From positions 1 through 64,000 of the IMG/VR virus record IMGVR_UViG_3300018018_000003: a stretch of 64,000 nt of DNA. The stretch is one strand, 5' to 3'. The position numbers and the translations under genes are program-made. Shown here piece after piece: positions 1 through 64,000 of this stretch. The DNA is from a virus. The notes beneath the pieces are model-generated. The model did not search any database. It saw only the letters and a list, made by a program, of their open reading frames with translations, and was not told the origin of the DNA. How positions within the stretch are numbered: position 1 is the first letter of the stretch; every line of letters begins with the position of its first letter.

Positions 1-291
1 AGCAGCAGCATTCCTTAATTGTTCATCATTGATATTACCTTCCCCATAATCAATGGCAGCCTTAACTGCATCTTTACTTCTCTGATCTTTCATCAGATGC
101 AATACTGTTTCTGCACATTTCCCTTTTGCAAGAGTTAAAAGCCTTTTGTCGATTTTAAGTTTTGATGCTATCCAGAGCATCCAATCGCCACGAGGACAGT
201 GCCGCCATGCCAAAATAGCAGATTTTTGAGTTTTTACATACTCTACTGCCTCACGGCAAGAATTAAATTTTTCAAGTTTTGTGGTTTTCAT
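1..291 (-). CDS. Imm5-like alanine-rich protein, partial (copy 1)
   Basis: This is the N-terminal part (97 codons) of a gene that runs off the left edge. The ATG is at 289-291, six bases after the stop of the paralogous gene on its right. The protein begins MKTTKLEKFNSCREAVEYV and contains the block RGDWMLWIASKL, both nearly the same as in the neighbour, and it enters an Ala stretch at the window edge. The Cys/Trp/RGDWxLW pattern resembles the Imm5-like 'putative immunity' domain found before Ala-rich repeats; that family match is from memory. Function is unknown. The pair is a tandem duplication. Confidence 0.75.
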   Translation of the reverse strand, partial: MKTTKLEKFNSCREAVEYVKTQKSAILAWRHCPRGDWMLWIASKLKIDKRLLTLAKGKCAETVLHLMKDQRSKDAVKAAIDYGEGNINDEQLRNAAA

Positions 292-297
292 AATGAT

Positions 298-966
298 TTA
301 CTTTTTTAATTTATTATAGGCATTCAGAACTTCTTCTGTGAGATATTCCCTGCAAATATCTGACGATTTCTTCAAGGAGTTTATTCGAGCAGCAGCATCA
401 GCATCAGCATAAGCATAAGCAGCAGCAGCAGCAACATCAGCAGCAGCAGCATCAGCATCAGCATCAGCAGCAGCAGCAGCAGCATCAGCATAAGCATAAA
501 CAGCAGCAGCAGCATAAGCAGCAGCAGCAGCAGCAGCAGCAGCATAAGCAGCAGCAGCATCAGCATCAGCATAAGCATAAGCAGCAGCATCAGCAGCAGC
601 AGCATAAGCATAAGCAGCAGCAGCATCAGCATCAGCATAAGCATAAGCAGCAGCAGCATCAGCATAAGCAGCAGCAGCAGCAGCAACATTTAATTCCTCT
701 CTGGTTATCTCACCATTTACATATCTCAAACAAGCTACTAATGCATCTTTACTTCTCTGATCTTTCATCAGATGTTCAACTTGTTTGGCACACATGACTT
801 TTGCTAATGTTAGTTTTTTATCATCAACATTAAGTCTTTTCGCTATCCAGAGCATCCAGTCTCCTCTTTCACAGTTCTGCCATGCTGAAAGAGCAGATTC
901 TTGAGTCTTCACATACTCAATAGCTTCATTACAAGCATTTAATTTTTCAAGTTTGTCTGTTTTCAT
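298..966 (-). CDS. Imm5-like protein with long Ala/Tyr/Asp repeat (copy 2)
   Basis: A 222-aa protein. Residues 1-92 form a charged, Trp-containing globular domain with an RGDWMLW motif, similar to the neighbouring partial copy. Residues about 93-195 consist almost only of Ala, Tyr and Asp (units such as AYAYADADAAA), and a short Lys-rich tail follows. The DNA of this region is a run of gca/tca/taa-type triplets read as GCT, GAT and TAT. The domain resembles Imm5-like proteins, which are not proven to act in immunity in phages. The repeat could form a long helix or solenoid, but this is not predictable by eye. A poly-Leu ORF in another frame at 381-689 is a by-product of the repeat. Confidence 0.75.
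   Translation of the reverse strand: MKTDKLEKLNACNEAIEYVKTQESALSAWQNCERGDWMLWIAKRLNVDDKKLTLAKVMCAKQVEHLMKDQRSKDALVACLRYVNGEITREELNVAAAAAAYADAAAAYAYADADAAAAYAYAAAADAAAYAYADADAAAAYAAAAAAAAAYAAAAVYAYADAAAAAADADADAAAADVAAAAAYAYADADAAARINSLKKSSDICREYLTEEVLNAYNKLKK
390..685. repeat. Ala/Tyr/Asp-coding triplet repeat tract
   Basis: About 300 bases are made of agcagca, tcagca and taagca units on the plus strand, giving Ala, Asp and Tyr codons on the minus strand. The repeat is nearly pure at the DNA level, with the same Ala codon throughout most of it. This suggests expansion by slippage or recombination rather than protein-level selection alone. The partial paralogue at the left edge enters the same kind of tract. 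Confidence 0.85.
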
Positions 967-985
967 ATTATTGAGATTTTAATTG

Positions 986-1489
986 TCATGGTAATAAGTT
1001 CTTTTCTTTGAATTTCCGGTATTCTTCTTTCATCAGTAGTACATCGGCGTCCCACTGATCAAACTTCCAGTCCGGATGATTTGTCCTGTCCTTCATCGTC
1101 CCCTGATCCACAATCCTGTGAAATAATGGATATACTATGCGGATATTCGCCGGATTAAACTTGAAATACGGGTACCTGCCTTTCGGGAGGATATGTGAAA
1201 AACAGCTATAAAAACTGTCTTTTGACCTCAGATGGGTGACATCCTCCCCGGTATAAGGGCATACCACCTTCTTATTCTTGTAGTATTCTTTGTGCCAGAG
1301 GTCAAGAAACATCCCCAACTCCCACTCATACCCAAAGCTGAACTCCGGGGGGATGCTTTTTTTAAATATCATTTTCTTCTTTTTTTTGTCCGTCCTCATA
1401 AACTGGTGATACCGGCAAAAACCTTTACCGGTTATCTTGTCAGTACCAAATACTGCATTTAAACAATGTTCTGCATTACACCTTCTCAT
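986..1489 (-). CDS. HNH/NinG-like zinc-binding protein
   Basis: A 167-aa protein with two visible parts. The N-terminus has a possible zinc site (C4, C9, C25, H28). The second half has a block SHILPKG (98-104) followed by NPANI (112-116) and PLFH (121-124). This spacing resembles the HNH-type core of NinG-like phage recombination proteins, where a His after the Asn-rich strand completes the site. Only one Cys (C77) lies near the expected second metal site, so nuclease activity is uncertain. It sits just downstream of a terminator-like hairpin and is separated from the gene on its right. Confidence 0.5.
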   Translation of the reverse strand: MRRCNAEHCLNAVFGTDKITGKGFCRYHQFMRTDKKKKKMIFKKSIPPEFSFGYEWELGMFLDLWHKEYYKNKKVVCPYTGEDVTHLRSKDSFYSCFSHILPKGRYPYFKFNPANIRIVYPLFHRIVDQGTMKDRTNHPDWKFDQWDADVLLMKEEYRKFKEKNLLP

Positions 1490-1505
1490 TTTTCATTCAG
1501 GTTAA

Positions 1506-1546
1506 AAAGAGGACATTCCAACCATCCCGGCTATCCTGCCCTCTTT
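1506..1546 (-). terminator. Terminator-like hairpin after the SPFH-like gene
   Basis: Ten-base arms at 1506-1515 and 1537-1546 pair at 9 of 10 positions. Read on the minus strand, the hairpin runs straight into TTTTT. It would end the leftward transcript of the gene at 1594-2049. The arms are also AT-rich outside, so it could work weakly in both directions. Just to its right, 1580-1587 (minus TATCTTTG) matches a Bacteroidota -7 box but has no -33 partner. Confidence 0.5.
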
Positions 1547-1593
1547 ATTTCTTGTGACAATAATACAAGAGTTTGGATACAAAGATAAATCTT

Positions 1594-2049
1594 TTATTTA
1601 TTATTTGCCTTAACTTGATTAATTATTGGTGGCTTATTCATCCTTGTTGCTTCCAATATGGGCAAGTTTGTTTCAGTAGGAATATAAACAACCGTCTTTT
1701 CTACATTGGTTCCAGCAACCTCAGTAATCCATAGCCATCTTAAATAATCTTCATTTTCTCTTAAACTTGTCCCAATTATTTTATTGGCAATAGCTACGCC
1801 AACCGCCCTTGTACTATCAGCTAATTTAATATAATGGGCAGACTCATACTTTGCTTGAGCTTCCTGAACTGCAATTTGCCGATTCTGAGTGGCCTTGGCT
1901 AATTCAGCCTTGCCTTCCAAGTTTTGCTGATATACCTTATATCGCGGACATCCTATCATTCCTGCTAAAATAAGAATGATAAGAAAAAATCCACCTAATA
2001 CTGACCATTTAATAGTCAATCTTGTTTCTTTTAAATCTTCACTTTCCAT
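1594..2049 (-). CDS. SPFH/prohibitin-like membrane protein
   Basis: A 151-aa protein with an N-terminal membrane segment (about residues 17-35), then an Ala/Gln/Glu-rich helix (about 43-90), then a block containing NKIIG, LRWLWI and VYIPTETNLPIL. This matches the C-terminal half of Band-7/SPFH-like proteins common in phages of Bacteroidota, where similar NKIIGxSL and YLRWLWI blocks occur. The membrane segment predicts an inner-membrane location with the helix on one side. Its role in the phage is unknown. It is the last gene of the leftward recombination operon and is followed by a hairpin. Confidence 0.6.
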   Translation of the reverse strand: MESEDLKETRLTIKWSVLGGFFLIILILAGMIGCPRYKVYQQNLEGKAELAKATQNRQIAVQEAQAKYESAHYIKLADSTRAVGVAIANKIIGTSLRENEDYLRWLWITEVAGTNVEKTVVYIPTETNLPILEATRMNKPPIINQVKANNK

Positions 2050-2072
2050 AATTTTGTTTTTAAAGGTTAATA

Positions 2073-3479
2073 CTAATTTCCATCAATTAATTTATTGATT
2101 TCATCCGTTGTCGCAAACTTTATAAAAGTCTCCTTATCCTGATACTTCTGCGATAACCCTGCCTTTCTTGCCAGTTCCAGCCATCTTGGATTATCTATCG
2201 GGGGATTAACGGATAGTAAAGCATTGAAAATAGCCTTGCAAGTGCTAAATTCTCTCTGATCGCCTTTGTCGTAATCCGGAATAGCCAAATTATATTTATT
2301 TCCGGCTTTCACTTCTGTTTGCGGTGGAGGAACACTCCCTTCTGGCTTTCTCTCATCATTCAGATAGGGCACAATGTATTCGGCGAGCTTTCCTTCCTGA
2401 TGGGCAAAGATAATCTCCCTGAGCTTCTTGTTTGTGTTTTTCCCGGGTATTATCTCCATTGCCTCAATCATATCGGAATCCTTGTTCACTATCGCTAAAA
2501 GGTCAATGGTGGGCATGTCTTCCATTTGTTTGAGGGTTAATCCCGTTGTTGATGCTTCCTCAAAATCAGGATGAGTTATTTCCTCTTCATGGCTTTCTAT
2601 TGGAGGATCATTAACGGTTTCCGGATGCGACTCATTGATTACTGTCGGAGACATGACTGTCTGCTTGATAGGAGTGACATCTGTCCCCTTTATCGCATCT
2701 ACAATCTCTTCCTGTGCGAGTTTCTTTATGACCTTACCTGTTAGCTTTCCAGACCTCTCCTGACTGTGAACCTTATCCGGAATAGTGATCTTTGTTCCAT
2801 CGGGGGTCTCAATGACTTCTGATACATCCGATGTCATATCTTGAGCTTCTTCTGTGATATACATATTATTCAGCACATCCCCGAATAAGTCCCTTGCCAG
2901 ATAGCCGAGAGGTCTGTAATATAGCATCCGTTTCTGATACTTCCACCAGGGAGATGACTTGAATTTCCATCCATCTGTACCATTAACCTGTTGTGAGGTA
3001 ATCCATAGACCGGCTCTCTTTGCATCATTGATAGAGAAGCTCTTTGACAATGTAAGGCCATTATCCTCCCGAGTTGCGGTTATAGTAACCTCCATATCCT
3101 CTCCCTCGATGCTTCCTGTTATAGATTCTTTCCATGAATCCTTGCGGAGTTTTCCTGAACTGAATATCATACTCTTTGCCAAATCCCCTTTTATGGTAAG
3201 GAGTCCATTGATAGGAATGATATTCTGCAAAGCTGTCATAGCAGGCAGATGAAGTGTTCCGATGCCATGAACCAATACTCCGGCTACCGCACCCACTTTG
3301 CCCTTTGTAAAATCCGGCTTGCCGTCTGGTAGTTTTTCGTAATAGTGATAAGGGATAATTTTGCTTTCAAGAAGGAAATTTGCTACTTGCATAGCTCCTT
3401 CCAATGTTTCAATTCCTTTTTCGACAAATGTAGTCATCCTACTGTCTGCCGATTTAATAATACTTTTGTCTGCTTCCAT
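2073..3479 (-). CDS. recT: RecT-like single-strand annealing protein
   Basis: A 468-aa protein. Residues 25-215 fit the RecT/Red-beta group: a start helix, a Gln/Asn block around 82-90, then AKRAGLW (153-159) and the typical PWWKYQKRML...YRP...ARDLFGDVLNNMY...EE block (177-211). Residues 215-468 are an extra acidic tail and a C-terminal helical part not typical of RecT. RecT proteins anneal complementary DNA strands together with a 5'-3' exonuclease. A YqaJ-type exonuclease is encoded at 5544-6653 in the same operon, which supports the assignment. It overlaps the gene upstream by 26 bases. Confidence 0.8.
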   Translation of the reverse strand: MEADKSIIKSADSRMTTFVEKGIETLEGAMQVANFLLESKIIPYHYYEKLPDGKPDFTKGKVGAVAGVLVHGIGTLHLPAMTALQNIIPINGLLTIKGDLAKSMIFSSGKLRKDSWKESITGSIEGEDMEVTITATREDNGLTLSKSFSINDAKRAGLWITSQQVNGTDGWKFKSSPWWKYQKRMLYYRPLGYLARDLFGDVLNNMYITEEAQDMTSDVSEVIETPDGTKITIPDKVHSQERSGKLTGKVIKKLAQEEIVDAIKGTDVTPIKQTVMSPTVINESHPETVNDPPIESHEEEITHPDFEEASTTGLTLKQMEDMPTIDLLAIVNKDSDMIEAMEIIPGKNTNKKLREIIFAHQEGKLAEYIVPYLNDERKPEGSVPPPQTEVKAGNKYNLAIPDYDKGDQREFSTCKAIFNALLSVNPPIDNPRWLELARKAGLSQKYQDKETFIKFATTDEINKLIDGN

Positions 3480-3822
3480 GATTTTTAACTTTATTTAAAG
3501 GTTCTACATAATCCGTGTTATACCGCCAGGTGCGGTTTAGCTTGCCATAAGCACCTTTTCTGCTTTCGTCCCATGAGCATTTAATCAACTTTCCCTCATG
3601 CGTAAGGTCTGTGATGGATCTCCGCACCGAAGTAAGCAATATCTGTTCGTTATAAAGATACTGTACCCAATTAGCAACTGAAATAGGAGTGAATCTCTTA
3701 TCAGCATTCTCCCTGAAGAATAAAAGAATCCTTTCCTTTTGTTTCTTTGCCTTTTCCCGTGCCTTAATCAAGTCTTCCCTTGCAAGTGGCACTGTGTCGT
3801 GAAATGTACTCTCTCTTTCCAT
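3454..3822 (-). CDS. Winged-helix protein
   Basis: A 122-aa basic protein. Residues 24-90 look like a winged helix: a helix starting KERILLFF, a turn, the SVANWVQYLY helix, a second helix with TSVRRSITDLTHEGKLI, and a Lys/Arg-rich wing ending TWRYN. This is the layout of small DNA-binding phage proteins. It lies between the OB-fold protein and the RecT-like gene with very short spacing, so it may act in replication or recombination, or as a local regulator. No specific family is recognised. Confidence 0.5.
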   Translation of the reverse strand: MERESTFHDTVPLAREDLIKAREKAKKQKERILLFFRENADKRFTPISVANWVQYLYNEQILLTSVRRSITDLTHEGKLIKCSWDESRKGAYGKLNRTWRYNTDYVEPLNKVKNHGSRQKYY

Positions 3823-3825
3823 GGC

Positions 3826-4140
3826 TTATCCTTTTATAAGTGCGATTACTTCAAGTTTCGGATAATAGCGGGTCTTACCATCACGCTCGCTCTTTGTGGC
3901 ATTTAACAGAAAGGTAACGGTTATCCAGTCGCCATCCTTGATGTCCCCAAGCATACTCATAACTTTCTGCCCGAGTTCAAAAGAAACCTCATTGATATAA
4001 TTTCCCTTGAGGACTTCCATGATAATCAGCCTCGTTATCTTTGTCTGACCGTTTCGTGTTGTAAACTCCTCTGGAGGACATATCTTTAATAGCCTCCCAG
4101 AGATCGAAAATTCATTTACCTGTTTGTTTTGGCTTGCCAT
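3826..4140 (-). CDS. DUF3127-like OB-fold protein (possible ssDNA-binding)
   Basis: A 104-aa protein from the ATG at 4138-4140; an upstream in-frame ATG at 4173 would overlap the neighbour's end and is less likely. The pattern is FSISGRLLKI, then a strand with TRLIIMEVLKG, then VSFELGQKV, GDWITVTF and a closing RYYPKLEVIAL. This matches DUF3127, a small OB-fold family of Bacteroidota and their phages that resembles single-stranded DNA-binding proteins. The recombination neighbours (RecT-like, RusA, exonuclease) agree with that role. The family call is from remembered pattern. Confidence 0.65.
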   Translation of the reverse strand: MASQNKQVNEFSISGRLLKICPPEEFTTRNGQTKITRLIIMEVLKGNYINEVSFELGQKVMSMLGDIKDGDWITVTFLLNATKSERDGKTRYYPKLEVIALIKG

Positions 4141-4144
4141 AATC

Positions 4145-4540
4145 TTAATTTTTAAATTTAAAATACTTAACAAATTCTTTAGGAGGAATGAGTATCTCCC
4201 TTTGATCAGGATTCTGGCCCGTTAATTTAATTAACCCATCTTCGAAAGATACGCAAATCCATTTACCACCTGTTTGAAGATCAATACAGACCTCCCATAG
4301 TCTCGGTAATCCTGCATCCATCCACTCTCGAATATCTTCAAATGGATTAAGGGTTCTTTTAGAAGGTTCGATTTGGGGCAAATGAAATACAAGATTTGAA
4401 ATACTTAAATAAGATACTTCAGAATTTTGTTCTATACGATTTTTATTCCACCATTCGCTCAACCTATAGACTTCATCATCTGTTTCGGGGAAAATATGTA
4501 AAACATCATAATCCCCTGCTGTAATAAAATTTGCTCTCAT
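4145..4540 (-). CDS. Conserved hypothetical protein
   Basis: A 132-aa acidic protein from the ATG at 4538-4540, chosen because the longer frame overlaps RusA deeply and starts with low-complexity Asn/Lys. It has several Trp residues (for example EWWNKN, REWMDAG, GKWICVSF) and ends KEFVKYFKFKN. No family is recognised. It lies between the RusA-like and OB-fold genes with gaps of two to four bases, so it belongs to the recombination operon. Confidence 0.6.
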   Translation of the reverse strand: MRANFITAGDYDVLHIFPETDDEVYRLSEWWNKNRIEQNSEVSYLSISNLVFHLPQIEPSKRTLNPFEDIREWMDAGLPRLWEVCIDLQTGGKWICVSFEDGLIKLTGQNPDQREILIPPKEFVKYFKFKN

Positions 4541-4542
4541 TT

Positions 4543-4959
4543 TTAAATTGTTAATATTGTTATTTCTGTTCTTGGTTTCTCTGAATAGACTTTCCTTGCC
4601 CTTAATTCGCATATCAGGGAGTCGTCCCTGTAATAAATACCTATCAGGCTATCCGTAACGAATTTGATAAGATTATCAATGTCCGGACGGCTTGAATGAT
4701 ACTCCGGCGCAGAGTCTTTTAAGAATTGGCTGTTTTTGCCCGTTTTATAATGATTCTTCGGTCTGTGCATATAGAACACCACTTCAAGGAAGATAATGTC
4801 AGAAATGGGCTCTTTTGGGGCAGATTCCTGTAATATCCCTGCAAAGGTCTTCTTCTTCTCATTGGAGGGATCATAAGTACCGGAAAACTTGCCTCTCGTA
4901 AAATGCCTGTGCCTTGCCTGGGCTTTTGGCTCTCCTAATACTGTGAGTTCTATCTTCAT
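4543..4959 (-). CDS. rusA: RusA-like Holliday junction resolvase
   Basis: A 138-aa protein, the usual length for RusA. It starts with a strand followed by GEPKAQARHRH. The core is RPDIDNLIKFVTD (91-103), with D93, D95 and K99, then the acidic pair D112-D113 (YYRDDS) and K123 (RKVYSEK). These are the catalytic Asp residues and conserved Lys of RusA nucleases, which resolve four-way junctions. It overlaps the next gene by four bases (ATGA). Together with RecT-like and exonuclease genes it completes a recombination set. Confidence 0.88.
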   Translation of the reverse strand: MKIELTVLGEPKAQARHRHFTRGKFSGTYDPSNEKKKTFAGILQESAPKEPISDIIFLEVVFYMHRPKNHYKTGKNSQFLKDSAPEYHSSRPDIDNLIKFVTDSLIGIYYRDDSLICELRARKVYSEKPRTEITILTI

Positions 4960-5195
4960 TCCTTTGTCTTTTGTCCCACAATCCTAATTTGTTCGGGCAG
5001 GAAGCATTGAATCTGCCCTGTTGCCACACTTTCACAAATACCTACCGTGTAATTAACTGCCATATCGTTTATAATATCATATTTCAGACCAAAATGCAAA
5101 AGCCAGTAATTCTCCTTGGAGGTAATCAGATTACCCTCTTCGTCTATGTCACCTGCTTCTATCGTGACCTCGCAATATGTCTTCAGGAAGCTCAT
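4956..5195 (-). CDS. Hypothetical protein
   Basis: A 79-aa acidic protein with a beta-rich pattern (TYCEVTIEA, GNLITSKENYWLLHF) and a C-terminal QIRIVGQKTKE. It overlaps its neighbours on both sides (four bases with rusA), a sign of translational coupling and a reason to accept it. No family is recognised. Confidence 0.6.
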   Translation of the reverse strand: MSFLKTYCEVTIEAGDIDEEGNLITSKENYWLLHFGLKYDIINDMAVNYTVGICESVATGQIQCFLPEQIRIVGQKTKE

Positions 5196-5544
5196 TCGGT
5201 TTATCGTATTTGAAATAATGTCCTTTTCTTGTCATCGCACCCGTCCTCAATGCCCTTATCATCCCGTTCTTGCTCAATCCCACGGCCTTTCTTGCATCGC
5301 TTATGCTGTCAAACCTCTCTATGACTTTATGATCCGAGTTCTCCTGTATGACGGCTTTCTCCTGGCTCTGGTTATAATCCTTCACCCTTGCATCGTATCC
5401 TATGGCGTACATCCATCCAAGATACTTCTCTGCCGTCTCCCATGATATTGCAGGTATATGATCACCGTCATAAACCATCGTGAGAATAAGCCCCTGCTCC
5501 TTCATCCATAGCTTTGCTTTCCTTATGGCGATGTCTCGTGTCAT
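5149..5544 (-). CDS. NUMOD1-like DNA-binding protein
   Basis: A 131-aa protein starting at the ATG at 5542-5544, which overlaps the stop of the exonuclease gene as TAATG; a start nine bases upstream is possible. The C-terminal half (about 75-115) carries VIERFDSISDARKAVGLSK, then GMIRALRTG and GHYFKY. This is the pattern of NUMOD1-type helix-turn-helix modules, usually attached to homing endonucleases. No nuclease domain is present, so it may be a stand-alone DNA-binding protein. Confidence 0.6.
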   Translation of the reverse strand: MTRDIAIRKAKLWMKEQGLILTMVYDGDHIPAISWETAEKYLGWMYAIGYDARVKDYNQSQEKAVIQENSDHKVIERFDSISDARKAVGLSKNGMIRALRTGAMTRKGHYFKYDKPNELPEDILRGHDRSR

Positions 5545-6653
5545 TAATAGCAATTAAGGTCTATCTTCTTAAATTCATTCAATAACTGCTCATCAGACGG
5601 CTTCTCCTTGATCTTATTAGAAGCCACACGGTTCTTTGACCCTTTCCTCTCGCCCCAAAGGAAACTGCCCAATTTACCAAAGTCTATGGCCTCTGCTCCA
5701 CTATTTACAAGGTCATGGATAAGAGTATTGGCTATCTCTGACCGTGCATCATCAATGAGATTCTTAACTCCCATGAGAACTTTGTCTTTCTTGCAGAGGT
5801 CATAAAGCCTCATCGTACCCTCTATGCTCGGCCTCTCCTCCAGAAACTTCTTATTCATAAAATCCCTGTAAGCATCTGAACTATCAGGCTCCGGCTCGTA
5901 TCTTGTTATCTCCGCATCCCACTTCTCAATCTCATGCACATTGCCCATCTTTTCTGCCTCTCTCTTCTTGGCAAATGCCTCCTTTGCAGGGACTACCCTT
6001 TCATACCACCATTTCTTTGAGATATTTATTAGACTATTACAGAGAGCCTCATCCCTTGTCACTTTTTCGATTATTAATTCATTTCCATCCTTTAAAATTG
6101 CTAATTCTGCATAATCAGCCTCAAGAATTATCATATAGACATGTATCTGTGCTATATATGAAGGAGGAATGCCATCTTCCCAGGATCTCGATGCATTATA
6201 AGAAAGGCATTTGCATTCAAGAATAGCCTCAGTCTTTAAGGGTTCCCCTGTCAGGAGGTTAATGCCACCCTTAATGTTCATCAACCGGTCAATAGACCCA
6301 AATAGCCATGGATATTTTGGATTGACTACAAAACCATTCAGATTCCTGCAGGAGCGAATGACCTTTTGGTTCTTGAAATTTTCGATATAACCGGTCTCGC
6401 TCCCGTCATAGTATTGCCAGAGATCGGCTATTTTTTCTTCAAGGTATCTGCCAAAAAACATTTTTGGATTATCAGGTACTTCCGTAAGTACGTCTCCTGT
6501 TTTGTTGTGAAAATGGTAAATCGTCCGATTATATTCAGGTTTTACAAGACCACAAATATCAGAAATTTCCGATCCTCCTATACCGTTCCTGCGGAAATCG
6601 AACCATTCCTTCGTATGCGAAGGAATCCTTGTTATTATTAAATCACTTCTCAT
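5544..6653 (-). CDS. YqaJ/lambda-type exonuclease
   Basis: A 369-aa protein. RRNGIGGSEIS (21-31) is the opening motif of YqaJ-like recombinases. The PD-(D/E)xK core follows: E72/E73 in GRYLEEKIADLW, D122 in FGSIDRL, E146 and K148 in AILECKC, and Q169 in YIAQIHVYM. These match the lambda exonuclease fold that resects double-strand ends 5' to 3'. The C-terminal 130 residues are helical and then basic. It is the exonuclease partner of the RecT-like protein, and the pair is a two-component recombination system. Confidence 0.85.
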   Translation of the reverse strand: MRSDLIITRIPSHTKEWFDFRRNGIGGSEISDICGLVKPEYNRTIYHFHNKTGDVLTEVPDNPKMFFGRYLEEKIADLWQYYDGSETGYIENFKNQKVIRSCRNLNGFVVNPKYPWLFGSIDRLMNIKGGINLLTGEPLKTEAILECKCLSYNASRSWEDGIPPSYIAQIHVYMIILEADYAELAILKDGNELIIEKVTRDEALCNSLINISKKWWYERVVPAKEAFAKKREAEKMGNVHEIEKWDAEITRYEPEPDSSDAYRDFMNKKFLEERPSIEGTMRLYDLCKKDKVLMGVKNLIDDARSEIANTLIHDLVNSGAEAIDFGKLGSFLWGERKGSKNRVASNKIKEKPSDEQLLNEFKKIDLNCY

Positions 6654-6657
6654 ATCA

Positions 6658-7086
6658 TCATAAGTTTAATCCGTGAGGAGGCCTCATCCCTTCCAGTTGC
6701 AATGGCAATAGCTCTTTATAGAGTTCTCCCATGAGTTCGCATAAGAGGTCTGCCTGCGATCTCATCATCTCAACTTCCTGTTTTCCGTCATTGCTGATAT
6801 TATTATACCAGTTGTCATAAATCTTAGACATCTTGTTTACAAGGTTTTCATGCTGCCCGACAAGATTCCTCCCTGCCTTATAGAAGTGGTTCAATGCCTC
6901 AAGCCTTGCCCTGAGCATCTTTAGCTTCTCCTGCCCGACTGCTTTCTGCTTATCGTCTTTCCATTGATAATTTGCATCGGAGCAAATCCTTTCAGCATCA
7001 AAGACCTGCTTTTCCAATTTGTCAAGCTCTTCGGATTTGTACCATTCAAGGAGCTTACTGAAGACATAATCATTTACGTTACTCAT
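6658..7086 (-). CDS. Helical hypothetical protein
   Basis: A 142-aa protein that is almost wholly alpha-helical by composition, with Leu/Lys/Glu heptad-like spacing through residues 10-125. It contains four Trp residues and ends GMRPPHGLNL. No family is recognised. It lies four bases upstream of the exonuclease gene and is probably co-translated with it. Confidence 0.6.
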   Translation of the reverse strand: MSNVNDYVFSKLLEWYKSEELDKLEKQVFDAERICSDANYQWKDDKQKAVGQEKLKMLRARLEALNHFYKAGRNLVGQHENLVNKMSKIYDNWYNNISNDGKQEVEMMRSQADLLCELMGELYKELLPLQLEGMRPPHGLNL

Positions 7087-7109
7087 ATATATACATTATT
7101 TGTGATTCC

Positions 7110-7229
7110 TCAATGCCATAATCGGACTTCTCCTCTGTTGATCCACATTACCTTATATCTCTGTGGCTTTCCTGAATTTATAGAAACATCCACTTCCTGC
7201 AAAAGTTTGATCTTTATTTTACTCTTCAT
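7110..7229 (-). CDS. Small basic protein (39 aa)
   Basis: A 39-aa ORF from the ATG at 7227-7229 to a TGA at 7110-7112. It overlaps the stop of the gene upstream as ATGA, the same coupling used across this operon. Its first residues MKSKIKIKL match the start of the upstream gene (MKSKVELRM), so the two may share an origin or a conserved initiation context. It ends with GEVRLWH. Function is unknown. Confidence 0.55.
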   Translation of the reverse strand: MKSKIKIKLLQEVDVSINSGKPQRYKVMWINRGEVRLWH

Positions 7230-7459
7230 AGCATCTCCATTAGTTTTTCTTCAAGCCATTTAACATAATCAAGATCCGGAAACTCCATCCATTTGGATTC
7301 CCCATCTCTTCCTATCATATCAAGAAAGCTATCATCTAAATCATTGCCGTCAAGAATCACATCTCCCATCCTTCCAACTCTGACATAACAGGAAATCTCA
7401 ATTGGAACTTGAGATGTTTCAGCCTTATATTTCATCCGCAATTCTACTTTACTCTTCAT
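7226..7459 (-). CDS. Acidic hypothetical protein
   Basis: A 77-aa acidic protein with a beta-rich first half (MKSKVELRMKYKAE) and a helical end (YVKWLEEKLMEML). It overlaps the GroES-like gene by 11 bases and the small ORF downstream by four. No family is recognised. Confidence 0.6.
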   Translation of the reverse strand: MKSKVELRMKYKAETSQVPIEISCYVRVGRMGDVILDGNDLDDSFLDMIGRDGESKWMEFPDLDYVKWLEEKLMEML

Positions 7460-7706
7460 AGATATACATTATTCGTTGTTCCTCAATACCAAAATACTCC
7501 TCACCGTCAATGGTGACAATGCTCGCAGCCTTTCGGTTGAACTGAACCCTCATGCCCGTTTTTACCTCATTACAAGCATCCCCTGCCTTTATTATCGTTC
7601 CGGTAAGGGGCAACATCTCTTTTGATGTCTCAGGCACCAAAACGCTTCCTTTTGCCTCTGGGAGCTTATCAAGCCTGATTAAAACTGAATTGCCTAATAT
7701 TTCCAT
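7449..7706 (-). CDS. GroES-like co-chaperonin
   Basis: An 85-aa protein, close to the length of Cpn10/GroES. The pattern NSVLIRLDKLPE, GSVLVPETSKE, GTIIKAGDAC, VKTGMRVQFNR and a final EEQRIMYIYEE follows the GroES barrel from start to end. Cpn10 caps the host GroEL chamber. Phage versions (such as T4 Gp31) help fold capsid proteins with host GroEL; that use here is inference. A second, double-length GroES-like gene occurs at 51086-51787. Confidence 0.75.
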   Translation of the reverse strand: MEILGNSVLIRLDKLPEAKGSVLVPETSKEMLPLTGTIIKAGDACNEVKTGMRVQFNRKAASIVTIDGEEYFGIEEQRIMYIYEE

Positions 7707-7716
7707 AAATTAAAAA

Positions 7717-9702
7717 TTAAAATGGAAGGTCTGAATTATCTTCTTTCCCGTTAAATGTATCATCGTCATCATCTTTGGCGGCAGGATTCAGCTTGCCTAC
7801 GACAGGGGCATTCTTCTTCTTTTCCTCCCACACATAAAACCTCCCCCCCTTGGCGGAATCCATCTTCAGCTTCGTCTTATCCATCTTTCCCTCCTCCTCA
7901 AACCGTATCTTCTCCGTCCTGAGTATCGTAGGCACATCTGAATCAACATAGTATTTATCATCCTCATCGGCATCATCAGGTATCTCATCATTGGGCTTCT
8001 TCCTGTTCATATAACGGTGAAGTATTATCCCCGTATCCGGCTTCTCCTTCCATGCCGAGCTCCCCTTGATGTCATAAAGGCATGGCATCCTGTAATTAAT
8101 CCCCACCTTCTCAATCTTTGTCGGATGGGCAATGATTATTCCATGGACATCGTAAGCATCGTTGAAATTAATAAGATAATCCAATTGTCTGCTTATAAAG
8201 GTGCTCTCCGTCATGTTCCTTGGCTGTTCATGCTCGATCTTGTTCCACGCATCAATGACATAACCAAAGATATTCTCTGTCTTCTTCAGGTATTTGAGGT
8301 ATTCCAAGATAGACTCCATGGTATTCACCTTATCGCTCTTTATCTTGCCGTTCCAGCTCTCAAAGTTCTTGCTGTTAGGCGATATTATAAAGAAATGCTT
8401 CTCTATGTATCTCATGGTCTTATCCCGAAGCTCCTTGCTCATCGAGTTCTTCCATCCCTCCCTGTAGAACTGTCCTGTCCATACCTCCGCTATTTTGGCA
8501 AACTCCCTTGCTTCAGGCACGTTCTCCGGTGTGAATAATGCAAATTTAAGGTTCAGCTTCTCATTATGCCTTATAAGTTCGCATATATACCAACGTATAA
8601 ACGTTGACTTACCGGCACTTGGTAGCCCCGTAATTACAGTAAGATGCTTTGGTTTAAGAGTAAACAGTCTGTCCACTTCCGGAATGCCTATGCCAAGCCC
8701 CGGTGTGAAACCGTTCTTCACTATCATCTCCAACTCTTCCCTGCACATGGAAGGCTTTATTATTCCTCCTACGGGGAATGACGAAAGGTTCTGATAGCAG
8801 TCATCCACTCCTTCCTGATTAAGAGCCTTGAGTCCTTTCTTTTTATCCCCCGCCCATACCTCGTTGATGTCCTTATAACCTACGGGATATTGTATGTACT
8901 TGCATCTCTCCTTGCCGATAATAAGCGCCAGATGATTTTTGAGTTTGATACCTGGCGCATCATTATCGGTGGAAAACACATGTAAATCCGCATCTGCAAT
9001 CTTGCTCTTTGTATAAGGATCATTGATATAATCAAACTCATGGTCAAAGTTCTTCGCATCGGGATTGGGAGCCCCTGATGGAACACTCAGTACATTCTTA
9101 TATCCTGCCTGAATCCATGTCAATCTATCCACATGACCCTCTGTCCAGATGATTATCTTCTTCTCATCAGGAGGGAAATTAAGGTCTTCCAATCCCCATG
9201 GTAGCGTCCTTGATCCATCTTCTTTCTTTATGTTCCACCATTTAGGAGAGTCCTGACCTGCCTTCCACCTTATATCAAGGAATTTGGCATCTACAAGCGT
9301 ATAGCCTATGTATGTAGGGAATCCAAGGATTGGCTTTGACCCTTCTGCCGACCTCCTTGAAAATTCGTAAACCTTATGCTTTAAGGGTATTTTAATGTCT
9401 ATTCCCCGCGACTGCCAATACTCCCTGACTTCTTTGGAATAGGTATCTGCGATCTGCTTTGGCATCTTGGACTTCTCCTGAACCTTTGCATACTGCTCCA
9501 TATCTTCAAGATTGCCACTCCATCCGCAATGGACATGGTGACACTTAAACCACCTATTCCCCGGCTCATCATTAACTGTTAAACATGGAGAATTTTTATG
9601 ATGTTGGCGGGTATTATTGCAGTGAGGGCAAATAACCGAATAACGGGTTCTGCCAGAAACAGGAGTAAATTTTATTCCAAGTTCGCTAAATGTTGTTGCC
9701 AC
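7717..9702 (-). CDS. Primase-helicase (T7 gp4/Twinkle type)
   Basis: A 661-aa protein. A zinc ribbon is at the N-terminus (C25, C28, C54, C59). A TOPRIM domain follows with E188 in WTEGHVD and D246/D248 in STDNDAPG. A RecA-like helicase domain has Walker A GLPSAGKST (359-367), a Walker B-like FGYVIDAWNK, and an IIIAHPTK motif. This is the bifunctional primase-helicase layout that unwinds DNA and makes primers at the phage fork. The end is acidic and rich in Asp, as in T7 gp4, where that tail contacts the polymerase. Confidence 0.88.
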   Translation of the reverse strand: MATTFSELGIKFTPVSGRTRYSVICPHCNNTRQHHKNSPCLTVNDEPGNRWFKCHHVHCGWSGNLEDMEQYAKVQEKSKMPKQIADTYSKEVREYWQSRGIDIKIPLKHKVYEFSRRSAEGSKPILGFPTYIGYTLVDAKFLDIRWKAGQDSPKWWNIKKEDGSRTLPWGLEDLNFPPDEKKIIIWTEGHVDRLTWIQAGYKNVLSVPSGAPNPDAKNFDHEFDYINDPYTKSKIADADLHVFSTDNDAPGIKLKNHLALIIGKERCKYIQYPVGYKDINEVWAGDKKKGLKALNQEGVDDCYQNLSSFPVGGIIKPSMCREELEMIVKNGFTPGLGIGIPEVDRLFTLKPKHLTVITGLPSAGKSTFIRWYICELIRHNEKLNLKFALFTPENVPEAREFAKIAEVWTGQFYREGWKNSMSKELRDKTMRYIEKHFFIISPNSKNFESWNGKIKSDKVNTMESILEYLKYLKKTENIFGYVIDAWNKIEHEQPRNMTESTFISRQLDYLINFNDAYDVHGIIIAHPTKIEKVGINYRMPCLYDIKGSSAWKEKPDTGIILHRYMNRKKPNDEIPDDADEDDKYYVDSDVPTILRTEKIRFEEEGKMDKTKLKMDSAKGGRFYVWEEKKKNAPVVGKLNPAAKDDDDDTFNGKEDNSDLPF

Positions 9703-9891
9703 TTAATATACTTTTGGTAGATATATTATTAACCATTTGCCAATAAGAATAGATTTTGAATATCCATTTCTTTCACTTAAAGGAAGTTCATACTTTGTGA
9801 TATTCCTGATCATCAATCCCCTTCCGAATATTCTGAACCACATTAATCCCCTTTCACAATAAAAACAAAATATCCTTCTGATTTTACTCAT
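9703..9891 (-). CDS. Small conserved phage protein
   Basis: A 62-aa basic, aromatic-rich protein with the pattern WFRIFGRGL, then LPLSERNGY and ILIGKWLIIYLP. Proteins with this RIFGxGL...FSERxG...IGxW pattern are common in phages, but no function is known to me. Its ATG overlaps the stop of the upstream gene (ATGA), and the primase-helicase starts next to its stop. Confidence 0.65.
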   Translation of the reverse strand: MSKIRRIFCFYCERGLMWFRIFGRGLMIRNITKYELPLSERNGYSKSILIGKWLIIYLPKVY

Positions 9892-10241
9892 AGCTTCACA
9901 TATCTTTCTGACTTATCGTTTCTTACGATGAATTTAGGTCCAGTTCCATCGGAACTTGGATGCGGATAACAGAAATCCAGCTTTAATCCGAATCTGTTAG
10001 CCGTGAATGTAGGACGCACCATATTATTAATGGTGGATACCTTCAGCCCTGAAATATCGCAGAACTGATCTATCGTCCACACATTATAACGCATCAGAAG
10101 CCTCACCTGTGACTCTTCCGTATAAGGGCATTTGCAATCCTTTGTCTCCTCTTTGAGCCTAGCAAACAGCTTCTTTATGAGCTCTGGGTCTGTCTTTACA
10201 AAGACTACCTCTATATTAAGTGCTTTGCATTCTTCTTCCAT
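9888..10241 (-). CDS. Helix-turn-helix protein, first gene of the replication operon
   Basis: A 117-aa protein with four Cys residues spread out and a helix-turn-helix-like stretch at about 52-75 (VWTIDQFCDISGLKVSTINN). The remaining C-terminal part is beta-rich and basic. It is the first gene after an exact promoter at 10261-10292, so it may regulate or assist the replication block it leads. Confidence 0.55.
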   Translation of the reverse strand: MEEECKALNIEVVFVKTDPELIKKLFARLKEETKDCKCPYTEESQVRLLMRYNVWTIDQFCDISGLKVSTINNMVRPTFTANRFGLKLDFCYPHPSSDGTGPKFIVRNDKSERYVKL

Positions 10242-10260
10242 GACAAATAAAATTATGCTA

Positions 10261-10292
10261 CAAATTTATATAATATAATAATATCAAACAAA
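10261..10292 (-). promoter_or_regulatory. Bacteroidota-type promoter for the replication operon
   Basis: On the minus strand TTTG (10289-10292), a 20-base spacer and TAAATTTG (10261-10268) match the Bacteroidota consensus TTTG-N19-21-TAnnTTTG exactly. Transcription would begin near 10254 and give a leader of about 13 bases before the ATG at 10241. The spacer is pure AT apart from one repeated TTTG. A short hairpin at 10349-10364 lies between the ejection gene and the promoter. Confidence 0.75.
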
Positions 10293-10357
10293 TATTTTAG
10301 GATATTTTTTATTGTTTTGTTGAAAAATATGTAAAAAAGTGCAGTAGCCCCTTATTT

Positions 10358-13300
10358 TTAAGGGTTCTCTGATTCGGCTTTTTTATTACGGAACGTAGCA
10401 CTTGCTATATTGGTTGCCTGTTCCTCGGCTTGTCGTGCCATTTCCTTGAGCAGATTTGTTTCTTTGGGTTCTTCATCGGTAAGAGTCATGCCTCTCTGCC
10501 ATGTCTGTTTCTTGGCTTTCTCAAATGCCTCTTTTGTGAGCCCTCCAGGGACAAATCCCTTTAACATATTGAGATAGTTCGTCCAATAGATGTTGGCATA
10601 GCGTTCCTTATCCTCTGCGGTCAGTGGCTTCTGTAAGTAATAATCGGGCACTTTCGGGGCTTTGAGAACTTGGTTGTTCTTTAATAGCATATATTCTTCC
10701 GGATATTTCTTTTGGAACTCCACACCATTAAGCACATTAAACCTCCTTGTCATGCCCTCTCTCATCTTTGTACCATTCTCTTTTATGAAAGGGTCATCGG
10801 GATTCCACTTGCTATACATCATCGTAAGGCTGTCTATCTCTTGATTTACGGGTATCATCTCTTTAAGCGAGTGATTTATCTCACTTGCCCTTACCCTGTC
10901 TGCAGCCTTCTCTATTCGTGTCAGGGCATCACCTGTGGCACCGTTTTCTATTGCTCTTTGAACTGTCCTGTTATAATCTCCCTCGGCATCACCCATGCTT
11001 TTTGCAAGATCGGCATATTCGCCTACGGTATATTCAAGCTGTCTCTCCATGTGAGCCTTTAACTCCGGATCATTAAACTGCTGTACTTTGATGACATTAT
11101 TAAGGAGTGACTGTATTATAGTCCTCTTCCTGCCGTAATAATCAAGTTTCCCCGTCATCGCATCGTAAATATCCTCTCCTGACCGGAAGAAAGGCACCTG
11201 ACTCCTTGCCGCATAATGAAGGACATTTATAATTCTACTCCATGTACTTGGATTAGGGTCTCGCCATTTATTTGATGTTGGATTTGATATTGACTGATTG
11301 CGGAAGTCCCTGTCTGCAAGAACCGCTGATCCTACAAATCCCCATGTAGCATCACCAAATACTGCGGTTGGAAACAGTTTACTTTTATCTTTCTTTTGAA
11401 ACTGAAAGGGCAGGAATTTGCTTAAATCGGATAGTGTAGCACTATTATCCTCGCCTACATAGTTATACATAGGGCTCAGGTATCTTGCGGCATTTACCTC
11501 CGATTTACCCACCTTGAAACTTAATGGTATGGATAGTCCAAATGGAAGGCTTATCTGCGGAGTGCCTTTCCTGTGCTCCCTCTCTTTCTTTTGTTCCGGT
11601 GTCTCCCCTGACATATAGCTGAATGTAGCCCCTATGGCGCTTATAAGGGCGAGATTGCCTATCGTGGTAAGCGGGTTCATTGTTATGCCATTGAGCATTA
11701 TCCTCTGCATGTCTGCCTGGAACTTGACGAATGTGGGGCCTATAAGTGGAGTCTTTGATGCCACGTCCCATAGCTTACCTATGTGTGCATAGTTACGGAA
11801 CGAGTCATAAACCCTCCTCACAGCCTGATCATGTGTCAATCCCTGCTTCCTGCAAATCAAATAAGCCGCTCCCTTGACATTATTCTCCACATCAATATAA
11901 TTCTGCCCTGCGAGCTTCTGTCCCCTGTTAAACAGCGTCCTTGCCTTGTCTATGAGGGTCTGATCACCCGTGAGGGTCTGATACATACTTGTCTTCTTTG
12001 CAAAGTCCGGTATCTTCTCCCCTGTCACTCCCGACTCCAATAACACTCCGGATTTCTCCACTGCCTTATACAGAGCCGTCCTGTTCTTTGCTTCTTTCTT
12101 CCAGTTCTCTTTCTCTACAAGTATCTCCAAGGGATTAAAGCCATTGATGGCACCAAAGAAATGCGATCCTGTATAGTTGCCTGTCTGGACAAAAGGATTA
12201 AGGCTTGTCCTCCATGCCCTGTAAAACTGATTAAACTTCTGCCTGTTATATACCTTAAAGGCATCGTACCACGTGTTTGCTGCGGTATTGGCAAAATGAA
12301 ATCCTGTGAAGTCCTCCACTATGCTATGAAGGACTGCCTTATTTCTAAATGGACCCCATTTTCGGAAGTTGCCAAGTAAATCAAATCCTTTCGGCACATC
12401 TTCTCCCGGCTTCAGAGTCCTGACAAAATTAGGATGATTGTCAACTATGGAGTTCATATATTTTATACGAGCATCATTCTGAATAGTCTGTCTTACCCTT
12501 AATGCCGTAAGATAGGCAGGATCTTTTATTGCATGTTCCTGCATAGCCTCATTGACCTCCTGACGAGCCTTGTATATCCCTGTGATGATACCATTATCGC
12601 CAGTCTGTGTCAATGCCCTCATCTCTGCCGTAAGCCTATCTTCATCTTCCTGCAGGTGGGTGTCATATTCCCTTCCGAGATACTGGACTTCTCCGGTATT
12701 AGGGTCTTTGAACTTCATATAGGTCTTCGCATCAATAAATCCATTGGCGAAGGTCGTCTCATGCACCCATGTGTTCCAGTCCCTCACTGCCCAATAGAGG
12801 TTCTTCTCGGAGTTAGATAGATCGCCATATTTCTTTGGCTTTGTGGATAACTCGGGGTCAAGGACATCAAAGACATTCTCCAATGATTCCTCACTTCCTC
12901 CCACTATATCCCTGAGGTTATTCATAAGCCACTGGCTCTCATTACGGGCAAATATACCCGATGTACCTCTCATCTCCAATTCCCCCACCTGTACTTTCTT
13001 TCCCGACTCATCCGTACCAAAGGTGTCTTTCTGCGTCCTTGCAAGTCCCCTGTATGCCATCTCTGCGAACTTAGCAAGATTCCTTATTGCATTATTCTGC
13101 GATTCGAGTCCTGCCTGAAGCCTGTTTGCAATGGCATCACTTACTTTATCCCTCAATGGAGCAAAGAGATGCTTCCATAAGACTGTATTGCCCTTGCTTA
13201 TCACATCAGGAGGCAATATCCGCATCTGTAGCTTATCATCCTCGTCTTTAAGATTCTTATCCGACTCATCGGCATTGGAGTTGAATTTCTTGCTTACATT

Positions 13301-16300
13301 CCTTGCATTGGTATCGGCTTTCCTTCTGAGGTCATCTTCCCAATTCCTGACTTTCTCAAGTAACTGTTTATGCTCATCAGGTGTGAGTTTCTTATCTATG
13401 AAGTCCTGCTGGACATCATCAATGTCTGTGTAATACTTGCCATTGAACTCCACTCCCTGATCTGCTATAGGCTTCTCTGCTGGTTTTTCTTCTGGGAATA
13501 GGTTCTGTTGCTTTTTGACTTCCCCTATCTTAGAATCTCTTTCCTTGGTTAAATCAGCAATCTCCTTGGTTAATTGTGCCGCCCTCTCATCAAACTTCTT
13601 CCCCACCGCATCAATGGTTTCAGGAGTTACCTTAAATCCCTGTTCTCCCGGCTTAATAAGATCACTTGGTTTAGCATTAGGGTCTCCGAATATCTGATTC
13701 CTGCTATCAGCCTCAAGTTTGGCTTTTTTCTTCTGGTCGGGAATCTTGTCAAGTTCCTCCTGCCTTCCCTTTATCTGATTGTTATAATATTCATATATTA
13801 CTGCTACTTTTTTTTGTTGTTCTTTTGTGTATTTGGGCTTTTTTGGAGGTTTTTCAGCACCTTCTGTTTCAGCTCCTCCTTCTCCTTTAGGAGTGCCTGC
13901 AGGTATGTTATCTTCTGGCTTCTTGCCTTCTGTATCAGTTGGTTTTGGAATCTCTGTTTCATCCTTCTCTGTTTTAGGTTTTTCTTCTGTCTTAGGCGGT
14001 TCTTCTTCTCCAAGGCTATTCCCATGCTTGCCGTCTCTCATAGTGCCATCAGGGAACATCGTGGCTTCTTTCTCCGGCCCATCGGCTGTCTCCTTATAAG
14101 TAAAATGGAATCCTTCATCGGTGACATCAATACTTAATACATCCCCTCCATTTGGCTTTAACTGTTCATCATAGAATCTCCTGAGAGGTATCTCCATCTT
14201 ATTGGACTGTTCATGTGCCGATCCCTGTGCGGATGAATAGAGAAGTCCTTTCTTCTCGACTTTATATTCCTCCCATATCTCATGTGCGGCGACAAACTTC
14301 TTATATTCATCGTCCACGTTATTTGCTACATGAATATCTCCATGAGGATTCCATTCAGGATAGACGGCGCTATTGCCTCCTTCCGTCCAGTTGGAATAGA
14401 AATGAGTCTTCATGTAACTGTCATCAACGCCAATGACATTACGCCCATTTTGATTCCATAAGGGTGTATCGGGGATATTATCAATATCTTCTGATGTAAA
14501 CTCCTGATCGGCTATACCGAACCGTATCTTTACGCTTTCAGGAGTGTCTTTGTCTCCTTTGTCCCAGAGTCTTGCGCTTGGCTTTTCTGCTGCTCCTGAT
14601 ACTTCTTCTTTCGGCTTTTCTTTTTCTTGTGGTTTTGTCTTAAATGAATCCACCATCTTATCTCTTGCTTCAATCACCGCATTCTCATCACTACCTGCTT
14701 TGACTGCAAAAGAAGCATCCTTGCCATCTACTTTGACATTATACATATCAAGGGCATCACTGCCATCCGGCTCATTCCCCTCCTGCTTACCTACATATTC
14801 AATGTTATTCTTTTTGGCTATTTCTTCTGGAGACTGTTCTGTTTTTGGGATTTCAGTTTTGGCCTTAGGCTCTTTTGTTGTCTTGGGTTCTATCTTGCTT
14901 ACATCAGCCTTGAACTTGCCCCATTCGGGATGAGCCTCTGCAGCATTGGCTACCTGATCACTCAGTCTTTTATTCTTGCCCGTACTTGCCTTGATGAGAT
15001 TTTCTTGGAAGGTCTTCTTGTCCCAGTCCTCCCATTCTTCCTTCGGAGGCGTCTCAGCCTTCTCTTTCTCGGCCTTGGCTTTCTCCTCGGCTTCCTTTGC
15101 TTCTTTTGCCTTTTGAGCCTCTTTCTCTGCGTCCTCGGCAATCTTATTCAAATCCCTCTCTTTATTTTCAGGTTTCAGCTCATTATAGTCATCCACAGAC
15201 TTTGAGAATATCTTCTCTGCATTCTTTTTCTCCTCATTGATCTTATTCTCCAATCCTGCCACCTTAGCTTCTTTCTCCGTAGGATTTAAGGATTCATCGT
15301 TTTTAGCGTCATTAAGCTCGTTTTGCATACGGTCAATGTTCTCCACCACCGGAGCTGCCTCCTTTCGCCTGGGGTCGTTTTCCTTGATTGTAGTGCGGAA
15401 TTTATCAGTCCATATCTTCTTTTCTCTTGCAGATAATACAGGACTGTCGTTTATGCTCTTTAAGAAGGCATCGGGGTTTCTTAAAACAGACTGAGTGACA
15501 AAATTTATGTTAATGGCGTTGTCCACCACATTCTTTTGTGCTATGAGCTGTGATTTTTTATCAGGGTCTTTCTCATTCTGAATATCCATAAACAGCTTCA
15601 TGGACTCTTCTCTTGCCTTCACAGGGTCAATATTCATTGAGTTGACCAGCCGGATATTATTATCCGTGGCGGTCATATAACTGAGCATAGCCCTTTTTGT
15701 GAGAACATCCTTGACGGCTTCTGGCGTATCGAGCATCCCAAAAGTAAATCCCTGCATCATCCCTTGGGCAAAACTGCCTCCTTGTGCCTTTTCCAATCCC
15801 CCAAAGCCAAGTGAGTTTGCCAATAGCTTTACTCCATGTGTTGTCCATACTCCGGCACCCATGTCCTTTGCAAGTTGTCCTGCCTCACCGGATAATATGC
15901 CAAGACTATTAAATAATAATCCTTGCTCTACTTGTGCCCCACTCTGACCGACAATCTCTTTTACAGGCTTACCTTCTTTCATCCCTTCCGCATAACTTTT
16001 TAATCCAAGGTATGCAGGGAATTTAAGCATATTCTCCAATCCGTATTTAACCAATAAAGGAGCTTTTGCCTCAGGGAAGAGACTCATGGAGAATAAATCC
16101 GGAAGGAACTCACCCGTGGCTTCCAATGACTTCCCAAACTCATCATGCGGTGTCTCTCCTGTCTTTTCGGCTAATGTCTTATCCAAGAAGTCGGCAGTCC
16201 TTTCATATCCCTCTTTCATCAGGCTTGCAGTATTGCCTCCATATAAACCATTATCAATAGATTCTGCAACTGCCCTTGAGTATTTCTTTAAGGTAGTATC

Positions 16301-16945
16301 GCCCGTTATCGCTGCTTGTGCCTTGACTCCCAATTCAAGGCTCTCAACCTTTAATTCTTTCGGATAATCAACTGCCAGATAGCCTATGTCCCTTACAAGG
16401 TTTGCAACACCCTTATAAACGCCTTTTGAGACGGCTCCTATATAAGATTCTTCCGGTTGTGGATGAGTGACTGGTATCTTATCTTCCTGCGGTATATTTA
16501 TACCCGTAGTGGATACGGGCATATCCTCTCCCTTATATTGTTTGTTTTCAATATCCTTTAATGACGGCTCTCCCTTGGGTGCCATACCCTCGGGTAAATC
16601 AAGCCCTAATGTCTTTGCGTTATTGTCTTTATGAGGATTCCGACCTATCTGATCTTCCGGAATAGTGCCACTAACTTTTGATAAAACCTTTGAAAAGGCT
16701 TCTGATGTAGGCAAGCCATAATCGGTAGCATCTTTTTTTTTTAATCCGAGAGTATGGGAGAAGCTCTCATAGGTATCGGGAGTATCAAATTTATTCGCCT
16801 TGAGATAGTCGTAATACTTATGAGCATTCCCCTCATCAGATAATGTCTTTTGAAACGATTCAAAGTTATCCGGCACATCAGCCTTTGCTGACTTCAGATA
16901 GTCGTAATACTTCTGAAGATTAGTATTGTCGCTTGTTACTGCCAT
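10358..16945 (-). CDS. Giant virion/ejection protein (2195 aa)
   Basis: Residues 13-37 and 43-67 are two copies of a motif, KYYDYLK...PDxxESFxxTL. Residues 130-550 are largely helical with Gly/Ala-rich hydrophobic patches. Residues 540-720 and 1010-1280 are highly charged low-complexity segments rich in Lys, Glu and Pro. A block at H888 reads HEIWEEYK, followed by an AH and a Glu, like a small metalloprotease-type motif. Residues 1290-2195 are globular and end in charged helices. Size, position and the two smaller neighbours fit DNA-ejection proteins like T7 gp14-16. Enzymatic activity is not shown. Confidence 0.7.
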   Translation of the reverse strand: MAVTSDNTNLQKYYDYLKSAKADVPDNFESFQKTLSDEGNAHKYYDYLKANKFDTPDTYESFSHTLGLKKKDATDYGLPTSEAFSKVLSKVSGTIPEDQIGRNPHKDNNAKTLGLDLPEGMAPKGEPSLKDIENKQYKGEDMPVSTTGINIPQEDKIPVTHPQPEESYIGAVSKGVYKGVANLVRDIGYLAVDYPKELKVESLELGVKAQAAITGDTTLKKYSRAVAESIDNGLYGGNTASLMKEGYERTADFLDKTLAEKTGETPHDEFGKSLEATGEFLPDLFSMSLFPEAKAPLLVKYGLENMLKFPAYLGLKSYAEGMKEGKPVKEIVGQSGAQVEQGLLFNSLGILSGEAGQLAKDMGAGVWTTHGVKLLANSLGFGGLEKAQGGSFAQGMMQGFTFGMLDTPEAVKDVLTKRAMLSYMTATDNNIRLVNSMNIDPVKAREESMKLFMDIQNEKDPDKKSQLIAQKNVVDNAININFVTQSVLRNPDAFLKSINDSPVLSAREKKIWTDKFRTTIKENDPRRKEAAPVVENIDRMQNELNDAKNDESLNPTEKEAKVAGLENKINEEKKNAEKIFSKSVDDYNELKPENKERDLNKIAEDAEKEAQKAKEAKEAEEKAKAEKEKAETPPKEEWEDWDKKTFQENLIKASTGKNKRLSDQVANAAEAHPEWGKFKADVSKIEPKTTKEPKAKTEIPKTEQSPEEIAKKNNIEYVGKQEGNEPDGSDALDMYNVKVDGKDASFAVKAGSDENAVIEARDKMVDSFKTKPQEKEKPKEEVSGAAEKPSARLWDKGDKDTPESVKIRFGIADQEFTSEDIDNIPDTPLWNQNGRNVIGVDDSYMKTHFYSNWTEGGNSAVYPEWNPHGDIHVANNVDDEYKKFVAAHEIWEEYKVEKKGLLYSSAQGSAHEQSNKMEIPLRRFYDEQLKPNGGDVLSIDVTDEGFHFTYKETADGPEKEATMFPDGTMRDGKHGNSLGEEEPPKTEEKPKTEKDETEIPKPTDTEGKKPEDNIPAGTPKGEGGAETEGAEKPPKKPKYTKEQQKKVAVIYEYYNNQIKGRQEELDKIPDQKKKAKLEADSRNQIFGDPNAKPSDLIKPGEQGFKVTPETIDAVGKKFDERAAQLTKEIADLTKERDSKIGEVKKQQNLFPEEKPAEKPIADQGVEFNGKYYTDIDDVQQDFIDKKLTPDEHKQLLEKVRNWEDDLRRKADTNARNVSKKFNSNADESDKNLKDEDDKLQMRILPPDVISKGNTVLWKHLFAPLRDKVSDAIANRLQAGLESQNNAIRNLAKFAEMAYRGLARTQKDTFGTDESGKKVQVGELEMRGTSGIFARNESQWLMNNLRDIVGGSEESLENVFDVLDPELSTKPKKYGDLSNSEKNLYWAVRDWNTWVHETTFANGFIDAKTYMKFKDPNTGEVQYLGREYDTHLQEDEDRLTAEMRALTQTGDNGIITGIYKARQEVNEAMQEHAIKDPAYLTALRVRQTIQNDARIKYMNSIVDNHPNFVRTLKPGEDVPKGFDLLGNFRKWGPFRNKAVLHSIVEDFTGFHFANTAANTWYDAFKVYNRQKFNQFYRAWRTSLNPFVQTGNYTGSHFFGAINGFNPLEILVEKENWKKEAKNRTALYKAVEKSGVLLESGVTGEKIPDFAKKTSMYQTLTGDQTLIDKARTLFNRGQKLAGQNYIDVENNVKGAAYLICRKQGLTHDQAVRRVYDSFRNYAHIGKLWDVASKTPLIGPTFVKFQADMQRIMLNGITMNPLTTIGNLALISAIGATFSYMSGETPEQKKEREHRKGTPQISLPFGLSIPLSFKVGKSEVNAARYLSPMYNYVGEDNSATLSDLSKFLPFQFQKKDKSKLFPTAVFGDATWGFVGSAVLADRDFRNQSISNPTSNKWRDPNPSTWSRIINVLHYAARSQVPFFRSGEDIYDAMTGKLDYYGRKRTIIQSLLNNVIKVQQFNDPELKAHMERQLEYTVGEYADLAKSMGDAEGDYNRTVQRAIENGATGDALTRIEKAADRVRASEINHSLKEMIPVNQEIDSLTMMYSKWNPDDPFIKENGTKMREGMTRRFNVLNGVEFQKKYPEEYMLLKNNQVLKAPKVPDYYLQKPLTAEDKERYANIYWTNYLNMLKGFVPGGLTKEAFEKAKKQTWQRGMTLTDEEPKETNLLKEMARQAEEQATNIASATFRNKKAESENP

Positions 16946-18264
16946 TTTATTCCGCTTTTAACTGTTTTTGTTTCTTTCCCCATAATAGTTTCCAATGTCG
17001 TCTGCTTGCCATCATCACCTATTATCGGGACATTTTCAATACCCTTGTCAGCAAGTTTGTCTTGCGGGATAATAAATGTTTCTTTGTCCATAATTTCTGA
17101 TCCCAATGCTGGACTCTTTGCCCTAAATACAAATGCCTTCTCATTTGGGAGATAATTAATGAGTTCACAAGGAGTGTTATTGCCATTATAGACATCCCTC
17201 TCTTGATCTCCTATTACACCCTTGGTTATCCCCATATCTTGAAGATTGACATTAATGGTTGATTTAGGATTGAAGTCATAATGCTCATTATAAGTCTTGC
17301 CTCCATAAACAATGGGTTTATCTGATTTCTGGCCGGGAGCATCGAGTTTTAAATTACTTCCCCCCACGTTTATTGATATTCCTCCCTTGCTTGACGGCTT
17401 CTGAATGTATTCCTGTTTGTATTTTGGATTATATAAAGAATAAAGGTATTCATCATCAGTCATCTTAATTCCATCAGTATCCGGCTGGTCATCGGGATCA
17501 CTTTGCCTTATTACCTTTATACCTTCTTTCTGCGCAGGAGTCATCGTCCTATATATATTCCTGAACTCCTTTTTATTCTTTTCCACTATATCGGGAGTCA
17601 CTTCCCCTGATGTCATTGTATATTCTTTATCTCCCGTTTTTGGATTAATCGTTTCTACTTGCTTTCTTGGAGGCGGTGTAATCCTATCTTTATTCTGCTC
17701 AATAATCTTATTATAATCTGCAGGAATTGGATTATATACTATCGCATTCTGTAATAGATTTTTCCTATCCTCAATGCTATGACCCTCGAGAGCCTCTGCA
17801 AGTTTCTTCTGTGTCTCATCCCAATTCACTTTCCTTTCACTTGGCGGTAACGCATCTTCCTGTTCGTGTAATTGCTGAATCTTGTCATATACTCCTTTTT
17901 GTACTTCCCATTGATCAGCCAGATTTTTTGTCTGAGCATGGTAGTCATTGAGGTATTTGAATAGTGTCACTTCGGCATCGTTCTTTGGATTGCTCAGGTT
18001 CATTCCTTTCTTCATAGCCTCCATAGCAACTTTATAGGCGGTGTTATTCCTTTCCTGAAGCTCCTGAAACCCTTTCTGATCCTCCCATCCCTTTAAATTG
18101 GTTACGAGGTTAGACAGGTATTCTTTATTACCCGCCTCTTTTTGTTCATAGAGAGCCTTCTGGACAGCGAACTGTTTATCTTTGAGTCCCTGAACAAACT
18201 CTACAGGATTGAACTCGTCTTTTAAGACGGGCGCTCCCTGAAATAATCCTGATTGTGCTGCCAT
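16936..18264 (-). CDS. Internal virion/ejection-type protein
   Basis: A 442-aa protein. Residues 20-200 are helical and rich in Gln/Glu/Lys, and residues 200-442 are more beta-like, with repeated GGK/GDKE loops. It overlaps the giant protein gene by 10 bases and follows a Gly/Gln/Ala-rich gene. By position it matches the middle ejection protein of podoviruses. No domain is recognised directly. Confidence 0.55.
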   Translation of the reverse strand: MAAQSGLFQGAPVLKDEFNPVEFVQGLKDKQFAVQKALYEQKEAGNKEYLSNLVTNLKGWEDQKGFQELQERNNTAYKVAMEAMKKGMNLSNPKNDAEVTLFKYLNDYHAQTKNLADQWEVQKGVYDKIQQLHEQEDALPPSERKVNWDETQKKLAEALEGHSIEDRKNLLQNAIVYNPIPADYNKIIEQNKDRITPPPRKQVETINPKTGDKEYTMTSGEVTPDIVEKNKKEFRNIYRTMTPAQKEGIKVIRQSDPDDQPDTDGIKMTDDEYLYSLYNPKYKQEYIQKPSSKGGISINVGGSNLKLDAPGQKSDKPIVYGGKTYNEHYDFNPKSTINVNLQDMGITKGVIGDQERDVYNGNNTPCELINYLPNEKAFVFRAKSPALGSEIMDKETFIIPQDKLADKGIENVPIIGDDGKQTTLETIMGKETKTVKSGIKWQ

Positions 18265-18268
18265 GATA

Positions 18269-19009
18269 TTATTTATTTATGCCACCTTCGTATGATTGAA
18301 AACTATATCCTGTTGGTGAAGATATTCCACTCCCACTTCCAATTCCAATCCCGTTTCCGCCTCCCTGCCCTGACTTGCCCATTAATGTTTGGAGCCATCC
18401 CATCACATCATTCATGGTGAAATTCCCCTTGCCTCCTCCATATACTCCTCCTTTGGCAAGTGCCGAGTAAAAATCGGGAGCTGCGGCTGCTGCCCCTGCC
18501 CCTGATACTCCACTGAACATATTCTGCTGTCCCGATGCGCTTAACTTTTGTGCCTGATCCCTTGCCATGAGATACATATTCTTCTGCCAGTCCTGTTGCC
18601 TGTCCTGCGCCTGACCAAGCGTATTCTCTGCGCTGAAGTACCTGTTTGCCCCTTCCGCATTATAACTTAAATCGTTTTGTGCGAGTTTGGCTTGTTCCTG
18701 CTGTCCTGATGCAATAGCCCTGCTTATTACTCCAAGCCCTTCCGAACCAGAACTCATCTGTGATGCAGCCTGTAACCCCGCTGCCGTTGCTCCTCCTATC
18801 TGATTACGTGAGATTTGGCTTCCAGGTGCCTGTGGTGCGTTCATCTGACCCTGTGCCGTAGCTGCTGCCGTCTGATATGCGGGAGAGATGGCATTGGATG
18901 GTTGCGGTGTATTCCGGGCAATCTCATTACCTTGTCCTATCATACCTGCTCCCATAATAGTCTTGGCTAAAGAGGGGATTAGTGTTAATATTAATGCTAA
19001 TGGATTCAT
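18269..19009 (-). CDS. Gly/Gln/Ala-rich ejection-type protein
   Basis: A 246-aa protein starting with a hydrophobic segment (LALILTLIPSLA). A Gln/Ala-rich helix (40-170) and a Gly/Ser-rich end follow (a GGGNGIGIGSGSG stretch). This looks like the small ejection protein of T7-like phages, which inserts into the host membrane. It is the first gene of the three-gene ejection set and lies directly after the tail protein. Confidence 0.55.
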   Translation of the reverse strand: MNPLALILTLIPSLAKTIMGAGMIGQGNEIARNTPQPSNAISPAYQTAAATAQGQMNAPQAPGSQISRNQIGGATAAGLQAASQMSSGSEGLGVISRAIASGQQEQAKLAQNDLSYNAEGANRYFSAENTLGQAQDRQQDWQKNMYLMARDQAQKLSASGQQNMFSGVSGAGAAAAAPDFYSALAKGGVYGGGKGNFTMNDVMGWLQTLMGKSGQGGGNGIGIGSGSGISSPTGYSFQSYEGGINK

Positions 19010-19020
19010 GGCTTTATATT

Positions 19021-21996
19021 TTAAACATTTCTTTCTGATGGTGTTGAAAAGATGACTACCGAATCAATCCTTACCTTATCCGTATGTTCCTCGGTATGGA
19101 ACTTGAGATAACAATACCTTCCTCTCATGTCCCTACCGTTTAACTTGGCATCAAAGACACTTGAGAAGACTCCCGGGGTGTTAATGTCTTTCATTATCTG
19201 TCCGAAATAAACTCCCTCCCTCTGCTCAAAGACAGGTATATTTGTCTGCATGAGCTGATGGCTCTCTGCCACCTGTTGAGGTATATAGACATATTCATCA
19301 AGGCTCTCCAATAGATGATCCGTAAATAATCCTACTGCGTTAAATACCTTATTCTTCTGCGGTTCTATATTAGATACCACTTCCAGTTCGGCATCTGTCG
19401 GTATGCCTGACCATGATAAGTAATCCTGTCCTTCGTCACTATTCATAACCCATAATGTCTGATGATATAAATGTGCGAAGAAATTTCCTAAATGAACATA
19501 GCTTTCCGTTATTTGATCTATCTCGGAGACAAACCTGCCCGTGGCTTCGCTGAATATTATCCCCTTGACATTCCCATTCATATTGAATGTGATCCATACC
19601 TCTTCATGCTCATTGTTTATCCCTATGCGCACCTGAAGAATGCTTGCCCCTCCCGATGATCTTATCCATATAAGGAGGTCTTTGAACCACCTCGACATCC
19701 TGTATTCCGGTCCTGATAATACTTTCTGACCATTGGGATCTGACCGTATAAGCATTCCTTCATTGCAGTCATAGTAATATAAGTTGCGGTTATTGGCTAC
19801 TATGCTATCGGGATGCTGACAGCCATAGTTATCATCCATGGGACGCATCACCCCTAAAAACGCATCTGTAAGCGTAAATTGAGACGTTCCATCGGGATTA
19901 AAGGTCTGTACCCTGTTTACATAGATGCTCGTCTCCTTGTGCTCCTGAATGACTTTTAAGACATATCCTACCTCTCTCAATCCTGTTATTATCCCGTCTT
20001 TTTCCGGAAGGTCACGGAAATCCACATCAACAAAATGGGCAATATTATTAGTTGTGGTGCCGGTTAATAGGAATCCTCCGTTACGAATCCTCTCATCCAA
20101 CTGAACCTGTTTTAATGTGAGGTCATATATGAAGGGGAACCCGCATGATGTCAGTTTGTTGTCAATGACCTGACCTACCCACCAGTCACTCGGGAATATG
20201 CTTTCTGCCCAGAATGGCTGAACACTGCCCGTATTAACACCTCCTGCAAAACTATAGTTAAGACGTGAGAACTTCCAGCAGTCATTGGCAGTATTATAGA
20301 CTTGTGCGGGCGTTACTAATACCCCCGCAGCATTGAATACCTGATTTACATTTCCTGTATGATATAAGTTGCCATTACTGTCTGTGGCTATATCAAATAC
20401 CATACCGCAACCATAAGCTATCACCTGTCCTAATCCTTTCTTTGGACGATAGAGTTCTACGATTACGTTCATGGGTGAAGGGAAATCCACTCCCGCTACA
20501 TGTGCAGTAAAGATAATCGAATTGCCCGAATAAGTAAGGTCGATGCCAAGTGCTGATAATGCCGATATGTTCCCGGCAGTGGTGGCGAAGTTCTTTGCTG
20601 TCTGCGCCAATCCTGATGCATCCCATGTAACCGTTGCCTCATACGTCCCACAGCATATCGTTGCCGTTCCAGTTGTTCCTGTAAGTGTTAGCGTATCAAC
20701 CCTTGCAGTAGGGGTGGCAGGATCATTGGGTGTTGTATGAACTACCGTTCCTGATAAGTCACCCGTAAGATTAGTTATTGCCGTTGTCCCGAGGTCGAGA
20801 TCGTGCGGATGGCTCTTTGCCTGAAAGATAAGATAATCACCGGTTGTGACACTGCCGTCTTCCGTGCTTGTACCCTCCACTTCATAATCATAAAGGATGG
20901 AATATTTCGTAATTACACCTGTACCTGCATTTATCGTGCCAATAAGCCTTATCCTGTCCCCTAACTGCCATACATAAGCACCTGTCTGCCATCTGTTATT
21001 TTGAAGATACGTCCATGCAAAAGTATCATTGACATCAAGAGAATACCTATCCACACCATAATTAAGATGCCACACTCCGCTCTCCCTTATCTGCATGAAA
21101 TAATCCATTGAGTTATTGCCAAAATAGACTATCTCGTATGTCTTTGCCCATGAAGGAGGCTGATGGCTTATACTGAATGTGAGATTGACAATAGAACTGA
21201 GAAGGATGCTTGCTCCATTAGGCTCAGTATAAAATGGTATATAGACCGCATCAAAAGGCATCACTGAACACTGTCTCCCTGACCGATCTTTATATACTAT
21301 CCCGAAGCTATGCGATGATCCGCATTTAAGGTCGGGATATTTATTTGCAAAGCCATAGCGTAAATAATAGGCACTGTAAGTAAATCCCGAATAGACCGTA
21401 TTGACATCTCCTGCCACCCATTTCGGTTCACATCCGTATTGTGCGTTTTCCGGGTACATCAAAATCTGATTTGGCACTGCCGTTGTTTGTAAGACAAAGC
21501 CATTTGTTGTCATACTGGCTATGAGTCCATTCTTTAAATCCAACCCCACATCCCCCGCCTTGACTTCATACGATGCTGTCCTGCTTGTGATTCCTTTGGA
21601 TGGACATGCTATCGTCACATAATACCAATCATTTGCTATGGGATAATCAGGCAGTGTAAGTATTAAGAGTCCATAGACGGTTCTCTCTGTCGTATTTGAT
21701 GATGGATTTGACCAATAATCAGTATGATCCATGAAAGGTATTATGGGAAGATTAGTCTGTCCCCCTGCCGCAGATACATCCTGATATGTTATTGCAGATG
21801 TTATATTGGGCTGTATGACATCCTCTCCTTCAGTTATCTGTCCAAACACAAGGGCATTGCCTCCCACTACCTCCATACGACCTGCCTTAATAGGTATATA
21901 GGTAAAGGGTTCAGCCATGATGTTCACATCCATGACTGCCGATACCTTGTCGTTATAGAAGGTACGAATAATGTCCGTGTTGTTTGGATATATCAT
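19021..21996 (-). CDS. C-terminal part of a long tail 'stabilization-type' protein
   Basis: A 991-aa protein. It opens with IYPNNTDIIRTFYND and FTYIPIKAGRMEVVGGNALVFGQITEG, which reads like the middle of a longer tail protein rather than a natural start. Residues about 395-510 are a Thr/Ala-rich insert of the TGTxGTATI and FTAHVAG type seen inside other phage tail proteins. The second half (about 640-900), with VIQEHKETSIYV, NNRNLYYYDCNEGM and RMSRWFKDL, is the typical C-terminal part of tail stabilization proteins of crAss-like and related phages. The two ORFs to its right seem to hold the missing N-terminal parts. Confidence 0.65.
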   Translation of the reverse strand: MIYPNNTDIIRTFYNDKVSAVMDVNIMAEPFTYIPIKAGRMEVVGGNALVFGQITEGEDVIQPNITSAITYQDVSAAGGQTNLPIIPFMDHTDYWSNPSSNTTERTVYGLLILTLPDYPIANDWYYVTIACPSKGITSRTASYEVKAGDVGLDLKNGLIASMTTNGFVLQTTAVPNQILMYPENAQYGCEPKWVAGDVNTVYSGFTYSAYYLRYGFANKYPDLKCGSSHSFGIVYKDRSGRQCSVMPFDAVYIPFYTEPNGASILLSSIVNLTFSISHQPPSWAKTYEIVYFGNNSMDYFMQIRESGVWHLNYGVDRYSLDVNDTFAWTYLQNNRWQTGAYVWQLGDRIRLIGTINAGTGVITKYSILYDYEVEGTSTEDGSVTTGDYLIFQAKSHPHDLDLGTTAITNLTGDLSGTVVHTTPNDPATPTARVDTLTLTGTTGTATICCGTYEATVTWDASGLAQTAKNFATTAGNISALSALGIDLTYSGNSIIFTAHVAGVDFPSPMNVIVELYRPKKGLGQVIAYGCGMVFDIATDSNGNLYHTGNVNQVFNAAGVLVTPAQVYNTANDCWKFSRLNYSFAGGVNTGSVQPFWAESIFPSDWWVGQVIDNKLTSCGFPFIYDLTLKQVQLDERIRNGGFLLTGTTTNNIAHFVDVDFRDLPEKDGIITGLREVGYVLKVIQEHKETSIYVNRVQTFNPDGTSQFTLTDAFLGVMRPMDDNYGCQHPDSIVANNRNLYYYDCNEGMLIRSDPNGQKVLSGPEYRMSRWFKDLLIWIRSSGGASILQVRIGINNEHEEVWITFNMNGNVKGIIFSEATGRFVSEIDQITESYVHLGNFFAHLYHQTLWVMNSDEGQDYLSWSGIPTDAELEVVSNIEPQKNKVFNAVGLFTDHLLESLDEYVYIPQQVAESHQLMQTNIPVFEQREGVYFGQIMKDINTPGVFSSVFDAKLNGRDMRGRYCYLKFHTEEHTDKVRIDSVVIFSTPSERNV

Positions 21997-21997
21997 A

Positions 21998-22435
21998 TTA
22001 AGTTAAATAGATTATCCCAAGGGCATTCCACTGAATGAGGCTTGTGCCGTTATTCACTACCTGGTCTGTAAGGAAGTCAATGATTGCCCGTAGCTTATAT
22101 GTTGACTGTCCTGTGCCTCCTGTAGTCGTATAAAAAGCCCCATAGCGATAGTCAATGCTCGAATTGGGGCCTATCGAGACATCTTGCGCATCGAGAAAAT
22201 AGTTATTGCCATCGGCATTGGATGACAGACCGTTCATCAATATCCCTCCTGCCTTATAAGCGCCCGGAGTACCGCTATCGGTGATCTCATAAGCCACCAC
22301 ATCCGAGACATAATGTTGTGTTGCCGGATTAGGGGTGAATGAGTTATTAAGGAGCATGAGATACCATACTTCACCCGTCCACCCATCGGTGATCTCTTTC
22401 TTTACGTATTTCGGAATACAACTTAGATTTGCCAT
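21998..22435 (-). CDS. Small tail-associated protein
   Basis: A 145-aa beta-rich protein (YLMLLNNSFTPNP, HYVSDVVAYEI, YKAGGILMNGL) ending LIQWNALGIIYLT. The pattern resembles small fibre-tip or decoration proteins of phages. It is inserted between two ORFs that seem to be parts of one tail protein, with gaps of 1 and 11 bases. Confidence 0.55.
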   Translation of the reverse strand: MANLSCIPKYVKKEITDGWTGEVWYLMLLNNSFTPNPATQHYVSDVVAYEITDSGTPGAYKAGGILMNGLSSNADGNNYFLDAQDVSIGPNSSIDYRYGAFYTTTGGTGQSTYKLRAIIDFLTDQVVNNGTSLIQWNALGIIYLT

Positions 22436-22446
22436 AATATTATTTT

Positions 22447-24186
22447 TTAAACTAAAGGTCCTACATAAACTATGATATAATCTCCGGAGGCAACTTGCCG
22501 TGACATCGTTACCGTCCTGCTATTTGAATACTGATTTAATAAGTCTGAAAGCGTTCCCGTCCCTGATGCTACTCCATTGGCATATATATAATAGGGCGTG
22601 CTGAATACTACCTTTGGACCGTAAAGAACATCATCAGGAGTGAATGTAACCGTTATGCTCGCTGATCCCATCGTGGCTACTCCCGAAGTATTGGAAACGG
22701 AAATCAAGTCAGGACTTCCTGCCTCTATGACAAGGGTGGGTGGTATGACCGGTGCTAACTGAGATACTGCTATATAAATGGTATCCCCCAACGAATCCTT
22801 CAAGACAACCGTCCCGCTTCTTAAAACCCCTGTATTTGCCGATGCGGGAGTAATCATAAGCGTCTGTGCGTTGTATATCGTATCCCCTGCCTTCATTGAT
22901 CCATGGTAAGGCACATTGGATATTGTTATCCATGATGGGAATGACACAAGCGTTCCCTCTGTCGTGCCTCCTACTATCGTCAATACCGTCTCTGTCCCGC
23001 TATAAGAACTATCCGGCCACTGCATAGAATTGACACTTGCAGATATATAGGCATTTGTCACTCCTATTGATGGGAAGCTGAATGCGAATCCCGTATCTCC
23101 CGGGTTGACTATTGTGCCATTCTCCATATCCGGCTGTGGGAATGAGAAGCTGATTGTCAATACCGGAGCTATGATATTCTGAGATATGGCACCAGCATTC
23201 TCCTGTTCGCTGAACTTATCAATGGTGTCAATAAGAAACCATTTGGAGGGATCGCTACTGCTCCGTACCACCACCTCTATCTGCCTCACCTCCTCGCCTC
23301 CTGTATTAAGCGTTATCTCCAAGGCATTATTAAGCGATGTCATCTCATTGGCAAGCCCTGTAGCCACCTCTTCCTCGCCATTAGGCATGGCAAGTATGCT
23401 CGCAGGAGAGAACGTGCTTCTTCTCCAATCCATATAGACATACCTGTAGGCTATCTGAAAGAGCGTCTGCCTGAGGTTATTCACCTGTCGGTTGTTATCT
23501 GAGAAATACTGCACTACCGGAGGATGCTTGGGAGGCATGGCTTCAAAGTAGAAATTCTCAATATTCATCGAATAATAAGCGTCTTCTATCATGCAGAGTG
23601 GCGGTATGCCCCAATGCGTCCCGTCATCCGTCCGTGGTTCATATCCTACATTATTATAAACAAGGCTCTTATAGAAGTAATTGCCATTGGACACAATCTG
23701 TCCAAGGCTATAACTACTTGTCGCATTCCATTCCGTAGTATTCGGGAAAGCGCCATAGCCTATCTTATATGTAAACGAGTTCTTTGCCCTCTTAATATCC
23801 ATCTGGTATATGGGGTTCACATTATCCGTCCATACAAGCCTCCCAAATACCACCTTCGGATTGTAAATCTTATGATTCGGGTCAAAGCCTATGTTATTAT
23901 ACTTGTCGTAATAGACTACCGACTGCACCCTGTTATCAACATTTATCTCAATGATCCAGGCAGAGCCGAAATAAGTATCAATATAAAAGACATATATGCA
24001 CCGTGTAAGGGGATCAACACAGTTACCGCACAGAAGGACATTGGTTATATAAGATGGCTGTAATGGGTTGACGGTACCAATATCTTTAAGAAGCCGTACA
24101 GACAGACAGTCATTCTTTGGGGCAAAATCTATCGTTGCCTGTGCGGTGTTATATCCAAGAGATAATATCTTAGCTGAATTGCTCAT
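22447..24186 (-). CDS. Middle part of the tail protein with BACON and carbohydrate-binding-like inserts
   Basis: A 579-aa protein. Residues 25-150 and 195-330 fit the middle of a phage tail stabilization protein (LVWTDNVNPIYQMDI at 117-131; RQIEVVVRSS then WFLIDTIDK at 301-324). Residues 153-192 (W, then LGQIVSNGNYFYKS, then GYEP) resemble a CBM5/12-type sugar-binding module. From about 340 the protein switches to Ig-like modules, including a BACON-type domain at about 412-478 (SWITIS...RSGTVVLKD...IYIAVSQ). BACON domains are typical of Bacteroidota and also occur in crAssphage tail proteins. It overlaps the gene upstream by four bases. Confidence 0.65.
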   Translation of the reverse strand: MSNSAKILSLGYNTAQATIDFAPKNDCLSVRLLKDIGTVNPLQPSYITNVLLCGNCVDPLTRCIYVFYIDTYFGSAWIIEINVDNRVQSVVYYDKYNNIGFDPNHKIYNPKVVFGRLVWTDNVNPIYQMDIKRAKNSFTYKIGYGAFPNTTEWNATSSYSLGQIVSNGNYFYKSLVYNNVGYEPRTDDGTHWGIPPLCMIEDAYYSMNIENFYFEAMPPKHPPVVQYFSDNNRQVNNLRQTLFQIAYRYVYMDWRRSTFSPASILAMPNGEEEVATGLANEMTSLNNALEITLNTGGEEVRQIEVVVRSSSDPSKWFLIDTIDKFSEQENAGAISQNIIAPVLTISFSFPQPDMENGTIVNPGDTGFAFSFPSIGVTNAYISASVNSMQWPDSSYSGTETVLTIVGGTTEGTLVSFPSWITISNVPYHGSMKAGDTIYNAQTLMITPASANTGVLRSGTVVLKDSLGDTIYIAVSQLAPVIPPTLVIEAGSPDLISVSNTSGVATMGSASITVTFTPDDVLYGPKVVFSTPYYIYANGVASGTGTLSDLLNQYSNSRTVTMSRQVASGDYIIVYVGPLV

Positions 24187-25274
24187 ATTATCAAATTAAC
24201 ACAAATCCGTGCCGCACTTGATGTCTCCCCTGCTTGCCCTATTATCGCTGTCGTATTTGCCGATCCGGTACCTACGGCTGTCCCTGTTGTTCCTATTGCG
24301 ACATTTGTTATATTGCTCCATGCAGATGATACTGACTGGTCTGATGGTGCGCATTCAAGATACTGGTTGCCATTTTTATAGAATATATATCCTCCTGCTG
24401 GTCCAACATCCTGTAAGTCATAACTGAATATTGAGGTGAATGAATGTATTGCCCTTACATAAAACTGATAACTCTTGGTCTGTACACTCTGGGCTCCCGA
24501 ACCGAAATTCTGATACCATGCTGAGATGGCTACAGATTCCGAAGAAGTCCAATATGTGTTTTGTGAAAAGTTTCCAAGCCCATTCAGATAAAGGACGGAA
24601 TACATAAGAGCTAATTCATCTTTTGATGGCAGGTACCAATTATTAAAAGTGTTTTCATCTTTTAGCCAAAATAATCCATTTGCTCCAAGTAGTTCATATA
24701 TTGTATCATATATCCCTCCCGGCAATGCCCTGAAGCCATAGTTGTCATCGGCTCCTGTATTAGGATCATTCCAGTGGTCATCGCCTACCTCTTTCAGATG
24801 TCCTCCGGCTATCATCTGTCCTCCAAGGAATGTCAATAGAATGTTAATCTCCGCCTCTGTAGGCACATGCCATCCCTCCGGACAGAAATCCACTGACATG
24901 ATCTGATTCCATGAGTAAAGACCTCCGTATATAGCCCTGTTGTCTTCATCGTCATTATAGACTCTGCTCCCGGGATAAGCGTTATCCCAGTTCCTCTTCA
25001 TCCACGTCTGAGATCCAATCGTCACTTCTTCCCAGCCCTCGTATAGGAATGCGCCACCGATAGCTGCACCGTAATATGTTATCTCTGCGCTTACATTTAA
25101 CAAAACAGGGACTTCTCCCTGTAGCGTCTCAAGAACCCCTGCCCCATGTTGTTCACTGCTACTTGCGGTGCGCACATTTTTGGCAAAGGTAAACTCCCCC
25201 TCCTGAAGGAACTGAGGGTCTTGATCACTGTTTAGACCTAAAAATAATTTCTTTATATCTCTAAGAGTTGCCAT
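24183..25274 (-). CDS. N-terminal part of the tail protein fused to FISUMP and rearranged lectin-like modules
   Basis: A 363-aa protein. Residues 1-60 (LRDIKKLFLGLNSDQDPQFL, then FTFAKNVR) are the typical start of the tail stabilization protein. Residues 78-188 are a FISUMP domain (YEGWEEVTIGSQTWMKRN, CPEGWHVPTEAE, GFRALPGG). Residues 205-279 look like the C-terminal half of a DUF1566/C-type-lectin domain (NWYLPSKDELALMY, YWTSSE, YVRAIHSF). Residues 288-360 look like the N-terminal half of such a domain (DVGPAGGYIFY, YLECAPSD). The order of the halves is reversed. These modules probably bind host surface glycans or proteins. Confidence 0.7.
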   Translation of the reverse strand: MATLRDIKKLFLGLNSDQDPQFLQEGEFTFAKNVRTASSSEQHGAGVLETLQGEVPVLLNVSAEITYYGAAIGGAFLYEGWEEVTIGSQTWMKRNWDNAYPGSRVYNDDEDNRAIYGGLYSWNQIMSVDFCPEGWHVPTEAEINILLTFLGGQMIAGGHLKEVGDDHWNDPNTGADDNYGFRALPGGIYDTIYELLGANGLFWLKDENTFNNWYLPSKDELALMYSVLYLNGLGNFSQNTYWTSSESVAISAWYQNFGSGAQSVQTKSYQFYVRAIHSFTSIFSYDLQDVGPAGGYIFYKNGNQYLECAPSDQSVSSAWSNITNVAIGTTGTAVGTGSANTTAIIGQAGETSSAARICVNLII

Positions 25275-25277
25275 ATA

Positions 25278-26084
25278 TTAACGTTTTGGCGACTGTCTGT
25301 AACTGCCCCAAAGAGCTCTTTTCAGTTCATCGGCTGTGAAACTGTTCTGAAATGCCCTTAGTTCTGCCACTGCCTCTTCGTGATCTTTCTTCCGTCTCTC
25401 AATCTCCGAATAAGCCATCTTAACCGCAGTCCTGCCGGTAAGGAACCCAAGCATATCACCCGAGATCATCTGCCACTCCACATACGTCCTGAGTGCAGGA
25501 ACGGCTTCCCTTGGCACTAATGAACTACCATCAAGTTTTACGCCTGAACTCAGATACTCTAAAACTATACCTGTTCGCGGTATATGACCCGAGAACACTA
25601 TCTGTCTCCTCTCCCTGTCTATGCGGTAATATGAACTATCAATACCTCCTGGTAAGCCAAATAATCCGCCCACGTACTGCCCATTTCTAAAGTGTGAACT
25701 GAAAAATATGGCATCCGGAATACCATGAAAATGGTCATTGTCCGCATTGCCCACTTCAAGTCCGGTGTCATCGTACGTCCGAGGTAGCAATAGATTATCA
25801 TGCCTTGTTATCACCCGTAGCTTGCCGTTAATCGGAATGCCAATGCGGACATAATCTATAAAATCTGCAGGCAGAGGAACTGTTTTGGCAAGTGACATGT
25901 GCAAATATACGACCTGTAATCCCGCATCCATGTTATACATATTTAATTCAGTAAACCCCTCTAACGCTATCTGTGTCAATCGTTTATAATCTTTCATCGA
26001 GTAATTAGATAACCTATTTAATATGGACATAATTACGTAACGAATTGTCACAAATCCTTCGGTGTTGGGTAATGCATTTGACAT
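25278..26084 (-). CDS. Head-tail adaptor-like structural protein
   Basis: A 268-aa protein. The first third is helical (RYVIMSILNRLSNYS). The middle is beta-rich, with VPLPADFIDYVRIGI and RQIVFSGHIPRTGIVLEYLS. The end is a charged helix with AYSEIERRKKDHEEA. This pattern is common for adaptor or connector proteins of Bacteroidota podoviruses placed between portal and tail, although I cannot name the exact role. Its start overlaps the stop of the homing endonuclease gene. Confidence 0.6.
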   Translation of the reverse strand: MSNALPNTEGFVTIRYVIMSILNRLSNYSMKDYKRLTQIALEGFTELNMYNMDAGLQVVYLHMSLAKTVPLPADFIDYVRIGIPINGKLRVITRHDNLLLPRTYDDTGLEVGNADNDHFHGIPDAIFFSSHFRNGQYVGGLFGLPGGIDSSYYRIDRERRQIVFSGHIPRTGIVLEYLSSGVKLDGSSLVPREAVPALRTYVEWQMISGDMLGFLTGRTAVKMAYSEIERRKKDHEEAVAELRAFQNSFTADELKRALWGSYRQSPKR

Positions 26085-26905
26085 TATGCTATTTTTTTAA
26101 TTTGATTATTTATTTCTTTTTTTCTCATAATGCTCTGTTTCTGAGCAATACTTAATTTTCTTTTATGTTCATCAGAAAACGGCTTCCCTTTATGCACAAG
26201 GCTTAATTTCTTTTTTGTTTCAGAATTTGCCCTTTTTCCAAGATGTGATAATCTGTTTTTCAATTTTGATTCCGCAGAGTGTTTTCTGCCATACATGGGA
26301 TTATTTGCGCCAGTAATGTCTCTTTTTATATGTTCTTTTATTATTTTTTCTTTTGGAAATGGATGTTCTCGGGCATATCTTAATCTCTTTGTTAAACTAA
26401 TTTTCAATTTAGTTTCTTCTGAATGTCTATGGCCTAATAGATATTTATTCCCCTTAGACGCAAGGCCTATTTTACGTTTATGCTCTTCAGAAAATATTCG
26501 TCCTTTTAAGGAATCAGAAATGTTTTTTCTGGCTTCTGCGGATCTTGGCGATTGTTTTTTACCTTTAAGTGCTTGGCTGATTTTTATTTTAGTTTCCTCT
26601 GAAAGTTTACTGCCCAAGGTATTGCCTGCAATTTTACAGGTATTAAAATAAGGATTTAATCTATCAAGATAATATTGTTCCCTAGCGAGTAATCCAACTG
26701 GAAAGCATGGCTCGATAATAGAAAAAATCAAGTCATTTCTTCCGTATTTATTATAATGTCTTTGAAGTTTTTTAGAACAATGAACTCCCTTTTTTAAATT
26801 ACAAAAATGCGTAGCCTTTCTTGTTTTTAAATCAATAGCACTCCCAATATAAATCCGTTCAGGATGCATAATGCTTTGAATTTTATATATACCCGATCTT
26901 TTCAT
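26084..26905 (-). CDS. GIY-YIG homing endonuclease with NUMOD3 repeats
   Basis: A 273-aa basic protein from the ATG at 26903-26905, chosen because the longer frame overlaps the gene upstream. The nuclease domain is at 1-95: GIY (5-7), YIG (19-21), the Arg-rich helix after it, E76 and N88. Residues 100-265 carry repeated NUMOD3-type motifs (LSEETKIKIS, FSEEHKRKI, HSEETKLKI, HSAESKLK, FSDEHKRKL). It is a free-standing homing endonuclease placed between two structural genes. Its AT-rich DNA differs from the neighbouring genes, which supports insertion. Confidence 0.88.
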   Translation of the reverse strand: MKRSGIYKIQSIMHPERIYIGSAIDLKTRKATHFCNLKKGVHCSKKLQRHYNKYGRNDLIFSIIEPCFPVGLLAREQYYLDRLNPYFNTCKIAGNTLGSKLSEETKIKISQALKGKKQSPRSAEARKNISDSLKGRIFSEEHKRKIGLASKGNKYLLGHRHSEETKLKISLTKRLRYAREHPFPKEKIIKEHIKRDITGANNPMYGRKHSAESKLKNRLSHLGKRANSETKKKLSLVHKGKPFSDEHKRKLSIAQKQSIMRKKEINNQIKKIA

Positions 26906-26906
26906 T

Positions 26907-27560
26907 TTACGTTGTGGGTTCTGAATCAATAGTCGGATCAGGCTTTGGCTTATGCATCATAATGTCAATCACTCTCTGGACGATATTATCTTCCATTCCA
27001 GACGGCATAGCCACCTCATCGTAGTCTCCCATCTGTTCCATGGGTACAATCATAAGTACGTCCACAGACGTTATTTCATCCGGAGCCACTGGTAGCTTGT
27101 CAAATTTGAGTATATGGCTCGGCTCGCCATCCCCTGTGAATAGATTACTCTGTTCAAGCCTGTAAGTAGGAGTATCATCCATAGTATCCACTTCGAGCTC
27201 TGCAAACACCACATTGGCTCCTGACTCTATCGGTGCAAAGACATTGGTGTTATCCGCATTATTACACACCTGTCTTATACCATTGTCATCGGGTAATTGT
27301 ACCGGAGTAAAAGGCAGGAATGCATAAGCCGATGTCCCTGACTGATTAAGAACATCAATGGTATATGTTCGGCTCCATGCATCAAGCTGGCTGAAGTCAC
27401 TCTCCCTCTTCCCCCTCTCCCATGTCTCATAGATTATCTGGCGGAATACGTTTCGCAGATGACCAATGATGACCCCGGGATGATAAACGGCCTTCTGATC
27501 CCCTACAATGTCATTTGCAAAGAAGTCCTGAACCAGGTCTACTATCTCTATCACCTTCAT
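26907..27560 (-). CDS. Structural protein (adaptor-like)
   Basis: A 217-aa acidic protein starting with a helix (VIEIVDLVQDFFANDIVG). The DNA-facing or virion-facing surface is not obvious. The middle is beta-rich with THR/ASP-rich loops, and the end is a helix (NIVQRVIDIMMHKP). It lies in the adaptor block between the 47-aa protein and the homing endonuclease, so a connector role is likely. No family is recognised. Confidence 0.5.
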   Translation of the reverse strand: MKVIEIVDLVQDFFANDIVGDQKAVYHPGVIIGHLRNVFRQIIYETWERGKRESDFSQLDAWSRTYTIDVLNQSGTSAYAFLPFTPVQLPDDNGIRQVCNNADNTNVFAPIESGANVVFAELEVDTMDDTPTYRLEQSNLFTGDGEPSHILKFDKLPVAPDEITSVDVLMIVPMEQMGDYDEVAMPSGMEDNIVQRVIDIMMHKPKPDPTIDSEPTT

Positions 27561-27583
27561 AATCAGATGGTTAAATAATTATT

Positions 27584-27727
27584 TTATCTCTTTCTTTTAT
27601 GTACTCTCTCGGGTAACTTTTTCCCTTTGCTTGCCCGGTCAAATTCCCTGACCGTCTTATGTGAAATCCTGCCTTGACTTTCAAGGACATGAAATTTTTT
27701 TCTCTGAGCTTCTGATTTATATGGCAT
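27584..27727 (-). CDS. Small basic phage protein (47 aa)
   Basis: A 47-aa ORF from the ATG at 27725-27727 to a TAA at 27584-27586. The sequence MPYKSEAQRKKFHVLE, then ISHKTVREFDRASKGKKLP, follows a pattern of small proteins seen in other phages (FDxASKGKKLP). It begins two bases after the stop of the gene upstream. The strong pattern supports a real gene. Function is unknown; by position it may be a virion component. Confidence 0.75.
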   Translation of the reverse strand: MPYKSEAQRKKFHVLESQGRISHKTVREFDRASKGKKLPERVHKRKR

Positions 27728-27729
27728 TT

Positions 27730-28452
27730 TTAGCCCTCCTTTAATTTAGTTTCTGCATACTGAACTATTTCCTGTTCTCTCAAGTTGACCCCACAGTAAC
27801 TCAGCAACATCCGGACTAATACTATGTGTTCATCAGCCGGAGCTTCGCATTCTACTGAGTTCACGGCATCGTAAGTGATATAACCATCGCCTACGATATA
27901 TTTGAATACAGGGTCTTTGGGATACCTGAAGTAAGCCATATCCACCTGTGTTATGGGATACGGCACTACATCAGATACCGTATTTGGAAAGATATAGATC
28001 CCATCTGACCGAAGAACGGCAACTGGCATTCTTGTCACGGGACGCTTGGTGTAGTTCCCCTGCCTGCTTGCCAACTGCGACTCTGTGAGTACCTCCAATC
28101 CCTTAGGTAATACTGTGGGTATCTTATTTATGTTTATGGTGAAGTTATTTATTATCTCTCCGCGATGACAGTAGTCTGTAGGATAGGGTATCTTTCCATT
28201 GACTACCGGCACATTTGTCAGATAGACCTTGAATGCCTTGAGGTCATCCATGTTCTTCAGGGTTATCTCTGCATACTCTTTGGGTATGGGTCTCCCGGGT
28301 TGGTATTCCTCGGGAAGCCCATATTTATTCCTGAACCAGTCAAGATGCACCACCTTGATAAGCGATGCAAACCTGTCGGGTGTTATGACATTTCCGGAAA
28401 AATCCTTGTTTGTTACGTAGTTTACAAGGTCCCACATTTCCCAAAGGCTCAC
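27730..28452 (-). CDS. Structural protein (tail/adaptor)
   Basis: A 240-aa protein. The N-terminal half is helical with several Trp/Tyr residues (LWEMWDLVNYV, DWFRNKYGLPEEY). The second half is beta-rich (MPVAVLRSDGIYIFP, MAYFRYPKDP) and the end is helical. Proteins of this kind occur in the adaptor block of Bacteroidota phages. The exact role is not known. Confidence 0.55.
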   Translation of the reverse strand: MSLWEMWDLVNYVTNKDFSGNVITPDRFASLIKVVHLDWFRNKYGLPEEYQPGRPIPKEYAEITLKNMDDLKAFKVYLTNVPVVNGKIPYPTDYCHRGEIINNFTININKIPTVLPKGLEVLTESQLASRQGNYTKRPVTRMPVAVLRSDGIYIFPNTVSDVVPYPITQVDMAYFRYPKDPVFKYIVGDGYITYDAVNSVECEAPADEHIVLVRMLLSYCGVNLREQEIVQYAETKLKEG

Positions 28453-28467
28453 TATCTGTCCTCCTGA

Positions 28468-28992
28468 TTAGAAGTTATATTTTAAATTAATGCCAAGTCC
28501 AAGTGGAAAATAATTGGAGTTCCATAATCCCGGCATAAAATTTAAACTGAATTGCGGACTAAAGCCCAATACATTATACAGAGCTACTCCAAGCAATATA
28601 TCCAGTTTATTATCGTCAGGGACTACGGGTGTGCTTGTCGTAGGAAACCCTACTTGTAAGTTTAGGGATAGATATTCCACCGGATTACTGGCAGTTACTT
28701 TATAAAAGTTCCCACTTACGCCAACCCCTACCTTAGTGAATGCATAGGCTTCAAAGGCTTTTGTGGTTTTATTATAAAGCAATACATCGCCATCGGTACT
28801 CATAGAACCCCTTATTAGAAATATCTGATAAGTAGAGTCCTGTGAAGCTTTCAACTTTCCTGCATAGAGTTGATTATGCTGAAGAATCTTTGGATTGTTT
28901 TTTACCGGCAGAAGAAATCCACTCCATGCACTCTGTGCCTGGCAGATTACTGCCATAATCAAAAAAGCAAATAACAATAATAGTTTTTTCAT
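28468..28992 (-). CDS. Secreted outer-membrane barrel-like protein
   Basis: A 174-aa protein from the ATG at 28990-28992, which overlaps the holin-like stop as ATGA; a longer frame would lose the signal peptide. Residues 1-20 (KKLLLLFAFLIMAVICQAQ) are a signal peptide. The mature part is beta-rich and ends in alternating hydrophobic strands with a final Phe (GLGINLKYNF), the usual ending of outer-membrane barrels. It follows holin-like and endolysin genes. It could help disrupt the outer membrane at lysis or block other phages; both are inference. Confidence 0.65.
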   Translation of the reverse strand: MKKLLLLFAFLIMAVICQAQSAWSGFLLPVKNNPKILQHNQLYAGKLKASQDSTYQIFLIRGSMSTDGDVLLYNKTTKAFEAYAFTKVGVGVSGNFYKVTASNPVEYLSLNLQVGFPTTSTPVVPDDNKLDILLGVALYNVLGFSPQFSLNFMPGLWNSNYFPLGLGINLKYNF

Positions 28993-29222
28993 CCTTTTGG
29001 TTCTTTTGTTAATAACTGATCCTGTGAATTTGTGAGGACGTTTTTGATAAGATAACCGAGCAATGCTACTACGCCCGTAATGAGAATTGGCTTTATTGTA
29101 GGCCACGTCAGACTACCACCCGTCTGTATCAACTGATAAATGCCAGTTAATACTGCGGAAAAAAAAGCTACGACTAAACCCTTAATCGCATCTTTCGCAT
29201 TTAATGATAAGAATTTTGACAT
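28989..29222 (-). CDS. Holin-like membrane protein
   Basis: A 77-aa protein with two hydrophobic segments, about residues 11-32 (DAIKGLVVAFFSAVLTGIYQL) and 41-60 (TIKPILITGVVALLGYLI), and a charged tail. The size and two-segment topology are typical of holins. The genes around it encode a cysteine-peptidase-like protein, an M15 peptidase and a secreted barrel-like protein, which supports a lysis cassette. Confidence 0.6.
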   Translation of the reverse strand: MSKFLSLNAKDAIKGLVVAFFSAVLTGIYQLIQTGGSLTWPTIKPILITGVVALLGYLIKNVLTNSQDQLLTKEPKG

Positions 29223-29232
29223 CTTTTATAGT

Positions 29233-29958
29233 TTATTTGGTGATATAAGCAAGTTCATCAAGTAATTCCGGTGTCATAAGTTCGGGAGGAATGATTGCAT
29301 AAGCCTCATCCCATGTCTCATCAACCCAATCCCAAGTACCTTTTTGCTCTGCAGCCCATGTGAGGTTATTAACTGTTTGCGGGTCATAACCGGTGGTAAA
29401 CATTGCATGACCTTCATTCAGAAGTGTGCCGGGAGTCCAAACGGTATGGTTATTATTAAAATCGGTAATGGCATTCGCCTGTACCTGAAATCCCATATAC
29501 ACACCACCAAAGAACTGTATGGCCTGCATGATATGAGTGTGATTCTTTGGGTCGAGTTCACCAAAAGCAATAATCTTCTCTCCAAGATATGAATGTTTTC
29601 TCCATTTAGTCAGGAGGTCAAGCTCATTATATCCCCTATCACGATAACATGTGAGCCTGTTATAAAGAGAAATGACATCTTTTGACGATGGAACCACTAT
29701 GCCTCCCGGCGAGCTTATCGCATGATATACTGTTATCCCGTGAGCTATGCCAGCACATGTACAGTCCCCCTTTGTGTCATTGCCATCCATGGGAAACAAA
29801 ACGCTTGCATCCGTAGTGCCAGCTCTTGTATAGACTTTTGTAAGGTTATCAAATGAAGGATCGGGTGCCGGTAGTGCCGACATATACTTCGCAAGTTTTA
29901 TTGTCTTAAACTTGGTTTTCTTTGGATGTTTACCAAAACAACATTTCTGTGCTTCCAT
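29233..29958 (-). CDS. Cysteine-peptidase-like protein in the lysis cassette
   Basis: A 241-aa protein. KGDCTCAGIAHGI (63-74) resembles a papain-like nucleophile site, with C66 or C68 as candidate nucleophile. NEGHAMFTTGYD (181-192) provides a candidate His (H184), and TWDWVDE (208-214) follows where a third residue would lie. The order Cys, His, Asn/Asp fits C39/papain-like folds. It could cut peptide cross-links of the wall or process virion proteins. The family call is moderate only. Confidence 0.5.
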   Translation of the reverse strand: MEAQKCCFGKHPKKTKFKTIKLAKYMSALPAPDPSFDNLTKVYTRAGTTDASVLFPMDGNDTKGDCTCAGIAHGITVYHAISSPGGIVVPSSKDVISLYNRLTCYRDRGYNELDLLTKWRKHSYLGEKIIAFGELDPKNHTHIMQAIQFFGGVYMGFQVQANAITDFNNNHTVWTPGTLLNEGHAMFTTGYDPQTVNNLTWAAEQKGTWDWVDETWDEAYAIIPPELMTPELLDELAYITK

Positions 29959-29963
29959 GTTAT

Positions 29964-30404
29964 TTATGAATTAAATATAAATACTTTTCCATTGCCTGCA
30001 TCCCGGATATCAAGGTGGCACCAATCCACTCCTGCTTCAAGTCTTATAGGATAAGGCAATATATACTGATTTGTTATGATCCACTGTCTTGTCTCTTCTG
30101 CCAACATGCCAGCTGCATCGAAATCAAATGCCTGGCCAAATGCATGAGGATCCATAAATAATACTTTATCTTGAAAAGTTTGTTGCGATAAAGCACATAA
30201 CGGACATCGCAACCCACGCTGGGAGAACTGACCATTTATATTCCAGTTATTGATTATGACACTCCGATTGAGCTTTCCCCTGATGATATCTATTGTCTGA
30301 AGCAGCCGGGGATCAAAGAACTGCCAGGCTGTATCTCCATATTTATTAAATACCTCTTCACAAACAAGCTCTTCTAATTGAAAATAAGCGGGTTTCTGTA
30401 TCAT
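29964..30404 (-). CDS. Peptidase M15-like endolysin
   Basis: A 146-aa protein. The pattern starts with YFQLEELV, then VIINNWNINGQFSQRGLR. The zinc site is visible as H87 (DPHAFGQAFDFD, D94), then E123 (RLEAGVDW) and H130/D132 (CHLDI). This is the M15 D-Ala-D-Ala carboxypeptidase fold used by many phage endolysins. It overlaps the upstream membrane gene by four bases and is part of the lysis cassette. Confidence 0.75.
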   Translation of the reverse strand: MIQKPAYFQLEELVCEEVFNKYGDTAWQFFDPRLLQTIDIIRGKLNRSVIINNWNINGQFSQRGLRCPLCALSQQTFQDKVLFMDPHAFGQAFDFDAAGMLAEETRQWIITNQYILPYPIRLEAGVDWCHLDIRDAGNGKVFIFNS

Positions 30405-30973
30405 TTCTTTACAGTACTATGTTTTCTTAATGAATCAATCGGTTCTGCCACCACCGAATCAAATGGTACAAACATTATCTTGTACCCCGGTGGTATAGGT
30501 ATCATCTCTCCCCTGCTATCCGTCACAACAGGACTCCCAAGATTCTTAACTCCATTATGAACATCCTGCGTTGTCTTGTGATTCCATACTGCCAATCCTA
30601 TCACAATGAAAAAGCCTATAATAGTAAGTATCACATACCATTTGTTCTGTTTGCGTGATGCCGCAAGGTTCTTTGCTATCGTATCCCTCGATTCTCTGTC
30701 TTTTCTTTCTCTCTCAACTGCCTCATCACTAACGAGTGCTTCTTTCAATTTTTCAATGGTTTCAGTCTGTGAACATTTTGCAATGGTATGCGGGAGATTA
30801 TCAGAAATTAATTGTTCATGTTTGGATACGGAACCATTCAATCTTTTGAGATGATCTTTTATTCCTTCAAGATTGGCATTAATAAGATCTTCACGGGCTA
30901 TCGTGGCAGCTTCCCAACCGGATAAAACCCCGTGAATCATCTCCCTTACTTCGCTTCGTTCCTGTGCATCCAT
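30401..30973 (-). CDS. Membrane protein with coiled coil
   Basis: A 190-aa protein. Residues 1-110 are helical and charged. A single membrane segment is at 112-130 (WYVILTIIGFFIVIGLAVW), and a 60-residue beta-rich tail follows. The MDAQERSEVREMI start and the PHTIAKC block recur in phage membrane proteins found near endolysins. It may take part in lysis or membrane anchoring. A spanin role is possible but no lipoprotein partner was found. Confidence 0.5.
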   Translation of the reverse strand: MDAQERSEVREMIHGVLSGWEAATIAREDLINANLEGIKDHLKRLNGSVSKHEQLISDNLPHTIAKCSQTETIEKLKEALVSDEAVERERKDRESRDTIAKNLAASRKQNKWYVILTIIGFFIVIGLAVWNHKTTQDVHNGVKNLGSPVVTDSRGEMIPIPPGYKIMFVPFDSVVAEPIDSLRKHSTVKK

Positions 30974-31045
30974 TTATTTTGTTGTTATCAAAAGATTCCG
31001 AGAACAATTAAAATCTTTTTCATTGTATCAAATTTTAAGTTTATA

Positions 31046-32239
31046 TTAAGTTGTACTGTCAATTATCAGCCCTTTTGCAACAAGCGCAGCGATAAGACTT
31101 GTCAGAGCTGCATTCGATGCTTTTGATCCTGTCACGGTAAATGAAGTATTGGCGAGGAACGCTATCGGTATGCATTGGAGTTTTGTACCTCCATTTTTAG
31201 TGAAGGCAGCATTATCAAGGACAGAGCCGTGATTGAAGAAAAAGTTTATAGTTCCCCGCCCGTAATTATTTGTATCCACAACTCCGTAGGCAAAATCATA
31301 CCATAGATTCTGTGTGAAGTTTTCAACATTCAGGCACAAGGCATTTACTGTGCTTAACCCTCCTGAAAATGTTATCTGGTTTTGGCAATAGTTACAACCG
31401 GCTTTAATGATTGTTGCCACCAGTAAATTTGGGCCCACTTCAATCCCATTGATACAGCCAAAAGAATATACATCATTCAATACCGCATGGTCTGTCATAT
31501 AAAATCCGCTTGTAAGACCGCCTACTGAACAGTTCTCGATTATGTTTGATTGTTCGCAGTTTACTGCCGGAAGACATATCCCGACACAACGGTTTGTGGG
31601 GGAAGCACCATCAACCAATGTATTAGCCCAGGGGAATACCGTGCAGTTTTTAATGACATTATTGCTACCCTCCAAGCATCCTATTCCTCCCACGGAAACC
31701 TTTTTATTGCCGTCAACCGCTAATTGTATCTGGATATTTTCGATCCATACATTATTGTAATTGAAGTTTGCGTATATGCTCGTGGAATTTCCTTGTGATG
31801 CAATGACATAGGAATTGGCAGTTGATGTTGTCTGGGTTGATCTTAATATAGTTCCCTTTGTTCCCGGTACAACATAACTCTCTATGGCATTATTGATTGT
31901 TGCCGATTGTGTCATATTAGGTACTTCTTCCCCGATCAACTTAATAGTTACCCTGTTGGTGTCAAAATCATTGGTAGGAATATAAAGTTGGCTATTCATA
32001 TTCGTTCCTCCGACATTTGTTTGGAATGCCCCTGCTATCTTGTATATCCCCGCAGGAAAGTAAACGGTTCCACCTCCTCCTGTCACGCAGGCACTCAGTG
32101 CTGACTGTATCGCAATTGTATCATCAGTCGAATTATCATGGACTGCTCCATAATCAGTAACATCATAACATTTTGCTATGCTATTGACGGCTGCGTAAAA
32201 CTGTGCAGGAGTCATCCCTGCTGCTATTGTTCTTGCCAT
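31046..32239 (-). CDS. Pectate-lyase-type tailspike
   Basis: A 397-aa protein. Residues 20-60 read CYDVTDYGAVHDNSTDD, then IQSALSAC and TVYFPAGIYKI, the standard opening of pectate-lyase-3/beta-helix tailspikes. The rest is a right-handed helix-like series of short strands rich in Asn, Gly and Thr. Such spikes bind or cut host surface polysaccharide. It lies next to another fibre protein. Catalytic residues cannot be assigned by eye. Confidence 0.75.
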   Translation of the reverse strand: MARTIAAGMTPAQFYAAVNSIAKCYDVTDYGAVHDNSTDDTIAIQSALSACVTGGGGTVYFPAGIYKIAGAFQTNVGGTNMNSQLYIPTNDFDTNRVTIKLIGEEVPNMTQSATINNAIESYVVPGTKGTILRSTQTTSTANSYVIASQGNSTSIYANFNYNNVWIENIQIQLAVDGNKKVSVGGIGCLEGSNNVIKNCTVFPWANTLVDGASPTNRCVGICLPAVNCEQSNIIENCSVGGLTSGFYMTDHAVLNDVYSFGCINGIEVGPNLLVATIIKAGCNYCQNQITFSGGLSTVNALCLNVENFTQNLWYDFAYGVVDTNNYGRGTINFFFNHGSVLDNAAFTKNGGTKLQCIPIAFLANTSFTVTGSKASNAALTSLIAALVAKGLIIDSTT

Positions 32240-32250
32240 ATTTTTTGTTT

Positions 32251-33864
32251 TTAACTATAATTACTAAAGAAAGTGTTCCATATCCCCTGAAAAGTATTGA
32301 ACTGGTTTTGTGTCATTGTAGCCCCCATCCAGTATAATTCAAGAACGACTGTGCTTACGCACCATGCGGTAGCCCCTCCGTAATTTACAGCCAGCATATA
32401 CAACTCCTGTGCCCCAGTCAGTGTTGCTGAAGCAATATTTGCATCCGTTGAATTTGAATTGACCATCTGCTGGAAACTGCCCGCCACTGCCCTTGAAAGA
32501 CAGTTATATCCAGCTGCAAATGCCACAGAGCCGACTCCTGCCGTTGTCGTGTTATTCAGTCTTGTATTGTTTGTCCCGAAATAATCACCCCATTCCACAT
32601 TTCCGTCCGATCCCGGGACTGCCGAGAGCATCCCGTGATAATTGCCACCATTAGTAATTGATCCCGAAACTTTAAAGCCAAAACAGGCACTATTCTGAAC
32701 GAACAATACTCCGTTTGCTGCGGGATCGGGATTGTAATGGCTTCTTATATATGATTTTGTCCCATCGGAATGATCCCCTACATTATCGGTATGGGTAAGC
32801 GTCCCTCCATTGGCAACTCTCTCTCCATTGCAGGTTCCAGGGTTTATTATGTTCAACATGGAACCCCCCAGACCGTTAGACCTCGGAACAACAAGCACAT
32901 CAAACTGCGTACTCCATAGGCTTGCATTCTTTAATGCCTTTATTGCCGTATCCCATGTTGCTTTTTCCGCATCAGTATATGCAACCCCATCGGCAGAGAG
33001 TTTGGCTGCAAACAGTGCAAGCGAGGCGCTGTCATAAGCTGCCGGAGTAGTGGCATTGGCCGATGCACAGTAAGCGGAATATTGATTTCCCCCATTTACT
33101 GATATATAAGCCCTAAGACGATAATAGTATTTTGATGTGCCGAAACAAATGCTATCATCAAACGAAGTTGCATTTGCAGCGAGTGTCTGGATGACAGTAT
33201 AATTTGTTTCGTCAGTAAGGCTTCGTTCAAGCTTAAAACCGCTTTCATTTGAAGACATATCAGCAAATGTCCCCGATATATCAGTTGCGCTGTTTACAGT
33301 AAGTGCCAGGCTTGATGGTGCAGGAATCCAATATAATTTCTCTGCATCCCTGTTCCCTTTTGTATAGCCATGATTTGATAATACATTGCTCCACCATATA
33401 GACAGATGAAAATCATCACGCATCTTATTTTCCTTTGCGCTGCCTGAAGATTCGGTAGAGGAAAGGATCATTATGGCCGTTATAGTATAAGGAGAAACAT
33501 CAAGATATTTGACTATTGTCCTTGTGAAATCATAAGCTATTAACCTGTTCCCATCTGTTGTGCTTTGTGTCCCGTCTATCTTCCACCAGCAATAATCGGT
33601 ATCGGCATTCTTATAAGGAGTGGTATTCGGTGTAGTATAGACAGCATTAAGCCCCGAACCGGTTACTGTGAGATAATCCGATGAACCGTTTACCTGGTTA
33701 TAGAGTTTCCCTCCAATAACTTTATTGGCAAGAAGGTCAGTCGGGTCAGAAGCAAAGAATATCACTTCAGACTGCGATTTCCAATAGCTGCTCCATGAAG
33801 CACCGGCACTACGACCAATGTTTAATTTATTGACATTTTTATTTAATATCCCAAGGCGATTCAT
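32251..33864 (-). CDS. Tail-fibre-like protein with Fn3-like domain
   Basis: A 537-aa protein in three parts. Residues 1-180 are beta-rich with many aromatic residues. Residues about 188-275 are a fibronectin-III/Ig-like domain (GFKLERSLTDETNY, then SFDDS and YYYRLRAYI). Residues 280-537 are Gly/Asn/Thr-rich strands typical of fibre knobs (MLNIINPGTCNGERV, NGGNYHGML). It lies between the tailspike and a decoration-like protein. Host contact is the likely role. Confidence 0.6.
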   Translation of the reverse strand: MNRLGILNKNVNKLNIGRSAGASWSSYWKSQSEVIFFASDPTDLLANKVIGGKLYNQVNGSSDYLTVTGSGLNAVYTTPNTTPYKNADTDYCWWKIDGTQSTTDGNRLIAYDFTRTIVKYLDVSPYTITAIMILSSTESSGSAKENKMRDDFHLSIWWSNVLSNHGYTKGNRDAEKLYWIPAPSSLALTVNSATDISGTFADMSSNESGFKLERSLTDETNYTVIQTLAANATSFDDSICFGTSKYYYRLRAYISVNGGNQYSAYCASANATTPAAYDSASLALFAAKLSADGVAYTDAEKATWDTAIKALKNASLWSTQFDVLVVPRSNGLGGSMLNIINPGTCNGERVANGGTLTHTDNVGDHSDGTKSYIRSHYNPDPAANGVLFVQNSACFGFKVSGSITNGGNYHGMLSAVPGSDGNVEWGDYFGTNNTRLNNTTTAGVGSVAFAAGYNCLSRAVAGSFQQMVNSNSTDANIASATLTGAQELYMLAVNYGGATAWCVSTVVLELYWMGATMTQNQFNTFQGIWNTFFSNYS

Positions 33865-33879
33865 GAATATGGGATTTCG

Positions 33880-34188
33880 TTACTGACCAAGGGTGGCTAT
33901 CTGTGCTATGCCACCATATATTGCCACCAAGTCGCCATTACTACAGGGTTGATAGATGTCCTGCTGATCGGCAAGATAATGCCCCAATGTGGCTGATGAT
34001 GTGGGATTTGATCCTATGAGGAAGTAAATTGGCCCCGTGGTGGCGACAATCCTGACCGCAGTGCCGTTGATAGCTATACTCTGCGTTGATGCGACTGTCC
34101 CATTAACACTCTGTGGATCACTCAAGGGGATTAATCCGGAAGGGGTATTATTCAAATCCGTTGCTATGTGAAATTTTCGGGCTGCCAT
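33880..34188 (-). CDS. Small decoration/fibre-like protein
   Basis: A 102-aa beta-rich protein (SIAINGTAVRIVATTGPIYFLIGSNP, split here as SIAINGTAVRIV and GPIYFLIGSNP). The FLIGSNPT block occurs in small capsid-fibre or decoration proteins of several phages. It begins a transcription unit of its own: a terminator and a -7 box lie in the 135 bases upstream. Confidence 0.6.
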   Translation of the reverse strand: MAARKFHIATDLNNTPSGLIPLSDPQSVNGTVASTQSIAINGTAVRIVATTGPIYFLIGSNPTSSATLGHYLADQQDIYQPCSNGDLVAIYGGIAQIATLGQ

Positions 34189-34230
34189 GATATTATTATT
34201 TTAATGAACGACTACAATGAAAAACAACTT

Positions 34231-34238
34231 CAAAGATA
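34231..34238 (-). promoter_or_regulatory. -7 box before the decoration/fibre genes
   Basis: TATCTTTG on the minus strand matches the Bacteroidota -7 consensus exactly. The -33 position holds a T-rich stretch (TTTTA) rather than TTTG, so the match is partial. It lies between the terminator at 34264-34290 and the ATG at 34188, and would start transcription near 34224. Confidence 0.5.
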
Positions 34239-34263
34239 CAATTTCTATTTGACATAATAAAAT

Positions 34264-34290
34264 GAGCCAGACTAGAAAATAATCTGGCTC
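34264..34290 (-). terminator. Rho-independent-like terminator after the capsid operon
   Basis: Perfect eight-base arms (GAGCCAGA and TCTGGCTC) enclose an 11-base loop. On the minus strand the hairpin is followed by ATTTTATTATG. It ends the scaffold/capsid transcript just after the gene at 34324-35217 and isolates it from the fibre genes. The arms lie in an intergenic stretch of 135 bases with no other gene. Confidence 0.75.
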
Positions 34291-34323
34291 GAAAACAAAG
34301 AATCAACTATGAAAGAGGAATTA

Positions 34324-35217
34324 TCATTTCTCTACTGGTATCTTATTGCTTATAAGGGATGCCTGTACGTCATCACGGAAGTCCTCACTGCCCTTGTAAT
34401 AGTCATATAAGGCCTCTGTATTATTGGATATGCTTGCCGGTACCTTGCATATAAAGACATCCTTTCCCCCAGGGACACTCCAATACCATGATTTATTATT
34501 TACATTAAAGGTCACGAGCTTGCGTTCTTTCGTGATCTTATATATGGATGCACGGGTCTTGATCTCGTCTTCGGCATTGATCCTGTCGAAGAACTTATCC
34601 GGCCCGTCCTTCGTGCTGAATATCTTATCAAAGAGCATAGCCTGTATCTGAACGAGTTCCTTGTCCTCTATGTCCATGAAATATCCCTTGGCTATATCCC
34701 TTTGTCTTTCTTCGGTCAGTGCCAGTTCGCCAAGAAGAAGCGAATCTACCTTCTGCTGAATTTTTCTCTTCTCCATCTTCTTCTCTGCCTCTGTCACGAG
34801 GTCTTCAAAGGTGAATTTTGCCCTTGTATTAGGCTTAAAGTTATCTCCCACAAGACAGAACCTTGATTTTCTCAAAAGGAAAAAGATTAGTTCTATATCC
34901 GTGCGTTCAAGAAATCTCGAGCCTTCTAATATAAAATGAGTGGGGAGGTATTTCTTATTCCCTCGATCATCTGTAATGATATTCTCCACATATCTCCATG
35001 TCTCGCTGCCCGTATTGGTATTAACGGTACTCCTGAGAGGAATGGCTATTGATGCGGGTTTGTCCGGTAGCCGATTATGTTTCAGTCTGCTTGGCACTAT
35101 CCGGTCTGGAGGGTATTTCACCTTCACCGGGAATTTGCCATGAAAAAACTTCTCTATCGCCTCAATCTCTTTCGGGAATCGGGATAGTTCAAAGATCACA
35201 TCATTCTTGTATAACAT
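34324..35217 (-). CDS. Structural protein after the capsid gene
   Basis: A 297-aa protein from the ATG at 35215-35217, chosen because it follows the hairpin and the frame upstream codes the hairpin itself. It is basic and mixed alpha/beta: MLYKNDVIFELSRF, then KVKYPPDR, a helical centre (EAEKKMEKRKIQQKVD), and a beta-rich end (WYWSVPGGKDVFICKVPASIS). No family is recognised. Its place directly after the capsid gene suggests a head or connector role. Confidence 0.6.
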   Translation of the reverse strand: MLYKNDVIFELSRFPKEIEAIEKFFHGKFPVKVKYPPDRIVPSRLKHNRLPDKPASIAIPLRSTVNTNTGSETWRYVENIITDDRGNKKYLPTHFILEGSRFLERTDIELIFFLLRKSRFCLVGDNFKPNTRAKFTFEDLVTEAEKKMEKRKIQQKVDSLLLGELALTEERQRDIAKGYFMDIEDKELVQIQAMLFDKIFSTKDGPDKFFDRINAEDEIKTRASIYKITKERKLVTFNVNNKSWYWSVPGGKDVFICKVPASISNNTEALYDYYKGSEDFRDDVQASLISNKIPVEK

Positions 35218-35232
35218 AGCTTTTTTATTTAA

Positions 35233-35254
35233 GGGAGGGAACTGAATCCCTCCC
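35233..35254 (-). other. Hairpin between capsid gene and next gene
   Basis: Perfect eight-base arms GGGAGGGA and TCCCTCCC enclose a six-base loop, directly after the capsid stop. On the minus strand it is followed by TTAAATAAAAAAG, not a T run, so it is a poor classic terminator. It could protect the 3' end of the capsid mRNA or lower expression of the next gene. Confidence 0.55.
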
Positions 35255-35270
35255 ATGGTTTATACTTAAA

Positions 35271-36647
35271 TTAAGCACTTTCGAGCAAGACGAACTGATT
35301 TCCGCCACGGAAATGAGCTCCTACATGGCATCTCTGATAGGTATTCACCTTATCAAATTCTGTCACCTTGAGTCCTTCGCCTGCGCCACCGACTTTCCAT
35401 ACTTCCATCCTTCTGGAGTATTTTCCAAGAGCCCTGTAACGTGTTCCTATGGAGTCAACCATGTTACCCGATACGGGATCTTTCTTTTTGTTGATAGGCA
35501 TGAAAAGGCCAAGTTGATTGGCTACATAACCGGTGGCACCTTCAATCTGCGGGTTATTGAACGTCCCTAATGTCTTGAACAGGAATGTCCTTTCCGATTT
35601 TGTCAGATATGAGAAGTTGACTGATGCAGCCAGTGACTCATCCCTGTGGAAGAGAACATCATTGACGGCTTCTTTTGCAAAGACGATATTCGTATTTGTG
35701 AAGTAAGTCTTCAATGCGTTTTCAATGTCCTGTGTGAGAGACAATCCTGTTAACACTAATATGTAGTTTCCTGCAAAATTACGGTCAAGGGTGTTTGCCG
35801 TAGTATCGAACTCAGTGACATTGAAGTTCCCTACGGTATAGGTCTGTTCGTTACCAATTCTCCTTACATAAGGGATAGCGCCTTCGGTGAATTTAACAAC
35901 TCTTCCTGTTACAGGATCGGTTATTGAACCATCACCACGTCTTCCCCATAAGAGAGCACCGTCAATCTTGAGTGCCATACGGTAGTCAATGTCTATCTGT
36001 CCTTTGAAATAAAAGGCAGGTATTGACTGTCCTTTGCTCGTCACATCAAACCAGTCCTGACTGGCCATCTCTGTACCGGTATAACCAATGCTTTCCTTTA
36101 TGATCTGAGCATCGTTATCATATTCCCATGTGCCAGAGAGTGCTGAATCGGGCTGTCCTGATCCTTCCGAGAAGGCTGCCGTCCTGATTACAAGTGTCTC
36201 GCCCGCCGTTATTGCAGGAATATTGTCCATTGCATTGACGGGCTGTATTGTCAAGACGGGTGCCGTAGGCACTGTGGTCTTGTCAATAGATATGATCTGT
36301 CCCATGACTTCATTGGGGAACATAACGACATCCCATCTGCGGGGATAAAAGTTATTGTTCGCATCAAGACATGACGGATCGAGTGTTACATTCACTGTTG
36401 CTCCGGCTGCGCCTGCGGCCACAGCTCCAAGTGAAACAAAAGTTGTATGGATATGATTTTCTTCATAGTGTCCATACGTGTCTCCCATCACCGGTTCTTC
36501 AAATCCCATGGATCTGAGTAACTGGAAGAAGGAAGCGCCCTGATCACCGTACCTTGAAAAGAGTACGTTGAGTTTTTGCGGCTTGTGAATATCGAAGCCT
36601 GAAACTATATCAGAGGCATATATTTGTGCAATAGCATCTGGTCCCAT
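35271..36647 (-). CDS. Major capsid protein
   Basis: A 458-aa protein. The start is helical (MGPDAIAQIYASDIV, KLNVLFSRYGDQG). A long beta-rich centre follows (HIHTTFVSLGAVAAGAAGA, DVVMFPNEVMGQIISI), with a helix of spine type (LTQDIENALKTYFTNTN) and a final beta part (KVTEFDKVNTYQRCH). Size, composition and its position after a helical scaffold-like gene, with its own strong promoter and stop hairpin, point to the HK97-type major capsid protein. Direct family motifs are weak by eye. Confidence 0.75.
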   Translation of the reverse strand: MGPDAIAQIYASDIVSGFDIHKPQKLNVLFSRYGDQGASFFQLLRSMGFEEPVMGDTYGHYEENHIHTTFVSLGAVAAGAAGATVNVTLDPSCLDANNNFYPRRWDVVMFPNEVMGQIISIDKTTVPTAPVLTIQPVNAMDNIPAITAGETLVIRTAAFSEGSGQPDSALSGTWEYDNDAQIIKESIGYTGTEMASQDWFDVTSKGQSIPAFYFKGQIDIDYRMALKIDGALLWGRRGDGSITDPVTGRVVKFTEGAIPYVRRIGNEQTYTVGNFNVTEFDTTANTLDRNFAGNYILVLTGLSLTQDIENALKTYFTNTNIVFAKEAVNDVLFHRDESLAASVNFSYLTKSERTFLFKTLGTFNNPQIEGATGYVANQLGLFMPINKKKDPVSGNMVDSIGTRYRALGKYSRRMEVWKVGGAGEGLKVTEFDKVNTYQRCHVGAHFRGGNQFVLLESA

Positions 36648-36713
36648 TGTGTTCGGTTTTAAATGTTAATACTAATAATGCCCCTTGTTATTACTGTCTG
36701 TCAAAAAAATGCG

Positions 36714-37883
36714 TTACCTCTTCATTTCTGCCTCAAATGCTCTGTCGGCCTTTTCCTCATCCGATAGCTCCTTCTGTTGTGCAGGAGGCTGATCGTTGTT
36801 TTTGGATGAAGGATTGCTGTAAAGTTTAAGGTACTCCTCTTCTGTCATAGACCTTGCACGTTCAAATATGGCGTGTGCGATCTTGCCCATATTAGAAAGT
36901 ATCGTATCGGCATACATCCGTGTGGCTGCATTCTTAACATTTGCCTCATTGACTTCCATCTGGTTGCCAACGACAAAATTAAGCGCATTGTCCATTAAGA
37001 CCTTTTTTGCCTCCTCTGTCAATGCAAAGTTGGTTATAGGGTCTTTGCTGCCTTCCATGAGTATAGGGATAGATGAGTATTCCTTTACTATGGCTTCATT
37101 AACTTTAGTCCATCCTTCTTTCTGAGCCTTCTCAATCTCAGGCGTCCATTTTGGTTTTACTTCCGGAGGTAACTCTGTCGGAATCTCTGGCATCTTGATC
37201 TTACCCTTCAGCTCTTGAAGTCTAACCTTGGCTTTGTTCCCTTCCGAGTTCACCTCCATAAGGTTATCATCAAATTCTTCCTGGGTAAGGTCTCCAGAAT
37301 CCACTTTTGAATGATCCACATTGAATTTCCTCTCGAAACTCCTTCGTACCTGTGGTTCCTTCCCTGCCAATGTAGGGTCATCAACGATACGCTGCAAGAC
37401 GAGAGCATCCATGGCATCCATGTTTGCTACTTCCGTAGCGTTTAATTTATTGAATATCCCTGCATCTTTTATCCCCGTCTCACGCACAAACTCATTGTAT
37501 TTGGCAATGTCATCATTCGCGAAATTATGACGTGGTTTTGCCTTTACTTGAGTCTCAAGCTCTTGGTTCTTCTGTCTCAGTGTCGCCAATTCCTGAAGTT
37601 GGCCGGGTATATTTGCATTTTTAAAATCCTCCACCGTCTTGAACTGATCTCCCCACATCTCGCGGAGCATGTCAGCCTTGATAGTCTCTGGACTTGGTAC
37701 TTCTGTTTTAATGTCTTTTTTTACGGGTTCAGCCTTAATTGGCTCTTCCGTTTTTAAGGGTTCAGCCTTAATTGGTTCGCCACCTCCCCTCTTAGTCTTT
37801 ATCTGTGCCGTGACTTTCTCTACGTCAATGTTATTGCCATCGAGTAAAGCGTCAATTTCATCATCTCTGCCGTCTTTTGCCAT
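36714..37883 (-). CDS. Scaffold-like protein
   Basis: A 389-aa acidic, Lys/Glu-rich helical protein. An N-terminal Lys/Glu/Pro-rich stretch (residues 30-70) repeats KAEPLKTEEPIKAEPVK-type units. A coiled coil follows at about 90-115. The end is charged with no Cys. It lies immediately before the capsid gene and after the portal, the usual place of the scaffold. An exact promoter lies upstream, at the end of the portal gene. Confidence 0.7.
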   Translation of the reverse strand: MAKDGRDDEIDALLDGNNIDVEKVTAQIKTKRGGGEPIKAEPLKTEEPIKAEPVKKDIKTEVPSPETIKADMLREMWGDQFKTVEDFKNANIPGQLQELATLRQKNQELETQVKAKPRHNFANDDIAKYNEFVRETGIKDAGIFNKLNATEVANMDAMDALVLQRIVDDPTLAGKEPQVRRSFERKFNVDHSKVDSGDLTQEEFDDNLMEVNSEGNKAKVRLQELKGKIKMPEIPTELPPEVKPKWTPEIEKAQKEGWTKVNEAIVKEYSSIPILMEGSKDPITNFALTEEAKKVLMDNALNFVVGNQMEVNEANVKNAATRMYADTILSNMGKIAHAIFERARSMTEEEYLKLYSNPSSKNNDQPPAQQKELSDEEKADRAFEAEMKR

Positions 37884-37903
37884 AGCTTTAAAATATTAGG
37901 TTA

Positions 37904-37934
37904 CAAATATACAAGATATTTTTATTTCTGCAAA
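37904..37934 (-). promoter_or_regulatory. Bacteroidota-type promoter for scaffold and capsid
   Basis: On the minus strand TTTG (37931-37934), a 19-base spacer and TATATTTG (37904-37911) match the consensus exactly. The -33 box lies inside the 3' end of the portal gene (stop at 37922). Transcription would start near 37897, giving a leader of about 14 bases. This gives the scaffold and capsid genes a promoter separate from the portal, fitting high capsid demand. Confidence 0.75.
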
Positions 37935-40231
37935 CTCTTCTCTGCCTCTGCGTTTGCATGAGCCCTTCCTACTGTCTGAACAAGTCCCATGCTTCCCTTT
38001 AGCTGTATGAGTTCTTTCTCGCGCTCCTGCTCTGCCTGAGCATACTTCTCGTCAATCATCTTCTTCCCTTCATAAAGCCTCAACGCCTCATCGGTCTTTA
38101 CTTTCTCGGTTGCCTGTAATAGTTTTTCTTTTGCCTCGGCAGCCTGATTAGCTTTATTTGCGTCCAGCTGCATATTCTCCCTCTGTAGCTGTAACTGTTT
38201 CTCCTTATTCTTTTTGCTTTTCATATTAAGGAATGCCTCTGCCCATTTAAGGTTTCCTGCCTCGCATATCCTGTCTATCATAAGGAAGTCTGCAAGGTTA
38301 ATGCCTGTTGAGCCGTCTTTATCAGGGGTGAGTGCCTGCATCGCCGCCTTCATAATGACATCGCGCCTCTCATCGGTGGGCTTTGCCTCATATTTGATGT
38401 AATAATCGGCATCCACCACATCCGCACTTGCACTTATTATCCTTACTCCCATAGAGCCAAGTACGGGCATATATCCCTTATAAGCCTCTTTGTCGTGTTT
38501 TATAAGGAGTTGAATCCTGAGCGACATGTTCTTTGCCGTCCTTTCCTTGATGGTCAGATATGCTCCGTAGATAGGTCTTAAAGCGTTATTTGTTGCCGCA
38601 AGAGCCATCTTTGATCCTGTCACCGGTGCTTTCGGATCAGGACTTGATGCATCAGCCGCCTGATTTATCCCCGTTATATCCCTTATCGCACCTGCATTGA
38701 ACTCCCAGATGTCAATAAATTCTTTTAATTGAGGGCCAATACCTCCGACTAATTCCTGAATAGGCCGGAAGTTTGCCGGTACATTTGCTACTCCCTTATG
38801 TGTTGTGGATTTAAAAAGCAATGTACCTGTCTGTGTCTTTATCTTTATAAGGTCAAGAGGATCAAGTTTCTTGCCTCCAAGTGCCATGTTCTGTAATGAA
38901 GTAAATTCTATTGCAAGCCCTGATGGTGCCGCCATAGCGATAGCGTTCTGTAGCTTATAGTACGCAAGGCACATCTGATGGATGAATGTCTCTGAGAGGC
39001 TCACAAGCGACCTGTAAGGCAGCTTATAGAGATGATAGGACAACTCCACTTCTTTCTTCCCCGGGCGAGGCACATCGAACTGCAGGCCGTCATCATAGAT
39101 AAAGTCAGTGCCTATTATCCATTTAGCCTTATAGACGACTTTTATATCGAATTTCTGAGTCTTTTTCTTCTCCGAGTCCCTTACCTTTCCCCATTCCTCA
39201 TCGAACAATATCGTTGTTCCAAACTGCGTCTTGCGTTTTGTCTTATAGGTGCTATTGACGGACATCCATTCCGCATCCATCACATCCACGAGGAAAGTAT
39301 CATAATTGGCGCAATGCAGTTCTGAGTTGTAAGTATATTCCCCAAGCCTTATGTTGCCTCCAATGCCATTGTATTCCTCTGCAAGGTTCCTTAATACTTC
39401 TTCTGGCAGTTCGGGGTTGAGCTTACGGAGGTCTGAGATAAGAACCCTTATCACTTCACCACAATACTCCATATTATGACAATCCCAGAATCTTGAATAC
39501 TGTCCTATGAATCGTGCCGGGTCAACATATCTTACTTTTACCTTTCGGGTGTATTGGTCGGTATAGTCTTTTGTTGCCAGGTACCCTATCTCACAGGCAT
39601 CCCTGATGAGTTTCTTCTTCGTCTCTTTCCATTCGGATATATAAAAGGAATAATCGAGGGCTTCCTCTATCTCCATCTCCTTTGACAGCTTAAAGCCTCC
39701 CGCTCCGTCATATAACTCAAGTTCTTCAAGTGAATCGGGTATATACTCATCCGTCTTGTCCACCCCCATCGCATTATTGATATATCCAAGTATCTCCTTG
39801 AATTTCATGCGGTATTCCATATCCAAGCGGGCTTCCTCTTTCTCATTGGTGCTTGATGGGTCAACTGCCGTAGCCACCACCTGATGATCTGTCTGCTCAA
39901 GCATGCCTTCCACTATGCGAAGGAATTTAGGCATGATAGCCGGGACATCCCAATTAATATTCATATATCCCGTTGACTCGCCCTTGTCATCGCTCTCATC
40001 GAGTAGTATCTTCATGTATTGAAGAATATCCTGCCGTCCGGCTGCGAGATCCCTGAGTAGTTGAAACTCATCAATGAGGTCATAAGGGATGGCTGCGCGA
40101 CCCTGTTTCCATGAAGCATAGATAGCTTCACACCATTTTCTCTTCCATTCCGTGTCCTTTAATTTAGGGTCTATGTCGTCCAACGGGAAGGGGCATGATG
40201 ACGAACCGTATTTTAAAATGTTAAATGGCAT
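37922..40231 (-). CDS. Portal protein
   Basis: A 769-aa protein. The first third is helical with Trp-rich segments (EWKRKWCEAIYASWKQ). The core has RFWDCHNMEYCGEVIRV and YHLYKLPYRSLVSLSETFIHQ. A long C-terminal helix rich in Gln/Glu/Lys spans about 660-769, as in podovirus portals. Its position between terminase and scaffold supports the call. A -7 box (minus TAACTTTG at 40251-40258) precedes it without a -33 partner. Confidence 0.75.
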   Translation of the reverse strand: MPFNILKYGSSSCPFPLDDIDPKLKDTEWKRKWCEAIYASWKQGRAAIPYDLIDEFQLLRDLAAGRQDILQYMKILLDESDDKGESTGYMNINWDVPAIMPKFLRIVEGMLEQTDHQVVATAVDPSSTNEKEEARLDMEYRMKFKEILGYINNAMGVDKTDEYIPDSLEELELYDGAGGFKLSKEMEIEEALDYSFYISEWKETKKKLIRDACEIGYLATKDYTDQYTRKVKVRYVDPARFIGQYSRFWDCHNMEYCGEVIRVLISDLRKLNPELPEEVLRNLAEEYNGIGGNIRLGEYTYNSELHCANYDTFLVDVMDAEWMSVNSTYKTKRKTQFGTTILFDEEWGKVRDSEKKKTQKFDIKVVYKAKWIIGTDFIYDDGLQFDVPRPGKKEVELSYHLYKLPYRSLVSLSETFIHQMCLAYYKLQNAIAMAAPSGLAIEFTSLQNMALGGKKLDPLDLIKIKTQTGTLLFKSTTHKGVANVPANFRPIQELVGGIGPQLKEFIDIWEFNAGAIRDITGINQAADASSPDPKAPVTGSKMALAATNNALRPIYGAYLTIKERTAKNMSLRIQLLIKHDKEAYKGYMPVLGSMGVRIISASADVVDADYYIKYEAKPTDERRDVIMKAAMQALTPDKDGSTGINLADFLMIDRICEAGNLKWAEAFLNMKSKKNKEKQLQLQRENMQLDANKANQAAEAKEKLLQATEKVKTDEALRLYEGKKMIDEKYAQAEQEREKELIQLKGSMGLVQTVGRAHANAEAEKSLQK

Positions 40232-40255
40232 CTCTACTTTAAATTTCCCCCAAAG

Positions 40256-42499
40256 TTAGTATTTATTTGGGATATTATAAGTCCTTTTCTTCAAATAATT
40301 ATCAAGGGTGTATTCCTTCTCATCCAGTTTCTCCACTTCGTCATATATGTCTGCCGTGCCAAGAAGGGCATATCCCCCTGCCGTAAATAGGTCATAATTG
40401 GTCATGTCTTCCGGCCCATCAATATCCCTGCATTGCTCCAAAATCTCTATATGCGTCTCCTGTGAGGCTTCGTTCTCTATCCATGCATCAAACTCGCTGA
40501 AGATACTCTGTTTTATCTTCTCTCCCGTCTGCTCGCCGGGTGTCTTGCTGAACTCAAATGTCCTCGGGTCAATCCTGTACCTGAGATAGCCTCCGTATCC
40601 CCTCTTCTCAAAGTAATCCCATAACAGAGGCACATTTATCTCGGGGAACATCTGAACTCCATAATAAATGCACATCATAAGCATATCCTCTGCATAGATG
40701 TCTTTGTCGTATGTGCGGTATGAATAGGTACATACAAACTTGCGCTTCATGGAAAAGTCGCCGTCTTTGATCTTACCCTTGCGGATCACCGCACCGCCTC
40801 CATTGGACTTGCGGTTGCTCTTTACAATATTGAATTTAAAAGGGTCTCCCCCTGCACATCCCCATTGAGTGTTGCCTGGCATCCACGAGCCGTCTTCTTC
40901 GTTCCGGAATTTAAGATTAGCCTCGTAATCATTTAACTGATGGCTCACCCTGAACTTACCCTGCGAGTTCTCCACAAAAAGAACTTTGGTGTCTCTCTTG
41001 TTGTTCTCCCAAACAAAATTACCGGTTACTATTGCCTGTTTTGTCAATGACAGGTTATCAATATAAGTCTCCAGTTTATTCATATTGAATCCCGACGCCT
41101 TGGTGGATGTCCTGAAACACTCCGCAAATCTCAAGGGATAAAGCCTTATCTGTTCAGACAACTTATCCTGATCGGCAGTATATGATGACCGTATGTTCAG
41201 AAGATATTCTCTTGCTCCTATCTTCCTGCCAATGAACTCTGCCTGCTTCTTATCAGGAGTCCCTATGATACTCATGCCATAAGGGTCAATGAAGTCCTCC
41301 AACCCGTCATCGGCAGACATAAATAGGTTTACAAGCCCTGATTTCGTCTGTCCATTGAGGTTGCGTTCATAATAGTTGCTCATCAGGCATTGCTCCCTGA
41401 ATGCCCTGCCTCCTCCTTTCTCCATCTCACCAACCGTGGATGTCTTTATGGTGAATCCTATTATGCTTCCTCCTATGGCAAGACACTCCTTTACGACTGC
41501 ATGGCGAGCCCAGCAGTCAAGCCCTTTCTTTAACTTTCCCACTTCATCGTCATGGTGGAAATAGAGCTTATCACCGTCATAGGCGGAGGGGTCTGCCATC
41601 TCATAATCTATCTTGGACTCCAGTCCCATCTCTGAATTAGACAATGCTCCCCGTGATGATAGCCTTATTGCCGGAGGCGTAAATGACAGTTCTGTCTTTG
41701 GCGAAGTAGAGCCTTCATAATTAGGCTTAAAGAAGAACGGCAGTTGTTTCCATGGCCCCACAAGATGCTTTAGAAAACACTTGCGAGCCTGGACATCGTT
41801 CATAGACTGTATGCCTCCCCACGCCCCGAGTGTACGGCTTATAATTTCATAATTGATGCATTCAGCCTTATATGTGGCTCCCTCACGTCTGTGTTTGGGA
41901 TAGTTGAATCCGTAGAATAGGCGATGACCGGTCTCTATCCATTCATATCTGCCCTTTGAGTCCTGTATGGCAAAGCCGTTCTCATCGCACCTGGGATACT
42001 TGGTTTCGGTATAAATCTTACGGGCAAAGAGGAAAAAACGCCTGTCCCTGTCACGGTATTTCGGCAGTCCGACATCAATATGCCACCACCCGCAATAGAA
42101 ATAATGCCATCCGTCAATATATGTAGGCACACCGTTATTATAGAACCAGTAGCCGTGAAGCCTCCTGTCCCATTGCAGTTTTATGAAGGCTATCTCCTCT
42201 TCATAAATATCCGCATGCTCTTCCAGTTCGTTCCATATATCATCAAGGGTCTCATATTTGGATTGGAGTTCTTTCAACCTCCGAGGAATCTTCGGTGGAT
42301 GCCACATCTGATTCTCTGCAGGCAGTCCCCAATTATCTATCAGGTGAGGCTCTGGAGGGTCGGGCAATAATATCTCTATCGGGATTAAGTCTTTATCCCC
42401 GGTATTGACCCAGATACTCTTCTCCGCATCCTGATACTGTGCGAGTATGCGGGGATCAATTTCTTTATAATAGCGTTTTAAAAGAGTTATGTTATTCAT
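40256..42499 (-). CDS. terL: Terminase large subunit
   Basis: A 747-aa protein. The ATPase motifs are visible as KHRREGATYKAE (202-213, variant Walker A of the RRxG type) and YFHHDDEVGK (313-322, Walker B with catalytic Glu). The nuclease motif GGDPFKFN (550-557) is the metal-binding Asp block of RNase H-type nucleases, followed by acidic residues. The protein packages DNA into the prohead. No small subunit was recognised nearby. Confidence 0.85.
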   Translation of the reverse strand: MNNITLLKRYYKEIDPRILAQYQDAEKSIWVNTGDKDLIPIEILLPDPPEPHLIDNWGLPAENQMWHPPKIPRRLKELQSKYETLDDIWNELEEHADIYEEEIAFIKLQWDRRLHGYWFYNNGVPTYIDGWHYFYCGWWHIDVGLPKYRDRDRRFFLFARKIYTETKYPRCDENGFAIQDSKGRYEWIETGHRLFYGFNYPKHRREGATYKAECINYEIISRTLGAWGGIQSMNDVQARKCFLKHLVGPWKQLPFFFKPNYEGSTSPKTELSFTPPAIRLSSRGALSNSEMGLESKIDYEMADPSAYDGDKLYFHHDDEVGKLKKGLDCWARHAVVKECLAIGGSIIGFTIKTSTVGEMEKGGGRAFREQCLMSNYYERNLNGQTKSGLVNLFMSADDGLEDFIDPYGMSIIGTPDKKQAEFIGRKIGAREYLLNIRSSYTADQDKLSEQIRLYPLRFAECFRTSTKASGFNMNKLETYIDNLSLTKQAIVTGNFVWENNKRDTKVLFVENSQGKFRVSHQLNDYEANLKFRNEEDGSWMPGNTQWGCAGGDPFKFNIVKSNRKSNGGGAVIRKGKIKDGDFSMKRKFVCTYSYRTYDKDIYAEDMLMMCIYYGVQMFPEINVPLLWDYFEKRGYGGYLRYRIDPRTFEFSKTPGEQTGEKIKQSIFSEFDAWIENEASQETHIEILEQCRDIDGPEDMTNYDLFTAGGYALLGTADIYDEVEKLDEKEYTLDNYLKKRTYNIPNKY

Positions 42500-42500
42500 T

Positions 42501-43085
42501 TCAATTATGAATAAAGAGGGCTTTTGGAATCCTCACCGTTCTTAGTCCTGTCCTGCCACACTCCCTTGCACACTCTTCTGCATAGGCACCATCAGCAGAC
42601 ACATGATTGTGTTTGAATCCCACTTTTTTTGCCACATCCATCCTGACAATAAAAGAACCCATGTCAATCTTATTTTCTTTTATCTCCGTGTATAGTATTT
42701 CATATTGAAGGTAATTGTGAATCGTATTACAATAGACCATACCTACATCAGCCATGCATTCTCCCAAAAAATACTCCACAAACCTTGCCACATACTGATT
42801 GTCGTCATTTGTCATAAGAACATAATCGTCATATTGTCCTTCTATTTTTTCAAGCATCATCTTGCGATTAGAGTGCCCGAATCCCCCAATCCTCTCGCTT
42901 GTCTCATGGTAATCCACCTTCCCTGTTTCTGAATATAATGAGATTACTTTTTTTATTTCTTCCGATGCAGGACCGTCATGTATCACGTGGACAAGCCATC
43001 GTGCGTCTGTCTGTCTCATAAAAGAATCTATAAGCATCCTTAGCTCAATAGGTTTCTCGTATGCAACACAGATGACATGTAACAT
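42501..43085 (-). CDS. Glycosyltransferase, GT-A type (copy 2 of a tandem pair)
   Basis: A 194-aa protein that is short for GT2 but has the fold's features: MLHVICVAYEKPIELRMLID, then VLMTNDDNQYV (the DxD-like metal site), and KIDMGSFIVRMDVAKKVGF. It is about half identical by eye to the next gene at 43087-43671, and both end in FIHN. It lies one base before the terminase gene. The product is part of the glycan island. Confidence 0.75.
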   Translation of the reverse strand: MLHVICVAYEKPIELRMLIDSFMRQTDARWLVHVIHDGPASEEIKKVISLYSETGKVDYHETSERIGGFGHSNRKMMLEKIEGQYDDYVLMTNDDNQYVARFVEYFLGECMADVGMVYCNTIHNYLQYEILYTEIKENKIDMGSFIVRMDVAKKVGFKHNHVSADGAYAEECARECGRTGLRTVRIPKALFIHN

Positions 43086-43086
43086 A

Positions 43087-43671
43087 TCAATTATGAATAA
43101 AGAGGCATTTAGGGATATAGGCTACTTCAAGGTTATTTGCCCTGCAGTAATTGGCGCACTCCTCTGCATACATGCCATCGCCATTAAACTCAAAATGATT
43201 AAATCCTATCTTCCTTGCCACGTCAGACCGCACCATGAATGAACCAACGTCTATCCTGTCCACTTTTATCTCTGTCCGGAGTATGTCGTATTGAAAATGA
43301 CTATGAACGGCATCACAATAAACGAATCCAGTCCTGTCATTACATACTTTAAGCATCAGCTCAACAAAAACAGGGACATAATAATTATCATCATTCGTCA
43401 TCAATATAAAGTCCTGAACGTCCCCGTCTATACTGTCCAGATAGGCTTTTCGCATGGGATGGCCGAATTGCTGCATCCTGTATGGTGTCTCATAGAAATT
43501 AACCCTTAAATCATTATACAGACCAACAACCTCATGTATTTTGTCACTTCCAATACCATCATGCATTATGATGAGGTCCCATCGGGGGTCTGTCTGGACT
43601 AACAGACAGTCAATAAGGGTGCGCATTGATACTGGCCGCTCATAGGCGACTGACATAAAGTGTATTTTCAT
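43087..43671 (-). CDS. Glycosyltransferase, GT-A type (copy 1 of a tandem pair)
   Basis: A 194-aa paralogue of the gene at 42501-43085 with the same length and order: HFMSVAYERPVSMRTLID, ILMTNDDNYYV, RIDVGSFMVRSDVARKIGF, and a FIHN ending. Tandem duplication with divergence suggests the two add different sugars, or the same sugar in different links. It overlaps the GT10-like gene by four bases. Confidence 0.75.
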   Translation of the reverse strand: MKIHFMSVAYERPVSMRTLIDCLLVQTDPRWDLIIMHDGIGSDKIHEVVGLYNDLRVNFYETPYRMQQFGHPMRKAYLDSIDGDVQDFILMTNDDNYYVPVFVELMLKVCNDRTGFVYCDAVHSHFQYDILRTEIKVDRIDVGSFMVRSDVARKIGFNHFEFNGDGMYAEECANYCRANNLEVAYIPKCLFIHN

Positions 43672-44492
43672 AATTCTTTTTTTAATGCTTTATTTATAGC
43701 TCTCTTAACGACTTCTGCATAATCGGAATATTCAAGTGCCGTCTTGTAATTCCAGTCTATCGTGTTCAGCTTCCCGTAATAGATATGAGGAGTCAGATTA
43801 TTACAGACTTCAATAATCTCATCAACGCTATTAACCCTAATGATACTGTCGACATCAAAAAACTTTGATATGTTTTTTGCACCCCAATAAATAGGATAAA
43901 CCATTGAAATCAGAGGATCAATCAGTTTCTCGGTAAATAAATTATCTTTCTTAAAACAGTCTATCACGATATGAAACATATAATCCATCACAACCTTTTT
44001 CCCAAAATGATCCGGCGGTAGCGTTAGAACCTTACTCATATCCACTCCCTCAAGGGGCATACGAGAGCCCACGTAGAAGAATCGTGGTATCTTTATCTCT
44101 TCCTGCCTTCTCCATAATTCATGTCTCAAGGCGTGTCCGGGGAAACAATTACGTGCAGAGAAGACGGACGATACTCCAAACGTCTTATTCGTTGAATCAT
44201 TGGGTGGTACCCATGCAGGATAGCCGGGCATAAATATTGCCTGTGGCAGATGAAGTAAATCCGGCTCTGCCGTCAATAGGTAATTAAAACAATCCTGATG
44301 GTTATTTATGAAATCAATGAACCTGCCATCGGGTTCTATCGTAGCAAATATGCGAATAGTGTCTTCCGGAATCGGCTTTTGAAAATTAATGAACTCATCT
44401 TCATAAACCAATTCTATCTCCTTATCCGTGTCAATCTCAATCACGGCATCCCTGATCTCATAGAAATCGGCATATACTTTTACTCTTCCCAT
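43668..44492 (-). CDS. GT10-like (alpha-1,3) fucosyltransferase
   Basis: A 274-aa protein. The second half holds NLFTEKLIDPLISMVYPIYWG (184-204), followed by KNISKFFDVDSII, matching the C-terminal donor-binding motif of GT10 fucosyltransferases (TEKLxDxLxxxxxPVYxG). An earlier Arg/Lys-rich strand (RFFYVGSRMP) precedes it. GT10 enzymes use GDP-fucose. GDP-fucose synthesis genes are not in the window, so the donor is probably from the host. Confidence 0.7.
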   Translation of the reverse strand: MGRVKVYADFYEIRDAVIEIDTDKEIELVYEDEFINFQKPIPEDTIRIFATIEPDGRFIDFINNHQDCFNYLLTAEPDLLHLPQAIFMPGYPAWVPPNDSTNKTFGVSSVFSARNCFPGHALRHELWRRQEEIKIPRFFYVGSRMPLEGVDMSKVLTLPPDHFGKKVVMDYMFHIVIDCFKKDNLFTEKLIDPLISMVYPIYWGAKNISKFFDVDSIIRVNSVDEIIEVCNNLTPHIYYGKLNTIDWNYKTALEYSDYAEVVKRAINKALKKEL

Positions 44493-45277
44493 ACAATATC
44501 AAATAATGGTTTTGCAAGGTTACAACCAAAAACAAATATATCGTGATGTGCTTGCATACTCATCAGATAATGCCCACCCCATCCCCTTTCTTTGTTTATA
44601 TCCGACATGCGGGTTTGATATTCCTCCATGCGCTTCATGTAATAGTCAAGATTCCAGAATTTGTAATGCAATAATTTGTATTCTATGTTATTCAGGATGC
44701 GTATCCCATCCTTACTGCCATTTATATCCAAGGGATTTGACACGTGCGCCCCAGCCTGATAACGCATCTCCCCAACCTGATCCGGACGAAAACAACACAT
44801 CTTCCTTTCCGGATTATGAACTGCCCCTTTTTGTGAGTATTCAAAAGGATGCCCATCGGCATACAGGGGAGCTTCAAGGGAGCTCATATTATAACCATAC
44901 GGATAAATGACATTCCATCCATTCATATACACATCTGTCAGGTCAAGATCAAATACTGCAATGCCATTAATCATCCGCGCCCGGGTGAATATCTCATCGA
45001 AGTCAATGACGATAACCCAATCAGCCTGCCCCCGCGCCTCCTTCCAACAATTATCTTTTATCTTTACATACAGGTCATCGCGAATCTGATTACCTGAATC
45101 ATTTTCTCTTATCTCCACCCGGGAGTCCTTGCATAATAACTCCCTGCAACCATCAGTAGATTGATTGTCATAGATAACTATTCTTTCAGCCTCCTTATAA
45201 GCTGTGAGAAAGTGTTTGACAAATGGTGCCTCATTATAACAGAGGGCATATACCCAAATCCTGTTGCGATATATCAT
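44480..45277 (-). CDS. Glycosyltransferase with DxDE motif (GT2/GT92-like)
   Basis: A 265-aa protein from the ATG at 45275-45277, just after the stop of the gene upstream. The start is WVYALCYNEAPFVKHFL, then IVIYDNQSTDGC and VIVIDFDEIF, which are the NDxS and DFDE elements of GT2-like and GT92-like enzymes acting on sugars. It ends HHDIFVFGCNLAKPLF. It is part of the glycan island. Confidence 0.7.
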   Translation of the reverse strand: MIYRNRIWVYALCYNEAPFVKHFLTAYKEAERIVIYDNQSTDGCRELLCKDSRVEIRENDSGNQIRDDLYVKIKDNCWKEARGQADWVIVIDFDEIFTRARMINGIAVFDLDLTDVYMNGWNVIYPYGYNMSSLEAPLYADGHPFEYSQKGAVHNPERKMCCFRPDQVGEMRYQAGAHVSNPLDINGSKDGIRILNNIEYKLLHYKFWNLDYYMKRMEEYQTRMSDINKERGWGGHYLMSMQAHHDIFVFGCNLAKPLFDIVWEE

Positions 45278-45278
45278 T

Positions 45279-45965
45279 TTATTTTGTATTAACTCCATCA
45301 ATTTGCTGTCCCCATCCAATGTGCTTGACATAACCTCCCATCAGTATTGCCGCACGAAAACCCATCTCGAAATACTTTCGTCCTATGTGGCATTCCGTTA
45401 GTGCATTGAAATCCCCTTCCGCAATAAACTGTGCAAAAGGAGCAACTAACTTGTAGTCTGCCATCCTGCGTAACCCGGGATTCCATGTGAAGCCATGCCA
45501 TGCACCTCCAAGCGCATTTAATGACATCAGTTGGTACATCACATCACCGACAGAATAAACCTCCGGGTCAATCGGATGAGTATTGGTATCATAATGTTCC
45601 CTAAGCCATACTTGCATTATTTTGGGATTACTCTCAAGAATCTTTAATGACTGCTCCATAAATCCTTCCCGGTAGAACTCCCAATCGTCCTCAAGATGAA
45701 AGGCGAATGGTGTTTTAACTTCTGCATAAGCCTTGTCAATACTCGCTATCTCTCCGATATTATTCTCATTGACAATAAATGTCAGCTTGTCTTTTTCAAT
45801 GTTTGCCTCGCAGAGATTTCTAATATCATCTATGGCACACTTGCAGGCCGAATCTTCAATGACGACATAGTGTTCGATAGGATAAGTGTTGAACTTCATA
45901 AAGCTCTCTATCGTGCGTTTGAAGAGGTGTGCCCTCCCGCACGAGATTATAACTACTGTTATCAT
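45279..45965 (-). CDS. Glycosyltransferase family 2-like
   Basis: A 228-aa protein with the GT2 opening MITVVIISCGRAHLFKRTIES, a VVIEDSAC strand and FHLEDDWEFY (the acidic metal site). The rest reads LNALGGAWHGFTWNPGLRR. It overlaps the GT25-like gene by four bases. It belongs to the glycan island. Confidence 0.75.
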   Translation of the reverse strand: MITVVIISCGRAHLFKRTIESFMKFNTYPIEHYVVIEDSACKCAIDDIRNLCEANIEKDKLTFIVNENNIGEIASIDKAYAEVKTPFAFHLEDDWEFYREGFMEQSLKILESNPKIMQVWLREHYDTNTHPIDPEVYSVGDVMYQLMSLNALGGAWHGFTWNPGLRRMADYKLVAPFAQFIAEGDFNALTECHIGRKYFEMGFRAAILMGGYVKHIGWGQQIDGVNTK

Positions 45966-46552
45966 TTCATATTATTTTTAGCGTTTTCTAACATCTCCTC
46001 ACGATAATCAAAATACTGTAATCTTAAATCAGAATAGCTTCCCCTTTGAAAGGCTATCATCGGATAGCATATATAGCAATTCATCTGGCTGAGCCCTTCC
46101 CTGTAATACCATTCGTCAATCAGGTTATGACTGCCGGGGTTATAATGCCCTACAATGAATTTCCTTGCCTTGCCACTGAATAATATGGCATGGGTAGTAT
46201 GGACACCTCCCCTGATATGATATAGGTTTTCAGAATAACGTTCCGCGGAGGTCTTTACGTTGCCTCCAAGATAAAACATATCAAAGTCTTCGGGTAGCTG
46301 GTCTATGGCTTTATTAAGTATCTCCAAGGCATCGGGTTCAAATATGACATCATCTTCAAAGACAAACCTGAATCCATCTCCGTCAACACATGCCAGGTGT
46401 GACCTTGAAAATCCCGCATTACCATCAAGTATTCCCGGGAACCTCTTAAAGTCTGTTATTCCTATTTTTGGAAGTTCTTCCTGCACCTCATCCCATCGCT
46501 CGGGACGGGAATCGAGATTGATTACAATAGAGTCAAATGATTCAAGTCTCAT
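45962..46552 (-). CDS. GT25-like glycosyltransferase
   Basis: A 196-aa protein. FDSIVINLDSRPERW is the opening of family GT25 (LPS-type transferases), followed by GFSRSHLACV and FVFEDDVIF (the EDD metal site). The remaining length is shorter than in bacterial GT25 proteins but covers the core fold. It belongs to the glycan island. Confidence 0.78.
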   Translation of the reverse strand: MRLESFDSIVINLDSRPERWDEVQEELPKIGITDFKRFPGILDGNAGFSRSHLACVDGDGFRFVFEDDVIFEPDALEILNKAIDQLPEDFDMFYLGGNVKTSAERYSENLYHIRGGVHTTHAILFSGKARKFIVGHYNPGSHNLIDEWYYREGLSQMNCYICYPMIAFQRGSYSDLRLQYFDYREEMLENAKNNMK

Positions 46553-47058
46553 GTCTGTGCTACTAATATGTCATTTGGAGCAAACCCATCCTCAAATGTT
46601 ATTTTATATTTTGAGTTGATCTCCATTAACTTCTGTTTCACCGATTCAATAGATATTCCCCAATTCTCCCATATACGTATATCATCCATCAGTATTGTAT
46701 GGGTCTTTACCGGATGCTGTTTTATGGCATCTAATTCTTGCAATAAAGATGAATGATGTTCACCTATCGCCGTATCATCACCCGAATAATGAGCATCAAG
46801 CCAAAAGGTAACTGGCTCGTTAATGTCTTTTAATATTTCTGGCAATACTTCCGATGCATCCCCCTTATACAACCTTACTTGTAGTTCATCCTCAAATCTA
46901 AGACAGCAATTCTTATAAAATTTATAAGACAGTTCAATGGAATAAATATTTTTAAATCCGGCATCAAGTGCCCGTCTAATCCCATTGCCCACATGAGATC
47001 CTGTCTCAATAAAGATTGGATGCAGATACTTGCGGAATATTTCTATGGTTGCCGCCAT
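46549..47058 (-). CDS. SAM-dependent methyltransferase-like protein
   Basis: A 169-aa protein. FIETGSHVGNGIRRALDAG (16-34) is a motif I-like glycine loop, then YSIELSYKFYKNC and FWLDAHYSGDD. This resembles small class I methyltransferases that modify sugars. The substrate is unknown. It sits between a GT25-like and a GT11 gene, so glycan methylation is plausible. Confidence 0.6.
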   Translation of the reverse strand: MAATIEIFRKYLHPIFIETGSHVGNGIRRALDAGFKNIYSIELSYKFYKNCCLRFEDELQVRLYKGDASEVLPEILKDINEPVTFWLDAHYSGDDTAIGEHHSSLLQELDAIKQHPVKTHTILMDDIRIWENWGISIESVKQKLMEINSKYKITFEDGFAPNDILVAQT

Positions 47059-47059
47059 A

Positions 47060-47797
47060 TTACGTCTTTAAAAAACACATTCCATTGAAATAAAAATTGG
47101 CACAAGGTTGATGAAACCAGTAATCCGGTGCTATCACAATCTTGTTTTTGTTTTCATTCAGATATGAAGCCCACCACGAATAGGTGCTATTTGCTATGAT
47201 ATTATGTTCACAAAGGGACATCATAAAGAAGTCCTCATAGTCAATTCCGAAATCCATGAATACAATCCTTGGGTCTTTCAGGTTCTCATGGCACCACGGC
47301 AGGTCGTCAGAGAACACATAGATATGATTTATCTCCACCACATTATCTAAAAAGGCAATAGCCTGATTATAATAATCCGCAGACGGGAGCGTACCGATGG
47401 GATTCCAGTTAAGAAAATCCCCATGCCGGACATGGATGGATGCACTGTTTTCCCATGAATACCAATCGTGAATACGGGCTATGGCTTCCCTATTTGTAAA
47501 ACAATACTTAATCTCATCAGAGTGGTTTTTGAAATATCTTTCATTCTGAAAATATCCTTCCAGACGCATCTCATCTCCAAACTTAATGGGCTGATATTCG
47601 CCAAAGACTTCTTTCCATATTAACTGCGGCTTCCATTCTTCGGGTAATGCAGGGATGTCTTTGCAAAAAATCTCACGCCAGGGAAACTCGCTATAATCCA
47701 ACCGGAGTTCAGTATTGTTATCCAATGCCAAGGAATATGCTGCAGCAATCTGAAATAAGTTATTTCCTATCCCTCCCTCTATTTTGGCAGTAATCAT
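47060..47797 (-). CDS. GT11 alpha-1,2-fucosyltransferase
   Basis: A 245-aa protein. GGIGNNLFQIAAAYSLA (8-24) is the hallmark start of GT11. SIHVRHGDF (120-128) is the GDP-binding HxRxGD block. VFSDDLPWC and HNIIANSTYSWWASYLN complete the family motifs. GT11 enzymes transfer fucose from GDP-fucose in alpha-1,2 linkage. With the GT10-like gene, the island encodes two types of fucosyltransferase. Confidence 0.85.
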   Translation of the reverse strand: MITAKIEGGIGNNLFQIAAAYSLALDNNTELRLDYSEFPWREIFCKDIPALPEEWKPQLIWKEVFGEYQPIKFGDEMRLEGYFQNERYFKNHSDEIKYCFTNREAIARIHDWYSWENSASIHVRHGDFLNWNPIGTLPSADYYNQAIAFLDNVVEINHIYVFSDDLPWCHENLKDPRIVFMDFGIDYEDFFMMSLCEHNIIANSTYSWWASYLNENKNKIVIAPDYWFHQPCANFYFNGMCFLKT

Positions 47798-48579
47798 TGG
47801 AAGATATAATTTAAGTCATTACAGAGATAGTTCTGGGAAGACATGATATCATCCCGAAACTCATGCAACCGTTCTCCTTCGCGGATGCTCGTTATCTTAA
47901 TCTCCGACTCTTCATTCCCATACCTGTTGATAAATTCCATTGCAATATCATAAAGACGGAATGACTTCATTGGTATGGTATGTACTCCCGGAACTCCCTG
48001 CCTGTTGATGATAAATTGCACAAGGTCTTTTTGTGAAATAAAAAACCGCGTCATCTCTTTCGAGGTAAGACTGATGAGATTAGAAGTCTCAAGCTGTCGT
48101 TTCCATATCGGCAGAACACTCCCTGATGACCATAACACATTACCGCTTCGTATTGCAGTAAATCCCGCCCTAACAACCATGTCCTCCCCAATTCGTTTTG
48201 TCAGACCATAGGTATTACAGGGATTGATTGCCTTGTCTGAGCTCATACTCACAAGCCCACACCTGTTCCTTTCACATGCGCGGACTACATTCAATGTGCC
48301 AATAACATTAGTCTTTACGGCTTCCTGTGGCTGGTCTTCGCATATATCAACATGTTTTACGGCTGCAAGATGAAACACCTGATTCACTCCCACCGTGGCT
48401 TTGAGAATATCATCATAATCCCTAACATCCCCGATAATATAATCCGCATTCGGATATTCCTGTTTCATCAACACCTGCGCGTATTCATTACGTGAGAAGA
48501 TAATAACATCCTGTCCGGTTAGTTGCCGGACAAGTTCTTTTCCTATTGTTCCTGTACCTCCGGTAATTAAGACTCTCAT
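47794..48579 (-). CDS. Nucleotide-sugar 4,6-dehydratase (CapD/PseB-like)
   Basis: A 261-aa short-chain dehydrogenase-type protein. The NAD-binding loop is GGTGTIG (7-13). The active-site region reads SSDKAINPCNTYGLTKR (113-129), with Y124 and K128, and the AAVKHVD block (72-78) is typical of CapD/PseB/FlaA1 enzymes. These act on UDP-GlcNAc-type sugars to start deoxy-sugar synthesis. It is shorter than bacterial CapD and lacks their membrane part. Confidence 0.8.
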   Translation of the reverse strand: MRVLITGGTGTIGKELVRQLTGQDVIIFSRNEYAQVLMKQEYPNADYIIGDVRDYDDILKATVGVNQVFHLAAVKHVDICEDQPQEAVKTNVIGTLNVVRACERNRCGLVSMSSDKAINPCNTYGLTKRIGEDMVVRAGFTAIRSGNVLWSSGSVLPIWKRQLETSNLISLTSKEMTRFFISQKDLVQFIINRQGVPGVHTIPMKSFRLYDIAMEFINRYGNEESEIKITSIREGERLHEFRDDIMSSQNYLCNDLNYIFQ

Positions 48580-49223
48580 TTTTTTATTCTTTTATAGTAA
48601 GCGTCGCCCCAATGAACCGACTCATGCTTGGTTGCCATAATCTTATCAAAGCCTAAATCAAAAAGGTATTTATCAAAGTCATCAACAAGCATACAGTCTT
48701 CGTATAACTCTTTGTAGTTTATCTCGGCAATAATGTAATCTATCTTGTTTATGTTCTTCTCAAAGCCCTTTAATGCATAATATTCTGTCCCCTGTAAGTC
48801 CATAAAAAGGAAGTTATATCTGGACATGTCTATCATGCCTTCTTCTATAAGCGTATCCATCTTTCTTCCCTTAACTGTTATTCTGTCTGTGATGAGTACA
48901 GTAGGATAAACTTCAGAATGTAATTTAAAAGGAAGTAATGAGCTGCTTTGCCCTTCATTATTCGTCAGTATAAAAGGGAACTCCCCGTCCTGATCGCAGA
49001 TTGCGACATTTATCGTAACGTCCTCTGCCGGGACGTTCGCCCGTAATCTATGATACGTTATGGGATTAGCCTCAATCCAACACCTGTTTTTTACTCCATA
49101 CTTATCATATAACTGCCATGAGTTGCCGATCCATGCCCCAATCTCAATAATACCATGGGGTTTTGCATCTTGCAAAATCTCATCCATATCCAAATCCTGA
49201 TTTAATAAAATATCTTTAATCAT
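48576..49223 (-). CDS. FkbM-family methyltransferase
   Basis: A 215-aa protein. IIEIGAWIGNSWQL is motif I. RCWIEANPITYHRL, INVAICDQDGEFPF, KGRKMDTLI and FMDLQGTEYYALKGFE complete the FkbM family pattern. Such enzymes often methylate sugars or polyketides. The substrate is probably a sugar of the glycan built by this island. Confidence 0.8.
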   Translation of the reverse strand: MIKDILLNQDLDMDEILQDAKPHGIIEIGAWIGNSWQLYDKYGVKNRCWIEANPITYHRLRANVPAEDVTINVAICDQDGEFPFILTNNEGQSSSLLPFKLHSEVYPTVLITDRITVKGRKMDTLIEEGMIDMSRYNFLFMDLQGTEYYALKGFEKNINKIDYIIAEINYKELYEDCMLVDDFDKYLFDLGFDKIMATKHESVHWGDAYYKRIKK

Positions 49224-49849
49224 TTTGTCTTTTCATATCTGATTTTAAAAGGCGTATTTGTCGCTTCGAGAAACTCATTGGAATACTGGCCTCCCTCACA
49301 CATACATATCCATTGTTCGGCCTTCCATCTCTCTGTGTGATCAAGGGTGTCGAGCCTCGGGAGCCTGTCTACATATCTCCTGTTAAACCACCAAAAGTTG
49401 CCATTATAATGAGCCGGAGAATGCATCCTGTTCACTGATGATGCTCCCCATGCGTGTTCCACCATGTGTCTATGCCCCTTCCATCTGTTAAGGATTGACT
49501 CATTAAGCCATGCACGGAGATTATTTTGTGCCACATCATCAGGTCTTGTGACGGCCTTCGTGTGAAAATAAAACCCCACATAGTCTGACTTATCTTCCTC
49601 AATAAGTCTCAGGGTCAGAAACTCATATTCAAGAGGGTCTTCAGAATAGGCTTCTATTCGTAACTTTGGATATATGTCAACAAAAAACTTTTGAAGGAGA
49701 TTAGTTTGTAATGGAGTGCCAATACATCCAATGTTTATCTCATCACATTCATCATAAAGCCCTGATGTAAGGAGTATGCGAATCTGATCGGTAACTATTG
49801 AGAACCAATGATTGATCATGTAAATATGCCAAAAACCCTTAACTATCAT
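49220..49849 (-). CDS. Putative glycosyltransferase
   Basis: A 209-aa protein. YVGFYFHTKAVT, then LRAWLNESI and HYNGNFWWFNRRYVDRLP, match a family of sugar-acting phage and cellular proteins with a YxHTKG-type and a GNFWWxxxxY motif. Its class is not named with confidence. It is part of the glycan island, with four-base overlaps on both sides. Confidence 0.6.
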   Translation of the reverse strand: MIVKGFWHIYMINHWFSIVTDQIRILLTSGLYDECDEINIGCIGTPLQTNLLQKFFVDIYPKLRIEAYSEDPLEYEFLTLRLIEEDKSDYVGFYFHTKAVTRPDDVAQNNLRAWLNESILNRWKGHRHMVEHAWGASSVNRMHSPAHYNGNFWWFNRRYVDRLPRLDTLDHTERWKAEQWICMCEGGQYSNEFLEATNTPFKIRYEKTK

Positions 49850-50475
49850 ATAGGTTTTTCTCCGTTTTGAATCTTCCTCGCAATATCCTCCGGCCTCAAC
49901 TGCAACCTCTCATCCTCGAGATATTTTAACATAGTGTCTTTTACATAAGAGTTATTATCCTGTCCTAAAAGCTCCATGAGGTTATTTTCAAGTTCATCCC
50001 TGAGCTCTGCTAGTTTTGCAAGGCTCTTTGAGTCCGTAACTCCCGACTGTACCTCAAGCATGAGATTAAAATAAGCACTCTCAATGCTTATCTGATAACT
50101 ATACTTATACGACCTGTGAAGCATCACATACTGGACAATCTTCCTATTCACAATCTCATTCTTGCCCTTTAAAAAGTCTTCTACCACGGAATCAAAGACA
50201 CCTCCCTCTCCTGTCTTAAACTCGCAGTCATGGGCTACCTCAATCTTTCTCTTGAGGACATCAGTGAATTTTGTCCTATAAGGCGAATGGGCATCGTACA
50301 TACACATCACGTATTGCATGACCTTCGTGTTATCAAGATCCTCCCCGGGATTTGCCCTGAACTCTTTTATCTTGCCGAGATCTTTGTAAAATTTTAAAAT
50401 ATCTTCTCCGCCCTGAACCTTTGTGGGATCAAAGCGCATCTGAATGTATTCCTTTGCATGAAACGATAAAATCAT
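49846..50475 (-). CDS. Conserved phage protein near terminase block
   Basis: A 209-aa helical protein: VQGGEDILKFYKD, YVMCMYDAHSPYR and LRPEDIARKIQNGE. Related proteins with YDxxSP and LRPEDxA blocks occur in Bacteroidota phages. A role as small terminase or tail factor is possible but not shown. It separates the glycan island from the DNA methyltransferase. Confidence 0.6.
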   Translation of the reverse strand: MILSFHAKEYIQMRFDPTKVQGGEDILKFYKDLGKIKEFRANPGEDLDNTKVMQYVMCMYDAHSPYRTKFTDVLKRKIEVAHDCEFKTGEGGVFDSVVEDFLKGKNEIVNRKIVQYVMLHRSYKYSYQISIESAYFNLMLEVQSGVTDSKSLAKLAELRDELENNLMELLGQDNNSYVKDTMLKYLEDERLQLRPEDIARKIQNGEKPI

Positions 50476-51089
50476 AATGAAAGTTGTAATTGTGAAATAT
50501 GATTTTTAAATCGCTTTTCTTGTGACTCAAAGTAATCCTTGTCAATCTCATATCCCCAAAAGTCAAAGCCACCGTCATAACAGGCTATCCGACTACTGCC
50601 ACTTCCCAAATGAGTGTCAAGAATCTTATCGCCTGCTTTGGCATAGTTCTTTAAAAGCCACTTGTAAAGTTTAATAGACTTTTGAGTAGGATGTATTTTT
50701 AATTCATTTGTGCGAGTTGTTGCTTCTTTATATATTCTTGATGTGGTTTGAAAAGATGTCCAACAATATTCAAAAGCAGAAAAATTATCAAACGGCTGGT
50801 CTTTATCCCATATACAAATTCCTCTCGTAGCGGGAAGTTCAAAATAATTGCCGCCCCATATACATTGATTTTTGCTTACCCTAAATAATTCAATAAAATA
50901 TTTATCCGTAGGTTTAACATCCCAATCAGTATTCATAGAATTTAATACTCTGTTTTTTAATTTTCCTCTTCCATGAACAGAATCATCGGGCAAACCATAC
51001 GGCGGGTCAACGATAGCCAAGTCAAAGAAGTTATCAGGGAACTTCGCAATCCCGACCATACAATCAATATTCTCAACAAAACTTATCAT
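50472..51089 (-). CDS. DNA adenine/cytosine-N4 methyltransferase
   Basis: A 205-aa protein from the ATG at 51087-51089, which overlaps the stop upstream as ATGA. DPPYG (28-32) is the catalytic motif IV, and the C-terminal HPTQKSIKLYKWLLKNYAK, then DTHLGSGSS and GYEID form the SAM pocket. Motif IV comes first, the beta-class order. No restriction enzyme is adjacent, so it is a stand-alone methyltransferase that probably protects phage DNA. Confidence 0.85.
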   Translation of the reverse strand: MISFVENIDCMVGIAKFPDNFFDLAIVDPPYGLPDDSVHGRGKLKNRVLNSMNTDWDVKPTDKYFIELFRVSKNQCIWGGNYFELPATRGICIWDKDQPFDNFSAFEYCWTSFQTTSRIYKEATTRTNELKIHPTQKSIKLYKWLLKNYAKAGDKILDTHLGSGSSRIACYDGGFDFWGYEIDKDYFESQEKRFKNHISQLQLSL

Positions 51090-51787
51090 AATTTTCCAAG
51101 TATATTTCTTCGTTGAACCCTCCAAAAGAGTTTTCCTCCGTCAATCTTGCTATGCAGGGGATATTGAAGCGGAATGTCATTAATCTTTTTCAGCATTATA
51201 AGGTCACAATCTGTTACCTTAACACCCTCGTCAGTATATTCCGGATCGCAGTAACCCCTATTTGGATTCCCGACATATCTCACGATGCCATAACTCACTT
51301 TTGTGTTCGACTGGGTATTCAACACCACCCTCTCCAATCCAACCTTTTTCATCCTTTCTTTTTCCAACTGAATAGCCGGGTCTTCTGATGGCTCTACAAG
51401 GATATAACCATTGATAGGAGTTATGAAGTCATCGCCATATTTGCAATAGATGTTCTCATAGGAGACAAAAACATATCTCTCGCCATCCTCAATGATATAT
51501 TTTCTAAACTGCGGATTAAGGGCATTGACAACTGCCAGGTAATACACCACCACATGATCTCCTAACTCCACCTCCATATCGCAATCCCATGGCATCCCTT
51601 TATTTGGAACTCCCGTATATCTCAGGTATGAGGGCAATCCATAAACTATCCCCGTGACGGTTATGTTCCTCTCCCTCTCATAAGTGTCATCCACATAAAG
51701 GGTGAATCCATTTTTTAGCTTGATAGAGGTATTCTCCGCATCAAGTTTTATCATAACCGTATTTGGGAGTGTTCGCTTATAATTCAT
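51086..51787 (-). CDS. Double GroES-like protein
   Basis: A 233-aa protein from the ATG at 51785-51787, since a longer start would give a Lys run and overlap the neighbour more. The first half (RTLPNTVMIKLD, then NGFTLYVDD and VTGIVYGLP) and second half (DFITPINGYILVEPSED, then SYGIVRYVG and the end LFWRVQRRNIL) each follow the Cpn10 barrel pattern. It looks like two fused Cpn10-like folds. A single-domain relative lies at 7449-7706. Confidence 0.65.
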   Translation of the reverse strand: MNYKRTLPNTVMIKLDAENTSIKLKNGFTLYVDDTYERERNITVTGIVYGLPSYLRYTGVPNKGMPWDCDMEVELGDHVVVYYLAVVNALNPQFRKYIIEDGERYVFVSYENIYCKYGDDFITPINGYILVEPSEDPAIQLEKERMKKVGLERVVLNTQSNTKVSYGIVRYVGNPNRGYCDPEYTDEGVKVTDCDLIMLKKINDIPLQYPLHSKIDGGKLFWRVQRRNILGKL

Positions 51788-52085
51788 TACTTTCTTTTTT
51801 TTCTTTTTGAAGATAATAACTATAAAACATAGCATTGCACATTATATGCCCAATATGATGCAATCCGCTTTCCTGATCTATTTCCTCACCGTCAAATAAC
51901 TTTGCCAGATGCCTTTGAAGTGATTCAAGAATTTCTGATTTATCAAGTCCTTTTTGCCAGTTCTTTGGTTCATATTTCTTTGCACCATATTCCAGAACTT
52001 CAATCATTGGTTCAAGAGATTCAAAATGAACCAATGACCATTTTCGTTTTCCGGCATTATACCTTAAACCCTTGTTCTCTGGCAT
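51777..52085 (-). CDS. dATP/dGTP diphosphohydrolase N-domain-like (DUF5664)
   Basis: A 102-aa protein. LRYNAGKRKWSLVHFESLEP, EYGAKKYEPKNWQKGL, SLQRHLAKLFDGEEIDQESG and HHIGHIMCNAMFYSYYL match the DUF5664 family, which includes phage dNTP pyrophosphohydrolases. The EExD-type acidic residues and the HH pair are visible. It may shape the dNTP pool. It lies next to a DUF4406-like protein. Confidence 0.72.
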   Translation of the reverse strand: MPENKGLRYNAGKRKWSLVHFESLEPMIEVLEYGAKKYEPKNWQKGLDKSEILESLQRHLAKLFDGEEIDQESGLHHIGHIMCNAMFYSYYLQKEKKESNEL

Positions 52086-52416
52086 ATAAAATAAGTTTGG
52101 TTAAATCAAAAAATACAGGAATATTAAGCTTATTAGCTTCTTCTATTTCTTCCTGCGTACCATGTGATTTCTGCCAGTTACCCTGAACTAAAACAGCATC
52201 GGAAGCCCTCAACCATGCCATTGAATAATCATAAAAATCCTGAACTGTCAAATCATTGGTATGATCTTCAAGTACAAAATGATAATCAAGCCACGGGCTA
52301 AAAGGTGCAAATCCCTGATGCAATAATTGATAAGCCACATGGTTTCCTTTGCGGATATTAGAAAGAACGCCTAAAACATTGTCCGAACTATATGGTCCGG
52401 CAACATAAACTCTCAT
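52057..52416 (-). CDS. DUF4406/nucleoside deoxyribosyltransferase-like protein
   Basis: A 119-aa protein from the ATG at 52414-52416. RVYVAGPYSSDN, then FAPFSPWLDY and DAVLVQGNWQKSHGTQEE, then NIPVFFDL, match the DUF4406 group related to nucleoside 2-deoxyribosyltransferases. The S-GTxxE block is the usual catalytic Glu region. It overlaps the DUF5664-like gene by 29 bases. Confidence 0.72.
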   Translation of the reverse strand: MRVYVAGPYSSDNVLGVLSNIRKGNHVAYQLLHQGFAPFSPWLDYHFVLEDHTNDLTVQDFYDYSMAWLRASDAVLVQGNWQKSHGTQEEIEEANKLNIPVFFDLTKLILYAREQGFKV

Positions 52417-52445
52417 TCTTGATCTATTTATCATAATGACTTTGT

Positions 52446-52751
52446 TTAGTTATATTCTTTTCTTTTCAGGTAATCAAGGTTTCTCACGCAGACAGTCTTG
52501 CCGTCTATCTTAATAAATTTAACCAATCCTTTTTTTTCAAGATTTTTGAATCGCAATGCCATTGCCCTCTTGTCCCCTCTTGACATCCCTGCAAAGGCTG
52601 GCAGTTCGCTTTTTTTAAGATTTATCTTCTGATGATGATAGACGACAATCACATAGTCATTGACGACATCGGTTGCCATGGGACGCTTGTTGTTTATCCT
52701 GTGAAGCCATCCCCTGAGCCTTTCTATTGCCGATATTAACCGCCTGAACAT
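52446..52751 (-). CDS. Winged-helix-like basic protein
   Basis: A 101-aa basic protein. The first 24 residues are an Arg-rich helix. The rest reads INLKKSELPAFAGMSRGDKR, then LRFKNLEKKGLVKFIKIDGKTV, like a small winged helix. A later start at Met25 is possible because the promoter at 52760-52790 leaves almost no leader. It heads the nucleotide/glycan operon. Confidence 0.55.
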   Translation of the reverse strand: MFRRLISAIERLRGWLHRINNKRPMATDVVNDYVIVVYHHQKINLKKSELPAFAGMSRGDKRAMALRFKNLEKKGLVKFIKIDGKTVCVRNLDYLKRKEYN

Positions 52752-52759
52752 AACGCTTA

Positions 52760-52790
52760 CAAAATTAAACTAATTTCCTTAAAATGCAAA
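52760..52790 (-). promoter_or_regulatory. Bacteroidota-type promoter (class A)
   Basis: On the minus strand TTTG (52787-52790), a 19-base spacer and TAATTTTG (52760-52767) match the consensus exactly. The bases before the -7 box, TTAGTTTAATTTTG, recur at 57589 and 59881. Transcription would start only a few bases before the ATG at 52751. The -33 box overlaps the T tail of the terminator just upstream. Confidence 0.75.
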
Positions 52791-52817
52791 ACCCCTCCCA
52801 TACTGAAACGAGAAGGG
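52788..52817 (-). terminator. Terminator-like hairpin after the HNH gene
   Basis: On the minus strand, CCCTTCTC (52810-52817) pairs with GGGAGGGG (52792-52799) using two wobble pairs over eight positions, and TTTT follows. It would end the transcript of the genes at 52886-53925. Its tail coincides with the -33 box of the next promoter. The 134-base gap at 52752-52885 holds no other gene. Confidence 0.55.
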
Positions 52818-52885
52818 TGCTATGCAAGAAAAGCAGATGTACCATATCGGCAATATGGCATGACAAAGGTAATAAATATTTTGAA

Positions 52886-53356
52886 TTACATTTCATGTCC
52901 TATTGTTTCTTCTTTATATTCAAATGCCTTTTTAAATAATTTATATAAGGTTTTATTAATTAATTTATTTCCAAACGGAAGAGAATAAAGGAGTTCCATG
53001 TTATCATATTCTTTAAAAGTAAGCGTGTGTCCATGCAGTATAAAAATAAATCTTATTTTCGATTTGGGATTGGGATCGGATTTTTTAAAAGTAATAATAT
53101 TTTTAAAAGGTGTTTTGTCTCCTTCCTTTTTTAATGTTTCAATTTCAAAATGACAATGTTCACATAATGTCACCATTTCATTATCATTATATTCCCATGG
53201 TTTTAATCCATCTCTGTATTCAATATGATGAACATGAAGGGTTGTTTCTTCATCTGAACATTTTTTACATTTAAAATTATCTCTTTGCATAATTTCCAAT
53301 CTCTTCCTTTGCCATTTAGGATGATTTAAAAGTTCCGAATAAGTTTTTGTTTCCAT
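52886..53356 (-). CDS. HNH endonuclease
   Basis: A 156-aa protein from the ATG at 53354-53356. CKKC (about 30-33), then TTLHVHHIEYRDG and NEMVTLCEHCH, form the HNH core with two CxxC zinc pairs. Residues 80-156 are an AT-rich beta/helix extension. It may be a homing nuclease or act in DNA packaging. The gene is richer in A+T than the late genes. Confidence 0.8.
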   Translation of the reverse strand: METKTYSELLNHPKWQRKRLEIMQRDNFKCKKCSDEETTLHVHHIEYRDGLKPWEYNDNEMVTLCEHCHFEIETLKKEGDKTPFKNIITFKKSDPNPKSKIRFIFILHGHTLTFKEYDNMELLYSLPFGNKLINKTLYKLFKKAFEYKEETIGHEM

Positions 53357-53358
53357 AA

Positions 53359-53925
53359 TCAATCTTCTTCAAGTGTATTGTCTTTTTTTTCATATTCCCC
53401 AATTTCAAAAAATTCTCTATTTTTTCTTTCGTTTTCTATTATCCATTTTTCATAAGTCAAAATTTCTTCTTTATTTTCTTCTTTAAGAACATTATTATCT
53501 TTATTATCCTTATTGTTTGTGTTACTTGGTAGCTCCTTGGTTGTCACTTGGTTGTTACTTGGTTGTTCTTTTTCTGTTTTTACTATTTGGTATCTCCCCC
53601 AATTATTGACAGTTACGATGGAATATTGGTTGTTACTTTCTATTGAAATCATATCAAATTCCGGACTTGCGAATTTTTGCATCCATTTATATATGGTTGA
53701 GCCGTCAATATTGAGTTCTTCTTCTGCCTTAAATCTCCCAAAAAGGAATTGTCCTGGCAGTATCTTTACAGTTGTTTCTCCCCTTCCTATTTTAATCGGA
53801 ACAAATCTTTCCTTATAGCTCGTTCTGCACAGACACCATATCCATATTTTTAATGCTGTCTGATTTGTAAACACCTGACTGTTTATTATACTTCTGAATA
53901 ATCTCAATGATCCTTCTTCAATCAT
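53359..53925 (-). CDS. Replisome-organizer/DnaD-like N-domain protein
   Basis: A 188-aa protein. SLRLFRSIINSQVFTNQTALKIWIW, split here as SLRLFRSIIN and TALKIWIWCLCRTSYKE, then PGQFLFGR and STIYKWMQKFA resemble the winged-helix N-domain of phage replication organizers. An Asn/Lys/Glu-rich linker and a helical end follow. It may load the host helicase or the phage helicase-primase. It sits just after a terminator-like structured RNA. Confidence 0.65.
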   Translation of the reverse strand: MIEEGSLRLFRSIINSQVFTNQTALKIWIWCLCRTSYKERFVPIKIGRGETTVKILPGQFLFGRFKAEEELNIDGSTIYKWMQKFASPEFDMISIESNNQYSIVTVNNWGRYQIVKTEKEQPSNNQVTTKELPSNTNNKDNKDNNVLKEENKEEILTYEKWIIENERKNREFFEIGEYEKKDNTLEED

Positions 53926-53942
53926 TTCAATAAAATAAAAAA

Positions 53943-54019
53943 GCCGGTCTCAAACAATAAGCCCACTCAAGGAAGGGATCAGCCAAAACCTCTTGTGGGT
54001 GTTGCTTGCCGAGACCGGC
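53943..54019 (-). ncRNA. Structured RNA B / leader hairpin with U tail
   Basis: Nine-base perfect arms (GCCGGTCTC at 53943-53951 and GAGACCGGC at 54011-54019) enclose a 59-base interior with an inner CCCAC/GTGGG pairing. On the minus strand the hairpin is followed by TTTTTTATTTTATT and then by the ATG of the gene at 53925. This is either a terminator or an attenuator before that gene. The 5' arm can also fold on itself (GCCG with CGGC), so two exclusive shapes are possible. Confidence 0.6.
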
Positions 54020-54070
54020 AATATTTTTAATTGAATAAATTTTATTTATCATCTGATCCCTATTACAATG

Positions 54071-54078
54071 CAAATATA
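54071..54078 (-). promoter_or_regulatory. -7 box before structured RNA B
   Basis: TATATTTG on the minus strand is an exact -7 box. The nearest -33-like word, CTTG at 54102-54105, is 23 bases away, slightly too far. If active, transcription starts near 54064 and runs through structured RNA B into the gene at 53925. Confidence 0.4.
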
Positions 54079-54155
54079 ATTAATTTTCTTTACCCACAGT
54101 ACAAGTATTTAATTATTTTTAAAGAATTATTAAAAAATAACTATCGTATCAACGG

Positions 54156-54299
54156 CTACCCATTGCGTTCCGTCCCAATGACATCGGCAGTATTTATATT
54201 AGCGAGGATGAAACTATTTGGATTTTTTGGATCTATCCTTACAAGCGTTCCTGGCTGAACTGATTGTCCTGAATTATTTCTTAACCACAATGTATTCAT
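54156..54299 (-). CDS. Small protein, possibly frameshifted
   Basis: A 47-aa ORF from the ATG at 54297-54299. The reading NTLWLRNNSGQSVQPGTLV, then RIDPKNPNSFILANI and IGT resembles small phage surface proteins that bear a 'PGxLVxID' strand. Near its end another frame opens (HWDGTQWVAVDT, stop at 54130), so the natural protein may be longer and broken by an indel. Codon use supports coding up to the switch. Confidence 0.45.
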   Translation of the reverse strand: MNTLWLRNNSGQSVQPGTLVRIDPKNPNSFILANINTADVIGTERNG

Positions 54300-54317
54300 A
54301 AAACTATTTTTAAAGAA

Positions 54318-54417
54318 GTGATCCCGGCGATATTGGAAAATATGAAAACTAAACCTTAACTAACCTATGAAAAAATCACTCCTGATGTCTAACCTGAAAA
54401 GAACGGACCGGGATCAC
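54318..54417 (-). ncRNA. Structured RNA A next to tRNA-Thr
   Basis: Ten-base perfect arms (GTGATCCCGG at 54318-54327 and CCGGGATCAC at 54408-54417) enclose an 80-base interior. It lies five bases downstream of tRNA-Thr on the same (minus) strand, so both could come from one transcript and be cut apart. On the minus strand it is followed by TTCTTTAAAAATAG, so it is a weak terminator at best. No known RNA family is recognised. Confidence 0.5.
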
Positions 54418-54422
54418 CCTTG

Positions 54423-54495
54423 AGCTTCCGGACGGAATCGAACCGCCAACCAAGTGATTACAGATCACTCGTTCTTCCAGTTGAACTACGGAAGC
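54423..54495 (-). tRNA. tRNA-Thr (anticodon TGT)
   Basis: The minus strand folds into a full cloverleaf. The seven-base acceptor stem is perfect (GCTTCCG with CGGAAGC). The D stem is GTTC/GAAC. The anticodon stem AGTGA/TCACT encloses the loop TCTGTAA with anticodon TGT, which reads ACA (Thr). The T arm GGCGG/CCGTC encloses TTCGATT, with one G-T pair. The 3' end reads TCA, so CCA would be added. It is transcribed leftward with the structured RNA next to it. Confidence 0.93.
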
Positions 54496-54640
54496 ATGTT
54501 TGCGGAGTTAAAACGTCATCCTCCGCTGATGCCAGCCAACGATCTGGTCAATAAGTGGCAGATATTTAATCTGACTTTTTCACGCTTCGATCCATAACCC
54601 ATGCATAGGTATTTGGCCACATATCTTTAAAGAACTTTAT

Positions 54641-54668
54641 TTTGTTGTTAAAATCCACAACAAAGATA
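54641..54668 (-). promoter_or_regulatory. Perfect inverted repeat overlapping a -7 box
   Basis: TTTGTTGT (54641-54648) and ACAACAAA (54657-54664) form a perfect eight-base palindrome with an eight-base gap. The -7 box TATCTTTG (minus strand, 54661-54668) overlaps its right arm. No -33 box is at the right distance. This looks like an operator over a promoter for the tRNA/RNA region; expected start about 54654. The stretch 54496-54796 has no clear gene apart from a possible 18-30 aa peptide at 54566-54658. Confidence 0.5.
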
Positions 54669-54736
54669 TATAAAAATATTATATTTTCATTAATTCAAAC
54701 GACTTTCTGCACTGTTTTACATTTTATCAAAGGAGA

Positions 54737-54759
54737 TGGTATCACAAATTGTGACACCA
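54737..54759. promoter_or_regulatory. 23-base operator-like palindrome
   Basis: TGGTATCACAA and TTGTGACACCA flank a central A; the right half reads TGGTGTCACAA on the other strand, so 10 of 11 positions agree. It lies between the stop of the metallophosphoesterase gene and the -7 box for the RNA region. Such spacing is typical of repressor sites. It is not followed by a T run, so it is not a terminator. Confidence 0.5.
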
Positions 54760-54796
54760 AAATTGAAACTTATCCATTACAAACAAAAATGTTTCA

Positions 54797-55804
54797 TCAG
54801 TCCCTATAGACTTTTCCTTTATGAATCCTGAGGTTTTCCACATTAAACTCCCTGCCGTCAATGTCAAGATAAGCAAACCCATGGTTCCAGTTATTAAGAA
54901 GAGCCCATTCCGGGTGAAGGCCACAGAGACACCCTATAGACCATGTGCCCATCAGCTTCTCGTTAATATCTTTTTCTGAATGGGAGCTTGACCTATGATA
55001 GTGCGATACAAGAGCAGATGACAGGGCTTTAAGAAACAATCCCCTCGCAGCATTCACGGCAGTAATCACCCTTGACTGAAATTCGTGGCCATGGATAATA
55101 GGGAGCCGTCCGGCATAGATGATCTGTTTCTCTACAATGGTTACGTTATTAATTCCCCTCATCTTGATTATGTTGCCGAGCTTAAACTCTTCCATATCGA
55201 GGAGCTCAGGTGCTTTTACCCTGAGATATGCCTCAAGGCGCTCTTCATGGTTTCCGAGCTTCCAGTATATCTTTGTCCCCGGGAATGTCTTTTGAAGGAG
55301 CTCAAGGAATCCCACCCATAGCCATAGTTCATCATTAAGAGACCGCTTGCGTGGATCTCTTTTAAATTTTGATAGCTGGTAGTAATCGAGTCCATCACCA
55401 TTGATGAGGATGAAATTCAGTTTTCTGTTGACGGCATGGTTTATCATAGCCTCCACCGCTATCTTATCATGGTATGGCGCATGGGTATCGGAAAAAAGAA
55501 GCCCATGCGTCTCTGATATATGGACGGGTTTCCAGATGTCGCATTCCGATTCAGGGACGCTAAAGACATTGGGCTTTCCTGCAGGACGGTAGAACTTCGT
55601 ATTTGTTACTTTATCCCTGTTTTTATTGCCGTTCTGCCCTATATAATCCCTTATTATGCCCCTTACATGTTCCGTATTATGAAACAGTTCGGAATTTTCA
55701 GCGTATATTTTTTTTGCCAGCGAGCGAGCCGCGGCATCGGGGAATCTTTCAAGATACTGCAATACTACTTCTCCGGTTAGTTTTGCACTGCTTTTCTTCT
55801 TCAT
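54797..55804 (-). CDS. Metallophosphoesterase (calcineurin-like)
   Basis: A 335-aa protein. Residues 1-95 are a helical, HTH-like N-terminus. The phosphoesterase motifs follow: FSDTHAPYHD (104-113), NGDGLDYY (135-142), LGNHEERL (183-190), HGHE (238-241) and SHYHRSS (267-273). These bind the two metals. Substrates of phage relatives include DNA ends, RNA or nucleotides; none can be chosen here. Confidence 0.8.
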   Translation of the reverse strand: MKKKSSAKLTGEVVLQYLERFPDAAARSLAKKIYAENSELFHNTEHVRGIIRDYIGQNGNKNRDKVTNTKFYRPAGKPNVFSVPESECDIWKPVHISETHGLLFSDTHAPYHDKIAVEAMINHAVNRKLNFILINGDGLDYYQLSKFKRDPRKRSLNDELWLWVGFLELLQKTFPGTKIYWKLGNHEERLEAYLRVKAPELLDMEEFKLGNIIKMRGINNVTIVEKQIIYAGRLPIIHGHEFQSRVITAVNAARGLFLKALSSALVSHYHRSSSHSEKDINEKLMGTWSIGCLCGLHPEWALLNNWNHGFAYLDIDGREFNVENLRIHKGKVYRD

Positions 55805-56670
55805 ATATTATTCTTTTTACAAAAGTCATCTATCCTTTTATACAACTCAATATTCCTTTCTATCATCCTCAGCCTTACAAATGACATCACATCAATCTGT
55901 TTCTTGAGTGTGCCCCATAGGTGAGTATAACGATATTTGGACTCTATGTCCATGGCGTCCTTACAGAGTATTTTAACCTTATCCCTTAGATTATTCTTCT
56001 TTATCAGGCATGCCCCGAAGTATTGCTCCGACCATAAGTTATGATGGATGAGGAGATGCTTATAATCTTCAAAGATAACCTTATGGTTCTCTAGTGCAAA
56101 GATATATTCCCTGCTGACAGCGAGCCATTCCTTAAAGAAATCAAGATTATGACCCCCGCATATCCCGCAGTTATAGGCAAAGTCATTTACCTCATTATCC
56201 GTTATGGATTTGGGTCTTAAAGGAGCATTATTCCAGCACTCTCGAAGTATGTTATAATATTGATAGCCCTCTTCATTAAAGGGTTCCTGGCTCTGAAAGC
56301 AAAGGCGTGCATTGAGTATCTTTGGAGGTAATGGTCCCCATAGGAGCACATCGTTATCTAGATGAATAAAAGGTTTATCCTGCATGGCATAGGCGAGCAT
56401 CTTCCCGTATGCCCAGAAATACCTTACGACATCTTTTACACCGGATAACTCATTTAGCTTATTAGAATAGTCTGTTATGGGAAGATCGAATTGTCTGAAG
56501 AGGTCAATGCCCCAGTCATTAGATACAAACTGCACCTCCTTAAAGTGACGGGAGGCGCAGCGTATTGCAAGAGCCGTAGTGAATATAAGATCACTAAACT
56601 TGACGAATCCCCCTGTGTTGCCGAATGACTCGTCTGGGTTGTAGTAAGAAAACACCGCTTTTCTTATCAT
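55801..56670 (-). CDS. DUF6734-like glycosyltransferase
   Basis: A 289-aa protein. It starts IRKAVFSYYNPDESFGN and holds PFIHLDNDVLLWGPLP (about 100-115), with a DxD-type metal site, then YNCGICGGHNLDFF and HNLWSEQYFGACL. This matches the DUF6734 group of GT-A-like enzymes. It lies apart from the main glycan island and four bases from the metallophosphoesterase gene. Confidence 0.72.
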   Translation of the reverse strand: MIRKAVFSYYNPDESFGNTGGFVKFSDLIFTTALAIRCASRHFKEVQFVSNDWGIDLFRQFDLPITDYSNKLNELSGVKDVVRYFWAYGKMLAYAMQDKPFIHLDNDVLLWGPLPPKILNARLCFQSQEPFNEEGYQYYNILRECWNNAPLRPKSITDNEVNDFAYNCGICGGHNLDFFKEWLAVSREYIFALENHKVIFEDYKHLLIHHNLWSEQYFGACLIKKNNLRDKVKILCKDAMDIESKYRYTHLWGTLKKQIDVMSFVRLRMIERNIELYKRIDDFCKKNNI

Positions 56671-56679
56671 AGCCGGAGA

Positions 56680-56973
56680 TTAGACGTCTGAATCGTCATC
56701 AGCCCCCGCATAGGCCAGCCAGTAGTAGCCGATAGCACCGGCATAGGTTGTGCCATAAGGAGCTGTACCTCCACAGAGGACTTGCATTGCTGTGTCGTGC
56801 CTCCACTTCCACTCATTCAGATCTATTACCTTGGTGGTGCAATGATGAATATTGAACCACTGCGCTCCCGAATACGGGCCTCCTGTCTGTAATCCCTGGG
56901 ATGATGTCCCTGTGGAATTAACGACATGAACCCTGGCTTTAAGGAGCACACGAGCTCTGACATTTGTTGCCAT
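56680..56973 (-). CDS. Small beta-rich surface-like protein
   Basis: A 97-aa protein (MATNVRARVLLKARVHVVNS, then QWFNIHHCTTKVID and YYWLAYAGADDDSDV). It is beta-rich with Gly/Ala turns, and its end is acidic. It may be a decoration or fibre-tip protein. No family is recognised. It lies before the glycosyltransferase gene. Confidence 0.5.
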   Translation of the reverse strand: MATNVRARVLLKARVHVVNSTGTSSQGLQTGGPYSGAQWFNIHHCTTKVIDLNEWKWRHDTAMQVLCGGTAPYGTTYAGAIGYYWLAYAGADDDSDV

Positions 56974-57014
56974 GATTGAAAAGAATTAAATTAAACAATA
57001 GAACGATAACTATA

Positions 57015-57551
57015 TTAAAGCGTGGTAAACGATTTAACGACTCCGTACTGCGTATTACCCGTAGCAGTGTATTGGGCAAAGCATCTGTAGTAATACTTCG
57101 TCTTCGTGGTGAGCCCGGCCCATGCATAAGTCATCGGCAGAACAGTAGCCGTAGCTCCCGTAGGACTCCCTGTAGCCACAACGGTTCCTGAGGCAAGCGT
57201 CCTGTCCGTCCCTAACTGGAATCCTGTGGTACATCCTGCCCCAGTGACTTTACCATTAAGCGTAGCCGATATAGCCGTTATAGACGATGCGGCATCTGTC
57301 TCCACTACCGGTGGCACATCGGATGTGTTTGTCAACACCCCGTAATAAAAACAACTCATCATATCTGCGATACGGGTTGCCAGTTCAGTGGAAGGGACAA
57401 TTATAGCCGGGTAATCGCTGTAGTTCTCCAAAACATATTTCTTCTGTCCCGAGTTCTTCTTCGGAGCTTTTGAAGTGTAGTCCTGGTCAAGAAGCTCTGT
57501 CTCCTCGAGAACCACCTTCATCCTTACCTTTACATCGTGTATGACTGCCAT
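57015..57551 (-). CDS. Ig/Fn3-domain virion-type protein
   Basis: A 178-aa protein. Residues 1-80 are a helical/beta base (VRMKVVLEETELLDQDY). Residues about 80-178 are an Fn3-like domain typical of Bacteroidota surface proteins (PPVVETDAASSITAISATLNG, split here at residue 97, then GFQLGTDRTL, YYYRCFAQY and YGVVKSFTTL). Such modules occur on phage capsids and fibres. It has its own exact promoter upstream. Confidence 0.65.
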   Translation of the reverse strand: MAVIHDVKVRMKVVLEETELLDQDYTSKAPKKNSGQKKYVLENYSDYPAIIVPSTELATRIADMMSCFYYGVLTNTSDVPPVVETDAASSITAISATLNGKVTGAGCTTGFQLGTDRTLASGTVVATGSPTGATATVLPMTYAWAGLTTKTKYYYRCFAQYTATGNTQYGVVKSFTTL

Positions 57552-57588
57552 GACATTATGATTTTAATTTGACAATAATTACAGTGAG

Positions 57589-57620
57589 CAAAATTAAACT
57601 ATTTTATCCACAACTGCAAA
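57589..57620 (-). promoter_or_regulatory. Bacteroidota-type promoter (class A) for the Fn3-type gene
   Basis: On the minus strand TTTG (57617-57620), a 20-base spacer and TAATTTTG (57589-57596) match the consensus exactly. The extended -7 word ATAGTTTAATTTTG is shared with the promoters at 52760 and 59881. The expected start is near 57582, giving a leader of about 31 bases. Confidence 0.75.
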
Positions 57621-57621
57621 T

Positions 57622-57921
57622 TCAATAATTATTATCCCTTCTTGTATATCTCAGAAAACCCTCCATACCTCCCTTACCCCTCCTCTTAAAGCTCTGCCCT
57701 CCCTTCTCTATATCCGTGACATGCAGCTTCATTATAACCACATCCCCATTCTCATAATAACACTTCCCCTTCCTCGTGAATACCCACATCAGCTTACCAT
57801 ACCCGATCCCCGTCCTCTTACTGAGCACCCTCTTATTGGTACACCCTCCCGCATGCACCCCCTCCAACCCCTTAAAATAGTACACGAATAACTCCCTGCT
57901 CGTTAACCTCACCGATACCAT
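57622..57921 (-). CDS. Conserved small protein
   Basis: A 99-aa basic protein with the order VSVRLTSRELFVYYFKGL, NKRVLSKRTGIGYGKL, VFTRKGKCYYENGDVVI, and IEKGGQSFKRRGKGGM. A helix-turn-helix-like core (LSKRTGIGYGKL) is visible. Similar proteins occur in other phages of Bacteroidota. It is the first gene of the leftward arm after the hub and could be a regulator. Confidence 0.6.
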   Translation of the reverse strand: MVSVRLTSRELFVYYFKGLEGVHAGGCTNKRVLSKRTGIGYGKLMWVFTRKGKCYYENGDVVIMKLHVTDIEKGGQSFKRRGKGGMEGFLRYTRRDNNY

Positions 57922-57947
57922 ATATACCCTTTTTAATTATCTGAAAA

Positions 57948-57969
57948 CTATTCTATGTACACAGAATAG
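57948..57969. promoter_or_regulatory. 22-base operator-like palindrome in the hub
   Basis: CTATTCTATGT and ACACAGAATAG form a palindrome in which 10 of 11 positions agree, with TGTACA at its centre. It lies about 30-50 bases downstream of the predicted start of the promoter at 58005-58036 and before the ATG at 57921. A repressor bound here would block the leftward transcript. Confidence 0.55.
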
Positions 57970-58004
57970 CATACCCTTAAAAATATTACAGTTCTTATGT
58001 GCAG

Positions 58005-58036
58005 CAAATATACACCCTATAATTCTAATAAACAAA
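58005..58036 (-). promoter_or_regulatory. Bacteroidota-type promoter (class B) of the left arm
   Basis: On the minus strand TTTG (58033-58036), a 20-base spacer and TATATTTG (58005-58012) match the consensus exactly. The word GTGTATATTTG resembles TTGTATATTTG of the scaffold promoter at 37904. Transcription would start near 57998 with a leader of about 77 bases that carries the palindrome. Confidence 0.75.
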
Positions 58037-58280
58037 TAAAAAATAGGAAATAACCATGGTGAGTCTATGCCGGTAGCGACTAATCATCCATGCGCGGTTC
58101 GTCTGAAATGAAAAACCGTTTTCCGCATCCCACCCCCTCCAAATCAGCGCCCGCGAATGAATTTGACCGCAAAATAAAGCGGTTTGATGCCTGGATCAGA
58201 TTATATTAAAGCGTTCTGGCTGTCAAATGAATAGGGGAGGGGCAAGCCTGAAAAATAAATTTAAGCATGCCTGTTTTTAA

Positions 58281-58384
58281 TTCTATTTTACATAATAATA
58301 ATTATAGGACAGATTGGGGCACATCTGTCTGCATGGATTTATGAGCTCTTGCGAACTTGCCCGGAATTTCTATTTTACATAATA
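58281..58384. repeat. Perfect 17-base direct repeat
   Basis: TTCTATTTTACATAATA occurs at 58281-58297 and again at 58368-58384, 87 bases apart with no mismatch. An AT-rich 17-mer repeated exactly in a non-coding divergent region suggests two binding sites for one protein. Their spacing is about eight helical turns. Confidence 0.7.
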
Positions 58385-58465
58385 TTTGCCGGTTTATTGA
58401 CTTCGGCAAGCACTGAATACATATAATAATGAGTTAATTAGTGCAATCAATATTAAATTTGTTTA

Positions 58466-58473
58466 TATATTTG
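58466..58473 (+). promoter_or_regulatory. -7 box of the right arm
   Basis: TATATTTG on the plus strand is an exact -7 box ending 27 bases before the ATG at 58501. No -33 TTTG is found at 19-21 bases, so activation by a regulator, perhaps at the direct repeat, could be needed. Confidence 0.45.
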
Positions 58474-58500
58474 TGTTTTAAAATGGTTTAAAATTTGAAT

Positions 58501-59097
58501 ATGGAAGATATAAAAGAAAAAATTGCAGATATTCCGGCCTTCGGCCCTGAATTACCTTCCCTTTCTCCTGAACTAAGTGAAATATATCAGAACATGAATG
58601 ATTTTAATAGAAGGTCATTTATTAAAATGTTTCGCTATTTATGGGGTGTTGTGGCTCCTGCTTCCCGGTTTACGGGGTTTGGCGGCCTGTTATATTCTTA
58701 TTATGCTGTGGATCTTCTCCGGCTTCGGCTTGATCTTTCCCCCTCTGAACTGTCTATGCTTTCATTTTTATATAAGGTTACGGACAAAGGCCGCCAAATA
58801 ATCCACTCATCAAAGGTTTATGCGGCTGATTTATTGCCAAATTTGACGCTACCGGGTAAAAAATGGCTTCTTTTGGATTTAAAATATAAAGGTTATATAA
58901 CCAGGACGACACGGGATCCCCGCCCACATTACAAGAAATATCATGCTCCTGTTTTTATGTCCCTTTCTCCTGCAGGAGTTCGACTAATAGAAGACTTTGA
59001 AACGGACCTTTATAAAATTCTTGTCAATAACTGCCTGAATGATCTGAAGGGTACGACAAAAAAACCACGCCTGTCTAGACGTGGCAAAATCAGTTAA
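58501..59097 (+). CDS. Winged-helix (MarR-like) regulator
   Basis: A 198-aa protein from the ATG at 58501; a TTG two codons upstream is less likely. The first 65 residues are Pro-rich and helical. Residues 80-170 look like a winged helix: LSMLSFLYKVTDKG, KKWLLLDLKYKGYITRTTR and VFMSLSPAGVRLIEDFE, with a basic wing. The end is Lys/Arg-rich. It is the first gene of the right arm and is well placed to control the hub. Confidence 0.6.
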   Translation: MEDIKEKIADIPAFGPELPSLSPELSEIYQNMNDFNRRSFIKMFRYLWGVVAPASRFTGFGGLLYSYYAVDLLRLRLDLSPSELSMLSFLYKVTDKGRQIIHSSKVYAADLLPNLTLPGKKWLLLDLKYKGYITRTTRDPRPHYKKYHAPVFMSLSPAGVRLIEDFETDLYKILVNNCLNDLKGTTKKPRLSRRGKIS

Positions 59098-59122
59098 AAA
59101 CCTTCCGGTTAATTGATTTTAT

Positions 59123-59326
59123 TTAATTATTAATGGGTGTCTGCTGACTCAACCATAAATTTTTTGTTTCCCTGCATTGTTTTAAGGTATTGCCGATGCA
59201 TGAAAAAAGCCTTCCGTCTGTATGCCGGTAATCATATTGGATAAATTTTTTATGCCGATATTCAAAACTTTCATAATGTTCTGTCCCGGCTTCTGTTGTA
59301 CTACATCCTTTTACATCTGTTTTCAT
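59123..59326 (-). CDS. Small hypothetical protein
   Basis: A 67-aa protein from the ATG at 59324-59326; an earlier ATG at 59344 overlaps the neighbour. It is aromatic- and Cys-containing (HYESFEYRHKKFIQYDYRH, then FSCIGNTLKQC). No family is recognised. It is the last gene of a four-gene leftward mini-operon and faces the right-arm gene at 59097 head-on. Confidence 0.5.
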   Translation of the reverse strand: MKTDVKGCSTTEAGTEHYESFEYRHKKFIQYDYRHTDGRLFSCIGNTLKQCRETKNLWLSQQTPINN

Positions 59327-59337
59327 TGTCTTGTTTT

Positions 59338-59517
59338 TTACCATTCATTAAAATAATACCTGTTTTCCTCCTCGTACACTGCCCGTTCCTCGTCTAGTTC
59401 CGCGCACATTGGGCAAATATTTATATCAAGAGGGCTAATTATTTCCTCTTCAATCAGTTTTTCAAGCTCCCTGGTGATCGGGAACCATGTTCCGCATTGT
59501 TTACATTGTGCTTTCAT
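59338..59517 (-). CDS. Zinc-ribbon small protein (59 aa)
   Basis: A 59-aa ORF from the ATG at 59515-59517, overlapping the upstream stop as ATGA. It has two CxxC pairs (C5/C8 and C35/C38) that would form a zinc ribbon, followed by an acidic, Tyr-rich tail. Small zinc ribbons can bind host enzymes or nucleic acid. The target is unknown. Confidence 0.65.
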   Translation of the reverse strand: MKAQCKQCGTWFPITRELEKLIEEEIISPLDINICPMCAELDEERAVYEEENRYYFNEW

Positions 59518-59711
59518 ACCTTCAAATATTTATCTACGTTTGTTAATCCGAGGATCCCGACAGTATAAAAACAGCCGTCTGGACTCTGATATAATGGCGT
59601 TATTCCGCCAAAACTTTCTACCCGTTTAAAATATTCGGTTCTTTTCTCGCCTGTCATCAAGTTTTCAATATCGACAGTCAAACCCCAATTTTTAATTTCT
59701 TTTGTCTCCAT
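59514..59711 (-). CDS. Small beta-rich hypothetical protein
   Basis: A 65-aa protein (KNWGLTVDIENLMTGEKR, then TEYFKRVESFGGITPLYQS). Its pattern (a charged strand, RTEYFKRV, then a Gly-rich turn) resembles the neighbour at 60306 in spirit but not closely. Function is unknown. Confidence 0.55.
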   Translation of the reverse strand: METKEIKNWGLTVDIENLMTGEKRTEYFKRVESFGGITPLYQSPDGCFYTVGILGLTNVDKYLKV

Positions 59712-59721
59712 ACCTCTATTA

Positions 59722-59835
59722 TTATAGGGTGAAGGCCGTTAATACTGCCAGGATGATAAACCCGGCAATCATCAGAACCGCAAATTTAATTAATTGCGCT
59801 CTGTCTTCTGATCTTGTTGTTTGTGTGTTTTTCAT
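59722..59835 (-). CDS. Small membrane protein (37 aa)
   Basis: A 37-aa ORF from the ATG at 59833-59835 to a TAA at 59722-59724. A charged start (MKNTQTTRSEDRAQ) is followed by one membrane segment (residues 16-36, FAVLMIAGFIILAVLTAF). It is the first gene after the exact promoter at 59881-59911 and lies ten bases before the next gene. Function is unknown. Confidence 0.6.
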   Translation of the reverse strand: MKNTQTTRSEDRAQLIKFAVLMIAGFIILAVLTAFTL

Positions 59836-59880
59836 TGTCTTAAAGTTTAGTTAAACATCAATAATACATTAATAACAGAC

Positions 59881-59911
59881 CAAAATTAAAACTAATATTT
59901 GAATTGACAAA
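59881..59911 (-). promoter_or_regulatory. Bacteroidota-type promoter (class A) of a mini-operon
   Basis: On the minus strand TTTG (59908-59911), a 19-base spacer and TAATTTTG (59881-59888) match exactly. The extended word TTAGTTTTAATTTTG resembles those at 52760 and 57589. The start is expected near 59874, with a leader of about 39 bases. It is divergent from the promoter at 59953-59984. Confidence 0.75.
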
Positions 59912-59952
59912 ATATTTTAACATTTATTTTTAATAATTATTTTTAATATTTT

Positions 59953-59984
59953 CTTGTTTTATTCATTTATTCATTTTATCTTTG
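59953..59984 (+). promoter_or_regulatory. Bacteroidota-type promoter of rightward accessory genes
   Basis: On the plus strand CTTG (59953-59956, one mismatch to TTTG), a 20-base spacer and TATCTTTG (59977-59984) fit the consensus. The start is expected near 59991, about 32 bases before the ATG at 60023. Confidence 0.6.
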
Positions 59985-60022
59985 ATGCAATTAGTTGAAT
60001 TATTAATTTAAAATTCTGCGTT

Positions 60023-60301
60023 ATGAAAACTTTGAAAGTAAAAGTAGAACAATTTAGCGGGAGCAATGGCCCGGTAAAAAACCAAATGATTATCAGGACG
60101 GATAAAGGCACGTTTTTCCAGTCCTACAATTCTGTAATTGTATTTGAACCCAGGTCCGGCAAAACACAGCTTGATAAAAATTTTTGGGATTATTCCAAAA
60201 CTACGGGCAAATATAGAAATCAGTTTTTAGGCGAAGACAAGAAAGAAACTGAAGCCAAAATCAAGAACGGGACATATTTATTAACTGATCTTAATAAATA
60301 A
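60023..60301 (+). CDS. Small accessory protein
   Basis: A 92-aa basic protein (MKTLKVKVEQFSGSNGPVKN, then TFFQSYNSVIVFEPRSG and DKNFWDYSKTTGKYRNQFLG). A beta-strand start and a conserved-looking W-D-Y-S-K-T-T-G-K block are visible. Similar small proteins occur next to the family of the following gene in Bacteroidota mobile elements. Function is unknown. Confidence 0.6.
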   Translation: MKTLKVKVEQFSGSNGPVKNQMIIRTDKGTFFQSYNSVIVFEPRSGKTQLDKNFWDYSKTTGKYRNQFLGEDKKETEAKIKNGTYLLTDLNK

Positions 60302-60305
60302 GATT

Positions 60306-60530
60306 ATGACAATTTACGAAATCAAAGAAAGAACCCAGGGCACAGCCCCGTATTTTTTCACCTCCAAAACATTAAAATTTTTTGGGCAAACAATGAGATC
60401 ATTCGGAATTAAAAAGCAACCTGACGGCAGATATTATATTTTTGCCAGTATGTACGATTATTCGGGCAATTTTGTTGGAAAAACTGAAAGGTATTTTAAT
60501 CCCGTAACAAACGAACTTGAAAGGGAATAA
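60306..60530 (+). CDS. Small accessory protein
   Basis: A 74-aa protein with the order YEIKERTQGTAPYFF, SKTLKFFGQTMRSFGIKK, and RYYIFASMYD. The TLKFFGQTM...F...RYFNPxTNEL pattern recurs in small proteins of Bacteroidota phages and plasmids. Function is unknown. It starts four bases after its neighbour. Confidence 0.65.
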   Translation: MTIYEIKERTQGTAPYFFTSKTLKFFGQTMRSFGIKKQPDGRYYIFASMYDYSGNFVGKTERYFNPVTNELERE

Positions 60531-60536
60531 TTTTCA

Positions 60537-60577
60537 GCCGTTGTGGTGTTAATCCGGGTTCGATCCCCGGAGCGGCA
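60537..60577 (+). other. tRNA-like element: acceptor and T arm only
   Basis: GCCGTT (60537-60542) pairs with AGCGGC (60571-60576) over six bases, and CCGGG/CCCGG (60554-60558 and 60566-60570) encloses TTCGATC like a T arm. The order fits the ends of a tRNA with the D and anticodon arms missing; only 11 bases replace them. No longer tRNA can be folded. It may be a tRNA remnant, an attachment site copied from a tRNA 3' end, or a functional hairpin. Confidence 0.5.
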
Positions 60578-60635
60578 CAAACCAGGACAAGCCGAAAACC
60601 TGTAAAAGAGTAGGCAAAATTTAAAACACACGACA

Positions 60636-60815
60636 ATGGAAAACGTAAAACTTGAAAAGAAGGAAAATGTTTTAACGGTAACTATTGACCTATCAAAGAC
60701 CGGGACCCCCTCCGCCTCTGGTAAAACTATGGTAATAGCTTCAACCAAGGGTAATGTAAGGATCGAAGCCGGGAAGGATATTTTTATAGGGGTGAATGTT
60801 TACCGGACAAGGTAG
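60636..60815 (+). CDS. Small accessory protein (59 aa)
   Basis: A 59-aa ORF from the ATG at 60636-60638 to a TAG at 60813-60815. Pattern: LEKKENVLTVTIDLSKTG, SGKTMVIASTKGNVRI. This VTxDLS...SGKxxxIASTxGN pattern occurs in small proteins of Bacteroidota mobile elements. Function is unknown. Confidence 0.65.
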   Translation: MENVKLEKKENVLTVTIDLSKTGTPSASGKTMVIASTKGNVRIEAGKDIFIGVNVYRTR

Positions 60816-61000
60816 CAAGCCGGCAGGGTACAAACCGGAGGCCAGAAAGACCTCCGGGGAGCCCTTCCCGATACTGATAACACGATACAAACAATTAAAA
60901 GGTATCAGACACTATCAGGGGGCAAAAGTGCCTTAAAAGGGCTTATTTAAGTCCGGTAACTCGATACGAAAGAATTATTTTTAATCAAAATCTTAAAAAA
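60816..61000 (+). other. Structured leader before the pentapeptide gene
   Basis: No gene is seen. It holds a perfect seven-base hairpin (CCGGAGG 60835-60841 and CCTCCGG 60851-60857), the word GATAC three times (near 60870, 60883 and 60962) and one GGTATC that could pair with them. It may form a regulatory RNA or mRNA leader. No known riboswitch consensus was recognised. Confidence 0.4.
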
Positions 61001-61828
61001 ATGAAAATTATGAAAACAAAAATTCAAATCAATTCCATTTGGGGTAATCTTTTATTTGAGTTTGAAAAGGAAAATAATTCAATAAAAGATACTTTAATCG
61101 AAGCCTATCTTCGGGGAGCCGATCTCCAGGGAGCCGATCTTCGGGGAGCCGATCTCCAGGGAGCCTATCTCCAGGGAGCCTATCTCGAGGGAGCCGATCT
61201 TCGGGGAGCCTATCTCGAGGGAGCCGATCTTCGGGGAGCCGATCTCCAGGGAGCCTATCTCGAGGGAGCCGATCTCCAGGGAGCCTATCTTCGGGGAGCC
61301 TATCTTCGGGGAGCCGATCTCCAGGGAGCCGATCTTCGGGGAGCCGATCTCCAGGGAGCCTATCTCGAGGGAGCCGATCTCCAGGGAGCCGATCTCGAGG
61401 GAGCCGATCTTCGGGGAGCCTATCTTCGGGGAGCCTATCTCCAGGGAGCCGATCTTCGGGGAGCCTATCTCCAGGGAGCCGATCTTAAAAAAACATATTC
61501 ACAAAATACCATTATGCCAGATGGTGAATTGATTATCTGGAAAAAATTGCAAGATAATTTAATAGCCAAACTTCTTATTCCACTTAAAGCAAAGAGAGTA
61601 AACGCCATTGGTTCAAGAAAATGCCGTTTTGAATTTGCCAAAGTTATTGCTATTTATGACGGCAAAAAGAAAGTTGAAGAGGGAAGGGGATTGTATAATA
61701 AAGATTTGATTTATAAGGTTGGAGAAATGGTTTATCCCGATTCTTTTGATGATTCTCCACTTATTGAATGTTCTCACGGCATTCATGGATTTATTACAAG
61801 AATGGAGGCTGAAAACTTTGATATGTAA
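61001..61828 (+). CDS. Pentapeptide-repeat protein with DUF5758-like C-domain
   Basis: A 275-aa protein; a start three codons later (61010) is equally possible. Residues 35-164 are 26 pentapeptide units, 25 of the form A-[DY]-L-[RQE]-G and the last ADLKK. These fold into a square beta-helix in known relatives. Residues 170-275 match the DUF5758-type tail (IIWKKLQD, VNAIGSRKCRFEFAKV, ECSHGIHGFITRMEAE). Functions include DNA mimicry in gyrase-protecting relatives, but that is not shown here. Confidence 0.8.
   Translation: MKIMKTKIQINSIWGNLLFEFEKENNSIKDTLIEAYLRGADLQGADLRGADLQGAYLQGAYLEGADLRGAYLEGADLRGADLQGAYLEGADLQGAYLRGAYLRGADLQGADLRGADLQGAYLEGADLQGADLEGADLRGAYLRGAYLQGADLRGAYLQGADLKKTYSQNTIMPDGELIIWKKLQDNLIAKLLIPLKAKRVNAIGSRKCRFEFAKVIAIYDGKKKVEEGRGLYNKDLIYKVGEMVYPDSFDDSPLIECSHGIHGFITRMEAENFDM
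61103..61477 (+). repeat. 25 tandem 15-base units coding pentapeptides
   Basis: The units read GCC-(G/T)AT-CT(T/C)-xxG-GGA. Wherever the fourth residue is Arg the codons are CTT-CGG; wherever it is Gln or Glu they are CTC-CAG or CTC-GAG. So only six DNA unit types exist (Asp/Tyr times three). Synonymous choices are fixed, which shows recent homogenisation or shuffling by recombination. Confidence 0.88.
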
Positions 61829-61842
61829 AATCGTTTTTTCAA

Positions 61843-62118
61843 ATGGAAGATATAAGAATCTTTTTTATTACCTGTCGCTGGTGGCTGTTCGCCGGGATAA
61901 TTGTAGCCTGTGCGATTGGAATTATTTACAGTTTTATTCAGGATGCTATTTATCAGAGGGACCCGAAGACGAAAACGCGAGCCAAAATAATTACCGCCCT
62001 TATCGTCATCCCGATATTTATTATTGTAGCCTATACGCATAGCAACCATAACAGGGTTGAGCACATGAACGAGAACACTCTTTATATCGCCCCTGACCCG
62101 GAGAACTTTTCAAAGTGA
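61843..62118 (+). CDS. Two-helix membrane protein
   Basis: A 91-aa protein with membrane segments at about 14-31 (WLFAGIIVACAIGIIYSF) and 47-63 (KIITALIVIPIFIIVAY), separated by a charged loop (QRDPKTKTRAK). The end is acidic. Function is unknown; the topology would fit an inhibitor or small holin-like protein. Confidence 0.55.
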   Translation: MEDIRIFFITCRWWLFAGIIVACAIGIIYSFIQDAIYQRDPKTKTRAKIITALIVIPIFIIVAYTHSNHNRVEHMNENTLYIAPDPENFSK

Positions 62119-62128
62119 TTTTAAGAAA

Positions 62129-62584
62129 ATGAGTATCTTTGCATTTATGGATAAGCCTGGGATGATAATAAAAAGCTCATTGAGTCCTATTCATATCATA
62201 GCAAACGATGATATGGAGATAATTGACTTCCTCTCCGATATGATGGACCGCGAGCCTATCCACATGCTCCAACGCTTCGTGGACTTCAGCATGAGGGAAA
62301 GCATATCCCTTATTCATAAATCCGATATGGATGATATAACGACAATTATATTTTATAAGGCTCCTCTGGGCATAAACTACAAGCAGAACAGATTGATGCT
62401 TTTTGAATTTTCAGATACAAGGTGGCTGCGGTGGCTCTCAAGCTACTTTCAGCAGTGGCTCGATACCGTGTCCCCAAAACAGAATAAAGCTCTCTACGGC
62501 TTCCTGGATGCTCTTACAGGGCAACTGATATATGAATGGACGCAGGAGGACGAGAAAAACACCCTGCAAGACTTCAGGGGTTGA
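62129..62584 (+). CDS. Hypothetical protein
   Basis: A 151-aa protein. Several Met residues near the start leave the exact start open (MSIFAF, MDKPG or MIIKSS). The rest is helical (EIIDFLSDMMDREP, WLRWLSSYFQQWLD) and acidic at the end. No family is recognised. It is 11 bases after the membrane gene. Confidence 0.55.
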   Translation: MSIFAFMDKPGMIIKSSLSPIHIIANDDMEIIDFLSDMMDREPIHMLQRFVDFSMRESISLIHKSDMDDITTIIFYKAPLGINYKQNRLMLFEFSDTRWLRWLSSYFQQWLDTVSPKQNKALYGFLDALTGQLIYEWTQEDEKNTLQDFRG

Positions 62585-62668
62585 TGGGATCGGGGAGGTT
62601 TTGTGTGTTATCCTTCCCGATTCCTTTTTTTGAGACAAAAACACAAAGTATTTACGAATCTTTTAATT

Positions 62669-63103
62669 ATGAAAAAGATGACGATTTTTTTAATTCTGGC
62701 ACTGATTACACTCCGGCTCTCCGCACCCTCTTCTCAATGCTTATATATTGAGAAAAGCACGCAGATTAAAACCATAGATTTAAAATTACTTGCTTTTTAT
62801 AAGGTAGAAAGCGACTTTCGGACAAAGGTTATCAATTCGCTCGGCTACCGGGGGATCCTTCAGGAAGGGCAGGAGATAGTCAATGAGGCCAATAAGATCA
62901 ACGCCAGAAACGGCAACTCGATACGATATACTATTAATGATTGCCTCGACAGCGCAAAGGCTACAAGCATCTGGTATATAATCCAGGGATATTGGAACCC
63001 AGAATATAACCTCCGTAAGGCTGCGAAGATATGGAACCCATTGGCAAGCCCGGAATATTACAGACGGATACTCAAGTATTATTATAAACTTAAAAACTCC
63101 TGA
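62669..63103 (+). CDS. Secreted lysozyme/SLT-like protein
   Basis: A 144-aa protein from the ATG at 62669-62671. Residues 1-23 are a signal peptide (KKMTIFLILALITLRLS). The mature part shows the SLT pattern LAFYKVESDF (E47 as candidate acid), GYRGILQEGQEIVNEANKI and a C-terminal NLRKAAKIWNP, as in lysozyme-like proteins of Bacteroidota phages. It may help DNA entry or exit through the wall. It is outside the left lysis cassette. Confidence 0.65.
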   Translation: MKKMTIFLILALITLRLSAPSSQCLYIEKSTQIKTIDLKLLAFYKVESDFRTKVINSLGYRGILQEGQEIVNEANKINARNGNSIRYTINDCLDSAKATSIWYIIQGYWNPEYNLRKAAKIWNPLASPEYYRRILKYYYKLKNS

Positions 63104-63105
63104 TT

Positions 63106-63375
63106 ATGGTACATTGTCCTTATGAAAAGAATGTAGTTTGCAGTTACCTCGAGAATGACGAGGAAAACATTGTCTATTGTTGCGAGAAATGCCCTTACTA
63201 CAAGCCTCGCAAGCAGCTTATCCCTCCCGATCCCCCCGAAGGGGGTCTGTGCTGTGTTATCGTAGCCATGTTTCTTGTATGGTGTATCGTAATCTTATTT
63301 TTAGGCATCTTCCATCATTATAAAAGCCATGAAGCATCATCGCATATTAAAGCAAGACAAGAGATTGTTAAGTAA
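63106..63375 (+). CDS. Cys-rich membrane protein
   Basis: An 89-aa protein. The first 35 residues hold five Cys in a small zinc-knuckle-like cluster (HCPYEKNVVC, YCCEKCPYY), followed by a Pro-rich linker. One membrane segment is at about 49-68. The end is charged and overlaps the next gene by 47 bases. Function is unknown. Confidence 0.55.
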   Translation: MVHCPYEKNVVCSYLENDEENIVYCCEKCPYYKPRKQLIPPDPPEGGLCCVIVAMFLVWCIVILFLGIFHHYKSHEASSHIKARQEIVK

Positions 63376-63601
63376 GAAGAAGTCTGTCAGGATTGACGGC
63401 AGGACTGTTATCTTGGCAGATGCGAACCTGTCCGATGCAGAGGTGCGGGAGAACTACGCATTAAAGAGAATGTCGTATCTCGCCTTCCGCCCCGGAGCCT
63501 CTAATCAACCTGTTAAGCAGGAGTTCAAGGAAGTGCCGGTGGGAGATGTTATGGATCTCGAAGCTATACTTGATAAAGATAATTTACCTGATGAAAATTA
63601 A
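63329..63601 (+). CDS. Small hypothetical protein
   Basis: A 90-aa protein with a basic start (HHRILKQDKRLLSKKK), then VRIDGRTVILADANL and EVRENYALKRM, and an acidic end. It overlaps its neighbour upstream by 47 bases and leads into the last gene by four. No family is recognised. Confidence 0.5.
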   Translation: MKHHRILKQDKRLLSKKKSVRIDGRTVILADANLSDAEVRENYALKRMSYLAFRPGASNQPVKQEFKEVPVGDVMDLEAILDKDNLPDEN

Positions 63602-63605
63602 GACT

Positions 63606-63836
63606 ATGAAACTAAAAGCTATTTTTGAATGGATTAAGAAGGCTACTCATAAGCCGGATAAAGAGGAACGCCCCATTGACAAAGAAGATCCCTATGCTAT
63701 AATAAAGCATAAAACCAAAAGCCTGGGGTTTCGTCTGAGGGCGCAGCATAATAACCGCAAAAGAACAAGAGGGCGGAATATCCAGTATGTCCAGGTCGGG
63801 GATTCAACAAAACCAATATATCACGGAGCACGATAA
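63606..63836 (+). CDS. Small basic protein
   Basis: A 76-aa protein from the ATG at 63606, the first after the upstream stop. It is basic (IKHKTKSLGFRLRAQHNNRK, then RTRGRNIQYVQVGD), so it may bind nucleic acid. It is the last gene of the right arm, 22 bases before the bidirectional terminator. Confidence 0.55.
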   Translation: MKLKAIFEWIKKATHKPDKEERPIDKEDPYAIIKHKTKSLGFRLRAQHNNRKRTRGRNIQYVQVGDSTKPIYHGAR

Positions 63837-63857
63837 AAATCCATGATTGTTGAACAG

Positions 63858-63883
63858 AAAGGGACCCAATTACGAGTCCCTTT
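63858..63883. terminator. Bidirectional terminator
   Basis: AAAGGGAC (63858-63865) and GTCCCTTT (63876-63883) form a perfect eight-base stem with a ten-base loop. The plus strand continues TTTTCC after the loop arm; the minus strand ends in TTTCTG. It lies between a rightward gene and a leftward partial gene, so it can end both transcripts. Confidence 0.8.
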
Positions 63884-63906
63884 TCCATAATATCTATATT
63901 TGATTG

Positions 63907-63999
63907 TCATTTGATTAAACCATCTCTCATGGCTTTAGCACCCTGAACTAATCCTTCATATAAAATTTTATTAAAATTCATATCACCATCTTCAGAAGG
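63907..63999 (-). CDS. Partial protein, C-terminus only
   Basis: The last 30 codons of a leftward gene that enters from the right edge and ends with TGA at 63907-63909. It reads PSEDGDMNFNKILYEGLVQ, then GAKAMRDGLIK. The tail is too short for a family call. It faces the right arm across the terminator. Confidence 0.45.
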   Translation of the reverse strand, partial: PSEDGDMNFNKILYEGLVQGAKAMRDGLIK

Positions 64000-64000
64000 A

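Follow-up and report, generated by a model that had tools for sequence, protein, structure and literature searches.

Two structured RNA elements, A and B, lie one behind the other on one strand of a phage genome, with B next to a replication gene. Do they control that gene, and do they belong together? The DNA analysed, called the window (W) here, comprises positions 1 to 64,000 of virus record IMGVR_UViG_3300018018_000003 (65,958 bases in all). The original prediction had described a tRNA-Thr gene followed by A and B and had proposed that these may be processed small RNAs or attenuators. Control of replication genes by RNA is well known in plasmids and, to our knowledge, little described in phages; a literature search with subscription journals mostly outside its reach returned no paper on such RNA control in Bacteroidota phages. 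On comparison of relatives, A and B are almost certainly real, conserved RNA elements, and B is very probably a regulatory leader.

Layout of the locus

The predicted components were recovered on the minus strand. Both perfect stems were confirmed, the ten-base stem of A with 10/10 pairs (arms 54408-54417 and 54318-54327) and the nine-base stem of B with 9/9 pairs (arms 54011-54019 and 53943-53951), the latter followed by TTTTTTATTTT. The tRNA and the small ORF between A and B are present, and the "replication-initiation-like" gene was identified by using PHROGs. The main features are:

55801-56670, minus: DUF6734 gene, conserved in this upstream position; element C (see below) is predicted to target its start codon region
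54797-55804, minus: metallophosphoesterase gene
54422-54495, minus: tRNA-Thr, anticodon TGT (Rfam tRNA, 61.7 bits); window-specific cargo upstream of A
54318-54417, minus: element A, long-range hairpin with 10-bp closing stem and large unstructured U-rich loop
54281-54317, minus: 37-nt imperfect direct repeat, copy 1, flanking the inserted 47-aa ORF
54156-54299, minus: 47-aa ORF between A and B
54090-54126, minus: 37-nt imperfect direct repeat, copy 2, on the other flank of that ORF
53943-54019, minus: element B, terminator hairpin with closing stem S2 (GCCGGTCTC/GAGACCGGC)
53359-53925, minus: DnaD-like helicase loader (PHROGs, E 9.5e-23), the replication organizer behind the leader
52446-52751: gene forming the conserved flank in relatives

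The 47-aa ORF resembles a frameshifted fragment of a gene family that is located elsewhere in relatives; it has a homologue in G001 (E 1e-6), and the other frame continues WDGTQWVAVDTIVIF. ARAGORN detected no tRNA in five relatives (G001, G006, G008, G011 and G015). The window's phosphoesterase, helicase loader and HNH genes were missing from the aligned relatives when gene order was compared. As far as sequence comparison goes, the tRNA and the small ORF are insertions specific to the window. A single unit of tRNA, A and B is not supported: relatives carry A and B without the tRNA, the phosphoesterase or the small ORF. Elsewhere in the window, a DUF805b RNA (RF02914, 41.8 bits) was found at 60582-60616 on the plus strand, in the opposite-strand region.

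Search for relatives

The same locus was found unchanged in three contigs, with no other blastn matches. Comparing the region by blastn with phage records and with 25 related records gave nothing useful and no diverged relatives, so conservation was sought by gene order. Terminases of an unclassified podovirus and of phages of Flavobacterium, Cellulophaga, Tenacibaculum and Maribacter resemble that of the window only distantly (at most 32 % identity); a terminase search added about 20 phages at 63-84 % identity. Between the DUF6734 gene and the counterpart of the gene at 52446-52751, relatives carry their own replication organizer, preceded by recognisable, diverged A and B. In the interval from the DUF6734 gene to the replication-organizer gene, A was found in most related phages and B in 12. 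Searches with DUF6734, sequence patterns and proteins added L194, L195, L196, L203, L205, L266 and L414, as well as L405 for A only. B was missing in G006, G011 and L193; relatives of the window's helicase loader (L005-L015) carried neither A nor B upstream, and no A or C motif was found within the first 50 kb of the Elemovirus genomes MT497078 and MW202828. The phages are known from metagenomes and their hosts are presumably Bacteroidota. A type-P3 twister ribozyme (RF03154, 51 bits) was noted in the related phage G011 (L191:440-511, minus).

Several apparently unrelated replication-organizer proteins follow the same leader type (window 53359-53925; G001, G015, G024), so that leader and replication gene seem to have been exchanged separately.

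Element A

Element A folds at -26.5 kcal/mol (z = -3.07; 0/200 shuffles as good; folds here and below are ViennaRNA predictions). It was found in ten phages (W, G001, G006, G011, G024, L195, L203, L205, L266 and L405) as a stem of 9-10 bp around a loop of about 40-85 nt. At its start the loop carries CGTTCTTT(T)CA, exactly or with slight variation, and AGGTTAG often occurs inside. In the window the motif reads:

54395-54405, minus: CGTTCTTTTCA, right after the 5' arm of A, common to relatives

Across nine sequences 86/90 stem pairs are standard and 7/10 positions have changed on both sides. Compensatory stem changes in relatives, which the original prediction had named as the support to look for, were thus found for A, and also for B (below).

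A lies between the last gene of the upstream cluster and the promoter element of B. A U-run follows its 3' arm in most phages, less clearly in the window. The simplest role is that of a transcription terminator of the upstream cluster, that is, a terminator-like 3' element, which perhaps leaves a 3'-end RNA. No consistent gene-start target was found for the loop. No copy of the motif was found in 395 bacterial genomes from a single phylum (that of G026), hence A looks phage-borne; searching with the exact stem pattern gave, outside the identical contigs, mostly matches taken as chance. In L405, which differs in gene order and terminase, A (L405:7752-7850) lies between two small genes.

Anatomy and conservation of element B

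Element B folds at -36.5 kcal/mol (z = -4.15; 0/200 shuffles as good). The two-way folding proposed for its 5' arm was confirmed, in that a local hairpin, S0, competes with the closing stem. The original prediction had overlooked a 9-bp helix, S1, by which the 5' end of the transcript pairs into the B loop, as well as a promoter element and an open leader ORF through B:

54071-54078, minus: TATATTTG, -7 promoter element of the TAnnTTTG type, at similar distance in relatives
54053-54061, minus: S1a, AGGGATCAG, 5' end of the B leader
53927-54052, minus: leader ORF of 41 codons through B; its stop lies just before the ATG of the replication gene
54006-54021, minus: S0, local hairpin TTGCCG-GTCT-CGGCAA
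53962-53999, minus: S3, hairpin CCCAC/GTGGG inside S2, with S1b in its loop
53974-53982, minus: S1b, CTGATCCCT, complementary to S1a
53932-53942, minus: U-run TTTTTTATTTT after B
53908-53916, minus: S1c, weak candidate GAAGGATCA, inside codons 4-6 of the replication gene

The motif TAnnTTTG corresponds to the -7 consensus of Bacteroidota promoters (PMC7366714). In eight leaders starting at TATATTTG, S1a lies 16-21 nt and S1b 85-98 nt downstream; L414 is similar.

The leaders fall into two types. B1 (W, G015, G016, L205, L266, L414) has S1a at the 5' end, the closing stem S2, the inner S3 with S1b in its loop, and then a U-run. B2 (G001, G024, L194, L195, L196, L203) forms a long hairpin in which S1b is an exact 7-nt bulge (GTCACAG, GTCACGG, GTCACAC or ATTACGG), with no U-run. 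Stem boundaries were set by eye prior to counting. As the MAFFT alignment of B1 misplaces S1, it was excluded from counting, for which the stems were set side by side in register. Pairs in which both partners have changed number 7/9 in S1, 5/7 in S2 and 4/5 in S3 for B1, and 4/7 in S1 and 4/8 in the upper part of S2 for B2.

Pairing is specific to each phage. S1b pairs best with the 5' end of its own phage (2/40,320 reassignments as good) and likewise favours its own gene start region (118/40,320), counts that are not strict probabilities because the known sequences are few (12 of B, 10 of A) and some are closely related. In 9/12 phages none of 72 control gene starts pairs with S1b as strongly as the phage's own; the exceptions are L266 (3/72), the window (8/72) and L205 (26/72). 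The third copy, S1c, sits at the start codon of the replication gene in most relatives; with only a weak copy in the window and none in L205, this start-codon arm is not universal. A search for the order S1a-S2a-S1b-S2b at these stem lengths matched this one locus in most of the B-bearing phages scanned, and gave 68 matches in 2.6 Mb of shuffled strand sequence.

All six B1 leaders contain an ORF (38-48 codons, ATG 0-2 nt after S1a) whose stop falls within -11 to +17 of the gene's ATG. Short frames of 6-7 codons, beginning 6 nt past S1a, occur in three B2 leaders. Rfam gave no match at the gathering threshold for A or for B in the window and 11 relative loci; a ribozyme identity of A or B was rejected, as Rfam gives it no support. 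The anatomy, the conservation and covariation, the position of S1a and the leader ORFs can be read directly from the sequences.

Predicted two-state folding and proposed mechanism

S0 is present in 5/6 B1 leaders. Leader folding predicts two states for W, G015, G016, L205 and L414: before the last arm is made, P(S1) is 0.83-1.00 and P(S0) 0.99-1.00; completion of that arm brings both down to at most 0.01 and lets the terminator form. The same behaviour was seen in just 0-2 of 1000 dinucleotide-shuffled versions of each leader. The two-state fold was not seen in L266. An exclusive antiterminator and U-tailed terminator are accordingly predicted in 5/6 B1 leaders and not in B2. The word "attenuator" in the original prediction has therefore stood up well for B, given the exclusive folds, the U-tailed terminator, the leader ORF and the conservation upstream of replication genes.

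We infer as follows that the leader regulates, which state is ON or OFF, and what triggers the change. A and B would be separate elements that lie between two transcription units in a podovirus-like phage of Bacteroidota. Transcription would start just after TATATTTG, which would put S1a at the extreme 5' terminus of the RNA. Once made, S1b would pair first with S1a, and the helix would enclose S0, in which the 5' arm of the terminator is sequestered; this is the antiterminator state. With S1a undisturbed, the polymerase would read through and S1b would be kept off the gene start codon (ON). If S1a were occupied by a ribosome at the leader start codon, by a protein or by another RNA, S1b would be free and S2/S3 would form the U-tailed terminator (OFF); S1b, then in an exposed loop, might cover the S1c copy at the start codon of its own or of another transcript. 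S1a lies beside the leader ORF start and S1c at the gene start, so S1b would cover one or the other, never both. In B2, with no U-run and S1b in a 7-nt bulge, only the start-codon arm of the switch would remain, and termination cannot be the sole function. By analogy with repY/repZ, translation of the leader ORF could equally switch the gene on by coupling, with the opposite sign.

We regard it as somewhat probable that A is the terminator-like end of the upstream unit and B an attenuator and translational switch of the replication gene that works as described; confidence in this full mechanism is lower than in B as a regulatory leader.

Alternative readings of B

A tentative possibility, compatible with the proposed mechanism and going beyond it, is that B serves as an antisense RNA which the leader itself provides. 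Terminated leaders, about 125 nt long, would accumulate with the number of genome copies, and their exposed S1b would block S1a and S1c on other transcripts, giving a feedback on replication dosage like that of c4 or plasmid copy-number RNAs. The placement of S1b in a loop or an exact 7-nt bulge would suit this, as would the promoter element and terminator that B1 has of its own, and an S1 sequence that varies between phages yet matches within each. Against it, B2 has no terminator for a discrete RNA, and S1c is the weak or absent copy in the window and L205. As putative small RNAs, the kind of product originally suggested, the terminated leader or a 3'-end RNA from A is possible.

Plain intrinsic terminators, conserved only as stems and with no regulation, would explain the U-runs after A in relatives and after B in B1, and the place of A at the end of a gene cluster. 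They need no conserved loop motif in A, however, nor S1 complementarity, a competing S0 or a leader ORF that stops at the start of the following gene, and we consider this reading improbable. Just as improbable is that the selected object is a small protein made from the leader ORF and coupled to the replication gene. The frame is open in 6/6 B1 leaders and the C-terminal halves of the peptides are weakly similar. Against it stand the strong divergence of the peptides, a different register of frame and stems in W and G016, the presence of only 6-7 codons, or none, in B2, and a nonsynonymous compensatory change (Thr to Ile) in S3 of G015/G016.

The least probable reading takes the S1 repeats as DNA operators bound by a phage repressor, with RNA pairing as a by-product of one inverted site. 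In its favour are direct repeats, up to 15 nt long, around S1a and S1c near the promoter element. Against it, S2 and S3 covary as RNA helices with S1b always in their loop or bulge, the S1 motifs are concentrated at the B locus (longer forms only there in G001, G008 and G016; additional single matches elsewhere in W), and the S1c changes in G015/G016 and in L414 turn a Watson-Crick pair into G-U and so keep it, which weakly favours RNA pairing over an operator.

Element C and the DUF6734 gene

A third element lies downstream of the replication gene:

52788-52863 (about), minus: element C, with promoter element TACCTTTG just upstream, a hairpin with TGCCGA loop, TCTGCTTTTCTTG and a terminator

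Counterparts of C occur in nearly all these phages. Rfam gave no gathering match for C, and scanning contigs with a C pattern gave chance-like matches. The single-stranded part of C and the start codon region of DUF6734 are predicted to form a duplex of about 20 nt (-26.8 kcal/mol in the window; 0/84 other starts as strong). When targets were scored over six genomes, DUF6734 was the top orthologue (combined score -7.3, next -4.6), ranking 1, 1, 2, 2, 3 and 2 in the individual genomes. The pairing is weak in L193 and L196. C is predicted to be an RNA antisense to the DUF6734 start; alternatively, the pairing may be one old coincidence kept by descent. In phage G015 (L206, around 6851) the frame of an HNH-like gene overlaps element C.

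That B, as a phage-specific antisense switch, and C, as a small RNA silencing DUF6734, make up a dedicated RNA circuit at the onset of replication is a doubtful extension. If true, three co-evolving S1 copies would provide a dosage feedback on the organizer and possibly mutual exclusion between phages.

Comparison with known systems

The c4 antisense RNA of phages P1/P7 acts on a1b1 and a2b2 targets in an a/b layout. It is a 77-nt antisense RNA at the ant RBS (PMC12197685). Like c4 (RF01695), B displays a short antisense segment in the loop of a structured RNA and differs in sequence between phages; in most relatives it also has a candidate target copy upstream of this segment and a second one, weak in the window and lacking in L205, at a downstream RBS on the same transcript. 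Unlike c4, B precedes a replication gene rather than an antirepressor, has one antisense segment instead of two, carries a nested antiterminator/terminator and a leader ORF, and belongs to Bacteroidota phages. The C4 model gave no match at E<=10 in window 53800-54750 and none at the gathering threshold in the window and 11 relative loci.

In repY/repZ of plasmid ColIb-P9 a pseudoknot activates translation and an antisense RNA is made from the opposite strand. Such leaders have been studied in ColIb-P9 (IncI-alpha), IncB, IncL/M and IncK plasmids (works cited in PMC10724649). B shares with these systems a structured leader ORF before a replication gene, a leader ORF that ends at the gene start, and pairing of a loop with the RBS. 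A leader ORF that overlaps the structure and ends at the replication gene was found in 6/6 B1 leaders. In B, unlike in repY/repZ, the simplest role for the start-codon copy would be inhibition. As the C4 test failed and no transcript from the opposite strand is known, B was classed neither as c4 nor as a plasmid rep leader.

With classical transcription attenuators B1 shares the exclusive antiterminator and U-tailed terminator and the leader ORF; it differs in having no recognisable ligand-binding core or regulatory codons and in serving a phage replication gene. The STAXI motif (RF01728) is likewise a pseudoknot-type RNA near DNA-handling genes of mobile elements (PMC2864571), but consists of tandem short pseudoknots with UUCG loops and gave no match here.

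If the proposed reading is right, RNA sets the timing and amount of the replication organizer, whichever organizer protein follows; unrelated organizers share the leader, so the control would be independent of the protein. The phage-specific S1 code would then be directly readable and testable. By analogy, B, yet matching no Rfam family, is comparable to both c4 and repY/repZ.
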